Source of the DNA: Blastococcus sp. URHD0036
GTDB lineage: Bacteria > Actinomycetota > Actinomycetes > Mycobacteriales > Geodermatophilaceae
DNA length: 64,000 nucleotides
Reading direction: 5' to 3'
NCBI RefSeq assembly: GCF_000701365.1
Contig: NZ_JNIK01000011.1
Span: 248,001-312,000, forward strand
Below, in pieces: positions 1 to 64,000 of the stretch. Both the position numbers and the translations under genes were made by a program. The notes beneath the pieces are model-generated. The model saw nothing but the letters and a program-made list of their open reading frames with translations, was not told the DNA's origin and ran no database searches. Position 1 is the first letter of the stretch. The number at the start of each line of letters is the position of its first letter.

Positions 1-95
1 CCCGACCGGGTGCAGCACGGGCAGAACGGTAGTGCGGCGCCCACCGGGCGGAGCCCCCGGCACGCCGGGCCCCGCGGACGGCACACTGGACCCCC

Positions 96-1007
96 GTGGA
101 CAGCCCTGCCCCTCCGCTCCCGGCGCCCGCCGGCCTCACCGGTCCGGCCCTCGGGGAGGCGCTCGTCGACTGGTTCGCCGGCGCCGCCCGCGACCTGCCG
201 TGGCGCCGTCCGGACACCGACCCGTGGGCGGTCCTGGTCAGCGAGGTGATGCTGCAGCAGACGCCGGTCGCCCGGGTGGAGCCCGTGTGGCGGGCCTGGA
301 TGGCCCGCTGGCCGACCGCCGCCGACCTGGCCGGCGCCTCACCCGCCGACGTCATCCGGGCGTGGGGGAAGCTCGGCTACCCACGGCGGGCGTTGCGCCT
401 GCGGGAGACCGCCGTCGCGCTGGTGGAGCGGCACGACGGTTCGGTGCCCGCTGACGTGACCGCGCTGGAGGCGCTCCCGGGCGTGGGCACCTACACCGCC
501 CGCGCGGTCGCCTGCTTCGGCCACGGGCAGCCGCAGCCGGTGGTGGACACGAACGTCCGCCGGGTGGTCGCCCGTCTCGTGCACGGCCGCGCGGAGGCGC
601 TGCCCGCCCGGGTCGCCGACCTGGCCGACGTCGCGGCACTCGCACCCGCCGACCCCACCCGTGCGGTCCGCTTCTCGGTCGCCGCGATGGAGCTCGGGGC
701 GCTGGTGTGCGTGGCCCGCTCTCCGCGCTGCGACGCCTGCCCGGTACGGCGGTCCTGCGCCTGGCGGCTGGCGGGCAGCCCCGCGGCCGACGGCGTCCCG
801 AAGCGGGTCCAGCGGTTCGCCGGCACCGATCGGCAGGTGCGGGGGCGGCTGCTCGACGTCCTGCGGGCGGCGCACGAGCCGGTAGCCGCGACCGCCCTCG
901 ACCGCGTGTGGGCCGACGCCGTCCAGCGGTCCCGCTGCCTGGACTCCCTGCTCGCCGACGGGCTGGTCGAGCAGACCCCGGACGGCCGCTTCACGCTCCC
1001 CACCTGA
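96..1007 (+). CDS. mutY: A/G-specific adenine DNA glycosylase MutY
   Basis: Base-excision repair enzyme that removes adenine mispaired with 8-oxoguanine. The 303-residue protein has the helix-hairpin-helix LPGVGTYTA at about 127-135, a catalytic glutamate in SEVMLQQT (E50) and the catalytic aspartate in VVDTNVRR (D151). A [4Fe-4S] ligand set C205-x6-C212-x2-C215-x5-C221 follows. The length matches the short mycobacterial MutY, and the C-terminal MutT-like domain is reduced. The start is GTG at 96. No strong ribosome binding site is visible and the upstream gene lies outside the window. It converges on clpC, as mutY lies near clpC in mycobacteria. Confidence 0.95.
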   Translation: MDSPAPPLPAPAGLTGPALGEALVDWFAGAARDLPWRRPDTDPWAVLVSEVMLQQTPVARVEPVWRAWMARWPTAADLAGASPADVIRAWGKLGYPRRALRLRETAVALVERHDGSVPADVTALEALPGVGTYTARAVACFGHGQPQPVVDTNVRRVVARLVHGRAEALPARVADLADVAALAPADPTRAVRFSVAAMELGALVCVARSPRCDACPVRRSCAWRLAGSPAADGVPKRVQRFAGTDRQVRGRLLDVLRAAHEPVAATALDRVWADAVQRSRCLDSLLADGLVEQTPDGRFTLPT

Positions 1008-1072
1008 TCGACGAGATCTGCACAGTCGTCACCATCAGGCGCTGATGCCGCCGAGTGTGCAGATCTCGTCGA
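1008..1072. repeat. Long inverted repeat directly after mutY stop
   Basis: Two perfect 17-bp arms (1008-1024 and 1056-1072) of sequence TCGACGAGATCTGCACA and its complement flank a 31-nt spacer. One mismatch further in, the pairing resumes for 3 bp. The spacer itself contains a small hairpin (CATCAG at 1033-1038 with CTGATG at 1042-1047), so a cruciform or bipartite RNA hairpin can form. It begins on the base after the mutY TGA. It lacks a T tract and differs from the neighbouring terminator, so a dispersed REP-like palindrome is plausible. No second copy was seen in the window. Confidence 0.85.
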
Positions 1073-1080
1073 GAGGACGG

Positions 1081-1126
1081 GACGACGAAGGGCCGCCCCC
1101 GCGTGTGCGGGGACGGCCCTGTCGTC
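1081..1126. terminator. Bidirectional hairpin between mutY and clpC
   Basis: GACGAC (1081-1086) pairs with GTCGTC (1121-1126), and inside it AGGGCCG (1089-1095) pairs with CGGCCCT (1114-1120), with a further CCCC/GGGG stem around a GCGTGTGC loop. The structure is nearly symmetrical between two converging genes. It has no U tract, as is common for high-GC actinobacterial terminators. Confidence 0.75.
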
Positions 1127-1139
1127 GTGCTGAGGAGCG

Positions 1140-3677
<2,538 letters not shown>

Positions 3678-3714
3678 CTGCTGCTTCTCCTTCGACCGGC
3701 TGGTCCGGCACCGC

Positions 3715-3734
3715 CCTCCCCGTGTGTGGGGAGG
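3715..3734 (-). promoter_or_regulatory. Hairpin in the clpC leader
   Basis: CCTCCCC (3715-3721) and GGGGAGG (3728-3734) form a perfect 7-bp stem around a 6-nt loop, 38-57 nt before the clpC start codon. A TANNNT -10-like hexamer (TACAGT, 3776-3781 complement) lies just upstream, so the hairpin would fall in the 5' UTR. Its function is unknown. Confidence 0.5.
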
Positions 3735-3877
3735 AGCACCCGACATCCGTCGGCGCGCGGGGCGCCGGTCTTTCCACTGTAGTCGCGGACTCCGACTCCC
3801 CGTCGGCGCACGGCCGGGGGTGGGGAGGAGGAGTTGTCCGGTCCAACTGATGCTGACGGGGCGGTGTTCCGCTGCTG

Positions 3878-3895
3878 TTACGCCGTGAGCGAAGA
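3878..3895 (-). promoter_or_regulatory. Putative ClgR operator upstream of clpC
   Basis: On the minus strand the site reads TCTTCGCTCACGGCGTAA. It fits the ClgR consensus recalled from Corynebacterium (WNNWCGCYNANRGCGWWS) at all but the final position. ClgR activates clpC and clpP1P2 in Corynebacterium and Streptomyces. The site lies about 200 bp before the clpC start and about 100 bp before the -10-like hexamer at 3776-3781. The consensus is from memory and the site is a pattern match only. Confidence 0.6.
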
Positions 3896-3903
3896 GGGAA
3901 AGA

Positions 3904-3943
3904 CGACGGCCCGGTCCCCCCGCGCGGGGGGACCGGGCCGTCG
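3904..3943 (-). terminator. Terminator hairpin of lsr2
   Basis: An 18-bp perfect stem (CGACGGCCCGGTCCCCCC and its complement) around a GCGC loop, 18 nt after the lsr2 stop codon. It separates lsr2 transcription from the clpC promoter region. Confidence 0.85.
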
Positions 3944-3960
3944 ACGGTCGTGCGACGACG

Positions 3961-4314
3961 TCAGTGCGCGGCCTCGTAGGCCTCGACGACGGTCCCCGGG
4001 ATGCGGCCGCGGTCGCTGACCGCGTGGCCGTTCTTCCGGGCCCACTCGCGGATCGCGCCGGCCTGCTCGCGGTCCATCCGGCCGCCGCCACCGGTCGCCC
4101 GGGAGCGCCCGGCACCGGAGGCGCGGCCGCTGCCGCGGCCGACCTTGCGGGCGGCCTGCACGTACCGGGAGAACGCGTCGCGCATCTCTCCGGCGTTCTT
4201 CTCCGAGAGGTCGATCTCGTAACTCGTACCGTCCAGCGAGAAGCTCACCGTCTCGTCCGCCGGGAGGTTCTCGTCGAGGTCGTCACTCAGGATGACCTGG
4301 ACCTTGCGCGCCAT
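3961..4314 (-). CDS. lsr2: Nucleoid-associated silencer Lsr2
   Basis: H-NS-like protein that bridges AT-rich DNA and silences horizontally acquired genes. The 117-residue protein begins [14 protein letters not shown] and has the N-terminal oligomerisation strand region (about 1-60), a Gly/Arg-rich linker, and a C-terminal domain with [17 protein letters not shown]. This contains the RGR AT-hook-like minor-groove motif. The ATG at 4314 has GGGGA upstream. It sits between lysS and clpC, the conserved actinobacterial position, and ends in a strong hairpin. Confidence 0.97.
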
Positions 4315-4468
4315 TCGTCATTCCCCACTTCTGTTTCCAGCCCCGTGACCGGATGATGCCGTCACCGAAGGCGACGACGCCATTACATCACATCTCCGGT
4401 CCATTACGCGCGAATGTCCACACGTCCCGCTTAATGGGTGACGGGTGAGACGCCCGTTCTCGCAATTC

Positions 4469-5974
4469 TCAGGAACTGAGCGGGCGCACCAATGGGAACA
4501 GGATCGTCTCCCGGATCCCGAGTCCGGTCAGCGTCATCATCAGCCGGTCCATGCCCATGCCGACGCCGCCGGTCGGGGGCATCCCGTACTCGAGCGCCTC
4601 GAGGAAGTCCTCGTCCAGGACCATGGCCTCCGGGTCGCCGGCGGCCGCCAGCAGCGCCTGCTGGGTGAACCGCTCCCGCTGGACGACGGGGTCGACCAGC
4701 TCCGAGTAGCCGGTGCCACGCTCGATCCCGCCGATGTACAGGTCCCACTTCTCGGCGAGGCCCGGTGTCGAGCGGTGCGCCCTGGTCAGTGGCGAGGTGT
4801 CCACCGGGTAGTCCATGACGAACGTCGGCGCCTGCAGGTCGTCCTGGACCAGCGCCTCGAAGATCTCCTCGACGACCTTGCCCGGCAGCCAGGCCGGGTC
4901 GACGCCGATCTCGTGCCGCTCCGCCAGGGCCCGCAGGCGCGCCACCGGCGTCTCCGGGGTGACCTCCTCGCCGACGGCGGCCGACACCAGGTCGTAGAGG
5001 CGGACCTGTGGCCACTCCCCGGACAGGTCGATCTCGGTGCCGTCGTGGTGGCGGGCGACGTGGTCGCCGAACAACGCCGCGCAGCACTCCTGGATCAGTT
5101 CCCGCGTGATGACGGCGACGTCGGAATAGTCGGTGTAGGCCGCGTAGAACTCGAGCATCGCGAACTCCGGCGAGTGCGAGCTGTCGGCGCCCTCGTTGCG
5201 GAAGTTCCGGTTGATCTCGAAGACCCGGTCCAGACCCCCGACGATGCAGCGCTTGAGGAACAACTCCGGCGCGATCCGCAGATACAGGTCGAGGTCGAAG
5301 GCGTTCATGTGCGTGCGGAACGGACGGGCCGCGGCACCGCCGTGGATCGTCTGCAGCATGGGGGTCTCGACCTCGAGGAAACCGCGCGAGGTGAGACCCG
5401 AGCGCAGTGTCGCGTTGACCGCCGAGCGCTGGCGCACGGTGCGCCGGGCCTCGTCGCGGACGATGAGGTCGACGTAGCGACGCCGGACCCGCAGTTCCTC
5501 GCTCATCGGCTTGTGCGCCACCGGCAGCGGTCGCAGCGACTTCGCCGTGATCTGCCACGAGTCGGCGAACACCGACAGCTCCCCGCGGCGCGACGTCCCC
5601 ACCTCGCCGGTGACCAGGACGTGGTCACCGAGGTCGACGTCGGACTTCCACGCGGCGAGCGACTCCTCGCCCACCCGGTCGCGGGAGAGCATCACCTGGA
5701 GCTCGGCGTCGCCCTCGCGGAGGGTCGCGAAGCACAGCTTGCCGGTGTTGCGGGAGAAGATGACGCGCCCGGTGACGCCGACGGTCCGGCCGGTCATGGT
5801 GTCCGGCTCCAGGTCCGGATGCGTCGCCCGCACCTCCGCCAGCGAGGTGGTGCGCCCCACCTCGACGGGGAACGGGTCGACCCCCGCGTCCCGCAGCCGG
5901 TCGAGCTTCGCCCGCCGCACCCGCATCTGCTCGGGCAGTTCGTCGTCCTGCGGCCCCGGCGGTTCCTCGCTCAC
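4469..5974 (-). CDS. lysS: Lysyl-tRNA synthetase, class II
   Basis: Charges tRNA-Lys. The 501-residue protein has an N-terminal OB-fold anticodon-binding domain (about 50-160), then the class II catalytic core with motif 2 around [20 protein letters not shown] and motif 3 [11 protein letters not shown] near the C-terminus. GTG at 5974 gives [21 protein letters not shown], which matches the mycobacterial LysS N-terminus (LPEQFRIRR). The internal ATG at 5926 would cut this off. It lies 11 nt after the coaX stop, so it is likely the last gene of the cofactor operon. Confidence 0.96.
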
Positions 5975-5985
5975 GGAGGGTGAGC

Positions 5986-6807
5986 CTACGGGGAGGCCGG
6001 CCGGCGGCCGGCCGCGGAACGGTGCGTGGCCTGCTGCCGGTCGAACGCCAGCCGCAGCCCGTGCACGGTGAGGTCGGGTTCGCGGGCGGAGATCGTGCGG
6101 CAGCTGTCGGCGACGAGCGGCGCCAGCCCCCCGGTGGCGACGACGACCGGAGCGGTCCCGAACTGCTCGACGATCTCCGCGGAGATGCGCGAGACCAGGC
6201 CGTCGACGAGGCCGGCGAACCCGAGGACCAGGCCCGACTGCAGCGCCGCGACGGTGTTCTTGCCGATCGCCTGCGGAGGCACGGTGAGCTCGACCGACCG
6301 CAGCTGGGCCGCCCGGCTGGCCAGCGCCTCCAGGCTGACCTCGACACCGGGCGCGAGCGCACCGCCGAGGAACTGCCCGCCCGGGCCGACGGCGTCGACG
6401 TTGGTCGAGGTGCCGAAGTCGACGACGACCACCGGGCGCGCCTGCCCCTCCGGGTCGCGGCCGTACAGCTCGTGGGCGGCGAGCGCGGTCACCACCCGGT
6501 CCGCGCCGACCTCCCTCGGGTTGTCCACGTGCAGCGGCACCCCGGTGCGGACGCCGGGGCCGATGAGCACCACCGGGACGTCGAGGGAGTCCAGCAGCCG
6601 GCGCAGGGCCGGCAGCAGCGCCGGGACCGTCGAGCACGCCGCGACCCCGGTGACCTCGGTGTCGCGCAGCAGCCCGCGCCACAGCATGGCGATCTCGTCG
6701 GAGGTGGCCCGGGAGTGCGTGGTGACCCGCCAGCCGCCCACCCGGCGGTCGCCGTCGAAGGTGGCGAGCACGGTCTGGCTGTTGCCCACGTCCACGGTCA
6801 GGAGCAC
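5986..6807 (-). CDS. coaX: Type III pantothenate kinase
   Basis: Phosphorylates pantothenate, the first step of CoA synthesis. The 273-residue protein has the ASKHA phosphate loop DVGNSQT at residues 5-11, the GPGVRTGV pantothenate-site segment and the [11 protein letters not shown] metal/phosphate loop. The GTG start at 6807 follows the nadC stop by 3 nt. It sits in the same transcription unit as panC and panD, so pantothenate synthesis and its phosphorylation are co-transcribed. Confidence 0.95.
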
Positions 6808-6810
6808 CGC

Positions 6811-7716
6811 TCAGCCCGCCCGCAGGTCGAGCGCGAGGTCGAGGATCGGCGAGGAGTGGGTGAGCGCACCGACCGACAGGTAGTCCACACCGGTCTCGGC
6901 CACCTCGCGGGCGACGGCGAGGGTCAGCCCACCGGTGGCCTCCAGCTCGGCGCGGTCGCCGACCGCGGCGACGACCTCGCGCAGCTGCGCCGGGGTCATG
7001 TTGTCCAGCAGCAGGAACTGCGCGCCGGCCTCGACCGCCTCCAGCGCCTGGGCGGGGGTGTCCGCCTCGACCTGCACCGGCACCCGCGGCGCCCGCTCGC
7101 GGACGGCGGCCACCGCCGCGGCCACCGACCCGGCGGCGGCCACGTGGTTGTCCTTGACCATGGCGACGTCGTACAGGCCCATCCGCTTGTTCGACCCGCC
7201 GCCGCAGCGGACGGCGTACTTCTCCAGGGGCCGCAGCCCCGGCGTGGTCTTGCGGGTGTCGAGCACCGTGGCCCCGGTGCCGCTGACGGCGTCGGCCCAG
7301 GCGCGGGTCGCGGTCGCGATGCCGCTGGCCCGGCTGGCGATGTTGAGCGCGCTGCGCTCGGCGGCCAGCAGCGCCCGGACCGGGCCCCGGACGGTCAGCA
7401 GGACGTCGCCGCGCCGCACCCGGTCCCCGTCGGCGGCACCCGCGGTGATCGTGGCCCCGGGCGCGAGGCGCAGGAAGACGCGGGCGGCGATCGGCAGCCC
7501 GGCGACGACGCCGTCGGCCCGGGCGACCAGGTCCGCCGTCCCCATCTGGGCCGGGGGCACGGTGGCGGCGCTGGTGACGTCGTAGGCGACGGCCAGGTCC
7601 GGGGCGGAGGGCAGGGCCGCGCCTCCGGTCAGGTCCTCGGCGAGGGTGCGCTCGACGAGGGCGTCGACCCACGCCTCGTCGAGCCCGGTGCCCTCCAGCG
7701 AGCGGGCATCGGTCAC
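6811..7716 (-). CDS. nadC: Nicotinate-nucleotide pyrophosphorylase (quinolinate phosphoribosyltransferase)
   Basis: Converts quinolinate and PRPP to nicotinate mononucleotide in de novo NAD synthesis. The 301-residue protein has the family core [46 protein letters not shown] and FLLLDNM. The start is GTG at 7716, overlapping the nadB stop (GTGA), which implies translational coupling. A second GTG one codon upstream (7719) is possible. Confidence 0.95.
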
Positions 7717-9395
7717 CACGGGACCACCACCGCCGCCCCCACCGGACGGCGGGTCAGGTGCAGGTCCCCGGTGCTGTCCAGCCGGACGTCGAGGTGCACC
7801 CGCCACTCCTCGGAGGTCTCCGGGTGGTCCTCGCGCCAGTGGCAGCCGCGGGTCTCCTCGCGGGCCGCGGCGGCGACGGTGACCGCGGAGGCCACCGTGA
7901 GCAGGTCGGTGGCCTCCCAGCTCGCCACCCCGGGCACGGCGCCGGCCGACTCCCCCAGCGCCCGGCTGAGGGCGGCCATGATGGCCAGTGCGCTGTCGAG
8001 GCCGGCGCCGGTGCGCAGTGCCGCGACCGAGCCGGACATGGTGTCGGTGACCCGCTCGCGGCCCGCCGGGTCCAGCAGCCCCGACAGGGCCGGCGCGCCG
8101 GCCAGGGGCGCGGCGGGCAGCGGCAGCGACCGGGCCAGCTCGGCGCCGATCCGGGCGGCGAAGACGAGGCCCTCGAGCAGGGAGTTCGACGCCAGGCGGT
8201 TGGCGCCGTGCACGCCGGTGCTGGCCACCTCTCCGCACGCGTACAGACCCGGCACGGTCGTGCGGCCGGCGAGGTCGGTGACCAGTCCGCCGGAGGCGTA
8301 GTGCGCCGCCGGGGTGACCGGCACGAGGTCCGTGACCGGGTCGATGCCGGCCTCCCGGCAGCGGGCCACGATCGTCGGGAACCGTTCGGGCAGTCCGGGG
8401 ATCGAGCGGGCGTCGAGCCAGACGTGGCGGACGTCGTCGCGCAGCATCACGCGGGTGATCGCCTTGGCGACGACGTCGCGGGGAGCGAGCTCGGCCAGCG
8501 GGTGGACGCCGACCATGAACCGGTCCCCCGCGTCGTCGCGCAGCACCGCCCCCTCGCCGCGCAGCGCCTCGCTGACCAGGGGCTGCTGACCCCGCGCGTC
8601 CGGACCGAGGTAGAGGGCGGTCGGGTGGAACTGGACGAACTCCAGGTCGGTCGCGACCGCGCCCGCGCGCAGGCCCAGCGCGACGCCGTCGCCGGTGGAG
8701 ACCGAGGGGTTGGTGGTCGCGGCGTAGATCTGTCCCATCCCGCCGGTGGCCAGCACCACCGCGCGCGCCCGGACCGCACCGACGCCGTCGGCGCTGCCCT
8801 CGCCGAGCACGTGCAGGGTGACCCCGGCGGCCCGGCCCTGGGCGTCGCGCAGCAGGTCCAGCACCATCGCGTGCTCGACCAGGGTGACCCCGGGGTCGGC
8901 CCGCACCGCCTCGTGCAGCGCCCGCTGCACCTCCGAGCCGGTGGCGTCGCCGCCGGCGTGCACGATCCGGTCGGCGGAGTGCCCGCCCTCGCGGGTCAGC
9001 AGCAGCCGGCCGGTGGCGTCGCGGTCGAAGGCGGCGCCCCAGCCGATCAGCTGGGCCAGCCGCTCCGGTCCCTCGGTGACCAGCGCCCGGACCGCGTCCG
9101 GCTCGCACAGGCCCACGCCGGCCACCTCGGTGTCGACGGCGTGCGCCTCCGGGCTGTCCGCGGGGTCCAGCACCGCGGCGATGCCGCCCTGGGCCCACCG
9201 GGTGGAGCCGTCGTCGACGCCGACCTTCGTGACCACGGCGACTGACAGCCCGGCCGCGCGCGCGTGCAGCGCGACGCAGAGGCCGGCGATCCCCGAGCCG
9301 ACGACGCAGACGTCGGCGGCCAGCTCCCACCCGGGATCGGGAGCGGCCAGCCGCAGCGGGAGTCCGGTGACGGTGCCGCTCGCGGCCAGTGTCAC
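7713..9395 (-). CDS. nadB: L-aspartate oxidase
   Basis: FAD enzyme that oxidises aspartate to iminoaspartate for quinolinate synthesis. The 560-residue protein shows the dinucleotide fold [17 protein letters not shown] near residue 28, then [12 protein letters not shown], and the C-terminal FAD segment [18 protein letters not shown]. The GTG at 9395 overlaps the panD stop (GTGA). nadA, the next enzyme, is not in this window. nadB-nadC is inserted between panD and coaX, unlike the mycobacterial operon. Confidence 0.95.
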
Positions 9396-9817
9396 CGAAC
9401 CGGGACGCCGAGGTCGCTGCGCTTCTGGTCGGTCGCGCCGGGGACCGGGGCCGACGGGTCGCCGCCGAGCTCGACCACGCGGTTGGCGCCGTCGACGTGC
9501 ACGACCTTCGGGATGTAGGCCTTGGCCTCGGTCTCGTCCATCAGGCCGTAACTGATCAGGATGACCATGTCGCCCGGGTGCACCAGGTGCGCGGCGGCGC
9601 CGTTGATCCCGATGACGCCGCTGCCGCGCTCGCCCGGGATGACGTAGGTCTCCAGGCGGGCGCCGTTGGTGATGTCGACGATGGCGACCTGCTCACCGGG
9701 GATCAGGTCGGCGGCGTCGAGGAGGTCCTCGTCGACGGTGACCGAGCCGACGTAGTGCAGGTCGGCCTGGGTGACGGTCGCCCGGTGGATCTTGGACTTG
9801 AGCATCGTGCGCATCAT
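9392..9817 (-). CDS. panD: Aspartate 1-decarboxylase proenzyme
   Basis: Pyruvoyl enzyme that makes beta-alanine for pantothenate. The 141-residue protein contains HYVGS, where self-cleavage between G24 and S25 generates the pyruvoyl group. [20 protein letters not shown] is the conserved core. ATG at 9817 overlaps the panC stop (ATGA). ATG at 9814, one codon downstream, is the alternative start. Confidence 0.96.
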
Positions 9818-10668
9818 CGGGGGTCCCCCAAGCGGATCGGAGCGTTGTCGAGGAGTCGGGTGGAGCCGGCCCGGACGGCGACGAGCAGTCGGGCGGGACC
9901 GGTGGCGGGCACCGGCCCCAGATCTGGATCGGTCAGTTCGAGGTAGTCCTGAACCAGTTCGGGCCGCTCGGCGAGCACGGCCCGGGCCGCGGCGAGGACG
10001 GCGTCCGCCCCCTCCGGGCCGGCGGCGGCTCCTGCCCGCAGCGCAGCGGAGACCGCGGCGGCGGCCGACCGCTGCTCCGGGGAGAGGTAGCGGTTGCGCG
10101 AGGAGAGCGCCATGCCGTCCTCCTCCCGCACGGTGGGTACGCCGGTCACGCCGACCGGCAGCGCCAGCTCCCGGGCCATGGCCCGGATGAGGACCAGCTG
10201 CTGGTAGTCCTTCTCCCCGAAGAACGCCTCGTCGGGCCGGACCATGCCGAAGAGCTTGGCGACGACGGTGAGGACGCCGGCGAAGTGGCCGGGCCGCACC
10301 GCCCCCTCCAGCACCGAGCCCAGCGGACCGGGCTGGACGGTGACGCCGAGGGACGCGGGCGGGTACACGACCTCGACCTGCGGGTGGAACACCAGGTCGA
10401 CGCCCTCCTCGGCGAGCGCGGCCAGGTCGGCGTCCCAGGTGCGCGGGTAGCGGTCGAAGTCCTCGCCGGGGCCGAACTGGGTCGGGTTGACGAAGACGGA
10501 GACGACGACGCTGTCGCAGACCTCGCGGGCCGCGCGGACCAGCGTGCGGTGCCCCTCGTGCAGCGCACCCATCGTGGGGACCAGTGCCACGCGGCCGGGC
10601 AGGTCGGCGCGCAGTCGGAGCAGGTCCCGATGGGTCTCGGCGACGGAGGGGCGGGTCAGGGCGGTCAC
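9814..10668 (-). CDS. panC: Pantothenate synthetase (pantoate--beta-alanine ligase)
   Basis: Condenses pantoate with beta-alanine using ATP. The 284-residue protein has [12 protein letters not shown] (ATP HIGH-like motif), [21 protein letters not shown] and the KMSK-like region LSSRNRYL. The GTG at 10668 overlaps the stop of the preceding DUF2520 gene. It starts the pan section of the operon. panB is not in the window. Confidence 0.96.
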
Positions 10669-11609
10669 CGCGAGCCGGCGGGGTCGTCGGACCGGGTGGC
10701 GGCCAGGAGGTCGAGCAGCGGGGCGCCCTCGTGCCGCTTGAGCCGTCCGGCGGCCAGCGCGCGCTCGGTGGTCCGCTGCGCCATGGCGACGTAGGCGTCC
10801 ACCGACTGCGGCGCACGCTCGGCGAGGGTCTCGAGGTGGTCGCGGACGGTGCCCACGTCCCCGCGGCTGACCGGCCCGGTCAGCCCCCGGTCACCGCGCC
10901 GCAGGCCGTTGTCCAGCGCGGCGGTCAGCAGGGGGGCCAGCACCCGGCCGGGGTCGCCGACACCGGCGGTCCGCAGCAGGTCGGCGGCCTCGGCCACGAG
11001 GGTGACCAGGTGGTTGGCGCCGGTGACCAGCGCCGCGTGGTACAGCCGCCGGTCGGCCTCGGCGACGAAGAACGGCTCCCCGCCCATCTCCAGCACGAGG
11101 GTCTCGGCGACCGGGCGGAACTCGGGCGCGCTGGTCACCCCGAACGGGGAGCCGGCGAGCCGGTCGGCGTCCTCGGGGACGCCGGTGAAGGTCATGGCGG
11201 GGTGCAGCGCCAGCGGCAGGACGCCGATCCGGGCGGCCGGCTCCAGCACGGCGAGCCCGTGGGCGCCGGAGGTGTGGAAGGCCAGCTGGCCCGCGCGCCA
11301 GACGCCGGTCTCGGCGAGGCCGGCGACCAGACCGGCCAGCGTGTCGTCGGGGACGGCGAGGACGACGAGGTCGGCGGCGGCGACCACCTCGTCGGTCGGC
11401 AGCAGCGGCACACCGGGCAGCAGCCGGGCGGCGCGCTCGGCGGAGGCGGCGGAGAGACCGGCGGCGGCGACGACGTCGTGGCCGGCGGCGGCGAGGGCGG
11501 CGCCCAGCACGGCGCCGACGCGACCGGCGCCGACGATGCCCACGCGGAGGCGGGCGGGGGCGTCGGCCGGGAGTCCGGCGGCGCGGGGGGTCCTGCGGGC
11601 AGCAGGCAT
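10665..11609 (-). CDS. Rossmann-fold DUF2520 protein (Rv3603c family)
   Basis: The 314-residue protein has an N-terminal NAD(P)-binding fold, [19 protein letters not shown] at about 22-40, and a C-terminal DUF2520 helical domain. The architecture resembles 6-phosphogluconate dehydrogenase or ketopantoate reductase. Constant position before panC suggests a role in pantoate supply, but this is inference and no reaction is established here. Translation is coupled to panC by a 4-bp overlap. The start is the ATG at 11609 with GAGGAG upstream. It is the first gene of the long minus-strand operon. Confidence 0.85.
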
Positions 11610-11656
11610 GGAGTGCTCCTCGTTCCAGTCCCAGTGCGGGTACCGGACGTCGGGTC

Positions 11657-11676
11657 GGTCTCCCCCATCGGAGACC
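11657..11676 (-). promoter_or_regulatory. Hairpin upstream of the pan operon
   Basis: GGTCTCC (11657-11663) pairs with GGAGACC (11670-11676), about 50 nt before the first gene of the DUF2520-panC-panD operon. It may lie in the 5' leader. The 288-bp gap 11610-11897 also holds a small inverted repeat GTCAC-N4-GTGAC (11741-11754) and the promoter of the divergent SDR gene. No riboswitch was recognised. Confidence 0.4.
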
Positions 11677-11856
11677 GTCGGGATGGTGCGGGTGGTGCCG
11701 TGCGGCGGTGCGGTGGCCGACCTCCGCTGCGACCAGCTGTGTCACGCGGGTGACGTACCGATGGCGAGTGTGTGACCGCTTTCGGCTCCCCGCAACGCAA
11801 CGCGCCTGTGGGGTCGGTCACGGGCACCGGGCGGGAGGGCCCCGGACGGCCCCACC

Positions 11857-11862
11857 TACCGT
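11857..11862 (+). promoter_or_regulatory. -10-like element of the SDR gene
   Basis: TACCGT fits the actinobacterial TANNNT -10 pattern, 36 nt before the ATG at 11898. No convincing -35 hexamer is seen. Confidence 0.4.
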
Positions 11863-11897
11863 GACGCCGGCACCGACCGACGGAGAGGCAGGAGCAC

Positions 11898-12650
11898 ATG
11901 AGCGAGCTCGAGGGACGCACCGCACTGGTCACCGGCGCGAGCCGTGGCATCGGCCTGGCGATCGCGCAGAGCCTGGTCCGCCGCGGCGCGCGGGTCGTCG
12001 TCACCGCCCGCAAGCCCGAGGCGCTCACCGAGGCCGTCGCCGCCCTGGGCGGGCCGGTCGTCGCCGTCGGGGTCGCCGGCAACGCGGGCGACCCGCAGCA
12101 CCGGGCGGAGGCGGTGCGCACCGCCGTCGACACCTTCGGCAGCCTCGACATGCTGGTCGGCAACGTGGGCATCAACCCCGTCTTCGGGCCGATGGTCGAC
12201 CTGGACCTCGACGCCTTCCGCAAGATCCTCGACACCAACGTGGTCGGGACCCTGGGCCTGGTGCAGGAGGCCTGGCGGGCCTGGATGGCGGAGCACGGCG
12301 GCTCGGTGCTGGTCGTCGCCTCCGTGGCCGGCCTCAAGTCCTCCCCCGGCATCGCCGGCTACGGGGTGAGCAAGGCCGCGCTGATCAACATGGTGACCCA
12401 GCTGGCGGTCGAGCTCGGCCCGAAGGTTCGGGTGAACGCGGTCGCCCCCGCCGTGGTGAAGACCCGGTTCGCCGGAGCGCTCTACGAGGGCCGCGAGGAG
12501 GAGGCGGCGAAGGGCTACCCGGTCGGCCGGCTCGGGGAGCCGGAGGACATCGGCGAGGCCGCGGCCTACCTGCTCGGCGCCGGTGCCGGGTGGGTCACCG
12601 GCCAGACGCTCGTGCTGGACGGCGGCACGCTCTCCCGCGGCCCCGCGTGA
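11898..12650 (+). CDS. SDR-family oxidoreductase (FabG-like)
   Basis: Short-chain dehydrogenase of 250 residues. It has the NAD(P)-binding motif TGASRGIG (about 13-20), the NVG segment, catalytic Ser in VVASVAG and YGVSK (Tyr-x3-Lys). It ends with the substrate-loop and dimer region GWVTGQTLVLDGG. The residue after the second strand is Arg (VVTARKPE), which suggests NADPH. The substrate cannot be read from sequence. A good AGGAG lies 6 nt before the ATG. It is a monocistronic gene converging on the repeat-containing membrane protein. Confidence 0.85.
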   Translation: MSELEGRTALVTGASRGIGLAIAQSLVRRGARVVVTARKPEALTEAVAALGGPVVAVGVAGNAGDPQHRAEAVRTAVDTFGSLDMLVGNVGINPVFGPMVDLDLDAFRKILDTNVVGTLGLVQEAWRAWMAEHGGSVLVVASVAGLKSSPGIAGYGVSKAALINMVTQLAVELGPKVRVNAVAPAVVKTRFAGALYEGREEEAAKGYPVGRLGEPEDIGEAAAYLLGAGAGWVTGQTLVLDGGTLSRGPA

Positions 12651-12651
12651 C

Positions 12652-12717
12652 GGCCCCCTCGCAGGGGCCCGCCGCGAGCGTGCGAGGGGCGGGGGGCGAG
12701 GGGGTCCTTCCTCAGTG
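12652..12717 (-). repeat. 3'-end hairpin repeat, copy A
   Basis: On the minus strand this copy starts at the stop codon of the 12712-14199 gene (CACTGAG, then AAGGACC). It continues with a 9-bp arm (CCCCCTCGC), a 33-nt loop and the matching arm (GCGAGGGGG) closed by GG/CC with a bulged A. Copy B lies after ppa at 28057-28120. It has the same loop length, 28 of 33 identical loop bases, and four compensatory arm changes. It probably also acts as the terminator between the two converging genes. Confidence 0.8.
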
Positions 12718-14199
12718 GCGGCCGAGGACCCGGCCCAGGACGTCGTCGTCCTCGTCGTCGTCCCGGTAGCGGTGCCGCCGGCGGCCGGACCCGGCGGCGG
12801 CCGCCCCGCTCTCGGCGAGGATCTGCGCGAGCCGGGCCTCGCCCGGCGTGGGGACGACCGGGGTCTGCACGGTCATCGGCTCGGGGGGCAGCGGCTCCGG
12901 GGGCAGCGGTGCCGGCGGGCGCGGCCACGCCTCGCCCAGCAGGTCGGGCCGCGCCGCGGGCTCGTCCCAGACGTGCCGCTCGGCCGGCGCCGCGAGGGGC
13001 CGTTCCACGGTCAGCTGCTCAGCGGTCCCCGCGTCGTCGCGCCGGCGTCGTGGGCTGGGTGCCCCGGCGGGGGCCGCGGAAGGAGCGTCCTGCTCGACGT
13101 CCCGCCGCCAGCTGGGGACCTCCGACTGCCAGGAGGGCGCCGGCTCGGCCCGCCAGGAGGGCGTCGGGTCGGCCTGCTGCGCGCGGATGCCCTGCAGCGC
13201 CTCGTACCCGCGCGTCTCCGGCGCCGGTGGCGCCACCGGCGGCACCGGCGGCGGCGACCACTCCGGCGCCGCGGGGACCCGGGGTCCCTGCGCCGGGGGC
13301 TCGATGCGGGCGGCGGGCCAAGCGCCCGTGACCTCCCGCGGGGGCTGGTCCGACCAGCTGACCGCGTCGATGGTGCGCGTGCTCGGCCCCTCGACGGAGG
13401 CCGGCGTGGCCCGGGACGACTGCGTCCGCATGACGATCCGCTCGAGGAACATCTCGCTGGACAGCTGCTCGGTCAGCTCGGTGCGCAACCGGCCCACGTC
13501 GGCCCGGAGCTCGGCGAGCTGGCCCAGCTCCGCGCGGATCGCCGACACGCCCGCGAGCTGCTCCCGGAGCCCACCGGGCCCGGAGACGTCGTCGCGCAGG
13601 GTGTCCAGTGCGGCCAGCTCGGTGCGCAGCGTCCCGAGGGCCGCGACGTCCTGCCGCAGCGCGCCGAGGGCGGCCACCTCCCGGCGGAGGCCGTCGAGGG
13701 CGGCGAGGTCGTGCCGGAGCGAGCCGAGGGCGACCACGTCCTGGCGCAGCGCGCCCAGGGCCGCCACCTCCTGACGCAGCGCGCCGACGGCCGCCAGGTC
13801 CTGCCGCAGCGCACCCAGCGCCGCGACGTCACGGCGCAGCGCCGCGAACTCCGTGCGCATCGCGTCCTCGGACTCCCGGCGCAGCCGGTTCTCCGTCTCG
13901 AGCTCGTGCTGCCGGCGGCCGGCGACCTCGCGGGCCAGCTCCAGCTCGTGCGCGCGGCGCAGGGCGGAGGTGTCGGCCGAGGTCCCCGCCCGGCGCCGGC
14001 CGGTGGCCAGGAGCGCGAGCACGAACCCCCAGGCGCCGGCCAGGACCCCCAGCCGGAGCACCCGCGGGTCGTCGCTCAGGAACACCACGACCGTCGCCGC
14101 CACGGCCAGCAGGGCGCCGGCGGCGATCCCCCAGTGACGGCGGTCGGCGGTCGCGGGTCGACCCGATGAGTCGCCCTGATCGACCTGTCCCCCGCGCAT
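12712..14199 (-). CDS. Membrane protein with twelve 10-residue coiled-coil repeats (Rv3604c position)
   Basis: The 495-residue protein has two N-terminal transmembrane segments (about 24-41 and 47-66), then a charged helical stretch. Residues 121-240 hold twelve near-perfect 10-residue repeats with consensus LRxDVAALGA, for example LRQDVAALGT. A Pro/Trp-rich, probably disordered tail and an acidic-basic C-terminus follow. Position and layout match Rv3604c-like proteins (DUF6779 by recollection). Function is unknown. A decad is unusual for a coiled coil. The ATG at 14199 is preceded by GGAGG at 2-nt spacing; longer upstream in-frame starts look like non-coding sequence. Confidence 0.75.
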   Translation of the reverse strand: MRGGQVDQGDSSGRPATADRRHWGIAAGALLAVAATVVVFLSDDPRVLRLGVLAGAWGFVLALLATGRRRAGTSADTSALRRAHELELAREVAGRRQHELETENRLRRESEDAMRTEFAALRRDVAALGALRQDLAAVGALRQEVAALGALRQDVVALGSLRHDLAALDGLRREVAALGALRQDVAALGTLRTELAALDTLRDDVSGPGGLREQLAGVSAIRAELGQLAELRADVGRLRTELTEQLSSEMFLERIVMRTQSSRATPASVEGPSTRTIDAVSWSDQPPREVTGAWPAARIEPPAQGPRVPAAPEWSPPPVPPVAPPAPETRGYEALQGIRAQQADPTPSWRAEPAPSWQSEVPSWRRDVEQDAPSAAPAGAPSPRRRRDDAGTAEQLTVERPLAAPAERHVWDEPAARPDLLGEAWPRPPAPLPPEPLPPEPMTVQTPVVPTPGEARLAQILAESGAAAAGSGRRRHRYRDDDEDDDVLGRVLGRH

Positions 14200-14263
14200 G
14201 GCCTCCAGCGTAACGGCGGATCGCCCTCCGCTCACGCTCCGAACTGCATCCGTGACGCAGACG

Positions 14264-14302
14264 CCACGAGGCCCCCGCGGAGTTCCCGCGGGGGCCTCGT
14301 GG
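14264..14302 (-). terminator. Terminator of the osmoprotectant binding-protein gene
   Basis: A 17-bp perfect stem (14264-14280 with 14286-14302; arm CCACGAGGCCCCCGCGG) around a 5-nt loop, 12 nt after the proX-like stop codon. Confidence 0.85.
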
Positions 14303-14314
14303 ACGGCGGTGCGA

Positions 14315-15328
14315 TCAGGACTGGGCCAGCGCACCGTCCGAGCTGAAGACCAGACCGAGCGAGACCTCGCCCTGCTCGATCGCGCCCTTGGTCAGCGGGC
14401 CACCGGCGTCCAGGGGGACGAACTCGGCGAACTGCATCCCGTAGGTGTCCTCGAGGCCCGGCTGGCAGAACGGCCGGGTCGGGCACTCCTCCGGACCACC
14501 GAGGACGAGCGAGCCGTCGCCGCAGGCGTCGGCGAGCTCCGACAGGGTCGAGACCCCGAGGCCGTCGGCGAACTCCTGGGTCACGGCGAAGGCGTTCTGG
14601 TCGGCGGCCTCGGAGGGCTCCCCGAAGGTGAGGCCGACCTGCTCGGCGAGCGTCTGCAGGGCGTCCCGCGTGGCCGTCACGTCGCCGCTCGCGACCGGGT
14701 CGGGGTTCGCGCCGTTGACCTGGGCGTTGAGCGCCTCGGTCACGGTCGCCAGGTACTCGGGGAAGACCTGCAGGTCCGAGCCGGAGATGAGCGCCGGGAG
14801 GTAGAGGTCGCGGTTGCCCACCGTGCGGACCGAGGCGTCGAAGCCGGCGGACTTGAGGACGTCGGCGTAGATGTTGCCCAGGATCGTCGACTCCGTGAAG
14901 TCCGCGGCGCCCACGACGATCGAGCCGCTGCCCTGCTCCAGGCCGTCGGTGACGCCGCTGTCCTCCACCCACGCGGCCGCGACGTCCTCGGCGCTCTCCC
15001 GCTGGAGGTCCACCGACGCGTTCAGCTCGACGAGGTCCTCGGTGGTGAGCGCGGCCGAGATCGCGTCGAGCGCCGGCAGGAGCGCGGGGTTGCTCGTCGC
15101 GGTCACCGACGTCACGGCCGGGATGATGTTGTCGGCGTTCTGCAGCTCCATGTCGTCCTCGAGGACGACGAGCTGGTCACCGGCGACCGGCGCGCACGCG
15201 TCACCGCTGGCGGCACTGCCGCTGGTCTCGTCGCCCCCGGTGCCCGACGAGCCGGAGTCGCCGCAGGCCGCGGTGGCGAGCACCGCGGCGATCGCGAGGG
15301 GGAGGAATGCACGGGAACGCCTGGTCAC
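14315..15328 (-). CDS. Glycine betaine/osmoprotectant ABC transporter binding lipoprotein, apparently circularly permuted
   Basis: Extracytoplasmic solute-binding lipoprotein of 337 residues with a lipobox ending at C22 (LATAAC). The part normally at the C-terminus of ProX/OpuCC proteins (LVVLEDDMELQNADNIIPAV and LTTEDLVELNASVD, residues 51-129) comes first here. The canonical N-terminal lobe (GSIVVGAADFTES from 135) follows, and the protein ends at LGLVFSSDGALAQS, where the VVLED segment would normally continue. This is the signature of a circular permutation. Four extra cysteines (C45 and three near the end) could form disulfides. The start is GTG at 15328 with GAAGG upstream. The likely partners are the two permeases upstream and the divergent ATPase. 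Confidence 0.9.
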   Translation of the reverse strand: MTRRSRAFLPLAIAAVLATAACGDSGSSGTGGDETSGSAASGDACAPVAGDQLVVLEDDMELQNADNIIPAVTSVTATSNPALLPALDAISAALTTEDLVELNASVDLQRESAEDVAAAWVEDSGVTDGLEQGSGSIVVGAADFTESTILGNIYADVLKSAGFDASVRTVGNRDLYLPALISGSDLQVFPEYLATVTEALNAQVNGANPDPVASGDVTATRDALQTLAEQVGLTFGEPSEAADQNAFAVTQEFADGLGVSTLSELADACGDGSLVLGGPEECPTRPFCQPGLEDTYGMQFAEFVPLDAGGPLTKGAIEQGEVSLGLVFSSDGALAQS

Positions 15329-15476
15329 GGCCGCCGCCTTCTGTGTCCCGCCCGGCCGCGAGGCCCGGGCGCGTGTCTGGCGGGAGGTGTCCCGCGTCGG
15401 CCATGCAACCCCTCCCGGGACCGCACGGCCAAATCCGCGGCCGATGTGTTGTGCGCTTGTTATCCAGTGAGCGGCG

Positions 15477-16214
15477 TCACGAGGGGACGCCCGCGGCGGT
15501 CAGCTCCGGGGTGCCGCTCGCGGCCGCCGCCCGCGGCACGCGGCGGAACGGCAGCCTGCGCGGCCCGGGGGTCACGGCCCAGGAGACGGCGACCAGCAGC
15601 AGTTCGGTCCCCATCGCCAGCACGGCGACGAGGAGCGCACCGGCGATCATCACGCCGTAGTCGTGCTGGCCGAAGCCCAGGTTGATCAGCCGGCCGAGAC
15701 CGCCGCCCCCGACCAGGGCCGCCAGCGTGGCCGTGGCGACGACCTGCACGGTCGCCGTCCGGATGCCGGTCAGCACGAGCGGCGCGGCCAGCGGCGCCTC
15801 GACGCGGCGGAGCACCTGCCCGCGGCTCATCCCCATTGCCCGCGCCGCTTCGCGCAGGTCGGCGTCCACGCCGCGGAAGCCCACGAACGTGTTGGTGAGG
15901 ATCGGCGGCACGGCGAAGATCGCGAGGGCGAGCGCCGTCGCCTCGTCGCCGAACCCGATGGGGCTGACCGCGAAGAGGGTGAGCAGGGCGAGGGTCGGGA
16001 TCGCCCGGCTGACGTTGGAGAGGACGACGACCGGGCCGGAGCCGCGCCGTGCCCGCCCCAGCAGGACCCCGAGCGGCAGGGCGACGACCATGGCGATGGC
16101 GACCGCGGCCAGCGAGACGCGCACGTGCTCGCCGAGCAGGTCCAGGATGCCGCCGCGACGGGTCCAGTTGAACGGGTCGTTGAGATAGCTGATCGCGCGC
16201 TCGAAGTCGTTCAC
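15477..16214 (-). CDS. Osmoprotectant ABC transporter permease (OpuCD/YehW type)
   Basis: A 245-residue inner-membrane subunit with about six hydrophobic segments. It has the ABC-permease EAA loop AARAMGMSRGQVLRRVEAPLA and the family signature GGGGLGRLINLGFGQ. It pairs with the other permease (221 residues), whose stop lies 10 nt upstream. A 148-bp gap separates it from the binding-protein gene, which may have its own promoter. The tail after residue 215 is extra and polar. The GTG start at 16214 is the first good one in frame. Confidence 0.9.
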   Translation of the reverse strand: MNDFERAISYLNDPFNWTRRGGILDLLGEHVRVSLAAVAIAMVVALPLGVLLGRARRGSGPVVVLSNVSRAIPTLALLTLFAVSPIGFGDEATALALAIFAVPPILTNTFVGFRGVDADLREAARAMGMSRGQVLRRVEAPLAAPLVLTGIRTATVQVVATATLAALVGGGGLGRLINLGFGQHDYGVMIAGALLVAVLAMGTELLLVAVSWAVTPGPRRLPFRRVPRAAAASGTPELTAAGVPS

Positions 16215-16224
16215 CGGCGCCGCC

Positions 16225-16890
16225 TCACGTCCGGGCCACCCGGGCCCACGGCGTCAGCAGCCGTTCCAGCCCCGCCAGCAGCAGGTCGGCGACGAGGGCG
16301 AGCAGCACGCAGCCGAGCGCACCGGTCACGATCTCCGCGCGGTACTCGTTGGCGGCCAGGCCACCGGTGATCAGCTGCCCCATGCCGCCGTGGCCGACCA
16401 GGACCCCCACGGTCACCAGCGCGACCGTCGACACCGTGGCGATCCGCAGCCCGGCCATGAACGCCGGCAGGGCCAGCGGCAGGTCGACCCGCAGGAACAG
16501 CTGGGCCGGGCTCAGGCCCATCCCGCGGGCGGCCTCGCGGACCTCGGGCGGCACCCCCTGCAGGCCGGCCAGGAAGTTGCGCACGAGGATGACCAGCGAA
16601 TAGGCCGTCAGCCCGATGAGGACGGTGGTCGCCGAGAGCCCGGTCAGTGGCAGGACGAAGGCGAACAGGGCCAGCGACGGGATCGTGTAGACGACCGTCG
16701 AGAGCGCCAGCACCGGTCCGGCGAGCCACCGGCTGCGCCGCGCCAGCAGCGCCAGCGGCAGGGCGATGACCGCGCCGAGGAGCACGGCTGCCACCGTCAG
16801 GCGGACGTGTTCGCCGAGGTACCCCAGAATGGTGTCCCAGTTGCGGGACACGTACGACGGGTCGAACCAGGGGTTCGGCGCCTCCTCCAC
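16225..16890 (-). CDS. Osmoprotectant ABC transporter permease (OpuCB/YehY type)
   Basis: A 221-residue permease beginning VEEAPNPWFDPSYVSRNWDT, followed by five to six membrane segments. The EAA loop is AARGMGLSPAQLFLRVDLPLA, and HGGMGQLITGG is the family's terminal signature. The GTG at 16890 is chosen because upstream in-frame sequence overlaps the divergent ATPase gene, whose start is 57 bp away. Both permeases together form the channel of an importer for glycine betaine or a related compatible solute. Confidence 0.9.
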   Translation of the reverse strand: MEEAPNPWFDPSYVSRNWDTILGYLGEHVRLTVAAVLLGAVIALPLALLARRSRWLAGPVLALSTVVYTIPSLALFAFVLPLTGLSATTVLIGLTAYSLVILVRNFLAGLQGVPPEVREAARGMGLSPAQLFLRVDLPLALPAFMAGLRIATVSTVALVTVGVLVGHGGMGQLITGGLAANEYRAEIVTGALGCVLLALVADLLLAGLERLLTPWARVART

Positions 16891-16947
16891 CGCGAGGACG
16901 TCGCCCGCTGCGCCCAGCTCCGGGCGCACGGACAGGAGGACCACACC

Positions 16948-18114
16948 GTGGACGTTACTGCCGCCGCCCCGCCGGCCGCAGCTCCCGTGCAGGTCGCGGC
17001 AGGGGGCGACGCCCCGGAGATCCGCCTCGAGGGGATCAGCAAGGTCTACGCCGACGGCACCGTCGGTGTCGCGGAGCTGGACCTCACCCTCGCCTCGGGC
17101 GAGCTCACCGTGCTCGTCGGCCCCTCCGGCTGCGGCAAGACGACGACCATGAAGATGATCAACCGGATCATCGAGCCGACGACGGGTCGCATCCTCCTGG
17201 ACGGCGAGGACGTCACCCGCGTCGACGGCGACCGGCTGCGGCGGCGCATCGGCTACGTCATCCAGAACGTCGGGCTGTTCCCGCACCAGACCGTGCGCGC
17301 CAACGTGGCCACCGTCCCCAAGCTGCTGGGCTGGGACCGCCGCCGCACCCGCGCCCGCGTCGACGAGCTGCTGGCCACGGTGGGCCTGGACCCCGCCGTG
17401 CACGGCGACCGCTACCCCGCCCAGCTGTCCGGTGGGCAGCGGCAGCGGGCCGGCGTCGCCCGGGCGCTGGCCGCCGACCCGGGCGTCCTGCTGATGGACG
17501 AGCCGTTCTCCGCCGTCGACCCGGTGGTGCGCGAGCGCCTGCAGGACGAGTTCCTCCGGCTCCAGGCCTCGGTGCGCAAGACGATCGTCTTCGTCACGCA
17601 CGACATCGAGGAGGCCGTCCGCCTGGGCGACCGCATCGCGGTGATGAGCGCGGGCGGGCACGTCGAGCAGTTCGCCCCGCCCGCGGAGCTCCTCGGGCGG
17701 CCGGCCAACGACTACGTGGCCGACTTCGTCGGCGCCGACCGCGGGCTGAAGCGTCTCGCCGTGACGCCCATCGACCCCGGGGACCTGGAGCGGGCGCCGG
17801 TGGTCGGGATCGACGCCTCGCCGGCCGATGCGGCCCGCGTGCTGGGGGGTGCCGCCGGCGCGGTGGTGCTGGACGCCGCCGGACGGCCGTGCGGCTGGCT
17901 GCCGGCCGACCGGGCCGGCGGGGCGGGCACCGTCGCCGGGGCGATGCGCGCGGTCGAGCCCGTGCCGGTGACGGCGACGCTGAAGACCGGGCTGTCGGTG
18001 CTGCTGCGCGTCGACGTCGACGCGGTGCCGGTCGTCGACGGCGATTCCTACCTCGGCGTCCTCACCGCGGGTGCCGCGCACACCACCCTGCGCCGGTCGG
18101 TCGAGCGCGGCTGA
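16948..18114 (+). CDS. Osmoprotectant ABC transporter ATP-binding protein with CBS region
   Basis: A 388-residue ATPase (OpuCA/ProV type) with Walker A GPSGCGKTTT (about 63-72), signature LSGGQRQRAG, Walker B VLLMDEPFSAVDP and H-loop FVTHDIEE. From about residue 250 there is a CBS-like C-terminal region (VPVTATLKTGLSVLLRVDVD, then VPVVDGDSYLGVL), a typical ionic-strength sensor in this family. GTG at 16948 has AGGAGG at 8 nt. It is transcribed away from the permeases and binding protein, an unusual split for this system. Confidence 0.92.
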   Translation: MDVTAAAPPAAAPVQVAAGGDAPEIRLEGISKVYADGTVGVAELDLTLASGELTVLVGPSGCGKTTTMKMINRIIEPTTGRILLDGEDVTRVDGDRLRRRIGYVIQNVGLFPHQTVRANVATVPKLLGWDRRRTRARVDELLATVGLDPAVHGDRYPAQLSGGQRQRAGVARALAADPGVLLMDEPFSAVDPVVRERLQDEFLRLQASVRKTIVFVTHDIEEAVRLGDRIAVMSAGGHVEQFAPPAELLGRPANDYVADFVGADRGLKRLAVTPIDPGDLERAPVVGIDASPADAARVLGGAAGAVVLDAAGRPCGWLPADRAGGAGTVAGAMRAVEPVPVTATLKTGLSVLLRVDVDAVPVVDGDSYLGVLTAGAAHTTLRRSVERG

Positions 18115-18120
18115 TCCCGG

Positions 18121-18651
18121 CTAGGCCCGGACGCCGCCGGCGGGCCCGTCGTCCTCGGCCGGCGGTACGCGGCAGACGTGCTCGAGCCACAGGGCCGCGG
18201 CGGTCAGGGCGGCCGACGCCAGGACCCCGATGCCCGCGGTGACGGCGTCGCCGGACGCGGCGTCCAGCCGGTCCAGCGCGGGCACGACGTGCAGCAGCAC
18301 GCCGGCCCAGACCCCGACGAAGGCGGCCCCGACGTAGGCGCTGGCCTGGGCCAGGACCGCGGCGCGGGCGACGAGCATCGGCTCCACCGGCCGCACGTCC
18401 CCGGGCCGGACGGGGGCGGCGGCCGCCGGCCGGCCACGACGGGCGTCGCGGCGCGCCTCCCGGAGCACGGCGAGCCGGGTCCGCAGGGTCCGCGCGGCCA
18501 GCGCCTCGGCGACGGCGAGCAGGGCCAGCGGCACCGGCAGCCACCAGCGCAGCGGCGGCAGGTCGCCGTAGGCCGACCGGACGACCAGCCAGGAGGCCAC
18601 CGCCAGACCGACGGCGACGACGGCGAGGTCGCGGCGGCTGACCGGCGTCAC
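18121..18651 (-). CDS. DUF3180 membrane protein (Rv3605c family)
   Basis: A 176-residue protein with about four hydrophobic segments (about 9-24, 36-50, 98-122 and 135-155) and an Arg-rich cytoplasmic loop. The family's function is unknown, but it always follows the fol genes in actinobacteria. The GTG start at 18651 overlaps the folK stop (GTGA), so it is the last cistron of the folate operon. Confidence 0.85.
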   Translation of the reverse strand: MTPVSRRDLAVVAVGLAVASWLVVRSAYGDLPPLRWWLPVPLALLAVAEALAARTLRTRLAVLREARRDARRGRPAAAAPVRPGDVRPVEPMLVARAAVLAQASAYVGAAFVGVWAGVLLHVVPALDRLDAASGDAVTAGIGVLASAALTAAALWLEHVCRVPPAEDDGPAGGVRA

Positions 18652-19151
18652 GGCCGGCCCTCCCACCGCACCACGGCGCCGACCTCCTCCGGCGGCAGGG
18701 CGGCCAGCAGGTCGGCCACCGGGCCGTGTCCGGGCAGGACCGCGTCGGGGTCCACGGACGACCACGGCACGAGCACGAACGCCCGCTCGTGGGCCCGGGG
18801 GTGCGGCAGCGTGAGGGTGGGGTCGTCGGAGACCACCGGCTTGCCGTCCTCGTAAGTCACCAGGACGACGTCGACGTCGAGGGTGCGCGCGCCCCAGCGG
18901 ACCTCGCGGGTGCGGCCGGCGGCCTGTTCCAGCTCGTGCGCGCGGGCCAGCCAGCCGGCAGCGTCCCGGGGGCCGTCGACGAGCGCGATCGCGTTGAGGT
19001 ACGCGGGCTGCTCGACCGGTCCCCACGGCGGGGTCTCGTACAGCGCGGAGGCGGCCACCAGACCGTCGGCGGACAGCGCGTCGAGCGCCGCGGTCAGCGT
19101 GGCGGCGCGGTCGCCCAGGTTGGCGCCCAGCGACAGCACGGCGCGGGTCAC
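18648..19151 (-). CDS. folK: 2-amino-4-hydroxy-6-hydroxymethyldihydropteridine pyrophosphokinase
   Basis: Transfers pyrophosphate from ATP to the pterin in folate synthesis. The 167-residue protein has LSLGANLGDRAATL at the N-terminus, ALYETPPWGPVEQPAYLNA, the RWGARTLDVDVVLV metal/ATP loop and LPHPRAHERAFVLVP. The GTG at 19151 overlaps the folB stop. Confidence 0.95.
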   Translation of the reverse strand: MTRAVLSLGANLGDRAATLTAALDALSADGLVAASALYETPPWGPVEQPAYLNAIALVDGPRDAAGWLARAHELEQAAGRTREVRWGARTLDVDVVLVTYEDGKPVVSDDPTLTLPHPRAHERAFVLVPWSSVDPDAVLPGHGPVADLLAALPPEEVGAVVRWEGRP

Positions 19152-19510
19152 GACCGGGCCCGCCGGATCGCCACGGTGACGTCGTCGAAGGGCACGCCCA
19201 GCTCCGCGTCGGGCTTGTGCACCGTGATCTCGACCGCGTCGACCAGGGGGTTGGCCAGGCAGGCGTCGGCCAGCCGCTGCGCGAGGGTCTCCAGGAGGTC
19301 GACCGGCTCGCCGGTGAGGATCGCGTGCAGCCCCTGCGAGAGCTCGGCGTAGTTCACCGTCTTCGCGAGGTCGTCGCCGGCGGCCGCGGGTGCGGTGTCC
19401 AGCTCCAGGACGACGTCGACGGCGAACCTCTGCCCCCGCTCGCGCTCCCAGTCGTACACGCCGTGGTGGGCGTGGGCGGTGATGCCTCGGACGGTGATGC
19501 GGTCAACCAC
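19148..19510 (-). CDS. folB: Dihydroneopterin aldolase
   Basis: Cleaves dihydroneopterin to hydroxymethyl-dihydropterin. The 120-residue protein has ITVRGITAHAHHGVYDWERE at the N-terminus, the active-site region of the T-fold enzymes, and conserved NYAELSQ and LETLAQRLAD. It overlaps folP upstream by 8 nt and folK downstream by 4 nt. Confidence 0.95.
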   Translation of the reverse strand: MVDRITVRGITAHAHHGVYDWERERGQRFAVDVVLELDTAPAAAGDDLAKTVNYAELSQGLHAILTGEPVDLLETLAQRLADACLANPLVDAVEITVHKPDAELGVPFDDVTVAIRRARS

Positions 19511-20366
19511 GGGATCGGCTCTCCTGTCGGGCGCGCTGGACGGCGGCGAGGGTGACGACGGCGTCGACCGAGGCCGCGGCGTCGTGCACGCGGACCCCCC
19601 AGGCGCCCGCCTCCGCGGCCAGCACCGTCGTCGCCAGGGTGGCGGCGTCGCGCTGCTCGGCCGGGCGCACCTCGCCGTCGGGCCCGGCCAGCTCGCGGCC
19701 GAGGAAGGTCTTGCGGGAGGCGCCCACGAGCACGGGCAGGCCCAGCCCCACGATGCGGTCGAGGCCGGCCAGCACCCGCCAGTTGTGCTCGGCCCGCTTG
19801 GCGAACCCGAGCCCCGGGTCGAGCACCAGCTGGCCGGGGTCGACCCCGGCGGCGACGACGTCCTCCACCCGCGCGGTCAGCTCGGCGCAGACCTCGGTGA
19901 CCACGTCGCCGTAGCGCGCCGCGGCGTACATCTCCCGGCTGTGGCCGCGCCAGTGCATCAGGACCCACGGCACGCCGGACTCGGCGACGAGGTCGGCCAT
20001 GTTCTTGTCGGCCAGGCCGCCGCTCACGTCGTTGACCAGGGTCGCGCCCGCGTGGATCGCGGCCTCGGCGACCTCGGCGCGGGTGGTGTCGACGCTGACC
20101 CGCACCCCGGCGGCGGCCAGCTCGCGGACCACCGGCACCACCCGCCGGCACTCCTCGTCGGCGTCGACACGGTCGGCCCCGGGGCGGGTGGACTCCCCAC
20201 CGACGTCGACGTAGTCGGCACCGGCCGCGTGCATGGCCAGGCCGTGGGCGATCGCCGACGGGGCGTCGGCGAAACACCCGCCGTCGGAGAAGGAGTCGGG
20301 CGTCACGTTGAGGACGCCCATCACCACGCAGCGCCCCGGCTGCGGCAGCTCGATGCGGTCGTTCAC
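19503..20366 (-). CDS. folP: Dihydropteroate synthase
   Basis: Joins p-aminobenzoate to the pterin pyrophosphate; the sulfonamide target. The 287-residue TIM barrel has [59 protein letters not shown] and [13 protein letters not shown] at 20366 gives [15 protein letters not shown] and overlaps the folE stop (GTGA). Longer in-frame starts overlap folE and lack similarity. Confidence 0.96.
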
Positions 20367-20980
20367 TTCCCCAGCACGAGGCTCATCGCCTCGGCGCGCG
20401 TGGCCGCGCTGTCGCGGAACATGCCCCGCACCGCGGAGGTGACCGTGGAGGAGCCGGGCTTGCGGATGCCGCGCATGCCCATGCACAGGTGCTCGGCCTC
20501 GACGATGACGATGACGCCGCGCGGCTTCAGGACGTCGTTGAGCGCGTCGGCGATCTGCCGGGTCATCCGCTCCTGCACCTGCGGGCGCCGGGCGTAGATG
20601 TCGACCAGCCGCGCGAGCTTCGACAGGCCGGTCACCCGGCCGTCCTCGCCGGGGATGTAGCCGACGTGCGCGACGCCGTGGAAGGGCACCAGGTGGTGCT
20701 CGCAGGTCGAGTACATCGGGATGTCCTTCACCAGGACCAGCTCGTCGTGGTCCTCGTCGAACACCGTGGCGAGGACCTCGGCCGGGTCCTGCCAGAGCCC
20801 GGCGAACGTCTCGGCGTAGGCGCGGGCCACCCGCCCGGGGGTGTTCTGCAGCCCGGGGCGGTCCGGGTCCTCCCCCACGGCGATGAGCAGCTCGCGGACG
20901 GCGGCCTCGGCCCGGGCGTGGTCGATCGTGCCGGGGACGGGGCGCACCTCGTCCTCGGCCTCCTCCGGGATCTCGCTCAC
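20363..20980 (-). CDS. folE: GTP cyclohydrolase I
   Basis: First folate enzyme, converting GTP to dihydroneopterin triphosphate. The 205-residue protein has [12 protein letters not shown] (zinc Cys/His ligands), [20 protein letters not shown] and [17 protein letters not shown] with the second zinc cysteine. The GTG at 20980 follows GAGGAG by 7 nt. It is the first gene of folE-folP-folB-folK-DUF3180. The gap to ftsH is 48 bp, so read-through from ftsH is possible. Confidence 0.96.
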
Positions 20981-21028
20981 GGCTGGGCTCCTCGCTGCGG
21001 CGCTGCTACGACCTGGGAACTGACCAGC

Positions 21029-23038
21029 TCACCGTTGCACGGGCGCGCCGACGTCGCCCACCGGGGTGGACCCGCCGGACACGTGTCCGTTGCCGTTGCT
21101 GCCGTTGGCGAGCCCGGCCCGCTCCGTGGGCGTCAGCACCGGCGGCTGGTCGGAGGGGGTGCGCTTGCCGAAGCCGTTGTACGGCGCGAGCGAGGGACGC
21201 TTGGTGACCGGCGCGCAGATGCGGGCCATGTCCTCCTTGGTCAGCGTCTCCTTCTCCATCAGCTCGAGGACGAGCTGGTCGAGGACCGCCCGGTACTCGA
21301 CCAGGATCTCCCAGGCCTCGTCGTGCGCGGCCTCGATCAGCGCGCGCACCTCGGCGTCGATGTCGGCGGCGACGGCCTCGGAGTAGTCCGGCCGCGAGCC
21401 CATGTCCCGGCCGAGGAACGGCTCGGAGTCGGTGCTGCCGTACTTCACCGCGCCGAGCTTGGCGCTCATGCCGTACTGGGTGACCATCGCGCGGGCCATC
21501 GACGTGGCCTTCTCGATGTCGTTGCCGGCGCCGGTGGTCGGCTCGTGGAAGACCAGTTCCTCGGCCGCGCGCCCACCGAGGGCGTAGGCGAGGGTGTCGA
21601 TCATCTCCGAGCGGGTCTGGGTGTACTTGTCCTCGGTCGGCAGCACGAGCGTGTGCCCGAGCGAGCGGCCGCGCGGCAGGATCGTCACCTTGTGCACCGG
21701 GTCCAGGTTGGGCAGTGCGTGCGCCACGAGAGCGTGCCCGCCCTCGTGGTAGGCGGTGACCTTCTTCTCCTTCTCGCTCATCGCCCGCGTCTTGCGCTCC
21801 GGGCCGGCGAGGACGCGGTCGATCGCCTCCTCGAGGGCGGCGTCGTTGATCACCGTGCCGCCGTGACGGGCGGTGAGCAGCGCGCCCTCGTTCAGGACGT
21901 TCGCGAGATCGGCACCGGTGAAGCCCGGCGTCCGGCGGGCGAGGGTCTCCAGGTCGACGTCCGGCGCGAGCGGCTTGCCCTTCGCGTGGACGGCGAGGAT
22001 CGCCTTGCGGCCGAGCAGGTCGGGCCGGTCGACGGCGATCTGGCGGTCGAACCGGCCGGGGCGCAGCAGCGCCGGGTCGAGGATGTCCGGCCGGTTGGTG
22101 GCGGCGATCATGATGACGCCGCCCTTGACGTCGAAGCCGTCCATCTCGACCAGCATCTGGTTGAGGGTCTGCTCGCGCTCGTCGTGCCCGCCGCCCATGC
22201 CGGCGCCGCGGTGGCGGCCGACGGCGTCGATCTCGTCGACGAAGATGATCGCCGGCGCGTTCTGCTTGGCCTGCTCGAACAGGTCGCGGACCCGGCTGGC
22301 ACCGACACCGACGAACATCTCGACGAAGTCCGAGCCGGAGATCGTGAAGAAGGGGACGCCGGCCTCGCCGGCGACCGCGCGGGCCAGCAGCGTCTTGCCG
22401 GTCCCGGGCGGGCCGAACAGCAGCACGCCCTTCGGGATCTTCGCGCCGACGGCCTGGAACTTCACCGGGTTGGCGAGGAAGTCCTTGATCTCCTGGAGCT
22501 CCTCGATCGCCTCGTCGGCGCCGGCGACGTCGGAGAACGTCGTCTTCGGGGTGTCCTTGGTGATCTGCTTGGCCTTGGACTTGCCGAAGGCCATGACCCC
22601 GCGGCCACCGCCCTGCATCGAGTTGAACAGCCAGAACAGCAGGAGCAGGAGGATGACGAACGGCAGGAAGCTGATGAGGACGCTGACGAGGACGTTCTCC
22701 TGCGTCACGTTGGTGTCGAAGTCGACGCCGTCGCCGTCGCCCGTGCCGTTCTCGCCGGAGACGAGCTGGAAGATGTCGTCGGAGGCGCCGGCCGGGTACG
22801 ACGTCGTGATCTTGTCGCTGCCCTCGACCGGGTTCGTCAGCTCGAGGTCGAGCGTCTGTTCCTTGTCGTTGATCGTGACCTTCTCGACGTTGCCGTCGGA
22901 GATCTGTTCGAGGGCCGTGGCCGTGGAGACGCTCTTGTAGTCACCACCGCCGCTGAACAGCGTGGAGAAGCCCACCGCCAGCAGCACGACGAGGACGACC
23001 CAGAACCACACGGAGCGGAAGATCTTCTTGCGTTCCAT
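21029..23038 (-). CDS. ftsH: ATP-dependent zinc metalloprotease FtsH
   Basis: Membrane-bound AAA+ protease for quality control of membrane proteins. The 669-residue protein has TM1 at about 9-28, a periplasmic domain, TM2 at about 117-139, Walker A GPPGTGKT at 209-216, Walker B IIFVDEID, the second region of homology and the zinc site HEGGH at 431-435. A further metal ligand probably lies in [13 protein letters not shown]. The C-terminal tail is Gly/Asn-rich. The ATG at 23038 gives [15 protein letters not shown]. No clear Shine-Dalgarno is seen. Confidence 0.97.
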
Positions 23039-23333
23039 ACACCGATGCCGGGCGACCCGAGGGCCAGCCCGTCGACCCTCCTGATCGTCCCGGGGACGCC
23101 CCCTGCGCGGCGGGCGGGCACCCGTGCGCGTCGGTGCAGCGTCGTTGCGATCGACGGTACACCGGGCACCCTGGCCAAACCCTCCACGAGAACTGTGAAC
23201 CACCCGGATGCGCAGCGATCATTCTGCGGTCCTCCGGACCGCACCGCGGCCAGGTGCCGTCCCCGACTGCTGCTGAGCCCCACCGCCGCACCCGGCGGGG
23301 ACCCTCCGGGCCCGCCACCGGGCACGGCCACCC
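23039..23333. other. Intergenic region between ftsH and hpt
   Basis: A 295-bp gap on an otherwise tightly packed strand. It presumably holds the ftsH promoter and the end of the hpt transcript. No convincing gene, strong hairpin or known operator was seen. Confidence 0.5.
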
Positions 23334-23921
23334 CTAACTGGAATAGACCTCGGGCTTGAGGGTGGCGATGTAGGGCAGGTCGCGGTAGCGCTCGGCGTAG
23401 TCCAGCCCGTAGCCGATGACGAACTCGTTCGGGATGTCGAAGCCGATGTACTTCACCGGCACCTCCACCTTGACCGCGTCGGGCTTGCGCAGCAGGGCGC
23501 AGACCTCGAGGGACGCCGGCGAGCGACCGCCCAGGTTCTTGAGCAGCCACGAGAGGGTCAGCCCGGAGTCGATGATGTCCTCGAGCACGAGGACGTGCTT
23601 GCCGGTGATGTCGCGGTCCAGGTCCTTGAGGATCCGGACGACACCCGAGGAGCTGGTGGCGCTGCCGTAGGACGAGACGGCCATGAACTCCATCTGCGTG
23701 GGCAGCTGGAGGGCCCGGGCGAAGTCGCTCATGAAGAGGACCGCGCCCTTGAGGACGCCGACCAGCAGCACCTCCTTGCCGGAGTAGTCGCGGGCGACCT
23801 GCACGGCGAGCTCGGCGATCTTCGCCTGGATCTGCTCCTCGCTGAGCAGGACGTGGTCGATGTCGGGCCCGTATCCGTGGTCGGGACCGAGTCCCCCGGT
23901 GGTGCTGTCGGGGTCCGTCAC
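23334..23921 (-). CDS. hpt: Hypoxanthine phosphoribosyltransferase
   Basis: Purine salvage enzyme using PRPP. The 195-residue protein has the PRPP loop [38 protein letters not shown] and the C-terminal [21 protein letters not shown] base-binding region. GTG at 23921 overlaps the tilS stop (GTGA), the same tilS-hpt coupling as in many bacteria. Confidence 0.95.
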
Positions 23922-24946
23922 GCGGGTTGCTCCTCGGGGGGTGCGGTTCCTGGGTCGCCACCGCGGTGGACCGGCGGCAGCACGACCAGAGTGCCAGACG
24001 TCCGCACCACGCCCGCCCCGCCGGGTAGGTCCACCCGGCCCTGACCGCGCCAGTGCGTGACCAGTGTCTCCACCGCGTGCAGGTGGACGGCCTGCAGGTC
24101 GCCGATCCCCGCTGCGCGCAGCCAGCCGCGCAGCACCCGCCGGCGCAGCGCCGCGGGCAGCGGCTCCAGCGGACGCACGGGCAGGCTCCCGTCCCCGGCC
24201 TCGCCGGCCAGCCGGGCCAGCTCCGCCGCGGCCAGCCCGTCGAGGGCGTCCAGGTCCTCGCGCAGCAGCCCGGCGGTGCGCGCCAGCGCCGGCGCCACTC
24301 CGCCGCCGAGGACCTCCTCGAGCAGCGGGAGGACCGCGGTGCGCAGCCGGACGCGGGTGTACGCGGGGTCGGTGTTCCACGGGTCGTCCCAGACGGGCAG
24401 CCCCTGGTCGGCGCAGGCACGCCGGGTCGTCTCGCGGCGCACCCCCAGCAGCGGCCGCCACCAGAGCACGCCGTCGTCCTCCCGCTCGGCGACCATGCCG
24501 GCCAGCGAGCGGGGCCCGGACCCGCGCCCCAGGCCGAGCAGGACGGTCTCCGCCTGGTCGTCGAGGGTGTGCCCGAGGGCGACGCGGGCACCGAGCCCGC
24601 GGGCGACCTCGCTCATCACCGCGTACCGCGCGGTACGGGCGGCCGCCTCGGGCCCGCCGGCACCGCCCACCTCGGCGGACACCACCCGCACGGGGTCGAG
24701 GCCGAGGTCGCGCAGCAGCGCCGCCGTCCGCCCGGCCCGGTCGGCCGATCCCGGCTGCAGGCCGTGGTCGACGGTCACGCCGCCGACCCGCACACCGGCG
24801 GCCTGGGCCTCGAAGGCCAGGGCGGCGGCGAGGCCGACGGAGTCCGCTCCCCCGCTGCAGGCGGCGAGCACCGGCCGGTCCGAGGACCGCAGGCCGGACC
24901 GGACCGCGGACCGCAGGGTGGCGACCGCGCGGGGAGGCCCGCTCAT
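23918..24946 (-). CDS. tilS: tRNA(Ile)-lysidine synthetase
   Basis: Modifies C34 of tRNA-Ile(CAU) to lysidine. The 342-residue protein has the PP-loop [16 protein letters not shown] at about 29-44, [30 protein letters not shown] and the [10 protein letters not shown] segment. The C-terminal tRNA-binding part is short, as in other actinobacteria. It is followed by hpt with a 4-bp overlap. Confidence 0.93.
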
Positions 24947-24953
24947 GCCCGTC

Positions 24954-26045
24954 TCAGGCGGGGATGGCCGGGCGGCCGATCACGCGCTCGACCCAGCGCG
25001 CCGGCTCGGTCAGCTCCTCGATCCGCGGCAGCGCCTCGGGGCCCGACCAGACCCGGTTGAAGCCCTCCATGCCGACCAGGTCGACGACGCCGCCGACGAA
25101 GACCCGGCCGTCGGCGTACTGCTTCATCTTCTGCTCCAGCCCCAGGAGCCGGCGCAGCACGCGGTCGACGGGGCCGCGGCCCTTACGCCGCTGGGCGAAC
25201 CGCTTGCGCAGCGTGCGCACCGAGGGCACGACGTCGGGGCCGACGCCGTCCATCACGTACTCGGCGTGCCCCTCGACGAGGCTCATCACGGCGGTCACGC
25301 GGTCGAGCACCGCCCGCTGCGCGGGGTCGCTGACCAGCGCCATCAGGCCCTGCGGCTCGTCGCCGTCACCGTCGCCGCCCCGGACGGCGTCGCCGAGGCT
25401 GCGGACGACGTCACGCAGCCGGTCCCGCAGCACGTCGGCGTCCAGGTCGGTCGCCTCGACGAACTCGGCGATCAGGGACTCGAGGTGGCCCTGCAGCCAC
25501 GGGACGCCGGTGAACTGCAGTTGGTGGGTGACCTCGTGCAGGCAGACCCAGAGCCGGAAGTCGCTGGGGTCCACGCCCAGCCGGCGCTCCGCGTCGACGA
25601 TGTTCGGGGCCACGAGCAGCAGCCGGCCGCCGGTGCCGAAGACCTCGTACTGGCCGAGCACGCGCGAGGAGAGGAAGGACAGCAGCGCGCCGGCCTGCAC
25701 GCCCGTGGCGCGCGAGCCGATCGCGGTCGCGATGGCGCCGGGGCGGGAGCCCTGCTTCTCGGCGAGGGCGTCGACCAGGGGGTCCATCAGCGCCGACATG
25801 CCGGCCGTGTTGGCGTCGACCCAGCCGGGCCGGTCGACGACGGCGACCTCGGGCACCGGGCCGCCGGGGACCGGGCGCAGGCCGGTGAGCGCCTCGACGT
25901 GCGCGATCGCGGTGGCGGCCGCCTCGTGGAGTTCCCGGACGACGGCGGCGGCCTCCTCCCGCGTCGTCTGCGGACCCGCGCTGACCAGCCGGCGGGCGGT
26001 GCGTCCGGCGAGGTCCCAGTCGACCATCGAGGAGGCGCTGCTCAT
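24954..26045 (-). CDS. DUF2342 zinc-dependent metalloprotease (Rv3626c family)
   Basis: A 363-residue soluble protein of the actinobacterial family annotated as zinc-dependent or F420-biosynthesis-associated metalloprotease. The zincin motif HEVTH is in WVCLHEVTHQLQFTGVPWL at about 190-210, with a distal glutamate in LVEGHAEYVMDGVG as a likely third ligand. It stays next to tilS and dacB as in M. tuberculosis. The physiological substrate is unknown. The ATG at 26045 gives MSSASSMVDWDLA. Confidence 0.85.
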   Translation of the reverse strand: MSSASSMVDWDLAGRTARRLVSAGPQTTREEAAAVVRELHEAAATAIAHVEALTGLRPVPGGPVPEVAVVDRPGWVDANTAGMSALMDPLVDALAEKQGSRPGAIATAIGSRATGVQAGALLSFLSSRVLGQYEVFGTGGRLLLVAPNIVDAERRLGVDPSDFRLWVCLHEVTHQLQFTGVPWLQGHLESLIAEFVEATDLDADVLRDRLRDVVRSLGDAVRGGDGDGDEPQGLMALVSDPAQRAVLDRVTAVMSLVEGHAEYVMDGVGPDVVPSVRTLRKRFAQRRKGRGPVDRVLRRLLGLEQKMKQYADGRVFVGGVVDLVGMEGFNRVWSGPEALPRIEELTEPARWVERVIGRPAIPA

Positions 26046-26081
26046 CGGCTCACCGTACGCGCGCCGACCGTCCGGGAGCCG

Positions 26082-27509
26082 TCACGAGCAGCCGCAGGCG
26101 GCCAGGGCCGACGCGGCGTCGTCGAGCGCCGCCTCGGCCGGCGCCTCGCCGCCGGAGACGCCGTCGGCGAGGAACGCGAAGGCCAGGAGCCGACCGTCCG
26201 CGGTGACGACGGTGCCGGCCAGCGCGTGCACGCCCAGCAGCGTCCCGGTCTTGCCGCGCACGGCGCCGGGCGCGGTCGCGGGGTCGTCGTCCCCGCGCTC
26301 GGCGAGGGTGCCGTCGTAGCCGGCGACCGCCAGCCCGGAGACGAGCGCCGAGAGGTCCGGCGCGGAGCCGTCGGCGGCGGCGGTCAGGAGCCCGGTGAGC
26401 AGCGCCGCGGGCACCCGGTCGACGGCCGACAGGCCGCTGCCGTCGGCGAGGGTCACCCCCTCGAGGTCGAAGCCGGCCTCGTCCAGCGCGGCGGGGACGG
26501 CCTCGGCCACGCCGTCGAAGGTGGCGGGCAGGTCGCGGGCCAGGGCCACGTGCCGGCCGAGGGCCTCGGCGAGCAGGTTGTCCGACTGCGCCAGCGTCTG
26601 CTCGACCAGGCGGGCGACCGGCGCCGAGCGGACGCTGCCGAGCTCCCGTGCCCCCTCGGGCGCGTCGCCCAGCCGGACGGTCGCCTCGGGGACGCCGAGG
26701 GCCTCGGCGAGGGCGCGCCCGGCGTCGGTGCCCGGGGCGCCGCTGCGCTGGGGGCTGCCGGGTGCGATCCGGGCGCCGTCCACCGCCGTGGCCGTGACGG
26801 GCGCGGCGTAGGTCGAGGGGGCGTCACCCGGCCCCCACCCGGGAGCCGTCAGCGGGCCGGTGAAGAGCCCGTTGTCGACGACGACGCTCGTCACGGGGAT
26901 CCCCCCGAGGGTCTGCTGCACCTGGCCGGCGAGGTCGGCGACCGTGGGGGCGCCCGGATAGGTCAGCGAGGGGTCGGTCGTGGACAGCGTCGGATCGCCG
27001 CCACCGACGAGGACCACCTCGCCGGGGGCCGCGCCGGCCACGACGGTCGTGGTGAACGTCCGCTCCGGGCCGAGGGTGGTCAGTGCCGCCGCGGCGGTCA
27101 ACAGCTTGGCGGTGGAGGCCGGGACCGCAGGGCGCTCGCCGTCCCGGTCCAGCAGGACGTCGCCGGTGGCGACGTCCACCACGACCGCCGCGGGGGCCGC
27201 ACCGAGCGCGGAGCTGTCCAGCGCCGGCGCCAGCGCCGCGTCGAGCGCGGCCGGGTCGGGGGCCGGCGCGTCGGCGGACAGGGCCGCCAGGACCGGGGCG
27301 GCCTCCCCCACGTCGGGCAGCTGGGCACCCGCGACCCCGGTGTCGCCGGACTGCTCGGCCGCGTCGTCCCCGCCGGTCGAGCGCACCGCCCAGACGGCGG
27401 CGAGGGCGATCACCACGACCAGCGCCAGGAGGGCCAGGACCAGCCGCCGGCGGAAGCGCGAGTACTTCGGCGTGACGGTCGTCGAACCGCTCGACGCGAT
27501 GGTGTCCAC
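26082..27509 (-). CDS. dacB: D-alanyl-D-alanine carboxypeptidase/endopeptidase (PBP4, peptidase S13)
   Basis: Trims peptidoglycan stem peptides outside the membrane. The 475-residue protein has one N-terminal membrane anchor (about 23-42) and the three penicillin-binding motifs: S132-T-A-K in [12 protein letters not shown] in [12 protein letters not shown], and KTG in [19 protein letters not shown] at 27509 is chosen because GGAGG lies 11 nt upstream. An in-frame GTG at 27557, 8 bp from the divergent ppa start, is the alternative. It matches Rv3627c in position. Confidence 0.9.
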
Positions 27510-27565
27510 CCCCTGAGACCACCTCCGGCGCAGCAGCCGGGGCGTCGTGCGCCACACTACGACCC

Positions 27566-28060
27566 GTGCAGTTCGACGTGACGGTAGAGATCCCCAAGGG
27601 CCAGCGGAACAAGTACGAGCTGGACCACGCCACCGGCCGCATCCGCTTGGACCGGATGCTGTTCACCTCCACCCGCTATCCGGCGGACTACGGGTACATC
27701 GAGATGACCCTCGGTCAGGACGGCGACCCGCTCGACGCCCTGGTGCTCCTGGAGGAGCCGACCTTCCCCGGGTGCCTGATCACCTGCCGGGCGATCGGCA
27801 TGTTCCGCATGACCGACGAGGCGGGCGGGGACGACAAGGTCCTCACCGTCCCGGCCACCGACCCGCGGATGTCGCACCTCAAGGACATCACCGACGTCTC
27901 GGAGTTCGACCGGCTGGAGATCCAGCACTTCTTCGAGACCTACAAGGACCTCGAGCCGGGCAAGTCGGTCGAGGGTGCCGAGTGGGTCGGGCGCGCCGAG
28001 GCCGAGGCCGAGATCGAGGCCTCCATCCGGCGTGCCGCCGAGGCCGGCCCCCACCACTGA
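27566..28060 (+). CDS. ppa: Inorganic pyrophosphatase, family I
   Basis: Hydrolyses pyrophosphate from biosynthetic reactions. The 164-residue protein has [33 protein letters not shown] with the metal-binding Asp residues, and [28 protein letters not shown]. The GTG at 27566 is the conserved start ([12 protein letters not shown]). No ribosome binding site is evident. It is divergent from dacB, with a 56-bp gap between the chosen starts. Confidence 0.96.
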
Positions 28061-28120
28061 GAAAGGACCACCCTTCCCCCCACGCCTCGCAAGCTCGGCG
28101 CGGGCCCCTGAAGGGTGGCC
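28057..28120 (+). repeat. 3'-end hairpin repeat, copy B
   Basis: This copy starts at the ppa stop codon (CACTGAG, then AAGGACC). A 9-bp arm CCACCCTTC (28068-28076), a 33-nt loop (28077-28109) and the matching arm GAAGGGTGG (28110-28118) follow, again with an outer GG/CC pair and a bulged A. Copy A is at 12652-12717 on the other strand. The loop contains an inner CGCC/GGCG pairing. Confidence 0.8.
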
Positions 28121-28167
28121 GAACCCCTGGCCCTCCTCAGAGCGGCCGCCGAGCGCACGACGGACAT

Positions 28168-28203
28168 CGACGGCGGTGCACCCCCCGGGGTGCACCGCCG
28201 TCG
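28168..28203. terminator. Palindromic terminator between ppa and lipoprotein gene
   Basis: An almost perfect 36-bp palindrome (arm CGACGGCGGTGCACCCC) lies 26 bp before the end of the converging lipoprotein gene. Together with repeat copy B it makes two stacked hairpins after ppa. Confidence 0.8.
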
Positions 28204-28229
28204 GCGTGTCCGAGCCCCGAGGAGCCGGC

Positions 28230-28682
28230 TCAGCAGTTCGCCTGGCCCCACTCGTCGATCGCGCTGCCCGCGTCGACCAGCTCGGGCTGGAGGTCGAGCA
28301 CCTGCTGGGTCAACGCCGGGTCCGGCGTGGGGTCGGTGGGGTCCACCGTGGCGAGCAGGTCGCGCATGTCGCGGATCGCGGTGACGAAGCGCTCCCACTC
28401 GTCGGTGACGTCGTCGGGAGGCTGCACCTGCTCCATCTGGCCGACCACGTCGGTCAGCGTCTGCACGGCCGAGGCCGGGTCGGTGGACACCTCGCCGAGC
28501 TGTGTGATGACGTCCTGCAGGAGGACCGGGACGTCGGTGCAGAACGTCTCGTGCCGGGCGTCGTCGGAGGGCACGCGGGCCTCACCGCCGGCCGTGGCGC
28601 TGCCGGTCACCTCCGAGGTGCAGCCGGTCAGCAGGGCGGTGGCGACCGTCCCCAGCATCAGCATGATCGCGCGTCGTCTCAC
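28230..28682 (-). CDS. Small secreted lipoprotein of unknown function
   Basis: A 150-residue protein with a short signal peptide (VRRRAIMLMLGTVATALLTGC) and a lipobox ending at C21. The mature part is acidic and helical, with two cysteines (FCTDVP and the C-terminal QANC) that could form a disulfide. No domain is recognised. The GTG at 28682 follows a TANNNT hexamer (TACGGT) by 6 nt, so the message may be leaderless. It is a single gene between two hairpins and the amidohydrolase. Confidence 0.7.
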   Translation of the reverse strand: MRRRAIMLMLGTVATALLTGCTSEVTGSATAGGEARVPSDDARHETFCTDVPVLLQDVITQLGEVSTDPASAVQTLTDVVGQMEQVQPPDDVTDEWERFVTAIRDMRDLLATVDPTDPTPDPALTQQVLDLQPELVDAGSAIDEWGQANC

Positions 28683-28824
28683 GGCGGAACCGTAACGACC
28701 GCCAGCGGGCTCCCCCCGCACGTCCCCCGGGGACGACGACGCCGCGCCGGTGCACGGCCCCGGAGGACCGTGCACCGACGCGGCGGTCGGTTCTCGCCGC
28801 CCTCCTACGGGAGGGCGGTTCGAC

Positions 28825-30093
28825 TCAGGCCGTCTGGGCCTTCTGACGGAGGTCGTACAGCTTCCGCCACTCGTGCTTGGAGCGGATCTCGGTGTCGACG
28901 TCCGGGCTCAGCGCACGCAGGGCGCCGACCGTGGCGTCCTCCTTGGCGATGTGCTTGAACGGGTCGAGGCCGAAGAACCGGGTGGTGTTCTCCCAGAGGA
29001 TCTTGTGGACCTCGTCGTCCGGCACGCCGGACCCCTTCATCTCCGCGTTGACGAACTCGGGGGCGTTGGGCCAGATCGAGTCCGAGTGGGGGTAGTCGCA
29101 CTCCCACGCGATGATGTCGACACCGATGTCGTGGCGGACCTTGAGCGCGGTCGGGTCGGTGACGTAGCAGGCCAGCGAGTGCTCCTTGAAGATCTCGCTG
29201 GGCAGCTTGCCCTTGAAGTCGTGCCCCAGCCAGCGCTGGTTGGTGTAGTGCCGGTCGCAGCGGTCCAGGTAGAACGGGATCCAGCCGATGCCGGCCTCGG
29301 ACCAGGCGATCTTCAGGTCCGGGTACTTCGTCATCGCCCCGCCCCACAGCAGGTCCTGCGCGGCGAAGGTGGAGACCTGGGTGGCCAGGATGATGAAGTT
29401 GTCCAGGGGCGCCTCCGGGGCGCCGTTGATGGCGCCGAAGCCCTGGCCGATGTGCAGGCACACGACGACCTCCAGCTCCGACACCCGCTCGAAGAACGGC
29501 CCCCAGTACTCCAGGTCGTGGTAGCTCGGCAGGCCCTGCAGGTGCGGCAGCTCCGGCATCGTCACGGCCCGAACACCCTTGGCGGCGACCCGCTCCACCT
29601 CGGCGACCAGGGCCACCGGGTCCCAGACCGGCAGGATCGCGCACGGGATCATCCGGCCCGGGTACGCCGCGCACCACTCGTCGATGTGCCAGTCGTTGTA
29701 GGCCTTCAGCATGATCAGGGCGAGGTCCTTGTCCTTCGCCTCCTGGAAGTACCGCGCGCTGAAGCCGGCGAAGGACGGGAAGCACATCGACGCGAGGATC
29801 CCGTTGCGGTTCATGTCCGCGACGCGCTCGTGGATGTCATAGGCGCCCGGGCGCATCTCGGCGAAGGTCGCGGGGTTCAGGCCCCACTCCTCGTTCGGCC
29901 AGCCGACGACGGCGTTGAGGCCGACGGTCCCCATCGAGTTGCCCTGGAACCACCACTTCTCGTAGCCGTTCTCGTCCGGGATCGACTTCGGGGCCTCGTC
30001 CTTGTACTTCTCCGGGACGTGGTTCTTGAACATGTCGGGCGGCTCGACGACGTGGTCGTCGATACTGATCATGATCATGTCTTCGACGTTCAT
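28825..30093 (-). CDS. Amidohydrolase-2 family metal-dependent hydrolase
   Basis: A 422-residue TIM-barrel hydrolase of the aminocarboxymuconate-semialdehyde-decarboxylase/LigW-like superfamily. The N-terminal metal motif is ISIDDHVVEPPDMF (D-x-H variant). Further conserved points are VVCLHIGQG (His), WSEAGIGWIPFYLDR and WECDYPHSDSIWP (the catalytic Asp and His). The substrate is not evident; related proteins hydrolyse or decarboxylate aromatic or lactone compounds. ATG at 30093 has AGAGAGG upstream. The adjacent LLM oxidoreductase, 64 bp upstream on the same strand, suggests a shared catabolic step. Confidence 0.85.
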   Translation of the reverse strand: MNVEDMIMISIDDHVVEPPDMFKNHVPEKYKDEAPKSIPDENGYEKWWFQGNSMGTVGLNAVVGWPNEEWGLNPATFAEMRPGAYDIHERVADMNRNGILASMCFPSFAGFSARYFQEAKDKDLALIMLKAYNDWHIDEWCAAYPGRMIPCAILPVWDPVALVAEVERVAAKGVRAVTMPELPHLQGLPSYHDLEYWGPFFERVSELEVVVCLHIGQGFGAINGAPEAPLDNFIILATQVSTFAAQDLLWGGAMTKYPDLKIAWSEAGIGWIPFYLDRCDRHYTNQRWLGHDFKGKLPSEIFKEHSLACYVTDPTALKVRHDIGVDIIAWECDYPHSDSIWPNAPEFVNAEMKGSGVPDDEVHKILWENTTRFFGLDPFKHIAKEDATVGALRALSPDVDTEIRSKHEWRKLYDLRQKAQTA

Positions 30094-30157
30094 GCCCGTA
30101 CCTCTCTCATCTGCGACATCTGGGGGGATCGGTGTGCTGGCCGGTGCGCGGTGGGGG

Positions 30158-31027
30158 TCACCAGGAGCTGACCTCCGGGATGACCTTCGAGCCGAGGACC
30201 TCCAGCTGGGCCTCGGAGCCGAGATCGGGCACCCACCCGTAGACGGTGGTGAAACCGAGCTCGTGCAGGCGGCGCAGGTCGGCCAGGACGCCGTCCACAC
30301 CCTTGGGGCCCTCGACGTCGAAGGTCCACAGCGCCGTCTTCTCGATCTCGTCGGGGTCGCGGCCGACCTCGTCGCACCGCTCCCGCAGGCGGGCGATCTT
30401 CTGCCCGGCCTCGTCGCCGCCCCAGACGTTCATCGCGTCGGCGTACTGGGCGACGAGCTTCAGCGTGCGCAGCTCCCCACCACCACCGATGAGGATCCGC
30501 GGGCGGGGCTGGGACACGGGGCGGGGCTCGTTGAGCGTCTGGCCCAGCTGGTAGTGCTCGCTGACGACCGGGTCGTCGGTGTCGCTCCACATCTGCAGGC
30601 AGATGCGGATCGTCTCCTCCAGCCGCTGGTACCGACCGTCGTGGTGGTCGTACGGCAGGCCGAGGCCCGTGGCCTCCTGCTCGTTCCAGCCCTGCCCGAT
30701 CGACAGCCACGCGCGGCCGCCGGAGAGCACGTCGAGCGTGGTGATCATCTTCGCCAGCAGGCCGGGGGCGCGGTAGGTCGCGGCGGTCACCAGCGGCTGC
30801 AGCTCGATCCTCGAGGTGGAGCCGGCCAGGAAGGCGAGTGTCGTGTACGCCTCCAGCATCGGCTCGTTCTCCTCGCCGATGAGGCTGATCTGCCAGAGGT
30901 GGTCGGTGACGCTCAGCCGGGCGAAGCCGGTCTCCTCCGCGGAGCGGGCGATGCGTGCGAGGGCCGGCCCCATCTCGCCCGGCTCACCCAGATGCGAGTA
31001 GTCGTTCAGGTGGAGACCGAGTCTCAT
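30158..31027 (-). CDS. LLM-class (probably F420-dependent) flavin oxidoreductase
   Basis: A 289-residue luciferase-like TIM barrel: MRLGLHLNDYSHLG, FARLSVTDHLWQI, AATYRAPGLLAKMITTLDVLSGGRAWLSIGQG-type core, and PRILIGGGGELRTLKLVAQYADAMNVWG. The family in actinobacteria commonly uses F420, but cofactor choice cannot be proved from sequence. The ATG at 31027 has GAGGAG at 6 nt. It is transcribed with the amidohydrolase, so oxidation followed by hydrolysis of one substrate is a reasonable inference. Confidence 0.88.
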   Translation of the reverse strand: MRLGLHLNDYSHLGEPGEMGPALARIARSAEETGFARLSVTDHLWQISLIGEENEPMLEAYTTLAFLAGSTSRIELQPLVTAATYRAPGLLAKMITTLDVLSGGRAWLSIGQGWNEQEATGLGLPYDHHDGRYQRLEETIRICLQMWSDTDDPVVSEHYQLGQTLNEPRPVSQPRPRILIGGGGELRTLKLVAQYADAMNVWGGDEAGQKIARLRERCDEVGRDPDEIEKTALWTFDVEGPKGVDGVLADLRRLHELGFTTVYGWVPDLGSEAQLEVLGSKVIPEVSSW

Positions 31028-31204
31028 GCAGCGCTCCTCGGCATCCGGCGGAACTCGCGGATGCTTCGACGAATAGACATCGATCGCATCATCGCTGGTG
31101 GACGGTGGCTTGGCAATCGTACGCCTTGCGATACCGGACTGTGACCCAGGTCATCGCCGTCCCGCCACGGTCCCACACAGGGGCACATGGCCCCGGAGAC
31201 GACT

Positions 31205-31236
31205 CAGCGCCCCGGCCCAGGAGGGCTGAGGCGCTG
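31205..31236 (-). terminator. Possible terminator of tRNA-Thr
   Basis: CAGCGCC (31205-31211) and GGCGCTG (31230-31236) form a 7-bp stem, 12 nt downstream of the tRNA 3' end on the minus strand. Confidence 0.5.
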
Positions 31237-31247
31237 GGAAGAGGAGA

Positions 31248-31319
31248 GCCGCCTGTCGGAATCGAACCGACGACCTTCTCATTACGAGTGAGATGCTCTA
31301 CCGACTGAGCTAAGGCGGC
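31248..31319 (-). tRNA. tRNA-Thr (anticodon CGT)
   Basis: A 72-nt cloverleaf on the minus strand. The acceptor stem is GCCGCCT/AGGCGGC, the D arm GCTC/GAGC, the anticodon stem TCTCA/TGAGA with loop CTCGTAA (anticodon CGT, reads ACG) and the T arm GTCGG-TTCGATT-CCGAC. The CCA end is not encoded. It lies just upstream of the LLM gene and downstream of holB, as a tRNA-Thr does near holB in mycobacteria. Confidence 0.95.
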
Positions 31320-31369
31320 GGACGTGCGCGACCAGCCTACGACACCGCCGGCGCGCGTCCGCGCACCGG

Positions 31370-32563
31370 TCAGGCGCGGTCGGCGGGGAGTCGCAGGGCC
31401 ACCGTGAGGGCCTCGACGGCGATCTGCGGCTTCACGTTCTGCTCCAGCGCCGTCCGGCACGCCAGCACCGCGTCGATCCGCCGCAGCGCACCCTCGGCGC
31501 CGATCCGCGCGGCCAGCTCCTGCGCGTCGGCCCGGCGGTCGGGGTGGGCCAGGGGCGGCACCTGCCCCTCGGCCTCCCGGACCGCGGCGAGCACCAGCGC
31601 GTCGCGGTACAGCGCGGCGAGGTCGACCAGCGCCCGGTCCAGCGAGTCCCGGCCCAGACGGGTGGCCCGGGACTTCTGCCGCTTCTCCAGCTCCTTCAGC
31701 TGGCCGGCGCCACGGCTGGCCGCGGCGACCCCCGGGCCGCGGGCACCCACCCCCAGGCTGTTCTTGACCGCCTCCGTCTCCGCTCCGTCGAGCGCGGCGG
31801 TGGCCTGGTCGGACTCCTCCTTGGCCGCGGCGACCAGGTCGTCGGCGGCGTTGAAGCAGGCGGCCAGCGAGACCAGCGAGAGCGGCACGTCGAGCACCGC
31901 CTTGCGGGAGAGCCGGGCGCCCTCGTCGCGAGCCAGGTGACGGGCCCGGCCGACGTGCCCGCCGGACGCCGCGGCCGCCCAGGCCGCCATCGCCGGGTCG
32001 ATGCCGTCGCGGCGGGCCAGCACGTCGGCGATCGCGTCGACGGGCGGGGTGCGCAGGGCCACCACGCGGCACCGGGAGCGGATCGTCACCATGATGTCGT
32101 CGGGGTGCAGGCTCGGCGTGCAGAGCATCACGACCGTCCGCGGCGGCGGTTCCTCGAGCATCTTCAGGACGGCGTTGGCGGCGTGCTCGGTCATCCGGTC
32201 GGCGTCCTCCACCACGATGACCTGCCAGCGACCCTGCGAGGGCGCGCGACCGGCGACCCGCACCAGCTCGCGGGCCTCCTTGGCCGCGATCGACAGCCCA
32301 TCGGGCACGATCACCGCGACGTCGGCGTGCGTGCCGGCCAGCACCGTGCGGCAGGCGTGGCAGGTGCCGTCGCCGCCGTCGGGGCACTGCAGGGCCGCAG
32401 CGAACGCGCGGGCGGCCACGGACCGCCCCGACCCCGGCGGACCGGTGAACAGCCAGGCGTGGGTCATCGCCGTCGGGTCCTCGATCGCACCGCGCAGGAC
32501 CTCGATGACGTCGTCCTGACCGACGAGGCCGGCCCAGACGCCCTCGTGCACCCCGACGCTCAC
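31370..32563 (-). CDS. holB: DNA polymerase III subunit delta'
   Basis: Clamp-loader subunit of the replicative polymerase. The 397-residue AAA+ protein has GPPGSGRS in the Walker A position (Lys replaced by Arg, so probably no ATP hydrolysis), a zinc-module remnant CPDGGDGTCHAC, VVEDADRMTEHAANAVLKMLEEPP and the SRC motif IRSRCR. The C-terminal collar domain begins after about 220. GTG at 32563 overlaps the tmk stop, giving a coupled tmk-holB pair. Confidence 0.92.
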   Translation of the reverse strand: MSVGVHEGVWAGLVGQDDVIEVLRGAIEDPTAMTHAWLFTGPPGSGRSVAARAFAAALQCPDGGDGTCHACRTVLAGTHADVAVIVPDGLSIAAKEARELVRVAGRAPSQGRWQVIVVEDADRMTEHAANAVLKMLEEPPPRTVVMLCTPSLHPDDIMVTIRSRCRVVALRTPPVDAIADVLARRDGIDPAMAAWAAAASGGHVGRARHLARDEGARLSRKAVLDVPLSLVSLAACFNAADDLVAAAKEESDQATAALDGAETEAVKNSLGVGARGPGVAAASRGAGQLKELEKRQKSRATRLGRDSLDRALVDLAALYRDALVLAAVREAEGQVPPLAHPDRRADAQELAARIGAEGALRRIDAVLACRTALEQNVKPQIAVEALTVALRLPADRA

Positions 32564-33210
32564 CGCGACGCCGCCGGGTCGAGCAGCGCGGCCACGCCGT
32601 CACGGACGTCCGCCGCGAGGTCCTCCGGTCGCCGGGTGGCGTCGAGCACCAGGTACCGGTGCGGCTCGGCCGCGGCGAGTTCCAGGAAGGTCCGGCGGAC
32701 CCGCTCGTGGAACTCCAGGGACTGCGCCTCCATGCGGTCGGCGGCCGCCCGGCCCCGGGCGCGGGCCAGCCCCGTCTCCGGTGGCAGGTCCAGAAGCACG
32801 GTCAGGTCCGGGACCAGCCCCTCGGTGGCCCAGCGGGACAGTCGGGCCACCTCCTCGCGCGCCATCTCCCGGCCCGCGCCCTGGTAGGCGAGCGAGCTGT
32901 CGACGAAGCGGTCGGTCACGACGACCTCGCCCGCGGCCAGGGCGGGCAGCAGGACGGCGGTGGTGTGCTGCGCCCGGTCGGCGGCGTAGAGCAGCGCCTC
33001 CGCCCGCGAGCTCAGGGCGAGGTCGGCGCGGTCGAGCAGCAGCTGGCGGATCACCGCGCCGGCCGGGGTGTCGCCGGGCTCGAACGTCGCCCGCACCCGG
33101 TGGCCCGCCGCGGTCAGCCAGTCCGACAGCAGGCGCACCTGCGTGGACTTGCCCGCGCCCTCGCCGCCCTCGAAGGCGAGGAACAGACCGGTGCGGTCGG
33201 CGGTGCGGAT
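32560..33210 (-). CDS. tmk: Thymidylate kinase, start codon non-canonical
   Basis: Phosphorylates dTMP to dTDP. The protein has P-loop FEGGEGAGKSTQ, the DR(F/Y) motif VVTDRFVDSSLAYQGAGRE and lid-region arginines. No ATG, GTG or TTG exists in frame between the P-loop and the TAG at 33277-33279. The first standard start (GTG, 33138) would remove the P-loop. ATC at 33210 is placed as start because GGGAG precedes it by 6 nt, giving a 216-residue protein. The in-frame sequence before it (RHVPRETA) resembles the linker of Streptomyces MFS-Tmk fusions. A rare start codon, lost fusion or sequence error are all possible. Confidence 0.8.
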   Translation of the reverse strand: MRTADRTGLFLAFEGGEGAGKSTQVRLLSDWLTAAGHRVRATFEPGDTPAGAVIRQLLLDRADLALSSRAEALLYAADRAQHTTAVLLPALAAGEVVVTDRFVDSSLAYQGAGREMAREEVARLSRWATEGLVPDLTVLLDLPPETGLARARGRAAADRMEAQSLEFHERVRRTFLELAAAEPHRYLVLDATRRPEDLAADVRDGVAALLDPAASR

Positions 33211-33310
33211 GGCGGTCTCCCGGGGGACGTGGCGGAGGCGGGCGCGACCGTGCGGGCCGGTCGCGCGGGCGCCACGCTACCGGCCGGGGGTGACGGTCCC
33301 GGTCCACTCG

Positions 33311-33316
33311 TAGGGT
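33311..33316 (+). promoter_or_regulatory. -10 element for leaderless tam-like gene
   Basis: TAGGGT (TANNNT type) is followed by exactly 7 nt and then the GTG start at 33324. No Shine-Dalgarno is present, so transcription probably starts at the start codon. Confidence 0.6.
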
Positions 33317-33323
33317 CGGCGGC

Positions 33324-34127
33324 GTGACCGGTCCCGACGCCCGTCCCGCCGCCTGGGACCCGGCGCAGTACCTGCGCTTCGGCGGCGAGCGGGCCCGGCC
33401 GTTCGCCGATCTGCTGGCCCGCGTCGGCGCCGTCGACCCGCGGGTGGTCGTCGACCTCGGCTGCGGCGAGGGGACGCTGACCGCCGGTCTGGCGGTCCGC
33501 TGGCCGCACGCCCGGGTGACCGGCGTGGACTCCTCGGCCGAGATGCTGGCCGCCGCCGCGGCACACGCCGTGCCCGACCGGATCTCGTTCGTCGCCGGCG
33601 ACGTCCGGGACTGGCGGCCGGAGCACCCCGTCGACGTCCTGGTCTCCAACGCCGTCCTGCACTGGGTGCCCGGGCACGAGCAGCTGCTCGACCGCTGGGC
33701 CGGGACGCTGGCACCGGGCGGCTGGCTGGGCCTTCAGGTGCCCGGCAACCACGGGGCGCCGACCCACCGGCTGCTCGCCGAGCTGTGCACCTCGGCCCGC
33801 TGGGCCGACCGGCTGGCCGCCGCCGCTCCCCCGCCGCGCCCGGTGCTCGACCCCGCCGGGTACCTGGCGGTGCTCGAGGCGGCGGGGCTCCGGGCCGACG
33901 CCTGGGAGACCACCTACCTGCACGTGCTCTCCGGTCCGGACCCGGTCCTGGGCTGGGTGCGCAGCACCGTCCTGCGCCCGGTGCTGGCGCTGCTGGCGGA
34001 CGCCGAGGCCGCCGAGCTGACCGGCGAGTACGCCGCGGCCCTCCGAGCGGCCTACCCGCCGCGCCCGGACGGGACGACGCTGCTGCCGTTCCGCCGCGTC
34101 TTCGCCGTCGGCCGGCGCGAGGGGTGA
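33324..34127 (+). CDS. Trans-aconitate 2-methyltransferase-like SAM methyltransferase
   Basis: A 267-residue class I methyltransferase resembling Tam. It has the N-terminal WDPAQYLRFGGERARPFADLL, SAM motif I VVVDLGCGEGTLTAGLA (about 42-58), VTGVDSSAEMLAAA, and the family segments VLVSNAVLHWVPGH and LGLQVPGNHGAPTHRLL. Tam methylates trans-aconitate, an aconitase by-product. It is probably leaderless (TANNNT element 7 nt before the GTG). It converges on a second methyltransferase with 1 nt between stops. Confidence 0.88.
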   Translation: MTGPDARPAAWDPAQYLRFGGERARPFADLLARVGAVDPRVVVDLGCGEGTLTAGLAVRWPHARVTGVDSSAEMLAAAAAHAVPDRISFVAGDVRDWRPEHPVDVLVSNAVLHWVPGHEQLLDRWAGTLAPGGWLGLQVPGNHGAPTHRLLAELCTSARWADRLAAAAPPPRPVLDPAGYLAVLEAAGLRADAWETTYLHVLSGPDPVLGWVRSTVLRPVLALLADAEAAELTGEYAAALRAAYPPRPDGTTLLPFRRVFAVGRREG

Positions 34128-34128
34128 G

Positions 34129-34890
34129 TCAGACCGGCTGGAGCCGGTAGGCGTCGGTCCGGTACGGCAGGTCGAGAACGGTGCGGCCCCGGGTGTCGGG
34201 GTGCTCGGCCAGCAGCGCGCGCAGCCGGCCCAGGAAGACCTCGCGCGCCGCGTCGTCCATGGTGGCGACGTAGCTGCGGGTGCCGATGCCGGCGACCACA
34301 TGCTCAGCGGTGATCCGCTGCAGAACCGACGACCGGGTGTGCGTGAGCGTCGCGGGCAGGGTCCGGGCGAACGCGTCGACGACTCCCTGGTCGGCCTCGT
34401 GCCCGCGGGCCTCGGCGGAGAGCGCCTCCCCGAGGGCGCGGACCCAGGGCACCCGTTCGTCGCGGGTGTTCCAGACGAACCCGATCGCGCCGCCGGGGCG
34501 CAGGACCCGCCGCAGCTCCGGCGCCGACCGCTCCGGGTCGAACCAGTGCGCGGCCTGGCCGGCGACGACCGCGTCGACGTCGGCGTCGGGCAGCGGGATC
34601 TGCTCGGCACCGCCCGTCGCGGTCCACACCTGCGGCAGCCGGGACCGCAGCTGCCCGAGCATCTCCGCCGACGGGTCGACCGCGACCACCTCGTGCCCGG
34701 CGGCGACCAGCGCCTCGGTGAGCAGCCCGGTGCCCGCACCGAGGTCCAGCACCCGCAGCGGCCGGTCGCCGACGAGGGAGGTCACGGCATCGGCCGGATA
34801 GCCCGGCCGCAGCGCGGCGTAGTCGGCCGCGACCGACCCGAACGACGTCCGCCGCGCCTGCCAGGCGGCCGGGTCCAGCGAGTCGGTCAC
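34129..34890 (-). CDS. Class I SAM-dependent methyltransferase (UbiE-like)
   Basis: A 253-residue methyltransferase with motif I VLDLGAGTGLLTEALVAAGH at about 46-65, VVAVDPSAEML and a Methyltransf_11-type core. AGQAAHWFDPERSAPELRRV is typical of the yeast-type/ubiquinone-like group. The substrate is unknown. The GTG at 34890 lies 8 nt from the topA stop on the same strand, so it may be read from the topA transcript. Confidence 0.85.
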   Translation of the reverse strand: MTDSLDPAAWQARRTSFGSVAADYAALRPGYPADAVTSLVGDRPLRVLDLGAGTGLLTEALVAAGHEVVAVDPSAEMLGQLRSRLPQVWTATGGAEQIPLPDADVDAVVAGQAAHWFDPERSAPELRRVLRPGGAIGFVWNTRDERVPWVRALGEALSAEARGHEADQGVVDAFARTLPATLTHTRSSVLQRITAEHVVAGIGTRSYVATMDDAAREVFLGRLRALLAEHPDTRGRTVLDLPYRTDAYRLQPV

Positions 34891-34898
34891 GGTCGACC

Positions 34899-37763
34899 TC
34901 AGGCCAGCGGCACCGCGTCCGACGGCGAGGCGGCCTTCTTCTTCGCCGGCGCCTTCGCCGCGGTCTTCTTGGCCGTCGTCTTCTTCGCGGTCGTCTTCTT
35001 GGCCGTCGTCTTCTTGGTGGCCTTCTTCTTGGCCGGACCGGCGGCGCGGCGGTCGGCGAGCAGCTCGGCGGCGCGCTCGATCGTGATCGTCTCGACGTCG
35101 TCGCCCTTGCGGAGGCTGGCGTTCGTCTCGCCGTCGGTCACGTAGGGCCCGAACCGGCCCTCGCGGACGGTGATCGCGCCCTCGGTGACCGGGTCGTTGC
35201 CGAGCTCCTTCAGTGGCGCCTTGGCCGCCGCGCGCCCCCGCTGCTTGGGCTGGGCGAAGATCGCCAGCGCCTCGTCGAGCGTGGTGGTGAAGAGCTTGTC
35301 CTCGCCCTCGATGGACCGGGAGTCGGTGCCCTTCTTGAGGTAGGGCCCGTAGCGGCCGTTGAGGGCCTGGATCTCCTCGCCGTCCGGGGCGACCCCGACG
35401 GTGCGCGGGAGGCTGAGCAGCTTGAGCGCGTCCTCGAGGGTGACCGTCTCCGGGGACATCGAGGAGAACAGGCTCCCGGTGCGCGGGCCCTCCTTGCTGC
35501 CCTCGGGCACCACGGTCGTGACGTAGGGCCCGTAGCGGCCGGCCTTCACGACGACGGGGTGGCCGGACTCCGGGTCGGTGCCGAGCTCGCGGTCGCTCGA
35601 GGGCGCCTCGAGCAGCTCGACGACCTTCTCCTGCGTGAGCTCGTCGGGCGCGAGGTCCTCGGGGATGCTCATCCGGCCGCCGTCCTCACCGGCCTGCAGG
35701 TAGGGGCCGTAGCGGCCGACGCGGACGACGACGGGCTCCCCGCCGGGACCGGTGGCCCGCAGCGGGATGGAGTTCACGCCCCGGGCGTCGATCTCCTCCA
35801 GCCGCTGGCCGATGACCTGCTTCAGGCCGCCGGCCTGGGCGATCGCGCCGGCGTGCCCGCCCTCGCCGCCGAAGTAGAACTCGGTCAGCCAGGTGACGCG
35901 CTGCAGGTTGCCGCCGGCGATCTCGTCGAGCTCCTCCTCCAGGGAGGCGGTGAAGTCGTAGTCGACCAGCTGGGCGAAGTGCTGCTCGAGCAGGTTCACG
36001 ACGGCGAAGGCGACGAAGGAGGGGACCAGCGCGGCGCCCTTCTTCCAGACGTACCCGCGGTCCTGGATCGTCTGCATGATCGAGGCGTAGGTCGACGGGC
36101 GGCCGATGCCCAGCTCCTCCAGCCGGGCCACGAGGCTCGGCTCGGTGTAGCGGGACGGCGGGCTGGTGGTGTGCCCCTTGGCGTCCAGCTGCCGGGTGTC
36201 CAGCTGCTGGCCGCGCTCGACGCGGGGCAGCCGGCGCTCGGCGTCGTCGCTGCCCTGGTCGTCGTCGCCGCCCGCGCTGCCCTCGTCGCGGGACTCGACG
36301 TAGGCGCGCAGGAAGCCGGGGAAGGTGATCGTGCGCCCGCTGGCGGTGAACTCGACGGCCTCGTCGGTGGCGCTGCGACCGGCCAGCCGGATGCTCACCG
36401 TCTGGCCCACGGCGTCGGCCATCTGCGAGGCGACGGTCCGCTGCCAGACGAGCTCGTACAGGCGGAACTCGTCACGCCCGAGCTCGGCGGAGAGCTGGCC
36501 GGGGGTGCGGAAGCTGTCCCCGGCGGGGCGGATGGCCTCGTGCGCCTCCTGGGCACCCTTCGCCTTCTTGGCGTAGCGCCGCGCCTCGGCCGGCACGTAC
36601 GCGTCGCCGTAGAGCTCGCGGGCCTGCGTGCGTGCGGCGTTGATCGCCTCGTTCGACAGGTTCGTCGAGTCGGTGCGCATGTAGGTGATGTGACCGTTCT
36701 CGTACAGCCGCTGGGCCACCCGCATGACCTGCGCGGACGACCAGCCCAGCTTGCGGCCGGCCTCCATCTGCAGGGTCGAGGTGGTGAACGGGGCGTACGG
36801 ACGGCGCCGGTAGGGCTTCTCGTCGACCCGGCTCACGGTGACCTGCCGGCCCTCGAGCCGGGCGGCCAGGCCCCGGGCGCCGGCCTCGTCCAGGTGCACG
36901 ACCTCGCCGGTGACCCGGCCGGTCGCGGGGTCGAAGTCACGGCCGGTGGCGACCCGGCTGTCGTCGACGCTGACGAGCTTGGCGCGCAGCGTGGTGGGCT
37001 CGCCCTCGTCGGCGCCGGAGGTCTTGCCCGGGACGGCGAAGGTGCCCTCGAGCGACCAGTAGTCGGCGGCGTGGAAGGCCATCCGCTCGCGCTCCCGCTC
37101 GACGACGATGCGGGTGGCCACCGACTGCACGCGGCCGGCCGAGAGCTTGGGCAGGACCTTCTTCCACAGCACGGGGCTGACCTCGTAGCCGTAGAGACGG
37201 TCGAGGATCCGGCGGGTCTCCTGCGCGTCGACCAGCGCGGTGTCCAGCTCCCGCGGGTTGGCGACGGCGCGGGCGATGGCCTCGGGGGTGATCTCGTGGA
37301 ACACCATGCGGCGGACCGGCACCCGCGGCTTGAGCGTGTCGACCAGGTGCCACGCGATGGCCTCGCCCTCGCGGTCCTCATCGGTGGCGAGGTAGACCTC
37401 GCTCGCCTCCTTCACCAGCTGCTTGAGCCGGCTGACCTGCTGCTTGCGGTCGGGGCTCACCACGTAGAGCGGCTCGAACCCGTTGTCGACGTCGACGCCG
37501 AGCCGCGCCCAGGAGGCGCCCTTGTGCTCGGCGGGGACGTCGGCGGCGTTGCGCGGCAGGTCGCGGATGTGCCCGACGCTGGCCTCGACGATGTAGCCGG
37601 CACCCAGGTAATCCGCGATCTTGTTCGCCTTGGTCGGCGACTCCACGATGACCAGCGGACGACCACCGGCCGCGGCCGTGCGACGGCGGGCAGGCGTGCT
37701 CGTCCCGCCGGCGGTCTCGCTGGCGGGGTCGGTGCCGGTGTTCGCGGTCTTCGTGGGGGCCAC
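34899..37763 (-). CDS. topA: DNA topoisomerase I
   Basis: Relaxes negative supercoils. The 954-residue protein has the TOPRIM start PLVIVESPTKANKIADYLG, acidic DEDREGEAIAWHL, and the active-site tyrosine in GHITYMRTDSTNLS. Instead of zinc ribbons there are several actinobacterial Topo_C repeats (the VxxGRYGPYL type, for example VRVGRYGPYLQAGEDGGRMS). The C-terminal Lys/Ala/Thr tail contains repeated KKTTA units that likely bind DNA. GTG at 37763 has AGGAG at 5 nt; the longer frame upstream is not conserved. Confidence 0.97.
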   Translation of the reverse strand: MAPTKTANTGTDPASETAGGTSTPARRRTAAAGGRPLVIVESPTKANKIADYLGAGYIVEASVGHIRDLPRNAADVPAEHKGASWARLGVDVDNGFEPLYVVSPDRKQQVSRLKQLVKEASEVYLATDEDREGEAIAWHLVDTLKPRVPVRRMVFHEITPEAIARAVANPRELDTALVDAQETRRILDRLYGYEVSPVLWKKVLPKLSAGRVQSVATRIVVERERERMAFHAADYWSLEGTFAVPGKTSGADEGEPTTLRAKLVSVDDSRVATGRDFDPATGRVTGEVVHLDEAGARGLAARLEGRQVTVSRVDEKPYRRRPYAPFTTSTLQMEAGRKLGWSSAQVMRVAQRLYENGHITYMRTDSTNLSNEAINAARTQARELYGDAYVPAEARRYAKKAKGAQEAHEAIRPAGDSFRTPGQLSAELGRDEFRLYELVWQRTVASQMADAVGQTVSIRLAGRSATDEAVEFTASGRTITFPGFLRAYVESRDEGSAGGDDDQGSDDAERRLPRVERGQQLDTRQLDAKGHTTSPPSRYTEPSLVARLEELGIGRPSTYASIMQTIQDRGYVWKKGAALVPSFVAFAVVNLLEQHFAQLVDYDFTASLEEELDEIAGGNLQRVTWLTEFYFGGEGGHAGAIAQAGGLKQVIGQRLEEIDARGVNSIPLRATGPGGEPVVVRVGRYGPYLQAGEDGGRMSIPEDLAPDELTQEKVVELLEAPSSDRELGTDPESGHPVVVKAGRYGPYVTTVVPEGSKEGPRTGSLFSSMSPETVTLEDALKLLSLPRTVGVAPDGEEIQALNGRYGPYLKKGTDSRSIEGEDKLFTTTLDEALAIFAQPKQRGRAAAKAPLKELGNDPVTEGAITVREGRFGPYVTDGETNASLRKGDDVETITIERAAELLADRRAAGPAKKKATKKTTAKKTTAKKTTAKKTAAKAPAKKKAASPSDAVPLA

Positions 37764-37951
37764 GGTGCTCCTGTCGGTGGTGCTCTGGCTGCGGGCTCCG
37801 GCGTCGGCACGCCGGGGGACGCCGGAATGCACGTCCCACCCTCGGCGAGGGCCACGGTAGGCCACGACCCCGCTGCGGCATGGAGTGGCGACCGAGCGTG
37901 GGCGCGCCGACACCCGCTCCAATGGGCGGCACGCCCCCCGTGTTCCCGCCC

Positions 37952-39481
37952 TCACCCGTCGTGGGTGCCGGCCACCACCTCGCCGATCGCGGCGAGCGTC
38001 GGGCGGTCGGGGTCGTAGTAGTCACCGTGGCCCATGTCCCACTCCGTGGGCAGCGTGACGGCGTCCAGGCCGGTGTCGGGGTCCCACGTCTGGCCGCCGT
38101 GCAGCTCCCGCCAGGTCACCGGGTCGGAGCCACCCGACGCCTCGTAGATCTCGTCGACCTCGAACCCGGCGCGGTCGTTGTCGACCCCGGGACTGCCCAT
38201 CAGCACCACGGCGTCGGCGGCCAGGTCGCCCGGCCGGTCGGCCGCCTCGTCGGTCACCACGGTCCCGTAGCTGTGCGCGACCACCGTCACGCGGGCCGGG
38301 TCCGCGGCACGGGTGGCGGCGATGCCGTCGAGCGCCCTGTCCAGCGCCGCTCCTCCGATCCTGGCCGGCTCACGTTCGAGCCCCTGCGGCGGGTTCACGG
38401 GGGGCCGGTAGCCCAGGTAGGCCACCGTCGCGACCGCCAGCCCGGGCGCCGCGGTTCCCGCGGCACGGGCCACGGCGTCCGCGTCGTCGGCGACGTCGTC
38501 CAGCTCGCCGATCGGGTCGTTGCCGACGCCGGGGACCACGATCCCGATCGCGTCGGCGGTGTCGAGATCGCCCAGCGAGAGGGCCACCAGCTCGTGCTCG
38601 GGCGCGAACTGGAGGAGCTGCACCACCTCTCCGGCCTCCTCCCGCACGCGGATCTCGTTCGCCGTCGCCGTCGCCACGGCGAAGCCGGGGTCCCCCGGCA
38701 GGATCTCGTCGAGCAGCAGCCGGTTCGCCCGGTCGCGTGCCCAGGCCGGGACGCCGTCGAGGACCCCGATGAGGCCGGGCTCGGTCTCGATCCACCGCAG
38801 TCGGTGCTCCTCCGACATCGCCGCCCACCAGCCGGCCACCGCCGGCGGGGTCACCGGCGGTCTGACCGGCGCGAGAGGAGGCGCGCCGACGACGGCGCTC
38901 AGGTCCGCGAAGGTGGCAGGGGGCACCCCGCCGAACACGCCCACGACCGCCAGGGCCGCGAGCGCCTCGCCGGCCTGCTCGGCGGCCTGGTGCGCCCAGC
39001 CGCGCGCCGCGGTCGCGACCTCCGCTGCCTGCGCCGCGGCGACCGCCTGCTCGCCGATCCGGGCGTACTGGTGCGCGAGAGCGGTCGCCGGGTCCAGCCC
39101 CGCCTCCAGGGGGACCGGCGGCAGCGGACCGAGCACACCCTGCTCGTCCAGGGCGACCGGGACCGCGGCGGCTGCCGCCCGGGCGGCGCCGGCCTCGTCG
39201 GCGGCGCGGGCGGCGAGCAGCACCACCACGTCGGCGTGGACCAGCGACCGGTCCAGGGCGGCGCCGACCTCGGTTCCGACGGTCGAGAGCCGGACCAGGG
39301 TGCCCGCGGCCGCCTGACCGGCCTCACCCGACCAGCACTCCGCGGCCTGCAGGGCGCGGCCCACCTGCTCCACCCGCGCCCGCCACGAGGCCAGCCGGTC
39401 GCCGACGGAGCGCAGTGTGGTGACGGCGTTGCCGAGCAGCCGGGTGTCCCAGGCCGCGACGGCCGACAGCCCGGAGGTCAC
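37952..39481 (-). CDS. DUF1023 alpha/beta hydrolase with WXG-like N-terminal region
   Basis: A 509-residue protein. Residues 1-150 are Ala-rich helices with ECWSGEAGQAA, resembling WXG100/ESX-type secreted helical hairpins. The C-terminal DUF1023 domain has the nucleophile elbow VTVVAHSYGTVV (G-x-S-x-G variant, Ser in HSYG), an upstream Asp region and the terminal His in WDMGHGDYYDP. The substrate is unknown. GTG at 39481 overlaps the stop of the EspC-like gene, so the two are coupled. There is no signal peptide, as expected if type VII-exported or cytoplasmic. Confidence 0.85.
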   Translation of the reverse strand: MTSGLSAVAAWDTRLLGNAVTTLRSVGDRLASWRARVEQVGRALQAAECWSGEAGQAAAGTLVRLSTVGTEVGAALDRSLVHADVVVLLAARAADEAGAARAAAAAVPVALDEQGVLGPLPPVPLEAGLDPATALAHQYARIGEQAVAAAQAAEVATAARGWAHQAAEQAGEALAALAVVGVFGGVPPATFADLSAVVGAPPLAPVRPPVTPPAVAGWWAAMSEEHRLRWIETEPGLIGVLDGVPAWARDRANRLLLDEILPGDPGFAVATATANEIRVREEAGEVVQLLQFAPEHELVALSLGDLDTADAIGIVVPGVGNDPIGELDDVADDADAVARAAGTAAPGLAVATVAYLGYRPPVNPPQGLEREPARIGGAALDRALDGIAATRAADPARVTVVAHSYGTVVTDEAADRPGDLAADAVVLMGSPGVDNDRAGFEVDEIYEASGGSDPVTWRELHGGQTWDPDTGLDAVTLPTEWDMGHGDYYDPDRPTLAAIGEVVAGTHDG

Positions 39482-39795
39482 GGGACCGGGACCCCGGCCG
39501 CGGCGTACAGGTTGCGGTCGGAGAGCGCGGCCTCCAGCTCCCGGTAGGAGTGCACCGCCTCGTGCAGGCCCCGGCCCACCGTGACCGCGTCCTGGCCGAG
39601 GAGCTCGACCAGCCGCGCCCACGCGGAGCCCAGCTCGCCGGCCCGGGTGCCCAGCTCGCCGTCGACGGCTGTGGTGAGCGTGTGCGTCGCCGATCGGCAG
39701 AGCTCGGCCTCCCCCGCCAACTCGAGGCCGAGCAGGAGGAGCTCGTCGGCCAACGCCTCGAGGCTGTCGAGCTGGACGGCGATGCTGTCGGACAC
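39478..39795 (-). CDS. EspC/WXG100-like small helical protein
   Basis: A 105-residue all-helical protein (SDSIAVQLDSLEALADELLL, then WARLVELLGQDAVTVGRGLH) of the size and pattern of T7SS EspC/WXG100 family members, although a clear central WXG is not seen. GTG at 39795 has GGGAGG 8 nt upstream. It ends overlapping the DUF1023 hydrolase gene by 4 bp. It is probably the partner or leader protein of that hydrolase. No ESX secretion genes are in the window. Confidence 0.7.
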   Translation of the reverse strand: MSDSIAVQLDSLEALADELLLLGLELAGEAELCRSATHTLTTAVDGELGTRAGELGSAWARLVELLGQDAVTVGRGLHEAVHSYRELEAALSDRNLYAAAGVPVP

Positions 39796-39916
39796 GAGGG
39801 CGACCTCCCGGACTGCGGAGCCGGCCCGAGTGGACCGGCGCCGCGGCACGTTAGGGATCGGCACCGACCCGGGGCCGCCCTCCGTCCACACCGGTGGCCG
39901 CCGTCCACAATTGCTG

Positions 39917-39961
39917 CGCCCCGGCCCTGCGGCGTCCCCCGCCGCCGCAGGGTCCGGGGCG
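39917..39961 (-). terminator. Terminator of hppA
   Basis: An 18-bp stem (CGCCCCGGCCCTGCGGCG with its complement, one unpaired T in the right arm) around an 8-nt loop. It starts a few bases after the hppA stop codon. Confidence 0.8.
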
Positions 39962-39966
39962 TGCAC

Positions 39967-42231
39967 TCACGGGACGGTCGCGGTCAGCTCCTCACCGGAC
40001 GTCTCGGTGCTGGCGCCGCCCACCACGACCGAGCGGCGCTTGGAGACGACGATCGACGCGACGATCACCGCGGTCGCGGCCAGCGCGATCAGCACACGGA
40101 CGGCGGTGTTCTCGTCCTCGCCCAGCGACAGGCTGACGACCCCCGGGGCGATGATGAGCGCCACGAGGTTCATCACCTTGATCAGCGGGTTGATGGCCGG
40201 CCCGGCGGTGTCCTTGAACGGGTCGCCGACCGTGTCGCCGATGACCGTCGCGGCGTGGGCCTCGCTGCCCTTCCCGCCGTGGGCGCCGTCCTCCACCATC
40301 TTCTTGGCGTTGTCCCAGGCGCCGCCGGAGTTGGCGAGGAAGACCGCCATGAGCGTGCCGGCGGCGATGGCCCCCACCAGGTAGGCGGCCAGCGGGCCGA
40401 TGCCGAGGCCGAACCCGACGGCCACCGGCGCCAGCACCGCCATCAGCCCCGGGGTGGCCAGCTCGCGCAGCGAGTCCTTGGTGCAGATGTCGACGACGCG
40501 GCTGTAATCGGGCCGCTCGCTGTAGTCCATGATCCCGGGGTGGGTGCGGAACTGCTCACGCACCTCGAAGACGACGCGCCCCGCCGCGCGGGAGACCGCG
40601 CTGATCAGCAGCCCGCTGAACAGGAAGACGACCGAGGCGCCGAGGATCACGCCGACGATGTTGTTCGGCTTCACCAGGCTGAAGGCGTCGCTCAGGGTGG
40701 CGCCCGCCTCGTCGAGCGCCACGCCGATCTGGGCGTTGTAGGAGCCGAACAGCGCCGTCGCCGCGAGGACGGCGGTCGCGATGGCGATGCCCTTGGTGAT
40801 GGCCTTGGTGGTGTTGCCGACGGCGTCGAGGTCGGTGAGCACGCGGGCCCCCGCCTCGTCGATGTCGCCGGACATCTCGGCGATGCCCTGCGCGTTGTCG
40901 CTCACCGGGCCGAAGGTGTCCATCGACACGATGACGCCCGCCGTGGTGAGCAGCCCGCAGCCGGCGAGCGCGACGGCGTAGAGCGCCGCGCCACCGCCGA
41001 TGAGGAAGGCCAGGTAGACGGCGCCGCCGATGAGCAGGGCCGCGTACACGGCGCTCTCCAGGCCGAGCGAGATCCCGGAGAGGATCACCGTCGCCGGGCC
41101 GGTGAGCGAGCTGCGGCCGACGTCCTTGACCGGCTTGCGCGAGGTCTCGGTGAAGTAGCCGGTGAGCTGCTGGATGGCCGCGGCCAGGACGATGCCGACC
41201 AGGACGGAGAGGAAGCCGAGCACCTGCGGGCTGACGACGGTGTCCTCGAGGTCGGCGACGCTGGGCAGCACGGTGAAGGAGGCCGCGGCCACGAGGACCA
41301 GCGAGACGACGGCCGAGGAGAAGAACCCGCGGTTGATCGGCGCCATGCCGCTGGAGTCGTTGGTGCCGGGGTTGCTCATCAGGATGCCGGCGACGGAGGC
41401 GATCACGCCGATCGCGGCCACCACCAGCGGGAAGACCATGCCGTCGGCGCCGAGGAAGACCTGGCCGAGGATCAGCGCGGCGACGAGCGTGACGGCGTAG
41501 GACTCGAAGAGGTCCGCGGCCATGCCGGCGCAGTCGCCGACGTTGTCGCCCACGTTGTCCGCGATCGTCGCGGCGTTCCGGGGGTCGTCCTCGGGGATGC
41601 CCGCCTCGACCTTGCCGACCAGGTCGGCACCGACGTCGGCGGCCTTGGTGAAGATGCCGCCGCCGACGCGCATGAACATCGCCAGCAGGGCACCGCCGAA
41701 GCCGAAGCCCTCCAGCACCACGGGCGCGGTCTCGTCGAAGAACAGCAGCGCGAGCGAGGCGCCGAACAGGCCGAGACCGATCGTGATCATCCCGACGACG
41801 CCGCCGGTGCGGTAGGCGATCCGGAAGGAGGGCACGTACCCCCCGCCGCGGGCCGCGGCAGCCACCCGGACGTTGCCACGGGTGGCCAGCGTCATCCCGA
41901 TGAACCCGACGGCCGCCGAGAACAGGGCGCCGACGAGGAAGAAGACCGCCCGGCCGACCCGGGTGCCCCAGCCGCCCTCGGAGACGGGGAGCACGAGCAG
42001 CACCAGGAAGACGACGACGGCGAACGCCCCGAGGGTGCGGAACTGTCTGCGCAGGTAGGCCGCGGCACCTTCCTGGACGGCTCGGGCGATGTCGCGCATG
42101 GTCGTCGTGCCCTGGTCGGCGGCCATGACCGCTCGGACCAGATAGGCGGCGAAGGCGAGGGCGGCGAGGGAGATGGCGAGGACGACGACGACGATCGCCA
42201 CGTCCCCGCCGGACAGAGCGGATTCCGGCAT
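39967..42231 (-). CDS. hppA: Membrane-bound proton-translocating pyrophosphatase, K+-independent type
   Basis: Pumps protons using pyrophosphate hydrolysis. The 754-residue protein has about 16 hydrophobic segments. The pyrophosphate-binding region is GADLVGKVEAGIPEDDPRN, with DNVGDNVGDCAGMAADLFES, and a second acidic site is GDTVGDPFKDTAGPAINPLI. The K+-dependence signature reads GNTTKAITKG, with Lys in place of Ala, which marks the K+-independent subfamily. ATG at 42231 follows GGGAGG by 6 nt; an upstream in-frame ATG at 42267 is less likely. Confidence 0.96.
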   Translation of the reverse strand: MPESALSGGDVAIVVVVLAISLAALAFAAYLVRAVMAADQGTTTMRDIARAVQEGAAAYLRRQFRTLGAFAVVVFLVLLVLPVSEGGWGTRVGRAVFFLVGALFSAAVGFIGMTLATRGNVRVAAAARGGGYVPSFRIAYRTGGVVGMITIGLGLFGASLALLFFDETAPVVLEGFGFGGALLAMFMRVGGGIFTKAADVGADLVGKVEAGIPEDDPRNAATIADNVGDNVGDCAGMAADLFESYAVTLVAALILGQVFLGADGMVFPLVVAAIGVIASVAGILMSNPGTNDSSGMAPINRGFFSSAVVSLVLVAAASFTVLPSVADLEDTVVSPQVLGFLSVLVGIVLAAAIQQLTGYFTETSRKPVKDVGRSSLTGPATVILSGISLGLESAVYAALLIGGAVYLAFLIGGGAALYAVALAGCGLLTTAGVIVSMDTFGPVSDNAQGIAEMSGDIDEAGARVLTDLDAVGNTTKAITKGIAIATAVLAATALFGSYNAQIGVALDEAGATLSDAFSLVKPNNIVGVILGASVVFLFSGLLISAVSRAAGRVVFEVREQFRTHPGIMDYSERPDYSRVVDICTKDSLRELATPGLMAVLAPVAVGFGLGIGPLAAYLVGAIAAGTLMAVFLANSGGAWDNAKKMVEDGAHGGKGSEAHAATVIGDTVGDPFKDTAGPAINPLIKVMNLVALIIAPGVVSLSLGEDENTAVRVLIALAATAVIVASIVVSKRRSVVVGGASTETSGEELTATVP

Positions 42232-42439
42232 GTGGTTCCTCCCAGCGGTCAGCGACTGCCGGGACACACACGCCCCGGACGGCGGAGGTCTCGTCCGCCG
42301 GCGGGACTCGCCGGGCCGGACGCCGCGCGAGTGTAAGCCAGATCACAGGCGTTTCCGGTAGTCCCGCAGTGAGACCGTTACTCCCCGTGCGACGGGCCAG
42401 GGGACGCCGCGGGTTGCCGGCAGGTGTGACAGTGGTGGG

Positions 42440-44923
42440 GTGGTGACGCTCCACCCGGTCCTGTCGGCTCCCCCTCCCGGCACGGACCCCGGCTCCGCGG
42501 GGCGGGACCAGGCCGCCGGGGTGCTGCCCGGCGCCGAGCTGCTCGACGACCTCCTGGCGGCCACGCCGGAGGACGAACAGCCGGTCACCCACGTCCACCG
42601 GCTGCCCGTCCGGGACAGCCGGACGCTGCCGTGGCCGGAGTGGGTGGCACCGGACCTGCGCCGCCGACTGGAGGAGCAGGGGGTGCCGGCTCCGTACCGG
42701 CACCAGGTCGAGGCCGCGGAACTGGCACACGCGGGCACGTCGGTGGTGGTGGCGACCGGGACCGCCTCGGGGAAGTCGCTGGCCTACCAGCTGCCCGCGC
42801 TGAGCCGGCTGGCCGAGGACGACCGCGCCTGCGTGCTGTACCTCGCGCCGACCAAGGCCCTGGCGAGGGACCAGCTCGCGTCGGTCGCTGCTCTGGCAGA
42901 CCCGTCGGTCCGGCCGGCCGCCTACGACGGCGACACCCCCATGGAGGAGCGCGACTGGGTGCGCCGGCACTCGCGGTGGATCGTGACGAACCCGGACATG
43001 CTGCACCGCGGCGTGCTCCCGGCCCACCAGAAGTGGTCCTCGACGCTGCGCCGCGTCGCCTACGTCGTCGTCGACGAGTGCCACGCCTACCGCGGGGTCT
43101 TCGGCTCGCACGTCGGGCACGTGCTCCGCCGGCTGCGCCGGATCTGCCGCCGGTACGGCGCCGAGCCGGTGTTCGTGCTCGCCTCCGCGACCGTGAGCGA
43201 CCCCGCCGGAGCGGCCGGCCGGCTGGTCGGCAGCCCGGTCGTCGCGGTGACCGAGGACGGCTCCCCCCGGCCGGGTGCCACCTTCGCGCTGTGGGAGCCG
43301 CCGCTGACGGAGCGCCTGGGCGAGCACGGTGCGCCGCTGCGCCGGTCGGCCGCCAACGACGCCGCGTCGCTCCTCGCCGACCTCGTGGAACGGCAGGCCC
43401 GCACCCTGGCGTTCGTCCGCTCGCGGCGCAGCGCCGAGTCCGTCGCGGACCAGGCCCGGCGCGTCCTGGTCGAGCGGGGCCGAGCGGACCTCGCCGCACG
43501 GGTGGACTCCTACCGCGGCGGCTACCTGCCCGAGGAGCGCCGCGAGCTCGAACGGGCGCTCTCCTCCGGAGAACTCCTCGGGGTGGCCACGACCAACGCC
43601 CTCGAACTCGGCATCGACATCGCCGGGCTGGACGCCGTCGTGCTGGCCGGCTATCCGGGCACGCTCGCGTCGCTGTGGCAGCAGGCCGGCCGGGCGGGAC
43701 GAGCCCAGCGCGAGTCGCTGGTCGTCTTCGTCGCCCGGGACGACCCGCTGGACCACTACCTCGCCCACCACCCCCGCGCCGTCTTCGGCCGGCCGGTCGA
43801 GGCGACGGTGACCGATCCGAGCAACCCCTACGTCCTGGGTCCCCAGCTGTGCTGCGCGGCGGCGGAGCTGCCCCTGGTCCCCGAGGACCTGGCCGACTTC
43901 GGCGGCCCGGTCGCCGAGGCCCGGATCGCGGAGCTGGTCGAGGAGGGGCTGCTGCGGCGACGCCCCACCGGCTGGTACTGGGCCGGGAAGGGACGGCCGG
44001 ACGTCGACATCCGCGGCGACGGCGCCGCACCGGTGTCGATCATCGAGGGGTCGACGGGACGGCTCCTCGGCACCGTGGACGGCGGGGCCGCCCACTCGAC
44101 CGTGCACACCGGCGCGCTGTACGTGCACCGCGGCGAGACGTTCGTCGTGGACGAGCTCGACGTCGAGGACGCCTGCGCGGTCGTGCACCCGGAGTCGCCG
44201 GAGTGGACGACCGTGGCGCGCGACGTGACCGACCTGTCCGTCGTGGACGTCGACCGCTCGCGCCGGCTGCGCACGGTCACCGCGCACACCGGCGTCGTCG
44301 ACGTGGTGAACCAGGTGGTGGCCTACCAGCGCCGGCGGCAGGGCACCGGCGAGGTCCTCGCCGAGTTCGCCCTCGACCTGCCGGCGCGGCAACTGCGCAC
44401 CCGCGCGGTGTGGCTGACGCTGGACGAGCGGGCCATCGCCCATGCCGAGATCGACGACGCCACGCTGCCCGGCGCCCTGCACGCCGCCGAGCACGCGGCG
44501 ATCGGCATCCTGCCGCTGCTGGCCACCTGCGACCGCTGGGACCTGGGCGGCCTCTCCACGGCCGTCCACCCGGACACCGGGCAGGCGACGATCTTCGTCT
44601 ACGACGGCCATCCGGGGGGCGCCGGTTTCGCCGAGCGGGGGTTCGCCGTCCTGCGGCGGTGGCTGCAGGCGACCCGCGCCACCATCGCCAGTTGCGAGTG
44701 CGAGAGCGGCTGCCCCTCGTGCGTGCAGTCGCCCAAGTGCGGCAACGGCAACGACCCGCTGGACAAGGCCGGCGCGGTCCGCGTGCTCGACGTCGTCCTC
44801 GACGAGCTGGCCGCCGCCGACGACCGGATGGAGACGGACGGAACCGGGGACGGCGACCCGCCGGACGAGCCGACGACCGAGGGGACCGGCGCCGGCGCCC
44901 GCGAGGACGACCTCGTCTTCTGA
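42440..44923 (+). CDS. MrfA/YprA-type DEAD-box helicase with DUF1998 (Rv3649 family)
   Basis: An 827-residue superfamily 2 helicase. It has the Q-like YRHQVEAAELA, Walker A ATGTASGKS (about 105-113), VVVDECHAYRGVFG in the DEAH position and motif VI QQAGRAGRAQRES. The C-terminal DUF1998 domain carries four cysteines in CECESGCPSCVQSPKCG, the metal site of MrfA helicases linked to DNA repair in Bacillus. The acidic Gly/Thr-rich tail is variable. GTG at 42440 is weakly supported (no clear RBS). It lies beside the tad genes as in mycobacteria. Confidence 0.93.
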   Translation: MVTLHPVLSAPPPGTDPGSAGRDQAAGVLPGAELLDDLLAATPEDEQPVTHVHRLPVRDSRTLPWPEWVAPDLRRRLEEQGVPAPYRHQVEAAELAHAGTSVVVATGTASGKSLAYQLPALSRLAEDDRACVLYLAPTKALARDQLASVAALADPSVRPAAYDGDTPMEERDWVRRHSRWIVTNPDMLHRGVLPAHQKWSSTLRRVAYVVVDECHAYRGVFGSHVGHVLRRLRRICRRYGAEPVFVLASATVSDPAGAAGRLVGSPVVAVTEDGSPRPGATFALWEPPLTERLGEHGAPLRRSAANDAASLLADLVERQARTLAFVRSRRSAESVADQARRVLVERGRADLAARVDSYRGGYLPEERRELERALSSGELLGVATTNALELGIDIAGLDAVVLAGYPGTLASLWQQAGRAGRAQRESLVVFVARDDPLDHYLAHHPRAVFGRPVEATVTDPSNPYVLGPQLCCAAAELPLVPEDLADFGGPVAEARIAELVEEGLLRRRPTGWYWAGKGRPDVDIRGDGAAPVSIIEGSTGRLLGTVDGGAAHSTVHTGALYVHRGETFVVDELDVEDACAVVHPESPEWTTVARDVTDLSVVDVDRSRRLRTVTAHTGVVDVVNQVVAYQRRRQGTGEVLAEFALDLPARQLRTRAVWLTLDERAIAHAEIDDATLPGALHAAEHAAIGILPLLATCDRWDLGGLSTAVHPDTGQATIFVYDGHPGGAGFAERGFAVLRRWLQATRATIASCECESGCPSCVQSPKCGNGNDPLDKAGAVRVLDVVLDELAAADDRMETDGTGDGDPPDEPTTEGTGAGAREDDLVF

Positions 44924-44933
44924 CGAGCCGACG

Positions 44934-45319
44934 TCAGGCGCGACCGGACCGGCGCGGGCCCGCGCGAGGGTGGAGCGGCTGCCCAGCGGGCCCAGCTCCA
45001 CCGTCACCTCCACGGTGACCGCCACGACCGCGCCGCCGCCGACCGTGCAGCTGCGCAGCGACGCCCCGTTGGCCGACGCGACCTCGGCCGCGACCGCGCA
45101 GGCGCCGGGATCGCCGACCACCGCTCGCCCGGCGCCGGCGAGGGCGGCGAGGTCGGCCGCGGCCGTCGCCCGGTGCCGGGCCGTGACCGCGACCCCCACC
45201 AGGACGGCGGCCATCCCGACCGCGGCCAGCACGCCGCCCAGCGCGACGACCCACACCGTGGCGGACCCGCGCTCCCCCCGGAGAGCGCCCGCGCGCCCGC
45301 TCATCCCGCGCCGGCTCAT
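44934..45319 (-). CDS. TadE-like membrane protein with frameshifted 3' end
   Basis: The N-terminus MSRRGMSGRAGALRGERGSA leads into one membrane segment (VWVVALGGVLAAVGMAAVLV) and ARHRATAAADLAALAGAGRA, then two cysteines. This is the actinobacterial 'helicase/secretion neighborhood TadE-like' family. The frame has no stop where expected. It passes the TGA at 44934-44936 in the wrong phase at residue 128 and stays open antisense through the helicase. A small indel near RAGPVAP would restore TGA 11 nt from the helicase stop. ATG at 45319 overlaps the stop of the upstream TadE gene (ATGA). Confidence 0.7.
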
Positions 45320-45711
45320 CCCGCGCCGGCCGGGAGCACGCCCGGCTCCAGCTCCGCCACCGCGCTGGCGCTGACCCGGACGGTCAGGGGCACCGGCCCC
45401 AGCGGCGGGACCAGGACCGACACGGTGACCCGCACCCGGTCGCCGTCGACCTCGACCGCGGTCGTGGCCCCGTCGGGCGCCGCGCGGTCGGTGACGGCAC
45501 GCACCGCGGCCGGCGCGTCCCCCCGGGCAGCCGCCCGCGCGCCCTCGCGGGCCGCGTCCAGGCACCGCAGGTGCGCGCCCACGACCACGACGGCGGAGAC
45601 GGCCGCGGCCAGCACGAGGAGCAGCACCGGCAGCACGACCGCCGTCTCGGCGGTGACCATCCCGGCCTCGCTCCGGAGCCGGCGGCGGACCGCCCGGCAC
45701 AGCGCGCGCAC
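45316..45711 (-). CDS. TadE-family pilus assembly protein
   Basis: A 131-residue protein with a basic N-terminus, then GMVTAETAVVLPVLLLVLAA. This is the TadE/pseudopilin signature with Glu after the prepilin-type processing site, followed by one membrane helix and a small extracellular domain. It probably contributes to the Flp/Tad pilus or a related secretion system. The GTG start at 45711 is 2 nt after the DUF4244 stop, and the next gene overlaps by 4 bp. Confidence 0.85.
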   Translation of the reverse strand: MRALCRAVRRRLRSEAGMVTAETAVVLPVLLLVLAAAVSAVVVVGAHLRCLDAAREGARAAARGDAPAAVRAVTDRAAPDGATTAVEVDGDRVRVTVSVLVPPLGPVPLTVRVSASAVAELEPGVLPAGAG

Positions 45712-45713
45712 GG

Positions 45714-45968
45714 TCAGGAGAGGGTCGCCAGCGCGGACGCGACCAGGTCGGTCAGCGCGGTGACGATCGACCCGCCGGTCACCACCTTGTAGAGCACGGC
45801 CGCGAAGGCGCAGGCGGCGATCGTGCCCACCGCGTACTCCGCGGTGCTCATCCCCGCCTCGGGCTCCGCGGTCAGGCGGCCCCAGAGCCGCCGCAGCGCC
45901 GAGCGGCGCACCACCCGCGCTGCCGCTCCGGTCGCCGCCGGCCCGGTGTCCTCGTGCGTTCCGTCCAT
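45714..45968 (-). CDS. DUF4244 protein, probable Flp-type pilin
   Basis: An 84-residue protein whose C-terminal half reads EAGMSTAEYAVGTIAACAFA, the Flp prepilin pattern (Gly-processing site, Glu at mature position 5, one hydrophobic helix). DUF4244 proteins occupy the pilin position of actinobacterial tad loci. The ATG at 45968 has AGGAGG 4 nt upstream, the strongest RBS in the locus, as expected for a highly made structural subunit. A 124-bp gap separates it from tadC. Confidence 0.85.
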   Translation of the reverse strand: MDGTHEDTGPAATGAAARVVRRSALRRLWGRLTAEPEAGMSTAEYAVGTIAACAFAAVLYKVVTGGSIVTALTDLVASALATLS

Positions 45969-46092
45969 GGGTCCTCCTCGATCGGGAGCCCTCCGTCGGG
46001 GCCCTCGCACCGGACCCTCCCGGCGATCCGGGTCCGGATCCGCCGGGCCGGGCACTCTGTGGAGAGCCGCCCCGCCTGTGGACGGGCTCCGT

Positions 46093-46833
46093 TCACGGCA
46101 GGACCTCCGCGGCGATGCCGAGCACCACCGGCGCGATGCCGAGGCAGACGAAGGCCGGGAGGAAGCAGGCGCCGAGCGGAGCCAGCACCCAGATCCCGGC
46201 CGTCCGCACCCGGACCTCCGTGCGCGTCCGCAGGGCGGCGCGGGAGTCCGCGGCCAGCGCCCGCAGCGCTCCGACGACCGCGGAGCCGGACTCGCCGGCG
46301 CGCGCCACGACCCGCCCGAGCCCGGCGACGGGCGGGGACACCCCCGCCCACGCCTCGCGGGCCCCCGAGCCCAGCCGGGAGCGACCGGCGACAGCCGCGA
46401 GTTCCGCGCCCAGCGGACCGTGCAGCGCACCCGCGACGGCGGCCAGCGAGCTGCCGACGGGCAGCCCAGCGGCCAGGCAGACGGCCAGGAGGTCGCACGC
46501 CACGGGGAGCTCGTCCTCCGTCGCTGCGCGGATGCGGCGGGAGTCCCCGTCGCCGGACCGGCGGAGCCCCCGATCCACCCCCACCGCGACCAGGGCGGCG
46601 GCCAGCGCGCCGCCGGCACCACCGACGAGGAGCAGGGTGGCCAGGCCCGCCGCGGCCGGCAGCAGCGCCCGCCGGCCCCGGCCCGCCGGGCGGCCGCCGG
46701 TGTCGTCCGGCCGGGCGGGTGCCCGTGCACGCGTGAGGGCGCGAGCCCGCGTCCGGCCGGCCGGGCTCGACCACACCAGCAGCGCCGCCGCGCCGGAGGC
46801 CAGGAGCACCGGCAGGGATCCGGCCGTGCTCAC
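46093..46833 (-). CDS. tadC: Type II secretion system F family protein (TadC-like)
   Basis: A 246-residue inner-membrane protein with an N-terminal hydrophobic stretch, an Arg-rich loop and the T2SSF core (LPVACDLLAVCLAAGLPVGS, then GAREAWAGVSPPVAGLGRVV), followed by two C-terminal membrane helices. Platform component of the Tad pilus machine with TadB. The GTG at 46833 overlaps the tadB stop (GTGA). Confidence 0.85.
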   Translation of the reverse strand: MSTAGSLPVLLASGAAALLVWSSPAGRTRARALTRARAPARPDDTGGRPAGRGRRALLPAAAGLATLLLVGGAGGALAAALVAVGVDRGLRRSGDGDSRRIRAATEDELPVACDLLAVCLAAGLPVGSSLAAVAGALHGPLGAELAAVAGRSRLGSGAREAWAGVSPPVAGLGRVVARAGESGSAVVGALRALAADSRAALRTRTEVRVRTAGIWVLAPLGACFLPAFVCLGIAPVVLGIAAEVLP

Positions 46834-47621
46834 GGCGCCACCCGCGCGACCAGTCGGGCCGACCACGCCAGCCCGGCCGCCTCCAGCGCCGTCCCGAGGA
46901 CCAGCAGGACCTGTCCGGTGCCGGTCGTCGTCAGCACCCGCCAGGGGTCGGCGCCGATCCCGCTCCCCATGAGCAGCGCGAGCACCGGCAGTCCGGCGAG
47001 CAGCGCGGCGCTGGCCCGGGGACCGGCGAGTGCGGACCGCAGCTCCAGCCGGTGCCGCCGGCGGGCCCGGAGGTCGTCCTCGACGGCGCCGACCACGGCG
47101 GCCAGCGAGCAGCCCGTGCGGACGCTCAGCCGGACGGCGGCCGCCACGCGGGCCACCGCGGCGTCCCAGGCCCCCGCATCGGCCGCGGGCACGGGGAAGG
47201 ACGCCGGTGCCCGGACCGCACGGACCACCGCCTCGGCCCCGGCACGGTCGCCGCACGCCGCGCCGGCGGCAGCCGCGGCCTCCTCCAGCGGCCGCCCGCT
47301 GCGCAGCTCCGCGGCGAGGGCGCTCAGCGCCTCGGTGAGCGCGGCGACCCGTTCCTCCTCGGCGTCCGCGCGGCGCGCCCGCCGCCACGCCGTCAGCGCG
47401 GCAGCCGCACCCGCCGCGGCCAGCCCGGCGACCAGGGGGGTGCTCGCCAGCATGACCGCGCCTCCCACCAGCACGCCCGCCGTCGCGGGCACCGGCAGCC
47501 GTCCCGCCCACGACGGCGGACCCGGGAGAGCAGACAGGCGGCCCGCAGCACGCCGGACCGGCCAGACCGCCAGCGCGCCGGCCAGGAGCAGCAGCACCGG
47601 GCCGACGGCGGGTGCGATCAC
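46830..47621 (-). CDS. tadB: Type II secretion system F family protein (TadB-like)
   Basis: A 263-residue protein with N-terminal membrane segments, a T2SSF cytoplasmic helical domain (ALTEALSALAAELRSGRPLEEA and VAAAVRLSVRTGCSLAAVVGAV) and C-terminal membrane helices (LLAGLPVLALLMGSGIGADP). It forms the Tad platform with TadC. It overlaps tadA upstream and tadC downstream, each by 4 bp. Confidence 0.87.
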   Translation of the reverse strand: MIAPAVGPVLLLLAGALAVWPVRRAAGRLSALPGPPSWAGRLPVPATAGVLVGGAVMLASTPLVAGLAAAGAAAALTAWRRARRADAEEERVAALTEALSALAAELRSGRPLEEAAAAAGAACGDRAGAEAVVRAVRAPASFPVPAADAGAWDAAVARVAAAVRLSVRTGCSLAAVVGAVEDDLRARRRHRLELRSALAGPRASAALLAGLPVLALLMGSGIGADPWRVLTTTGTGQVLLVLGTALEAAGLAWSARLVARVAP

Positions 47622-48763
47622 CGCGCTCCCCCGCCGCCGAGGAGCGCATCGAGCCGGTCACGGCCGGGGCAGACGGCACCGTCGGACCGCCAGGCCGGCT
47701 CGACGACGACCAGCTCCCCGGCCCGGCGGAGCACCCCGAGCTCCTCGACGCGGCGCACCCCGGCACGACGCCGCAGGTGGACGACGACGGCGATCGCGGC
47801 GGCGGCCTGGCTGTGCACCGCGACCCGGTCCAGGCCGGCCGCCACACCGAGCGCCTCCAGGCGGGTCGGCACCTCCGCGGGCCGGTTGGCGTGCAGCGTG
47901 CCGCAGCCACCGTCGTGGCCGGTGTTCAGCGCCGCCAGCAGATCGGTGACCTCCGCTCCCCGGACCTCGCCGACGACCAGCCGGTCGGGCCGCATCCGCA
48001 GGGCCTGGCGGACCAGGTCCCGCAGCTCCACCGCCCCGACGCCCTCGACGTTGGGTGCCCGGGTGACCAGGCCGACCACGTGCGGATGCGCGGGCGCCAG
48101 CTCCGGTGCGTCCTCGCACACCACGATCCGCTCGGTCGGCGCGACCAGCCCGAGCAGGGCCGACAGCAGCGTCGTCTTCCCCGAGCCGGTGCCGCCGGTG
48201 ACGAGGAAGGCCGACCGGGCCGCGACGACCGACCGCAGGAGATCGGCGGCCTCCCCCGGCAGCGCGCCGCGGTCGGCGAGGTCGCCGAGGCCGAGGGAGC
48301 AGCGGCGCAGCACGCGTAGCGACAGGCAGGTGCCCCGGGTGGAGACGGGGAAGAGGACGGCGTGCAGCCGCGTGCCGTCCGGCAGCACGGCGTCCACCCA
48401 GGGCGCCGCGTCGTCGAGCCGGCGACCGGCCGCGGCGGCCAGCCGGACCGCCAGCCGCCGCACGGCGTCGTCGTCGGGGAACCGGAGGTGGACGCGTTCC
48501 AGGCCCCGGCCACGGTCGACCCACACGTCGTCAGGGCCGTTGACGAGGACGTCGCTGGTGTCGGGGTCGCTCAGCAACTCCTCGAGCGGGCCCGCGCCGG
48601 CGAGCTCGTCCACCGCGGCGCGGACGGCGGAGAGGACCGTCGTGTCGCCGGCCAGGCTGCCGGCCTCCTCCCGGACCAACGCAGCCACCGCGGAACGAGT
48701 GGGCGCCTCGGGACCGGTGGCGAGCCGGGCCCGGACCCGCTCGACGAGGGGCGCGCCCGTCAC
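47618..48763 (-). CDS. tadA: Tad pilus ATPase (CpaF/TadA-like)
   Basis: A 381-residue GspE-family motor ATPase that powers pilin secretion. It has the N-terminal segment LSDPDTSDVLVNGPDDVWVD, Walker A VTGGTGSGKTTLLSALLG at about 185-202, an Asp-box region VVCEDAPELAP, Walker B-like RLVVGEVRGAEVTDLLAALN and the His-box GCGTLHANRP. GTG at 48763 overlaps the stop of the CpaE-like gene. Confidence 0.95.
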   Translation of the reverse strand: MTGAPLVERVRARLATGPEAPTRSAVAALVREEAGSLAGDTTVLSAVRAAVDELAGAGPLEELLSDPDTSDVLVNGPDDVWVDRGRGLERVHLRFPDDDAVRRLAVRLAAAAGRRLDDAAPWVDAVLPDGTRLHAVLFPVSTRGTCLSLRVLRRCSLGLGDLADRGALPGEAADLLRSVVAARSAFLVTGGTGSGKTTLLSALLGLVAPTERIVVCEDAPELAPAHPHVVGLVTRAPNVEGVGAVELRDLVRQALRMRPDRLVVGEVRGAEVTDLLAALNTGHDGGCGTLHANRPAEVPTRLEALGVAAGLDRVAVHSQAAAAIAVVVHLRRRAGVRRVEELGVLRRAGELVVVEPAWRSDGAVCPGRDRLDALLGGGGAR

Positions 48764-49845
48764 GGCGCACCGACCACGGCGGGGAGTGCGGCGAGCAGCG
48801 CACGGGCGGCGGCTCCGGACGGGGTACGCGCGCCGACCGGTGGCGGCTCGCCCCGTTCACTGCGCACGACCGCCGACCGGTCGTGGGCGAACTCGGCGAG
48901 CACGGGCCGGCCCACGACGTCGGCCACCTCGTCGGGGGCCAGCCCACCGGGGACCCGTCGCACGACCAGCCGGGCCGCGCTCCACGGCGCCCCCTCCCCG
49001 CCGTCCACGAGCACCCGCGCCGCGCAGGCCGCACGGATGCGGGCCGGCACCACGAGCACCGCCAGGTCGGCGTCCGCCAGCGCCGCTGCTCCCACCCCGG
49101 CGTCCGGGACGACCGGCCCGCGGGGCAGGTCGAGGACCACCGGCCACCCACCCGCGCGACCGGCCTCCAGCACCGCCACCGCCGCCTCCGGGGAGGGCCC
49201 CGCCGCCGCGGACCGGGAGGCGGCGAGGACCCCCACGCCGCGCACGGTCGGCAGCGCCGCCATCACCGCCTCGCCCGAGACCCGGCCGCGCAGTCCGTCG
49301 AGATCGGGCCAGCGCAGGCCCTCGACGGCCTCGGCACCCAGCAGCAGGTCCAGCCCGCCACCCCAGGGATCGCCGTCGACCAGGAGGGCACCCGTGCCGC
49401 TGCCCGCCGCGACGAGGGCCACCGCCGTGGCGAGCGTGCTGGCGCCCGCGCCCCCGCAGGCGCCGCCGACCACGACGAGCCGGCCGCGCTCGACCGGCTC
49501 GCGCAGCGCTGCACCAGCCCGCTGCAGCACCCACGCCTCGTCGGCCGGCAGCACCGCCACCCGCTCGGCTCCCAGCTCCACCGCGGCGGCCCAGCCGGCG
49601 GGCGGCAGCTCCGCGCGCGCCACCACCACGACGCCGGGCCGCCGCGGGAGGGCCCGGACCTCGCGCGACTGGAGCGCGTCGGCGCCCAGGAGGACCAGCG
49701 GGGCCTGGCGGTGGGCCCGCCGCAGCGCCGGCCCCCCGGTGGCGACCTCCGGTTCGGCGCCGGCGGCGGCCAGCAGCCGGAGGGTGTCGTCGAGCAGCTC
49801 GTCGTCGGTGCTCACGAGCAGGGGGATGGGGGTGGCGGAGGGCAC
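48760..49845 (-). CDS. Septum-site-determining/CpaE-like P-loop protein (Rv3660c family)
   Basis: A 361-residue protein with an N-terminal receiver-like region (LLVSTDDELLDDTLRLLAAA) and a MinD/ParA-type ATPase half. This half contains VVVGGACGGAGASTLATAVA, a deviant Walker A that lacks the usual signature lysine (G-G-A-G-A-S), then LLVDGDPWGGGLDLLLG. In tad loci this position encodes the localisation ATPase; the mycobacterial homologue is named Ssd. GTG at 49845 is a best guess. GTG codons further upstream reach 49941, near the divergent HAD promoter. Confidence 0.82.
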   Translation of the reverse strand: MPSATPIPLLVSTDDELLDDTLRLLAAAGAEPEVATGGPALRRAHRQAPLVLLGADALQSREVRALPRRPGVVVVARAELPPAGWAAAVELGAERVAVLPADEAWVLQRAGAALREPVERGRLVVVGGACGGAGASTLATAVALVAAGSGTGALLVDGDPWGGGLDLLLGAEAVEGLRWPDLDGLRGRVSGEAVMAALPTVRGVGVLAASRSAAAGPSPEAAVAVLEAGRAGGWPVVLDLPRGPVVPDAGVGAAALADADLAVLVVPARIRAACAARVLVDGGEGAPWSAARLVVRRVPGGLAPDEVADVVGRPVLAEFAHDRSAVVRSERGEPPPVGARTPSGAAARALLAALPAVVGAP

Positions 49846-49971
49846 CCGGCCAGCACAGGACCGGGCCGCCGGGGACGCGAGGGGGTCGTGGGATCTGTGG
49901 ATTACCCGAACGGGTGTGGACACGGAGATGGCACCGGTCACACCCGCGGGCTGCCCTTACAGTCGTGAACC

Positions 49972-50817
49972 GTGACCCGCGCAGCGGCGTTCTTCGACCT
50001 GGACAAGACGATCATCGCCAAGTCCAGCACCCTCGCCTTCGGGCGTCCGTTCTTCGAGGGCGGGCTGATCAACCGCCGGACCGTGCTGAAGGGCGCCTAC
50101 GCCCAGTTCGTGTTCTCCCTCGCCGGCGCCGACGCCGGGCAGATGGAGCGGATGCGCTCGCAGATCACCCGCATGTGCACCGGCTGGGACGTCGCGACGG
50201 TGCACGAGATCGTCCGGGAGACGCTGCACGAGATCGTCGACCCGCTGGTCTACGCCGAGGCAGCCGACCTGATCGAGGCGCACCGGGCCGCCGGCCGCGA
50301 GATCGTCATCGTCTCCAGCAGCGGCGCGGAGATGGTGGAGCCGATCGGCGAGATGCTGGGTGCCGACCGGGTGGTCGCGACCCGCATGGTGACCGTCGAC
50401 GGCCGCTACACCGGCGAGATCGACTTCTACGCCTACGCGGAGAACAAGGCCGCCGCGATGGCGGAGGTCGCCGCCGAGAGCGGGTACGACCTCGCGGACT
50501 GCTACGCCTACAGCGACTCCATCACCGACCTGCCGATGCTGTCGGTGGTCGGGCACCCGACCGCCGTCAACCCCGACCGGGGCCTGCGGAAGGCCGCGGT
50601 GGAACGCGGCTGGCCGGTCCTGGAGTTCACCCGCCCGGTGTCGATGCGGTCCCGGTTCGCCGTCCCGACCGCGCCGGTCGTCACGGGCGCGGCGGTGGGC
50701 GTGGGCGCGGCCGTGGTGGGTCTGGCCTGGTACGCCCGGCGCCGGGCCCTGCGCGAGGCCGCGGGTCCGCCGACGACCCCCGCTCCGCTGACCGGCCGCC
50801 GGCGCCGCCGGGCCTGA
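49972..50817 (+). CDS. HAD-IB family hydrolase with C-terminal membrane anchor (Rv3661 family)
   Basis: A 281-residue phosphatase-like protein. It has HAD motif I FFDLDKT (D9 and D11), motif II IVSSSGAEM, the motif III lysine in AENKAAAM and motif IV YSDSITDLPML. It ends with one membrane helix (VVTGAAVGVGAAVVGLAWYA) and an Arg-rich tail. It resembles phosphoserine-phosphatase-like HAD-IB proteins, and a lipid or sugar phosphate substrate is possible. TACAGT lies 8 nt before the GTG start without an RBS, so leaderless expression is likely. It is divergent from the tad operon. Confidence 0.88.
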   Translation: MTRAAAFFDLDKTIIAKSSTLAFGRPFFEGGLINRRTVLKGAYAQFVFSLAGADAGQMERMRSQITRMCTGWDVATVHEIVRETLHEIVDPLVYAEAADLIEAHRAAGREIVIVSSSGAEMVEPIGEMLGADRVVATRMVTVDGRYTGEIDFYAYAENKAAAMAEVAAESGYDLADCYAYSDSITDLPMLSVVGHPTAVNPDRGLRKAAVERGWPVLEFTRPVSMRSRFAVPTAPVVTGAAVGVGAAVVGLAWYARRRALREAAGPPTTPAPLTGRRRRRA

Positions 50818-50886
50818 GCTCCCGGCTCCTCGCGCTCCCGGCGGGGCACCGCCAGCTGCCCGGCGCGCGGGGGCATCCTCGCGACC

Positions 50887-51168
50887 GTGCTGACGGTCCC
50901 GCTCGCCTGGACGGCGGTGCTGGCCGCGGCCGCCGCCGCCGCGCTGTTCGGGCAGACCGCACGCACGGGCGCACACCCGCGCGGGCGGCGCCGGACGACG
51001 GCGCGTGCCCGCGTCGGGCTGGTCGTCTCGAGGTCGGGGCCGTGGCTGGCGCTGGGAGCCGGGATCGCCGCCGGCGCGGTCACCGGCGCGTGGCTGGCCG
51101 CGGCGGCCGGCACGCTGGTCGCGGTGGTCGGGGTCGCGACGGCCGGGCTCGTGCTCGCCCCGCACTGA
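50887..51168 (+). CDS. Small hypothetical membrane protein
   Basis: 93 residues, with hydrophobic segments at about 5-21 and two close ones at about 52-90, separated by an Arg-rich loop. No family is recognised. The start is GTG at 50887, 69 bp after the HAD gene, with no clear RBS. The composition fits coding (strong GC at third positions), but the assignment is tentative. Confidence 0.5.
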   Translation: MLTVPLAWTAVLAAAAAAALFGQTARTGAHPRGRRRTTARARVGLVVSRSGPWLALGAGIAAGAVTGAWLAAAAGTLVAVVGVATAGLVLAPH

Positions 51169-51182
51169 CCGGGGTGCGACGT

Positions 51183-51971
51183 TCAGCCGCGCAGGATGGC
51201 CTCCGCGACGGCCAGTCCCTCGACGGCGCCGTGCTCGGTGGCCCGACAGCAGTGCACCAGCCACCCGGCGACCCCGTCCGGCCCGCCGGAGGCGTAACCG
51301 GCGAGCGCGGCGGCGTAGGCCTCCCGGCCCAGCTCGGCGAAGCCCACCTCGGGGACCGAGACGGCCTTGGGGTCCAGGCCGCGGTCGATCCCGGTCAGCC
51401 GACCGGCAGCCCGCGCGACGACGCCGTCGGCGGTGCCGAAGGGCGCGAGCGCGGCCAGCTCGCCGTGCACGAGGCCGGCCACGAGGACGGCGGGCACGGT
51501 GCTGGTGCCGGTGACCACGGTGAACAGCGAGGTCAGCCGCTGGCCTGTGTGCGGTCCGGGCCGGCCCAGGTGGTCCCGGTCGGTGAGGTCCGCGGCGGCG
51601 AGCACGTGCAGCCGGGCGAGCACCTGTCCCGGTGCGCGCGACCACGTCTCCACGAGCGACCCCAGTGCCAGGGAGGCACGCAGCGCCCCCTGCACCACCG
51701 GGTCCTCGACCTGACCGGCCCGGAGCTCGGCCAGCGGGACGTCGACCCCCTCCAGGGCGGCCGAGGCCCGGGCACCGCGCAGCGCCGACTCGGCGCTGAC
51801 CTCCGCCGACCGGTTGCGCATGAGCCGGTGACGCAGCAGCCGGTCGATCGCCTCCCGCGCCGCCTCCGCGGCATCGCGGACCCCCGGCAGCTCCAGCAGG
51901 GGTGCCAGCGGATCGGGCGCGGAGGAGCGCGGCGCGGCCGCGGGGGCCCCGGGACGGAGGGGGATGGTCAC
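51183..51971 (-). CDS. Degenerate Fic-fold protein (Rv3662c position)
   Basis: A 262-residue protein of an actinobacterial family often labelled oxidoreductase. The order of elements follows Fic proteins. Helix SALRGARASAALEGVDVPL at 62-80 contains S70-AAL-E74-G75, matching the Fic inhibitory (S/T)xxxE(G/N) motif. At 176-187 APFGTADGVVAR takes the place of HPFxxGNGRxxR, with His to Ala, GNG to ADG and the first Arg to Val. AMP transfer is therefore unlikely. GTG at 51971 lies 7 nt after TACCGT, so a leaderless message is probable. It sits next to the HAD gene as in mycobacteria. Function is unknown. Confidence 0.7.
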   Translation of the reverse strand: MTIPLRPGAPAAAPRSSAPDPLAPLLELPGVRDAAEAAREAIDRLLRHRLMRNRSAEVSAESALRGARASAALEGVDVPLAELRAGQVEDPVVQGALRASLALGSLVETWSRAPGQVLARLHVLAAADLTDRDHLGRPGPHTGQRLTSLFTVVTGTSTVPAVLVAGLVHGELAALAPFGTADGVVARAAGRLTGIDRGLDPKAVSVPEVGFAELGREAYAAALAGYASGGPDGVAGWLVHCCRATEHGAVEGLAVAEAILRG

Positions 51972-51978
51972 GACGACG

Positions 51979-51984
51979 ACGGTA
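51979..51984 (-). promoter_or_regulatory. -10 element for the Fic-fold gene
   Basis: TACCGT on the minus strand, 7 nt before the GTG at 51971. It is the leaderless pattern. The divergent cobC-like gene has TAGGCT (52058-52063) 9 nt before its ATG, so both promoters share about 100 bp. Confidence 0.55.
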
Positions 51985-52072
51985 CGAGGGCCGCACCCCT
52001 CCCCCGCCGCCCGGGCCCGCACCCGGCCCCCCGACCGGCCGCGGCGTACCGGCGTCCTAGGCTCCGCACGCC

Positions 52073-52624
52073 ATGTCGCGCCCGCTCACCCTCCTCCTGG
52101 TCCGTCACGGGCAGAGCGAGTGGAACGCCGCCGGGCGGCTGCAGGGCCAGACCGCCGACATCCCGCTCACCGACCTGGGGCATGCCCAGGCCGAGAGCGC
52201 CGCCCGGGAGCTGGCCGGATCGCAGCCCGGCGCGCTCCTCTCCAGCGACCTGCTCCGGGCCCGCCAGACCGCCGAGCACTGCGCGCGCACGACGGGCCTC
52301 GCGGTGAGCACGACGCCGGCGCTGCGCGAGCAGGGGTACGGCGTCCTCGAGGGGCGGCCGTCGCGGGAGCTGTGGGACGTCGTCGACTGGACCGATCCGC
52401 ACTGGGCGGCCGAGGGCGGCGAGAGCCTCGCCGAGCTGCACGGCCGGGTCGCCGCCTTCCTGGACCACCTCTGCGCCGAGCGACCGGCCGACGTGGTCGC
52501 GCTGGTCACGCACGGCGACACGATCCGGGCGGCGCAGGCCGTCGCCGGCGGTCTCGGTCCGGACGCGATGCCGGCGGTCACCCCGCACAACGGCACCGTC
52601 ACGCGGCTGGAGATCTGCCGGTGA
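52073..52624 (+). CDS. Histidine phosphatase (CobC/phosphoglycerate-mutase-like)
   Basis: A 183-residue phosphatase with the catalytic LLVRHGQSEWNAAGRLQG at about 9-26 and the second histidine in LVTHGDTIRAAQ. It is placed before cobU and cobS with a 4-bp overlap, so alpha-ribazole-5'-phosphate phosphatase (CobC) is the likely role in cobalamin nucleotide-loop assembly. The family is functionally broad and the assignment rests on context. Promoter element TAGGCT lies 9 nt before the ATG. Confidence 0.82.
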   Translation: MSRPLTLLLVRHGQSEWNAAGRLQGQTADIPLTDLGHAQAESAARELAGSQPGALLSSDLLRARQTAEHCARTTGLAVSTTPALREQGYGVLEGRPSRELWDVVDWTDPHWAAEGGESLAELHGRVAAFLDHLCAERPADVVALVTHGDTIRAAQAVAGGLGPDAMPAVTPHNGTVTRLEICR

Positions 52625-53142
52625 GCCGGGTGCTGGTGCTCGGCGGCTCCCGGTCGGGCAAGTCCGCGCACGCGGAGTCGCTGGTCGCCGACCGCGACGA
52701 CGTGGTCTACCTGGCCGCGTCGGCCCCCGTGCCCGGCGACGCCGAGTGGGCGGCACGGATCGACGCGCACCGTGCCCGGCGTCCGGCGTCCTGGACGACG
52801 CTGGAGACCACCGCGCCCAGCGACCTCCTGCGCGGCGGCACCGTGCTCGTCGACAGCATCACGACCTGGATCGCCGCGCTGATGGACGAGACCGGCGTCT
52901 GGCGCGACGAGCCGGACGCGGCCGAGCGGCTGGCCGGCCGCTGCGACGCCCTGGTGAACGCCTGGGCGATGACGCCGGCGCACGTCGTGGCGGTCAGCGA
53001 CGAGGTCGGGCTCGGCGTGGTGCCCGAGACCCGGTCGGGACGCCTGTTCCGCGACACCCTCGGCGCGGTGAACCAGCGCCTGGCCGGCACCGCCGACGAG
53101 GTGTGGTTCGTCGTCGCCGGGCTGCCCCAGCGGCTGCGGTGA
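52621..53142 (+). CDS. cobU: Adenosylcobinamide kinase/adenosylcobinamide-phosphate guanylyltransferase
   Basis: Activates adenosylcobinamide to its GDP form. The 173-residue protein has P-loop VLGGSRSGKSAHAE at about 6-19, a histidine in RIDAHRARRP near the expected guanylylated position, VLVDSITTWIAALM and SDEVGLGVVPETRSGRLFRD. The GTG at 52621 overlaps the phosphatase stop and its own stop overlaps cobS. Confidence 0.95.
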   Translation: MSRVLVLGGSRSGKSAHAESLVADRDDVVYLAASAPVPGDAEWAARIDAHRARRPASWTTLETTAPSDLLRGGTVLVDSITTWIAALMDETGVWRDEPDAAERLAGRCDALVNAWAMTPAHVVAVSDEVGLGVVPETRSGRLFRDTLGAVNQRLAGTADEVWFVVAGLPQRLR

Positions 53143-53921
53143 CCGCGCCCCGCCCGCGCTGGGCCGGGCTGCTGGAGTCCGCCGCCCTGCTGACCGTGCT
53201 GCGGGTACCGGCGCTGGCCGCCACGTCCACCCGCGGCGTGCTCCCCTGGGCGCCGCTGGTCGGCCTGGTGCTCGGCGGGCTCGCGGCCGGGATCGGCACG
53301 GCCGGCGCGCACCTGGTCTCGCCGCTGACCGGCGCGGTGCTCGCCGTCGCCCTGCTGGCCGCGCTCACCCGCGGGCTGCACCTGGACGGGCTGGCCGACA
53401 CCGCCGACGGACTCGGCCCGCTGCGCGGCCGCGAGCGCGCGCTGCAGGTGATGAGGCAGGGGGACGTCGGGCCGTTCGGGGTGCTCACCCTCGTGCTCAC
53501 GCTGCTGCTGCAGGTCGCGACGGGCGCGGCTCTGCTGAGCGGGGACGGCGGCTGGCTCGCCGTCTGGACGGCGGCCGTGGTCGCCCGCCTCGCGATGACC
53601 CGCACCGGACTGCCCGGCGTACCCACGGCCGAGGGGTCGTCACTCGGCCGGTCGGTGGCCGGCACGGTGTCGCTGCCCTGGCTGACCGGGTGCATCGCGG
53701 CGACCCTCGTCCTCGCCGGCGGCGCGGCCTGGCTGGTCCGCGGTGCGGACAGCGCCTGGCAGCTCCCGGTGGCGGCCGCCGCGGGGCTGCTGGCGGCGGA
53801 ACTCCTACGCGTCCGTGCGAGTGCCCGGCTCGGCGGGGTGAACGGGGACGTGATGGGGGCGATGGGCGAGGTGGCGGCGACCGTCGTGCTCCTGGTCGCC
53901 GCCACCCTCACCCAGCCCTAG
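53139..53921 (+). CDS. cobS: Adenosylcobinamide-GDP ribazoletransferase (cobalamin synthase)
   Basis: Integral membrane enzyme joining adenosylcobinamide-GDP and alpha-ribazole. The 260-residue protein has the conserved loop TRGLHLDGLADTADGLG at about 77-93, RALQVMRQGDVGPFGVL and several membrane helices. The C-terminal GGVNGDVMGAMGEVA is the family signature. GTG at 53139 overlaps the cobU stop. Confidence 0.95.
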   Translation: MTAPRPRWAGLLESAALLTVLRVPALAATSTRGVLPWAPLVGLVLGGLAAGIGTAGAHLVSPLTGAVLAVALLAALTRGLHLDGLADTADGLGPLRGRERALQVMRQGDVGPFGVLTLVLTLLLQVATGAALLSGDGGWLAVWTAAVVARLAMTRTGLPGVPTAEGSSLGRSVAGTVSLPWLTGCIAATLVLAGGAAWLVRGADSAWQLPVAAAAGLLAAELLRVRASARLGGVNGDVMGAMGEVAATVVLLVAATLTQP

Positions 53922-53933
53922 GGGCTCCCGCCG

Positions 53934-54155
53934 TCAGTGGCGGCGCAGCAACCCGTTCACCAGTCCGCCGATGCCGCCGGCGGACGCCGGTGCCGTGGCG
54001 CGGCCCCGGCCCATCCGGCGGCCGGTGGTCGTACCGGTCGACCGGCCCGTGCCCCGTGCAGGGCGCGCCGTGACGCGGCCGCCACGGGCGGCTCCGCGCG
54101 CAGCGCCCTTCGCCGTCGACTCTGCAGTGCCCATCAGTCGGTTCAGGATGCTCAT
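53934..54155 (-). CDS. Small basic low-complexity protein
   Basis: 73 residues: a short helix MSILNRLMGTAESTAKGAA, an Arg/Gly/Thr-rich middle and a hydrophobic end GGIGGLVNGLLRRH. No family is recognised. ATG at 54155 has GAGG 2 nt upstream; a GTG at 54179 is an alternative. It lies between cobS (convergent, 12 bp) and cobN (same strand, upstream by 83 bp). Codon use is compatible with a real gene, but this is not certain. Confidence 0.5.
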   Translation of the reverse strand: MSILNRLMGTAESTAKGAARGAARGGRVTARPARGTGRSTGTTTGRRMGRGRATAPASAGGIGGLVNGLLRRH

Positions 54156-54238
54156 GGCCTCATGGGTGCCCACCGTCACGCACGGCCACGCATGGACCCG
54201 GCCGGAACCGGCGTGGCGTCACGCTGAGCCACATCGGC

Positions 54239-57200
54239 TCAGGCGGGCGCGCCCTGCTGAGCAGGCGTCTCGCCGCCCTCGAGGTCACCCTCGGTGTCGA
54301 GGTATGCCTGCCGGAGCTCGGCCAGCAGCGCCGGGTCGGGCTCGGCCCACATGCCGCGGTCGACGGCCTCCAGGAGCCGCTCGGCGATGCCGTGCAGCGC
54401 CCAGGGGTTGGACTTCTCGAAGAACTCCCGCTGCTCGGGGTCGAGCACGTACGTCTGGGTGAGCTTCTCGTACATCCAGTCGTCGACGACGCCGGTCGTG
54501 GCGTCGTAGCCGAACAGGTAGTCGACCGTGGCGGCCAGCTCGAACGCGCCCTTGTAGCCGTGCCGGCGCATGGCCGCCAGCCACTTCGGGTTGACCACGC
54601 GGGCCCGGAAGACGCGGGCGGTCTCCTCCCCCAGCGAGCGCGTCCGCACCGACTCCGGCCGGGTCGAGTCGCCGATGTAGGCGCGCGGCGCGGTCCCGGT
54701 CAGCGCGCGCACCGTGGCGACCATCCCGCCGTGGTACTGGAAGTAGTCGTCGGAGTCGGCGATGTCGTGCTCGCGGGTGTCGACGTTCTTGGCCGCCACC
54801 GCGATCCGCCGGTACGCCGCCTCCATGTCCGGCCGCGCCTGCACGCCGTCCAGCCCGCGGCCGTAGGCGTAGCCGCCCCACACCGCGTAGACCTCGGCGA
54901 GGTCGGCGTCCCCGCGCCAGTTCCGGCTGTCGATCAGCGGCAGCAGCCCGGCGCCGTAGGCGCCCGGCTTGGAGCCGAACACCCGCGTGGTCGCCCGCCG
55001 GCGGTCGCCGTGCTGGGCGACGTCGGCCTCGACGTGGGCCTTCACGTGGTTCTCGGCATCCGACTCCGAGGCCAGCCCCGCGACCAGCGTCACCGCGTCG
55101 TCGAGCATCGTCACCACGTGCGGGAACGCATCCCGGAAGAAGCCGCTGATCCGCACCGTGACGTCGATGCGGGGGCGGCCGAGCTCGTCGAGCGGGATCG
55201 GCTCCAGGCCGGTCACCCGGCGGGAGGCGTCGTCCCACACCGGGCGGACGCCGAGCAGCGCGAGCACCTCGGCGACGTCGTCCCCGGAGGTGCGCATGGC
55301 CGACGTCCCCCACACCGACAGCCCGACCGACCGCGGGTACTCCCCGGTGTCGGCGAGGTAGCGGGCGACCAGCGACTCGGCCATCGCCTGGCCGGTCTCC
55401 CACGCCAGTCGCGAAGGCACCGCGCGGGGGTCGACGGAGTAGAAGTTCCGGCCGGTCGGCAGCACGTTGACCAGCCCGCGCAGCGGCGAGCCCGAGGGAC
55501 CGGCCGGCACGTAGCCGCCGTCGAGGGCGTGCAGTGTGGCGTCCATCTCGTCGGTGGTGCGGGCCAGCCGCGGCACGACCTCGTCGACGGCGAACTGCAG
55601 CACCGCGGCAACTGCCTCGTCGTCCCGGTCCAGGACCGAGCGGATGACGGAGGGCACAGCGTCGCGGGTCCACCCGGCCGCCTCCATCCCCGACACCAGC
55701 CCGTGCGCCAGCTCCTCGACGGCGTCGGTCGGCCGCAGGCCCGCGGTGCCGTCCTCGGTCAGCCCGAGCGCCTCCCGCAGCCCGGGCAGCGCGACCGAGC
55801 CGCCCCAGATCTGCCGCGCCCGCAGCATGGCCAGCACCAGGCCGACCCGGTCGTCACCCTCGGGCGGCGAGCCGAGCACGTGCAGGCCGTCGCGGATCTG
55901 GGAGTCCTTGATCTCGCAGAGCCACCCGTCGACGTGCAGGATCATCTCGTCGAAGTGGTCGTCCTCGGGCCGCTCGTTGAGCCCCAGGTCGGAGTCGAGC
56001 TTCGCAGCCTGCAGCAGCGTCCAGATCTGCGCGCGGACGGCCGGGAGCTTCGCCGGGTCCATCGCCGCGACGTTGGCGTGCTCGTCGAGCAACTGCTCCA
56101 GCCGGGCGATGTCGCCGTAGGTCTCCGCGCGCGCCATCGGCGGCACCATGTGGTCGACCAGGGTGGCGTGCGCGCGGCGCTTGGCCTGCGAGCCCTCGCC
56201 CGGGTCGTTCACGAGGAACGGGTAGACCAGCGGCAGGTCGCCGATCGCGGCGTCCGGGGCGCACGAGGCCGACAGCCCGACGGTCTTGCCCGGCAGCCAC
56301 TCCATGTTCCCGTGCTTGCCGACGTGCACCAGCGCGTGCGCGCCGAACTCCGACCGCAGCCACCAGTACGCGGCGAGGTAGTGGTGGCTGGGCGGCAGGT
56401 CGGGGTCGTGGTAGATCGCGATGGGGTTCTCGCCGAAGCCGCGCGGCGGCTGGACCATGACGACGACGTTGCCGGCGCGCAGGGCGGCGAACACGATGTG
56501 TGGGCGGGCGGGGTCGGAAGAGTCCACGAACAGCGAGCCCGGCGGCTGCCCCCAGTGCTGGACCATCGCGTCGCGCAGGTCCTGCGGCAGGGTGTCGAAG
56601 AACGCCTGGTACCTCTCGGCCGGGATCCGCACCGCCTGGCCCGAGAGCTGCTCGTCGGTGAGCCAGTCCGCGTCCTGGCCACCCGCGGCGATCAGCGCGT
56701 GCACCAGCGCGTCGCCGTCCAGGTCGGCCACGCCGGGCAGCGCGCCGGGCCCGTCGAACGGGCCGATGTCGTAGCCCGCACCGGACATCGCGGCCAGCAG
56801 CCGGACCACCGACGCCGGGGTGTCCAGGCCGACCGCGTTGCCGATCCGGGCGTGCTTGGTCGGGTAGGCAGACAGCATCACGACGATCCGCCGGTCGGCC
56901 GGCGCGGTGTGCCGCAGCCGGGCGTGCGCGACGGCGGTGCCGGCGACCCGCGCGGCCCGCTCGGGGTCGGCGACGTAGGTGGTCAGGCCGTCCTCGTCGG
57001 TCTCCTTGAACGAGAACGGCACGCTGATGATCCGGCCGTCGAACTCGGGGATCGCGACCTGGTTGCCGACGTCGAGCGGGGAGAGCCCGTCGTCGTCGGC
57101 CAGCCAGTCGGCGCGCGAGCGGGTGAGGCACAGCCCCTGGATCACCGGGACGTCGAGCGAGGCCAGCTGGCCGACGTCCCAGGCGCCGTCGTCCCCGCCG

Positions 57201-57868
57201 GCCTGCGCGGTGGCCGGGCGGGCGCCGCCGGCCGCGAGCACCGTCACGACCATCGCGTCGACGCCACGCAGCGTCTCCAGCAGCCCCTCGTCGATCGACC
57301 GGAGGCTGGCGGTGAACACCGGCAGGGCGGAGCCGCCGGCGGCCTCGATGGCGGTGCAGAGGTCCTCGACGAAGCCGGTGTTCCCGGACAGGTGGTGTGC
57401 GCGGTAGTAGAGGACGGCGATCTTCGGACCGACGGCGGACGACGACCGCTCCAGCACCCCCCAGTCCGGCGCGACCGACGGCGGCTCGAAGCCCTCGCCG
57501 GTCAGCAGCACGGTGTCGGAGAGGAAGCGGTGCAGCTGCACCAGGTTGTCCGGACCGCCCTGCGCGAGGTAGCCGTGCGCCTCGGTGGCCACGCCCATCG
57601 GCACGGTCGAGAGCTCCATCAGCTCCGCGTCGGGCACCTGCTCCCCGCCGAGGACGACGACCGGCGCCGGCCCCGCCAGCAGTGGCGCGAGCATCTCCTC
57701 ATACTGCCGCCGGACGCCGAGGATCCGGACGACGACGAGCTCGGCACCCTCGACGAGCGCCGCGACCCCCTCGTCGCCGAGCCGGACCGGGTTGCCCAGT
57801 CGCCACTCCGCGCCACTGGCGCGGGCGGAGAGCAGGTCGGTGTCACTGGTGGAGAGCAGCGCGAACAC
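54239..57868 (-). CDS. cobN: Aerobic cobaltochelatase subunit CobN
   Basis: Large subunit that inserts cobalt into hydrogenobyrinate a,c-diamide with CobS/CobT or ChlI/D-type partners. The 1209 residues match family length. Recognisable blocks include VAIPEFDGRIISVPF, VHVGKHGNMEWLPGKTVGLS, VYPFLVNDPGEGSQAKRRAH, VRISGFFRDAFPHV and FGSKPGAYGAGLLPLIDSRN. GTG at 57868 is preceded by TAGCGT at 7 nt and no RBS, suggesting leaderless initiation. The partner chelatase subunits are outside the window. Confidence 0.96.
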   Translation of the reverse strand: MFALLSTSDTDLLSARASGAEWRLGNPVRLGDEGVAALVEGAELVVVRILGVRRQYEEMLAPLLAGPAPVVVLGGEQVPDAELMELSTVPMGVATEAHGYLAQGGPDNLVQLHRFLSDTVLLTGEGFEPPSVAPDWGVLERSSSAVGPKIAVLYYRAHHLSGNTGFVEDLCTAIEAAGGSALPVFTASLRSIDEGLLETLRGVDAMVVTVLAAGGARPATAQAGGDDGAWDVGQLASLDVPVIQGLCLTRSRADWLADDDGLSPLDVGNQVAIPEFDGRIISVPFSFKETDEDGLTTYVADPERAARVAGTAVAHARLRHTAPADRRIVVMLSAYPTKHARIGNAVGLDTPASVVRLLAAMSGAGYDIGPFDGPGALPGVADLDGDALVHALIAAGGQDADWLTDEQLSGQAVRIPAERYQAFFDTLPQDLRDAMVQHWGQPPGSLFVDSSDPARPHIVFAALRAGNVVVMVQPPRGFGENPIAIYHDPDLPPSHHYLAAYWWLRSEFGAHALVHVGKHGNMEWLPGKTVGLSASCAPDAAIGDLPLVYPFLVNDPGEGSQAKRRAHATLVDHMVPPMARAETYGDIARLEQLLDEHANVAAMDPAKLPAVRAQIWTLLQAAKLDSDLGLNERPEDDHFDEMILHVDGWLCEIKDSQIRDGLHVLGSPPEGDDRVGLVLAMLRARQIWGGSVALPGLREALGLTEDGTAGLRPTDAVEELAHGLVSGMEAAGWTRDAVPSVIRSVLDRDDEAVAAVLQFAVDEVVPRLARTTDEMDATLHALDGGYVPAGPSGSPLRGLVNVLPTGRNFYSVDPRAVPSRLAWETGQAMAESLVARYLADTGEYPRSVGLSVWGTSAMRTSGDDVAEVLALLGVRPVWDDASRRVTGLEPIPLDELGRPRIDVTVRISGFFRDAFPHVVTMLDDAVTLVAGLASESDAENHVKAHVEADVAQHGDRRRATTRVFGSKPGAYGAGLLPLIDSRNWRGDADLAEVYAVWGGYAYGRGLDGVQARPDMEAAYRRIAVAAKNVDTREHDIADSDDYFQYHGGMVATVRALTGTAPRAYIGDSTRPESVRTRSLGEETARVFRARVVNPKWLAAMRRHGYKGAFELAATVDYLFGYDATTGVVDDWMYEKLTQTYVLDPEQREFFEKSNPWALHGIAERLLEAVDRGMWAEPDPALLAELRQAYLDTEGDLEGGETPAQQGAPA

Positions 57869-57875
57869 CCGGGCG

Positions 57876-57881
57876 ACGCTA
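57876..57881 (-). promoter_or_regulatory. -10 element for leaderless cobN
   Basis: TAGCGT on the minus strand, exactly 7 nt before the cobN GTG at 57868. No cobalamin riboswitch fits in the 100-bp gap shared with the divergent desA promoter. Confidence 0.55.
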
Positions 57882-57934
57882 CCCGCGCACCCCCTGGTCC
57901 CCCTCGCCCGCGGCTGTGTAGTGTCCCGCCGCAG

Positions 57935-57953
57935 TTAGGTGAGGCTTACCTGC
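57935..57953 (+). promoter_or_regulatory. IdeR/DmdR1 iron box before desA
   Basis: TTAGGTGAGGCTTACCTGC matches the iron-box consensus TTAGGTTAGGCTAACCTAA at 15 of 19 positions and keeps the AGG/CCT dyad. A further half-site (GAACCTAAG, 57961-57969) follows directly before the start codon. The site lies 15 nt before the desA GTG, so iron-loaded repressor would block the siderophore operon. Conserved iron boxes are known in front of Streptomyces desA. Confidence 0.85.
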
Positions 57954-57968
57954 ATGAGGGGAACCTAA

Positions 57969-59465
57969 GTGACGGAGCACACGCCCACGACGCACCTGTT
58001 CTCGGGAGCGACGGTCGACCACTACGCCGCCGTCGTGACCGCCACGCTCGGCACCCTCGCCGACCGCGTCCGGGTGATCCGCCGCCCCCGGTCGGGCGTT
58101 CCCCAGCACGACCTCGAGGAGCTCGTCGGGAGCGTCGACCTCGACGCCCCGCTCGGTGACACGTTCTCCGCGATCAAGGAGACGTCCCGGCTCTACCTCG
58201 AGCACGCGGTGTGGTTCCACGAGGCCGGCTACGTCGCCCACCTGAACTGCCCGGTCGCGATCCCCGCGCTGGCCGCGGACCTCCTCGCCTCCGCCGTCAA
58301 CACCTCGGTCGACACCTACGACCAGTCGACCACCGCCACCCTCATGGAGCGTCGGCTCGTCGCGTGGACCGCCGGCCGGGCCGGTCTCGGCCCCGCCGCG
58401 GACGGCGTGTTCACCAGCGGCGGCACCCAGTCGAACCTGCAGGCGCTGCTGCTGGCCCGCGACGAGACGCTGACAAGGCTGCCCAGTCCGCTCCCCGCGG
58501 GCGCGCGGCTGCGGATCCTCGCCAGCGGCCAGTCCCACTTCAGCGTCTCGAAGTCCGCCCGCCTGCTCGGGCTGGGCGCCGACGCCGTCGTCCTCGTGCC
58601 CACCGACGCGGACCACCGGATGGACCCGGCCGCGCTGCGCGAGGCAGCGGCCGGCGTCCGGGCCGCCGGCGACGTCGTCATGGCGGTGGTCGCCACCGCC
58701 GGCACCACCGACCTCGGCCGGATCGACCCCCTCGCCGCGGTCGCCGACGTGTGCGCCGAGCACGGCGCGTGGCTGCACGTCGACGCCGCCTACGGGGGCG
58801 CCCTGCTGGTGTCCCGCCGCCGGAGGCACCTGCTGGACGGGATCGAGCGCGCCGACTCGGTGACGGTCGACTTCCACAAGGGCTTCTTCCAGCCGGTCGC
58901 CTGCTCCGCGGTGCTGGTGCGCGACGGCGCCACCCTGCGGCACGTCACCCACCACGCCGCCTACCTGAACCCGCGCGGCGAGCGGGCGCCCAACCAGGTC
59001 GACCGCAGCCTGCAGACCACCCGCCGCTTCGATGCGCTCAAGCTGTGGGTGACCCTGCGCGCCATGGGTGCCGACGCCATCGGCGACGCCTTCGACACCT
59101 GCCTGGACCTGGCCACGCAGGTGCACGCCGACCTCGGAGCCGACCCGCGGTTCGAGGTGCACAGCGCGCCGACGCTGAGCACGGTCCTCTTCCGCTACCG
59201 CCCGGTCGGCCCGGACGGTCGGCTGGACCCGGCCGCCGCCGACCGGCTGGTCGCCGGCATCCGCGAGCGGCTCTTCGAGGAGGGCGAGGCGATCGTCGCC
59301 CGCACCGTCGTCGACGGGCGCCCGTGGCTGAAGTTCACGCTGCTGAACCCGGGCAGCACCCGCGCCGACGTCCGCACCGTCGTCGACCTGGTCCGCGAGG
59401 CCGGCGACGACCTCCTGGGGATCCCCGCGACCCCGGTGCGCGCCCGCGAGGAGGTGCTGGCGTGA
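57969..59465 (+). CDS. desA: Lysine decarboxylase-like PLP enzyme (DesA)
   Basis: Produces cadaverine for desferrioxamine. The 498-residue group II decarboxylase has TSGGTQSNLQALLLARDE, the PLP-ring histidine region SGQSHFSVSKSARLLG, the Asp in HVDAAYGGALL and the PLP lysine in VDFHKGFFQP. GTG at 57969 follows GAGGGG by 7 nt and the iron box. Paralogous L-2,4-diaminobutyrate decarboxylases look alike; the neighbours desB, desC and desD decide the call. Confidence 0.92.
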   Translation: MTEHTPTTHLFSGATVDHYAAVVTATLGTLADRVRVIRRPRSGVPQHDLEELVGSVDLDAPLGDTFSAIKETSRLYLEHAVWFHEAGYVAHLNCPVAIPALAADLLASAVNTSVDTYDQSTTATLMERRLVAWTAGRAGLGPAADGVFTSGGTQSNLQALLLARDETLTRLPSPLPAGARLRILASGQSHFSVSKSARLLGLGADAVVLVPTDADHRMDPAALREAAAGVRAAGDVVMAVVATAGTTDLGRIDPLAAVADVCAEHGAWLHVDAAYGGALLVSRRRRHLLDGIERADSVTVDFHKGFFQPVACSAVLVRDGATLRHVTHHAAYLNPRGERAPNQVDRSLQTTRRFDALKLWVTLRAMGADAIGDAFDTCLDLATQVHADLGADPRFEVHSAPTLSTVLFRYRPVGPDGRLDPAAADRLVAGIRERLFEEGEAIVARTVVDGRPWLKFTLLNPGSTRADVRTVVDLVREAGDDLLGIPATPVRAREEVLA

Positions 59466-60775
59466 CCGTCCACGACCTCGTCGGCGTCGGCATCGGGCCG
59501 TTCAACCTCGGCCTCGCCGCGCTGAGCGCGCCCGTGCCGGAGGTCGACGGGCTCTTCCTCGACGAGCACGAGGAGTTCTCCTGGCACCCCGGGATGCTCA
59601 TCGAGGGCACCACCCTGCAGGTGCCGTTCCTCGCCGACCTGGTCACCATGGCCGACCCGACCTCGCCGTACTCCTACCTGGCGTACCTCAAGGCGACCGG
59701 CCGGCTGTACCCCTTCTACATCCGCGAGGACTTCCACCCGCTGCGCGCGGAGTACGACGCCTACTGCCGCTGGGTCGCCGAGCGCGTGCCGGGCCTGCGG
59801 TGGGGGCGCCGCGTGGAGCGGGTCGAGCACGACGGCGACGTCTACCGGGTGTCCGCGCGCGATATGCGCACCGGCGAGGTCGAGGTGCACCTGGGCCGCC
59901 GACTGGTCCTCGGCGTGGGGACGGCGCCCTGGCTGCCCGAGCCGCTGCGCGACCTGCCCGGCCCGGCCTGGCACGCCGCGGAGTACCTCCCGCACAAGGA
60001 GGAGCTGCAGACGCTGGGGCACGTCACCGTCGTCGGCAGCGGGCAGAGCGCGGCGGAGGTCTACCTGGACCTGCTGACCGACGCCGACCGGCTCGGCTAC
60101 CGCGTCGACTGGGTGACCCGCTCGCCGCGGTTCTTCCCCATGGAGGTCACCAAGCTCACGCTGGAGATGACCTCGCCCGAGTACGCCCGCTACCACCACG
60201 GCCTGCCGATGGCCCGGCGCGACGCCCTCGCCCGCGAGCAGCGGCACCTCTACAAGGGCATCAGCGGCGACCTCGTCGACGCCGTCTACGACACGCTGTA
60301 CCGGACCGGACGTCGTGGCGAGGTCCCGACGGCGCTGCTGACCGGCGTCGACGTGTCCGGCGCCGAGTGGGACGCCGGCCGCCGCGAGTACTCCCTGCGG
60401 CTGCACCACGCCGAGTCCGACCGCACCGGCACCCGGACGACGCGGGCGCTGGTGCTCGCGACCGGCTACCGCGCGCGGGTGCCCGAGTTCCTCGAGCCGG
60501 TCCGCGACCGCATCCGGTGGGACGCCCGCGGCCGCTACGACGTGGCCCTCGACCACTCGGTCGACGTCGCCGGCCGGGAGGTGTTCGTGCAGAACGCCGA
60601 GGAGCACACCCACAGCCTCATCGCGCCGGACCTCGGCATGGGCGCCTACCGCAACTCGGTGATCCTCAACGCGATCTGCGGGCGCGAGGTCTACCCGGTC
60701 GAGGAGCACATCGCCTACCAGGAGTTCGGCCTCGCCGGGAGCGAGATCCTCTCCTCGGTGGGGGCAGCGCGATGA
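59462..60775 (+). CDS. desB: Lysine/cadaverine N-hydroxylase (DesB)
   Basis: FAD and NADPH-dependent monooxygenase that N-hydroxylates cadaverine. The 437-residue protein has the FAD motif GVGIGPFNLGLAAL, WHPGMLIEGTTLQVPFLADL, the NADPH motif VTVVGSGQSAAEVYLDLL and the C-terminal ATGYRARVPEFL. GTG at 59462 overlaps the desA stop (GTGA) and the gene ends overlapping desC (ATGA). Confidence 0.95.
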   Translation: MTVHDLVGVGIGPFNLGLAALSAPVPEVDGLFLDEHEEFSWHPGMLIEGTTLQVPFLADLVTMADPTSPYSYLAYLKATGRLYPFYIREDFHPLRAEYDAYCRWVAERVPGLRWGRRVERVEHDGDVYRVSARDMRTGEVEVHLGRRLVLGVGTAPWLPEPLRDLPGPAWHAAEYLPHKEELQTLGHVTVVGSGQSAAEVYLDLLTDADRLGYRVDWVTRSPRFFPMEVTKLTLEMTSPEYARYHHGLPMARRDALAREQRHLYKGISGDLVDAVYDTLYRTGRRGEVPTALLTGVDVSGAEWDAGRREYSLRLHHAESDRTGTRTTRALVLATGYRARVPEFLEPVRDRIRWDARGRYDVALDHSVDVAGREVFVQNAEEHTHSLIAPDLGMGAYRNSVILNAICGREVYPVEEHIAYQEFGLAGSEILSSVGAAR

Positions 60776-61350
60776 CCGCCGTCCTGCCCTGGTCCGTGCG
60801 CACCCGGGTCGGGGCGCTCTCGCTGGAGCCATTGGACCTCGACCGCGACCTCGACCTGCTCCACGCCTGGGTCACGCACCCGCGCTCGGCGTACTGGCTG
60901 ATGCAGGGCGCCTCCCCCGCCGACGTGCGGGCCGCCTACGCCGCGATCGTCACCGATCCGGACCACGACGCGTGGCTCGGCCGGGTGGACGGCGTCCCGG
61001 CGTTCCTCGCCGAGACCTACGACCCGCGCCTGCGGGAGCTCGCCGGGGCGTGGCCGGCCGAGCCCGGCGACGTCGGGATGCACGTGCTGGTCGCACCGCC
61101 CGCCGGGGACCCCACGCCGGGCCTCACCTCGGCCGTCATGGCCGCCGTCGTCCGCTTCTGCCTGGACCTGCCCGGCGCGCGCCGGGTGGTCGTCGAGCCC
61201 GACGCCGGCAACGGCGCGATCCGGGCGAAGAACCGGGCGGCCGGGTTCGTCGAGCACGGCCCGCTCGACCTCGGGCACAAGACGGCGATGCTGAGCACCT
61301 GCACCGCCCGGGCCTTCGCGGGCAGCGAGCTCGCGGGGGTGCTGTCGTGA
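60772..61350 (+). CDS. desC: Acyl-CoA N-acyltransferase (DesC)
   Basis: Acylates N-hydroxycadaverine with succinyl- or acetyl-CoA to make the hydroxamate units. The 192-residue GNAT/RimJ-like protein (siderophore acyltransferase group) has LLHAWVTHPRSAYWLMQG, DVGMHVLVAPP and VVVEPDAGNGAIRAKNRAAG near the CoA site. ATG at 60772 overlaps desB, and the gene ends overlapping desD. Confidence 0.93.
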   Translation: MTAVLPWSVRTRVGALSLEPLDLDRDLDLLHAWVTHPRSAYWLMQGASPADVRAAYAAIVTDPDHDAWLGRVDGVPAFLAETYDPRLRELAGAWPAEPGDVGMHVLVAPPAGDPTPGLTSAVMAAVVRFCLDLPGARRVVVEPDAGNGAIRAKNRAAGFVEHGPLDLGHKTAMLSTCTARAFAGSELAGVLS

Positions 61351-63152
61351 CCGCCGTGGTGGAACGTGCGGGCCTCGGAGCCGAGCACCTGGAGCCCGGG
61401 GCGATGGGCCGGGCGCACCGGCACGTCGTCACCAAGGCGCTGTCGGAGTTCGCGCACGAGCGGCTGATCACGCCGGTGCCGGCCGACGGCGAGTCCGACG
61501 CCCTCGGCCGCACCCGGTGGTCGCTGACCCCCGCGCCGGGCACCGTCTACCGGTTCGCCGCCCGGGTGCTGCCGCTGGAGCACTGGGACGTCGACCCCGC
61601 CTCGGTGACCCGCACCGTGGACGGCGCCGACGCACCCCTCGACGCCCTCGCGCTCATCGACGAGCTGCAGGCCGACCTGGGCATCCCCGACTCCCTCCTC
61701 GGCACCTACCTCGAGGAGGTCAGTGCCACGCTCGCCGGAGCCGCGTGGAAGCTGCACTCCCGCCGCGCCGACGCCCGCGAGCTGGCCCGCGCCGACCTGC
61801 AGACGGTCGAGCGGTCGATGACCGAGGGCCACCCCGCGTTCGTCGCCAACAACGGCCGGATCGGCTTCGGCCTGACCGACTCCGCCGCCTACGCCCCCGA
61901 GGCCGGGACGCCGGTGCGGCTGGTCTGGGTGGCGGCCCGGCGCGCGCTCACCCACCTGGCCTGCGGCGCCGGTGTCGACGAGCGGGAGCTGTACGCGGGC
62001 CAGCTCGGCGAGGAGCTGCTGGACACCTTCGCCGGGCGGCTGCGGGCGCTCGGGCTGGACCCGGCCGACTACCGCTACCTGCCGGTGCACCCCTGGCAGT
62101 GGGAGCACCGGCTGGCGGTCACCTTCGCCGCGGACCTCGGCCGCCGCGACCTGGTGCCGCTCGGGCACAGCGAGGACCGCTACCAGGCCCAGCAGTCGAT
62201 CCGGACGTTCTTCGACCTCGACCGCCCCGACCGGCACTATGTGAAGGTCGCCCTGGCGATCCAGAACATGGGCTTCCTGCGTGGGCTCTCGCCCGCCTAC
62301 ATGCGCGCGGCACCGGCGATCAACGACTGGGTCGCCGGGGTGGTCACCGGCGACCCGGACCTCGGCGGGTTCGCGATCCTGCGGGAGCTGGCCTCGATCG
62401 GCTACACCGGCGACGCCTACCACCGGATGGCCGCCCGGGGCGTCCGGTCGCCGTTCCAGAAGATGGTCGCCGCGCTGTGGCGGGAGAGCCCGGTGCCGGG
62501 GCTCGCCGCGGACGAGCGGGCGATGACGATGGCCGCGCTGCTGCACCGCGACGCCGACGGGCGGTCGCTGGTCGGCGGGCTCATCGCCGACTCCGGCCTC
62601 GACCCGCGGGTGTGGCTGCGCAGCTACCTCGACGCCTACCTCCGCCCGGTGCTGCACTGCCTGCTCGCCCACGACCTCGCGTTCATGCCGCACGGCGAGA
62701 ACGTGATCCTGGTGCTGCGGAACTCGGTGCCGCACCGTGTCCTCATGAAGGACATCGGCGAGGAGGTCGCCGTCTTCGGGGACCGGCCGCTGCCCGCCGA
62801 CGTCGAGCGGGTCCGCGTCGACCTGCCCGACGACGTGCGGCTGCTGTCGGTGTTCACCGACGTCTTCGACGGGTTCCTGCGCTACCTGGCCACGGTGCTG
62901 GACACCGACGGCCTGCTCCCGGCCGACGAGGTCTGGGGCGTCGTCGCCGAGTGCCTGCTGGACCACCGCGAGGCGCACCCCGAGCTGCACCGGCGGTTCG
63001 ACCTGTTCACGCCTGAGTTCGCGCACTCCTGCCTGAACCGGCTGCAGCTGCGCAACACCCTGCAGATGGTCGACCTCGCCGACCAGGCGTCCTCGCTGCA
63101 GTACGCCGGGACGCTCGCCAACCCGGTCGCGCCGTACGGGCCGCCCCGGTGA
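61347..63152 (+). CDS. desD: NIS siderophore synthetase, IucA/IucC family (DesD)
   Basis: ATP-dependent ligase that oligomerises and cyclises N-hydroxy-N-succinylcadaverine to desferrioxamine. The 601-residue protein has the IucA/IucC core [43 protein letters not shown], a C-terminal FhuF-like domain with [20 protein letters not shown]-type active-site block, and KDIGEEV. GTG at 61347 overlaps the desC stop. Confidence 0.95.
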
Positions 63153-64000
63153 CCGAGCACGTCGCGCGCGAGAGGCTCCACGAGGTGCCCCGGGACGACT
63201 GGGGGATCCCGACGATCCGGGCGGGGTCGATCGACGACCTCGCGTGGGCCCAGGGCCGGGTCACCGCGATCGACCGCGCGTGGCAGCTCGAGGTGGAGCG
63301 GTGGCGCAGCGAGGCGACCCTGGCCGCACACGTCGGCGCCAGCGAGATCGAGTGGGACTCCTTCGCCGCCCGCGCCCGGCTCGACGACACCGCGCGCCGC
63401 TGCTTCGACGCCCTCGACCCGGAGACGCAGCGGTGGGTCACCGCCTACGTCGAGGGGGTGCGCGACGGGCTGGCCGAGGGCGCGGCCCGCTCCCCGGAGC
63501 TGCAAGCCCTGGGGTTCCCGGGCGGCGGGCTCGGTGAGTGGCGGCCCTGGACGCCGCTGGGCATCTTCTCGGTCCACCACGTCCTGTTCGGCTCTCTCGG
63601 CTCCAAGGTGTGGCGCGGGCACCTGCTGCGGTCCTTCGGCCCGGGGCTCGGCCGCGAGCTGGCCGGGGCGCTGGGCCTGTGCCCGCCCGACGGCAGCAAC
63701 GCGGTCGCGGTCACCGGCTCCCGGACGGCGTCCGGGCTGCCGCTCGTGGCCGGCGACCCGCACCGGCTGCTGGAGCGGCCGGGCATCTACCAGCAGGTGC
63801 ACCTGGTCGTGGACGGGGCGGCTGGGGCGGGAGGCAGCACGATCGACGTCGTCGGGCTGGCCTTCCCCGGCGTGCCCGGCGTCGCCCACTTCGGGCACAC
63901 CGGCACGGTCGCCTGGGCGGTCACCAACGCGATGGCCGACCACCAGGACCTCTACCGCGAGCGTCTGCGCCGCGACGGCGACCGGGTGCTGGCCCTCGGA
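63149..64000 (+). CDS. Penicillin acylase family protein (DesG-like), cut by the window end
   Basis: The reading frame is open from GTG at 63149 to the last base (284 codons) and has no stop in the window. The N-terminal block [20 protein letters not shown] and [16 protein letters not shown] are typical of the alpha chain of penicillin acylases, and [10 protein letters not shown] holds the autoprocessing nucleophile serine (S183). No signal peptide is seen. The start overlaps the desD stop. Streptomyces des clusters carry a similar gene, desG, thought to act on aryl-acyl groups, so a role in arylated ferrioxamines is a reasonable inference. Confidence 0.88.

Follow-up and report, generated by a model that had tools for sequence, protein, structure and literature searches.

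A hairpin repeat anchored at stop codons across the Geodermatophilaceae

Short hairpins near the ends of genes have been described in several bacterial systems. The attC site of integrons is a hairpin that follows a gene's stop codon, has variable paired arms and an extrahelical base, and is found in cassette arrays. The stop-codon detail of the mycobacterial MIRU repeats concerns the word DTGA. In the excerpts of the sources used for these comparisons, MIRU are inserted at start codons and carry an internal open reading frame that is coupled to the next gene (PMC12548453). REP, Bor, Ype and Efa are short repeated hairpins found preferentially close to coding regions, Ype and Efa lying near the 3' ends of coding sequences (PMC1590033). 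Bacterial hairpin terminators that lack a U-tract place their hairpin near the stop codon (PMC8355165).

How does the repeat described here compare with these systems? Palindromic repeats near gene ends are already known, and what differs in the present case is an unusually exact stop-codon target. On the same excerpts, the closest precedents are the Ype, Efa and Bor palindromic repeats near gene 3' ends, together with MIRU. Like REP, Bor, Ype and Efa, it is a short repeated hairpin near coding regions; unlike them, it begins at a fixed distance from the stop codon, within 0-5 nt in 117 of 131 copies and with a different spacing for TGA than for TAG, and it has many compensated stem variants and actinobacterial hosts. 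With MIRU, compared by description, it shares the character of a (very probably) mobile short repeat placed with codon precision at gene junctions, one copy lying at an ATGA overlap, but it is a hairpin at stops that also occurs between convergent genes, where there is no downstream start. It resembles the REP sequences associated with RAYT in being a high-copy extragenic hairpin (PMC2817692), but it lacks a GTAG-type start, and a Y1 enzyme was found in none of 108 family genomes. By description it is also like attC, with a hairpin after the stop, variable paired arms and an extrahelical base; in contrast to attC, it is scattered singly after genes such as that for pyrophosphatase and not in cassette arrays. 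With the U-less terminators it shares a hairpin near the stop, but the present element, known here from sequence alone, is repeated, varies in presence between species and has a conserved apical sequence.

The window analysed is a stretch of 64,000 nucleotides from Blastococcus sp. URHD0036. An earlier note on it had described two 3'-end repeats, copies A and B, with CACTGAG, AAGGACC and a bulged A in common, a 33-nt loop with 28 identical bases, a 9-bp stem, and four stem differences each matched by a change of the partner base. Direct reading of both sites found every one of these features, which are listed here.

12712..12714, minus strand: TGA stop at copy A, closing the gene of a DUF6779 protein (12712-14334, minus; PF20570); reading, gene call and Pfam
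12652..12710, minus strand: copy A, a GAAGG(A)CC-stem-loop-stem-GGCC element; reading, with a model score of 81.4 bits over 12648-12713
12696..12704, minus strand: 5' arm of copy A, CCCCCTCGC, partner at 12654-12662, bulged A at 12705; reading and MFE fold
12654..12662, minus strand: 3' arm of copy A, GCGAGGGGG; reading and MFE fold
28058..28060, plus strand: TGA stop at copy B, closing the inorganic pyrophosphatase gene (27566-28060, plus; PF00719); reading and Pfam
28062..28120, plus strand: copy B, an AAAGG(A)CC-stem-loop-stem-GGCC element; reading, with a model score of 87.2 bits over 28059-28124
28068..28076, plus strand: 5' arm of copy B, CCACCCTTC, partner at 28110-28118, bulged A at 28067; reading and MFE fold
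28110..28118, plus strand: 3' arm of copy B, GAAGGGTGG; reading and MFE fold
28077..28109, plus strand: 33-nt apical part of copy B, inside which lies a second stem showing covariation across the repeat family; family alignments

On the minus strand, copy A runs from the TGA (12714-12712) through GAAGG, the A at 12705, CCCCCTCGC, the 33-nt loop and GCGAGGGGG to a CC ending at 12652. It occupies 59 of the 61 bp that separate two convergent stop codons, the opposing gene being that of a short-chain dehydrogenase (SDR), which ends at 12650. Copy B, on the plus strand, has the same layout, with TGA at 28058-28060, AAAGG, the A at 28067, CCACCCTTC, a 33-nt loop, GAAGGGTGG and a CC ending at 28120. 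In both copies the 9-bp stem is lengthened by GG/CC. The loops differ at five of 33 positions, counted by eye, and the arms at positions 3, 6, 7 and 8, where the partners have changed too and Watson-Crick pairs are kept. The MFE folds of both are stable; against shuffles, the fold of copy B has a z of -2.25 and that of copy A, at -0.58, is not better than the shuffles. The window has no further convincing copy, since the family model, which was built from 18 sequences that include both A and B, scores 87.2 bits for B, 81.4 for A and 18.6 for the next match. At the Rfam gathering score the only match in the window was a tRNA, and the repeat has no Rfam family.

Across the source genome, the pattern AAGGACC-N8..40-GGGCCCCTG gave 19 exact matches against one for its reversed control, and a covariance model, R1, gave 34 matches at E values up to 1, of which 30 score at least 58 bits and two overlap each other on opposite strands. 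These numbers speak against chance or a two-copy coincidence. With at most 150 candidates scored, two congeners have at least 104 and at least 119 R1 matches, and matches occur in 101 of the 112 family genomes, where the counts per genome are lower bounds because about 46 candidates were scored in each. In the order search, 20 of 150 genomes matched R1, 18 of them in the same family. The remaining two, G164 and G173, belong to two other families of the order and have two and one strong matches, for which transfer or contamination is possible. At the level of the class, with 17 candidates scored per genome, one of 296 genomes matched, and it is the window's own. A scan of named genomes with a pattern of fixed apical part found at least 116 stretches; among the records listed, 79 of 80 are titled Geodermatophilus, Blastococcus, Modestobacter, Trujillonella or Geodermatophilaceae, and the remaining one is a Frankiales MAG. 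Two small exceptions aside, the repeat was found in one actinobacterial family, which by the named records is Geodermatophilaceae.

Within the family, two genomes (G003 and G031) and three genera (g6-g8) have zero R1 matches, and two genomes (G019 and G009) have two to four. Congeners of G003, G031, G009 and G019 reach at least 46, and such pairs of copy-poor and copy-rich relatives would be useful for tracing the agent by gene content. An element of phage or plasmid origin was also considered. Copy B matched nothing in plasmid and phage records, and three pattern matches in viral contigs did not, by eye, contain such a hairpin element. In the open literature searched, no account of the repeat was found among the titles and openings of abstracts listed; a few terms searched in PMC9686282 and PMC3035280 returned only CRISPR and unrelated passages.

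Where do the copies lie? A stop triplet is found 0-9 nt 5' of GG(A)CC in 122 of 131 copies, against a background of 11% in 655 control windows, and within 0-5 nt in 117. The 131 copies are 21 of the 22 in one match set, the best 40 of 50 in another, and 70 loci (L020-L089) that are the best-scoring R1 matches from the searches of the own genome, congeners, family and order. Spacing from the stop falls into peaks: TGA+4 (73 copies), TGA+1 (14), TAG+5 (14) and TAG+2 (5). In the named, pattern-selected set the stop is at the expected place in 109 of 116 copies. The stops close open reading frames of fewer than 60 codons in five of the 122 cases of the first set and ten of the 109 of the named set. 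Copies are in sense orientation relative to the preceding gene. Gene ends were called by a simple, purpose-written predictor in three 400-kb stretches, where 52 of 61 copies begin at most 12 nt from such an end; nine lie away from a predicted stop, and at least three of these are at stops that the predictor missed, as judged by orthologs. The hairpin repeat is therefore real, family-wide and anchored at stop codons, with an unusually exact target. The earlier note had proposed a search for more copies just after stop codons with further covariation, and both were found, in 101 of 112 family genomes and at stops in 122 of 131 copies.

The base before the stop is also biased. C precedes TGA in 69 of 73 copies, whereas for predicted genes the figure is 618 of 969 (p 4e-9); the named set gives 46 of 51. 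This bias indicates that the word CTGA matters. This word occurs 603 times at intergenic places that are not stops and 618 times at predicted stops. Because CTGA is about equally frequent off stops, the word alone is insufficient for the anchoring, and either avoidance of other places by selection or a link to the gene end is needed. TAG is overrepresented at copies (24 of 122, against 103 of 1079 predicted genes, p 0.002), and a Shine-Dalgarno-like AAGGA was noted just 3' of the stop codon. At one convergent locus, L142:10348 in G096 and L164:4254 in G102, copies in opposite orientations have no stop at the usual place (..ATGGAAGG and ..CTGGGAGG), and a reading frame may therefore extend into the element.

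The repeat is about 60-80 bp in size. Its predicted fold is an outer stem of 11 bp with a bulged A, topped by an inner stem of 7 bp, and the consensus 5' of the stem is N-GAA-GG. In an alignment of 18 of the 19 pattern matches, the named pairs are formed in 95.0% of cells and the covariation score is 0.313, where shuffles give 82.4% and 0.111. Less extreme is the number of further pair types, which 46 of 500 shuffles reach. A larger alignment kept 221 of 245 copies, eight having been dropped as poorly paired and the others as being of another length, and column statistics were taken from the 182 gap-free copies of exactly 56 nt. In these 182, near-invariance extends over the GG, the CC, the stem base and most of the apical part, while five adjacent stem pairs (columns 5-9) are variable, each still a standard pair in 170-179 copies. 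Inside the 33-nt loop, a second stem covaries across the family: columns 19/34 are CG in 149 copies and GC in 23, and columns 20/33 are less strict, with pairing in 140. There are 41 six-base stem variants, the common ones occurring in several genomes, and perfect 9-bp arms in 140 copies. Some copies have a 3' extension, GTTCCAGCACGTCACC, with a GTTC start in 30 of 124 (25 of 103 in the named set). Extended basal pairing of GAA with TTC is full in 48 of 221 copies and is thus a trait of some copies only. In the right flanks of L180-L295, the right half of the element recurs after several copies (..GCTCG..GGGTCCCTG..GGCCGTTTCAGCACGTCA), as if the 3' half were duplicated in tandem.

Comparisons between species indicate that the repeat is very probably mobile. 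In G096 and G102, which are about 90% identical, 37 orthologous genes have a copy in at least one of the two and 25 of these are one-sided; for the more distant pair G096 and G104 the numbers are 34 and 30. Between species about 95% identical, presence differs at most of the sites read. For 23 of the 25 and 26 of the 30 one-sided genes, the nearest stop within 15 nt of the aligned end does not shift in the alignment, much as in genes free of copies (207 of 218 and 143 of 170). An element that brings a new stop and truncates genes is disfavoured by this unchanged frame end. Nor does the type of stop clearly switch more often upon insertion: it differs in 4 of 25 and 3 of 30 one-sided genes, and in 11 of 218 and 19 of 170 genes without a copy. 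Among 26 of 35 sites that were kept for a comparison of four species, there were 13 full copies, 11 partial or other hairpins, 28 absences and five copies of opposite orientation, and 21 species-site cells had no ortholog. Deletion losses exist, as seen in remnants with short loops, so presence and absence cannot always be polarised as gain. No consistent target-site duplication was readable.

Several single sites illustrate this turnover. At two convergent gene pairs (L157/L177:1807 and L145/L167), sister species have copies of opposite orientation, each of them 3' of the stop of its own sense gene. All three genomes of the window's genus have a GGACC hairpin behind the pyrophosphatase gene: a full copy in G000, the same stem with a shorter apex in G002 and a different short hairpin in G001. 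None was found in the 27 other family loci read, the gene being present in 104 genomes. The G104 copy at L305:18814 sits on an ATGA overlap of stop and start; set against the G105 ortholog, the gene downstream of it seems, by eye, to have a new start codon.

What does the covariation of the stem mean? The earlier note had taken the conserved loop and covarying stem as a sign of selection on RNA structure, beyond simple duplication. Its expectation of many stop-adjacent copies with more covariation was borne out; covariation as a demonstration of RNA selection was not, given a presence that varies between species about 90-95% identical, a pool of stem variants, and the pair counts that follow. 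At sites shared between species the stems differ in 14 of 17 comparisons, six of which come from a single site. Of 41 changed pairs, 35 are Watson-Crick in both species and six are not, a count biased toward compensated changes because a full copy was required to have 10 of 11 stem pairs. It supersedes a looser count that included poor hairpins (88 compensated, 68 non-Watson-Crick). Among 910 cells of the variable pairs, those that are not Watson-Crick comprise five G-T, 15 A-C and 17 others; the pairing filter counts G-T as paired and so cannot have depleted G-T in favour of A-C. Slow compensation at the RNA level should pass via G-U, and since G-T is not enriched, the covariation alone is no proof of RNA selection. 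The spread of copies with different stems, together with repair of the arms by template switching, can explain the covariation at the DNA level; template switching is described as a source of compensatory hairpin changes in the excerpt of PMC8794818 consulted. Selection for a DNA hairpin fits the covariation equally, and an RNA role of the hairpin is possible.

Taken together, the repeat is probably a mobile palindromic repeat that inserts at stop codons, has its arms matched at the DNA level and yields a hairpin at the 3' end of the mRNA. Some activity would insert new copies at stop codons, which are a safe place for insertion because no protein is altered. The arms would stay complementary because copies are drawn from a pool of stem subfamilies; they may also be homogenised by template switching, or be required to form a DNA hairpin for recognition. 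More tentatively, the transcribed hairpin beside the stop may mark the mRNA 3' end, and it may block 3' exonucleases or slow RNA polymerase and so insulate convergent genes; marking of this kind might make many copies tolerable or mildly useful. Independent origin of the copies at unrelated genes is disfavoured by their common apical sequence. It is conceivable, although we think it unlikely, that insertion is directed to stop codons as such on the sense strand, through a link to expression (mRNA, ribosome or release) and not by a DNA word alone, and is carried out by an undescribed enzyme.

Could the element instead serve the host as an RNA 3'-end element, a U-less terminator or stabiliser under selection for RNA structure, with the terminating ribosome controlling when the hairpin forms? 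A hairpin that starts a few nucleotides after the stop lies inside the footprint of the terminating ribosome. The fixed distance from the stop, the sense orientation, the two covarying stems and the stable folds are all consistent with such an element, as is a slight excess of copies ahead of a convergent gene (24 of 52, against 346 of 1078, p 0.048). Genes free of the element are also rich in hairpins near their stops: a perfect 8-bp hairpin starts within 20 nt of the stop in 216 of 999 such genes, taken from the G109, G096 and G102 stretches (L120-L179), the corresponding counts being 77 of 999 for letter-shuffled sequence and 63 for coding sequence. A 3'-end role of the hairpin in mRNA is possible. 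Among the traits of an intrinsic (Rho-independent) terminator, the GC-rich hairpin is present and the U-tract is absent: one of 221 copies has at least four T in the 8 nt that follow it, the T fraction in 12 nt is 0.16, and a search for terminator-like sites returned none at copy A or B. G-T pairs are not in excess, 25 of 37 genes are one-sided between species about 90% identical, and the fold of copy A (z -0.58, against -2.25 for copy B) argues in the same direction. We therefore regard a host-serving RNA element as a rather doubtful account of the repeat.

Two further alternatives fare worse than the mobile repeat inserted at stops. Old 3' elements inherited vertically, diverging by deletion and gene conversion with no new insertions, would accommodate the loop-deleted remnants as well as a doubled start, GAAGTTGAAGG, at the G102 site L174:16547, which fits loss and replacement. 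But the opposite orientations within one convergent gap in sister species, seen in two pairs, the restriction of the pyrophosphatase copy to one genus among 30 loci read, and the 25 one-sided genes of 37 mean that vertical inheritance would need very many losses, and it is improbable. REP sequences of the ordinary kind, mobilised by a RAYT (Y1) transposase, are likewise short, high-copy extragenic palindromes near gene ends; yet the present repeats begin with GAAGG and not with the GTAG/GTGG type of the REP table in the excerpt of PMC2817692, and the Y1 transposase domain (PF01797) was found in none of 108 family genomes, while the control genomes were positive in five of 14. This origin is highly improbable.

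Other enzymes were also sought as the mobilising agent. A Y2 domain (PF04986) was detected in one of 108 family genomes, which is itself free of copies, and in none of 14 control genomes. Reverse transcriptase (PF00078; 47 of 108) and IS110-type (PF02371; 71 of 108) matches are patchy and, by eye, do not track copy number. Neither fits as the agent by eye: the copy-rich G001 and G002 have no reverse transcriptase match, and the copy-rich G096, G102, G104 and G109 have no IS110-type match.

If the repeat is indeed mobile and directed to stops, most family members hold copies that mark frame ends with near single-codon precision, in numbers from tens up to, by extrapolation, a couple of hundred, and they would offer a natural system for how a mobile element locates gene ends. 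The repeat could also help to confirm genuine stop codons in high-GC genomes. Strong covariation in a stem would then not by itself be proof of RNA selection, a caution for RNA discovery based on covariation. From the 216 of 999 element-free genes with a hairpin, other families of stop-near hairpins may exist. About 50 bp 3' of copy B, at 28168-28203 of the window, there is a second inverted repeat, CGACGGCGGTGCACC..GGTGCACCGCCGTCG. Hairpins that resemble it by eye trail the pyrophosphatase gene in many other family loci, so this one looks like an older terminator-like hairpin of that gene.
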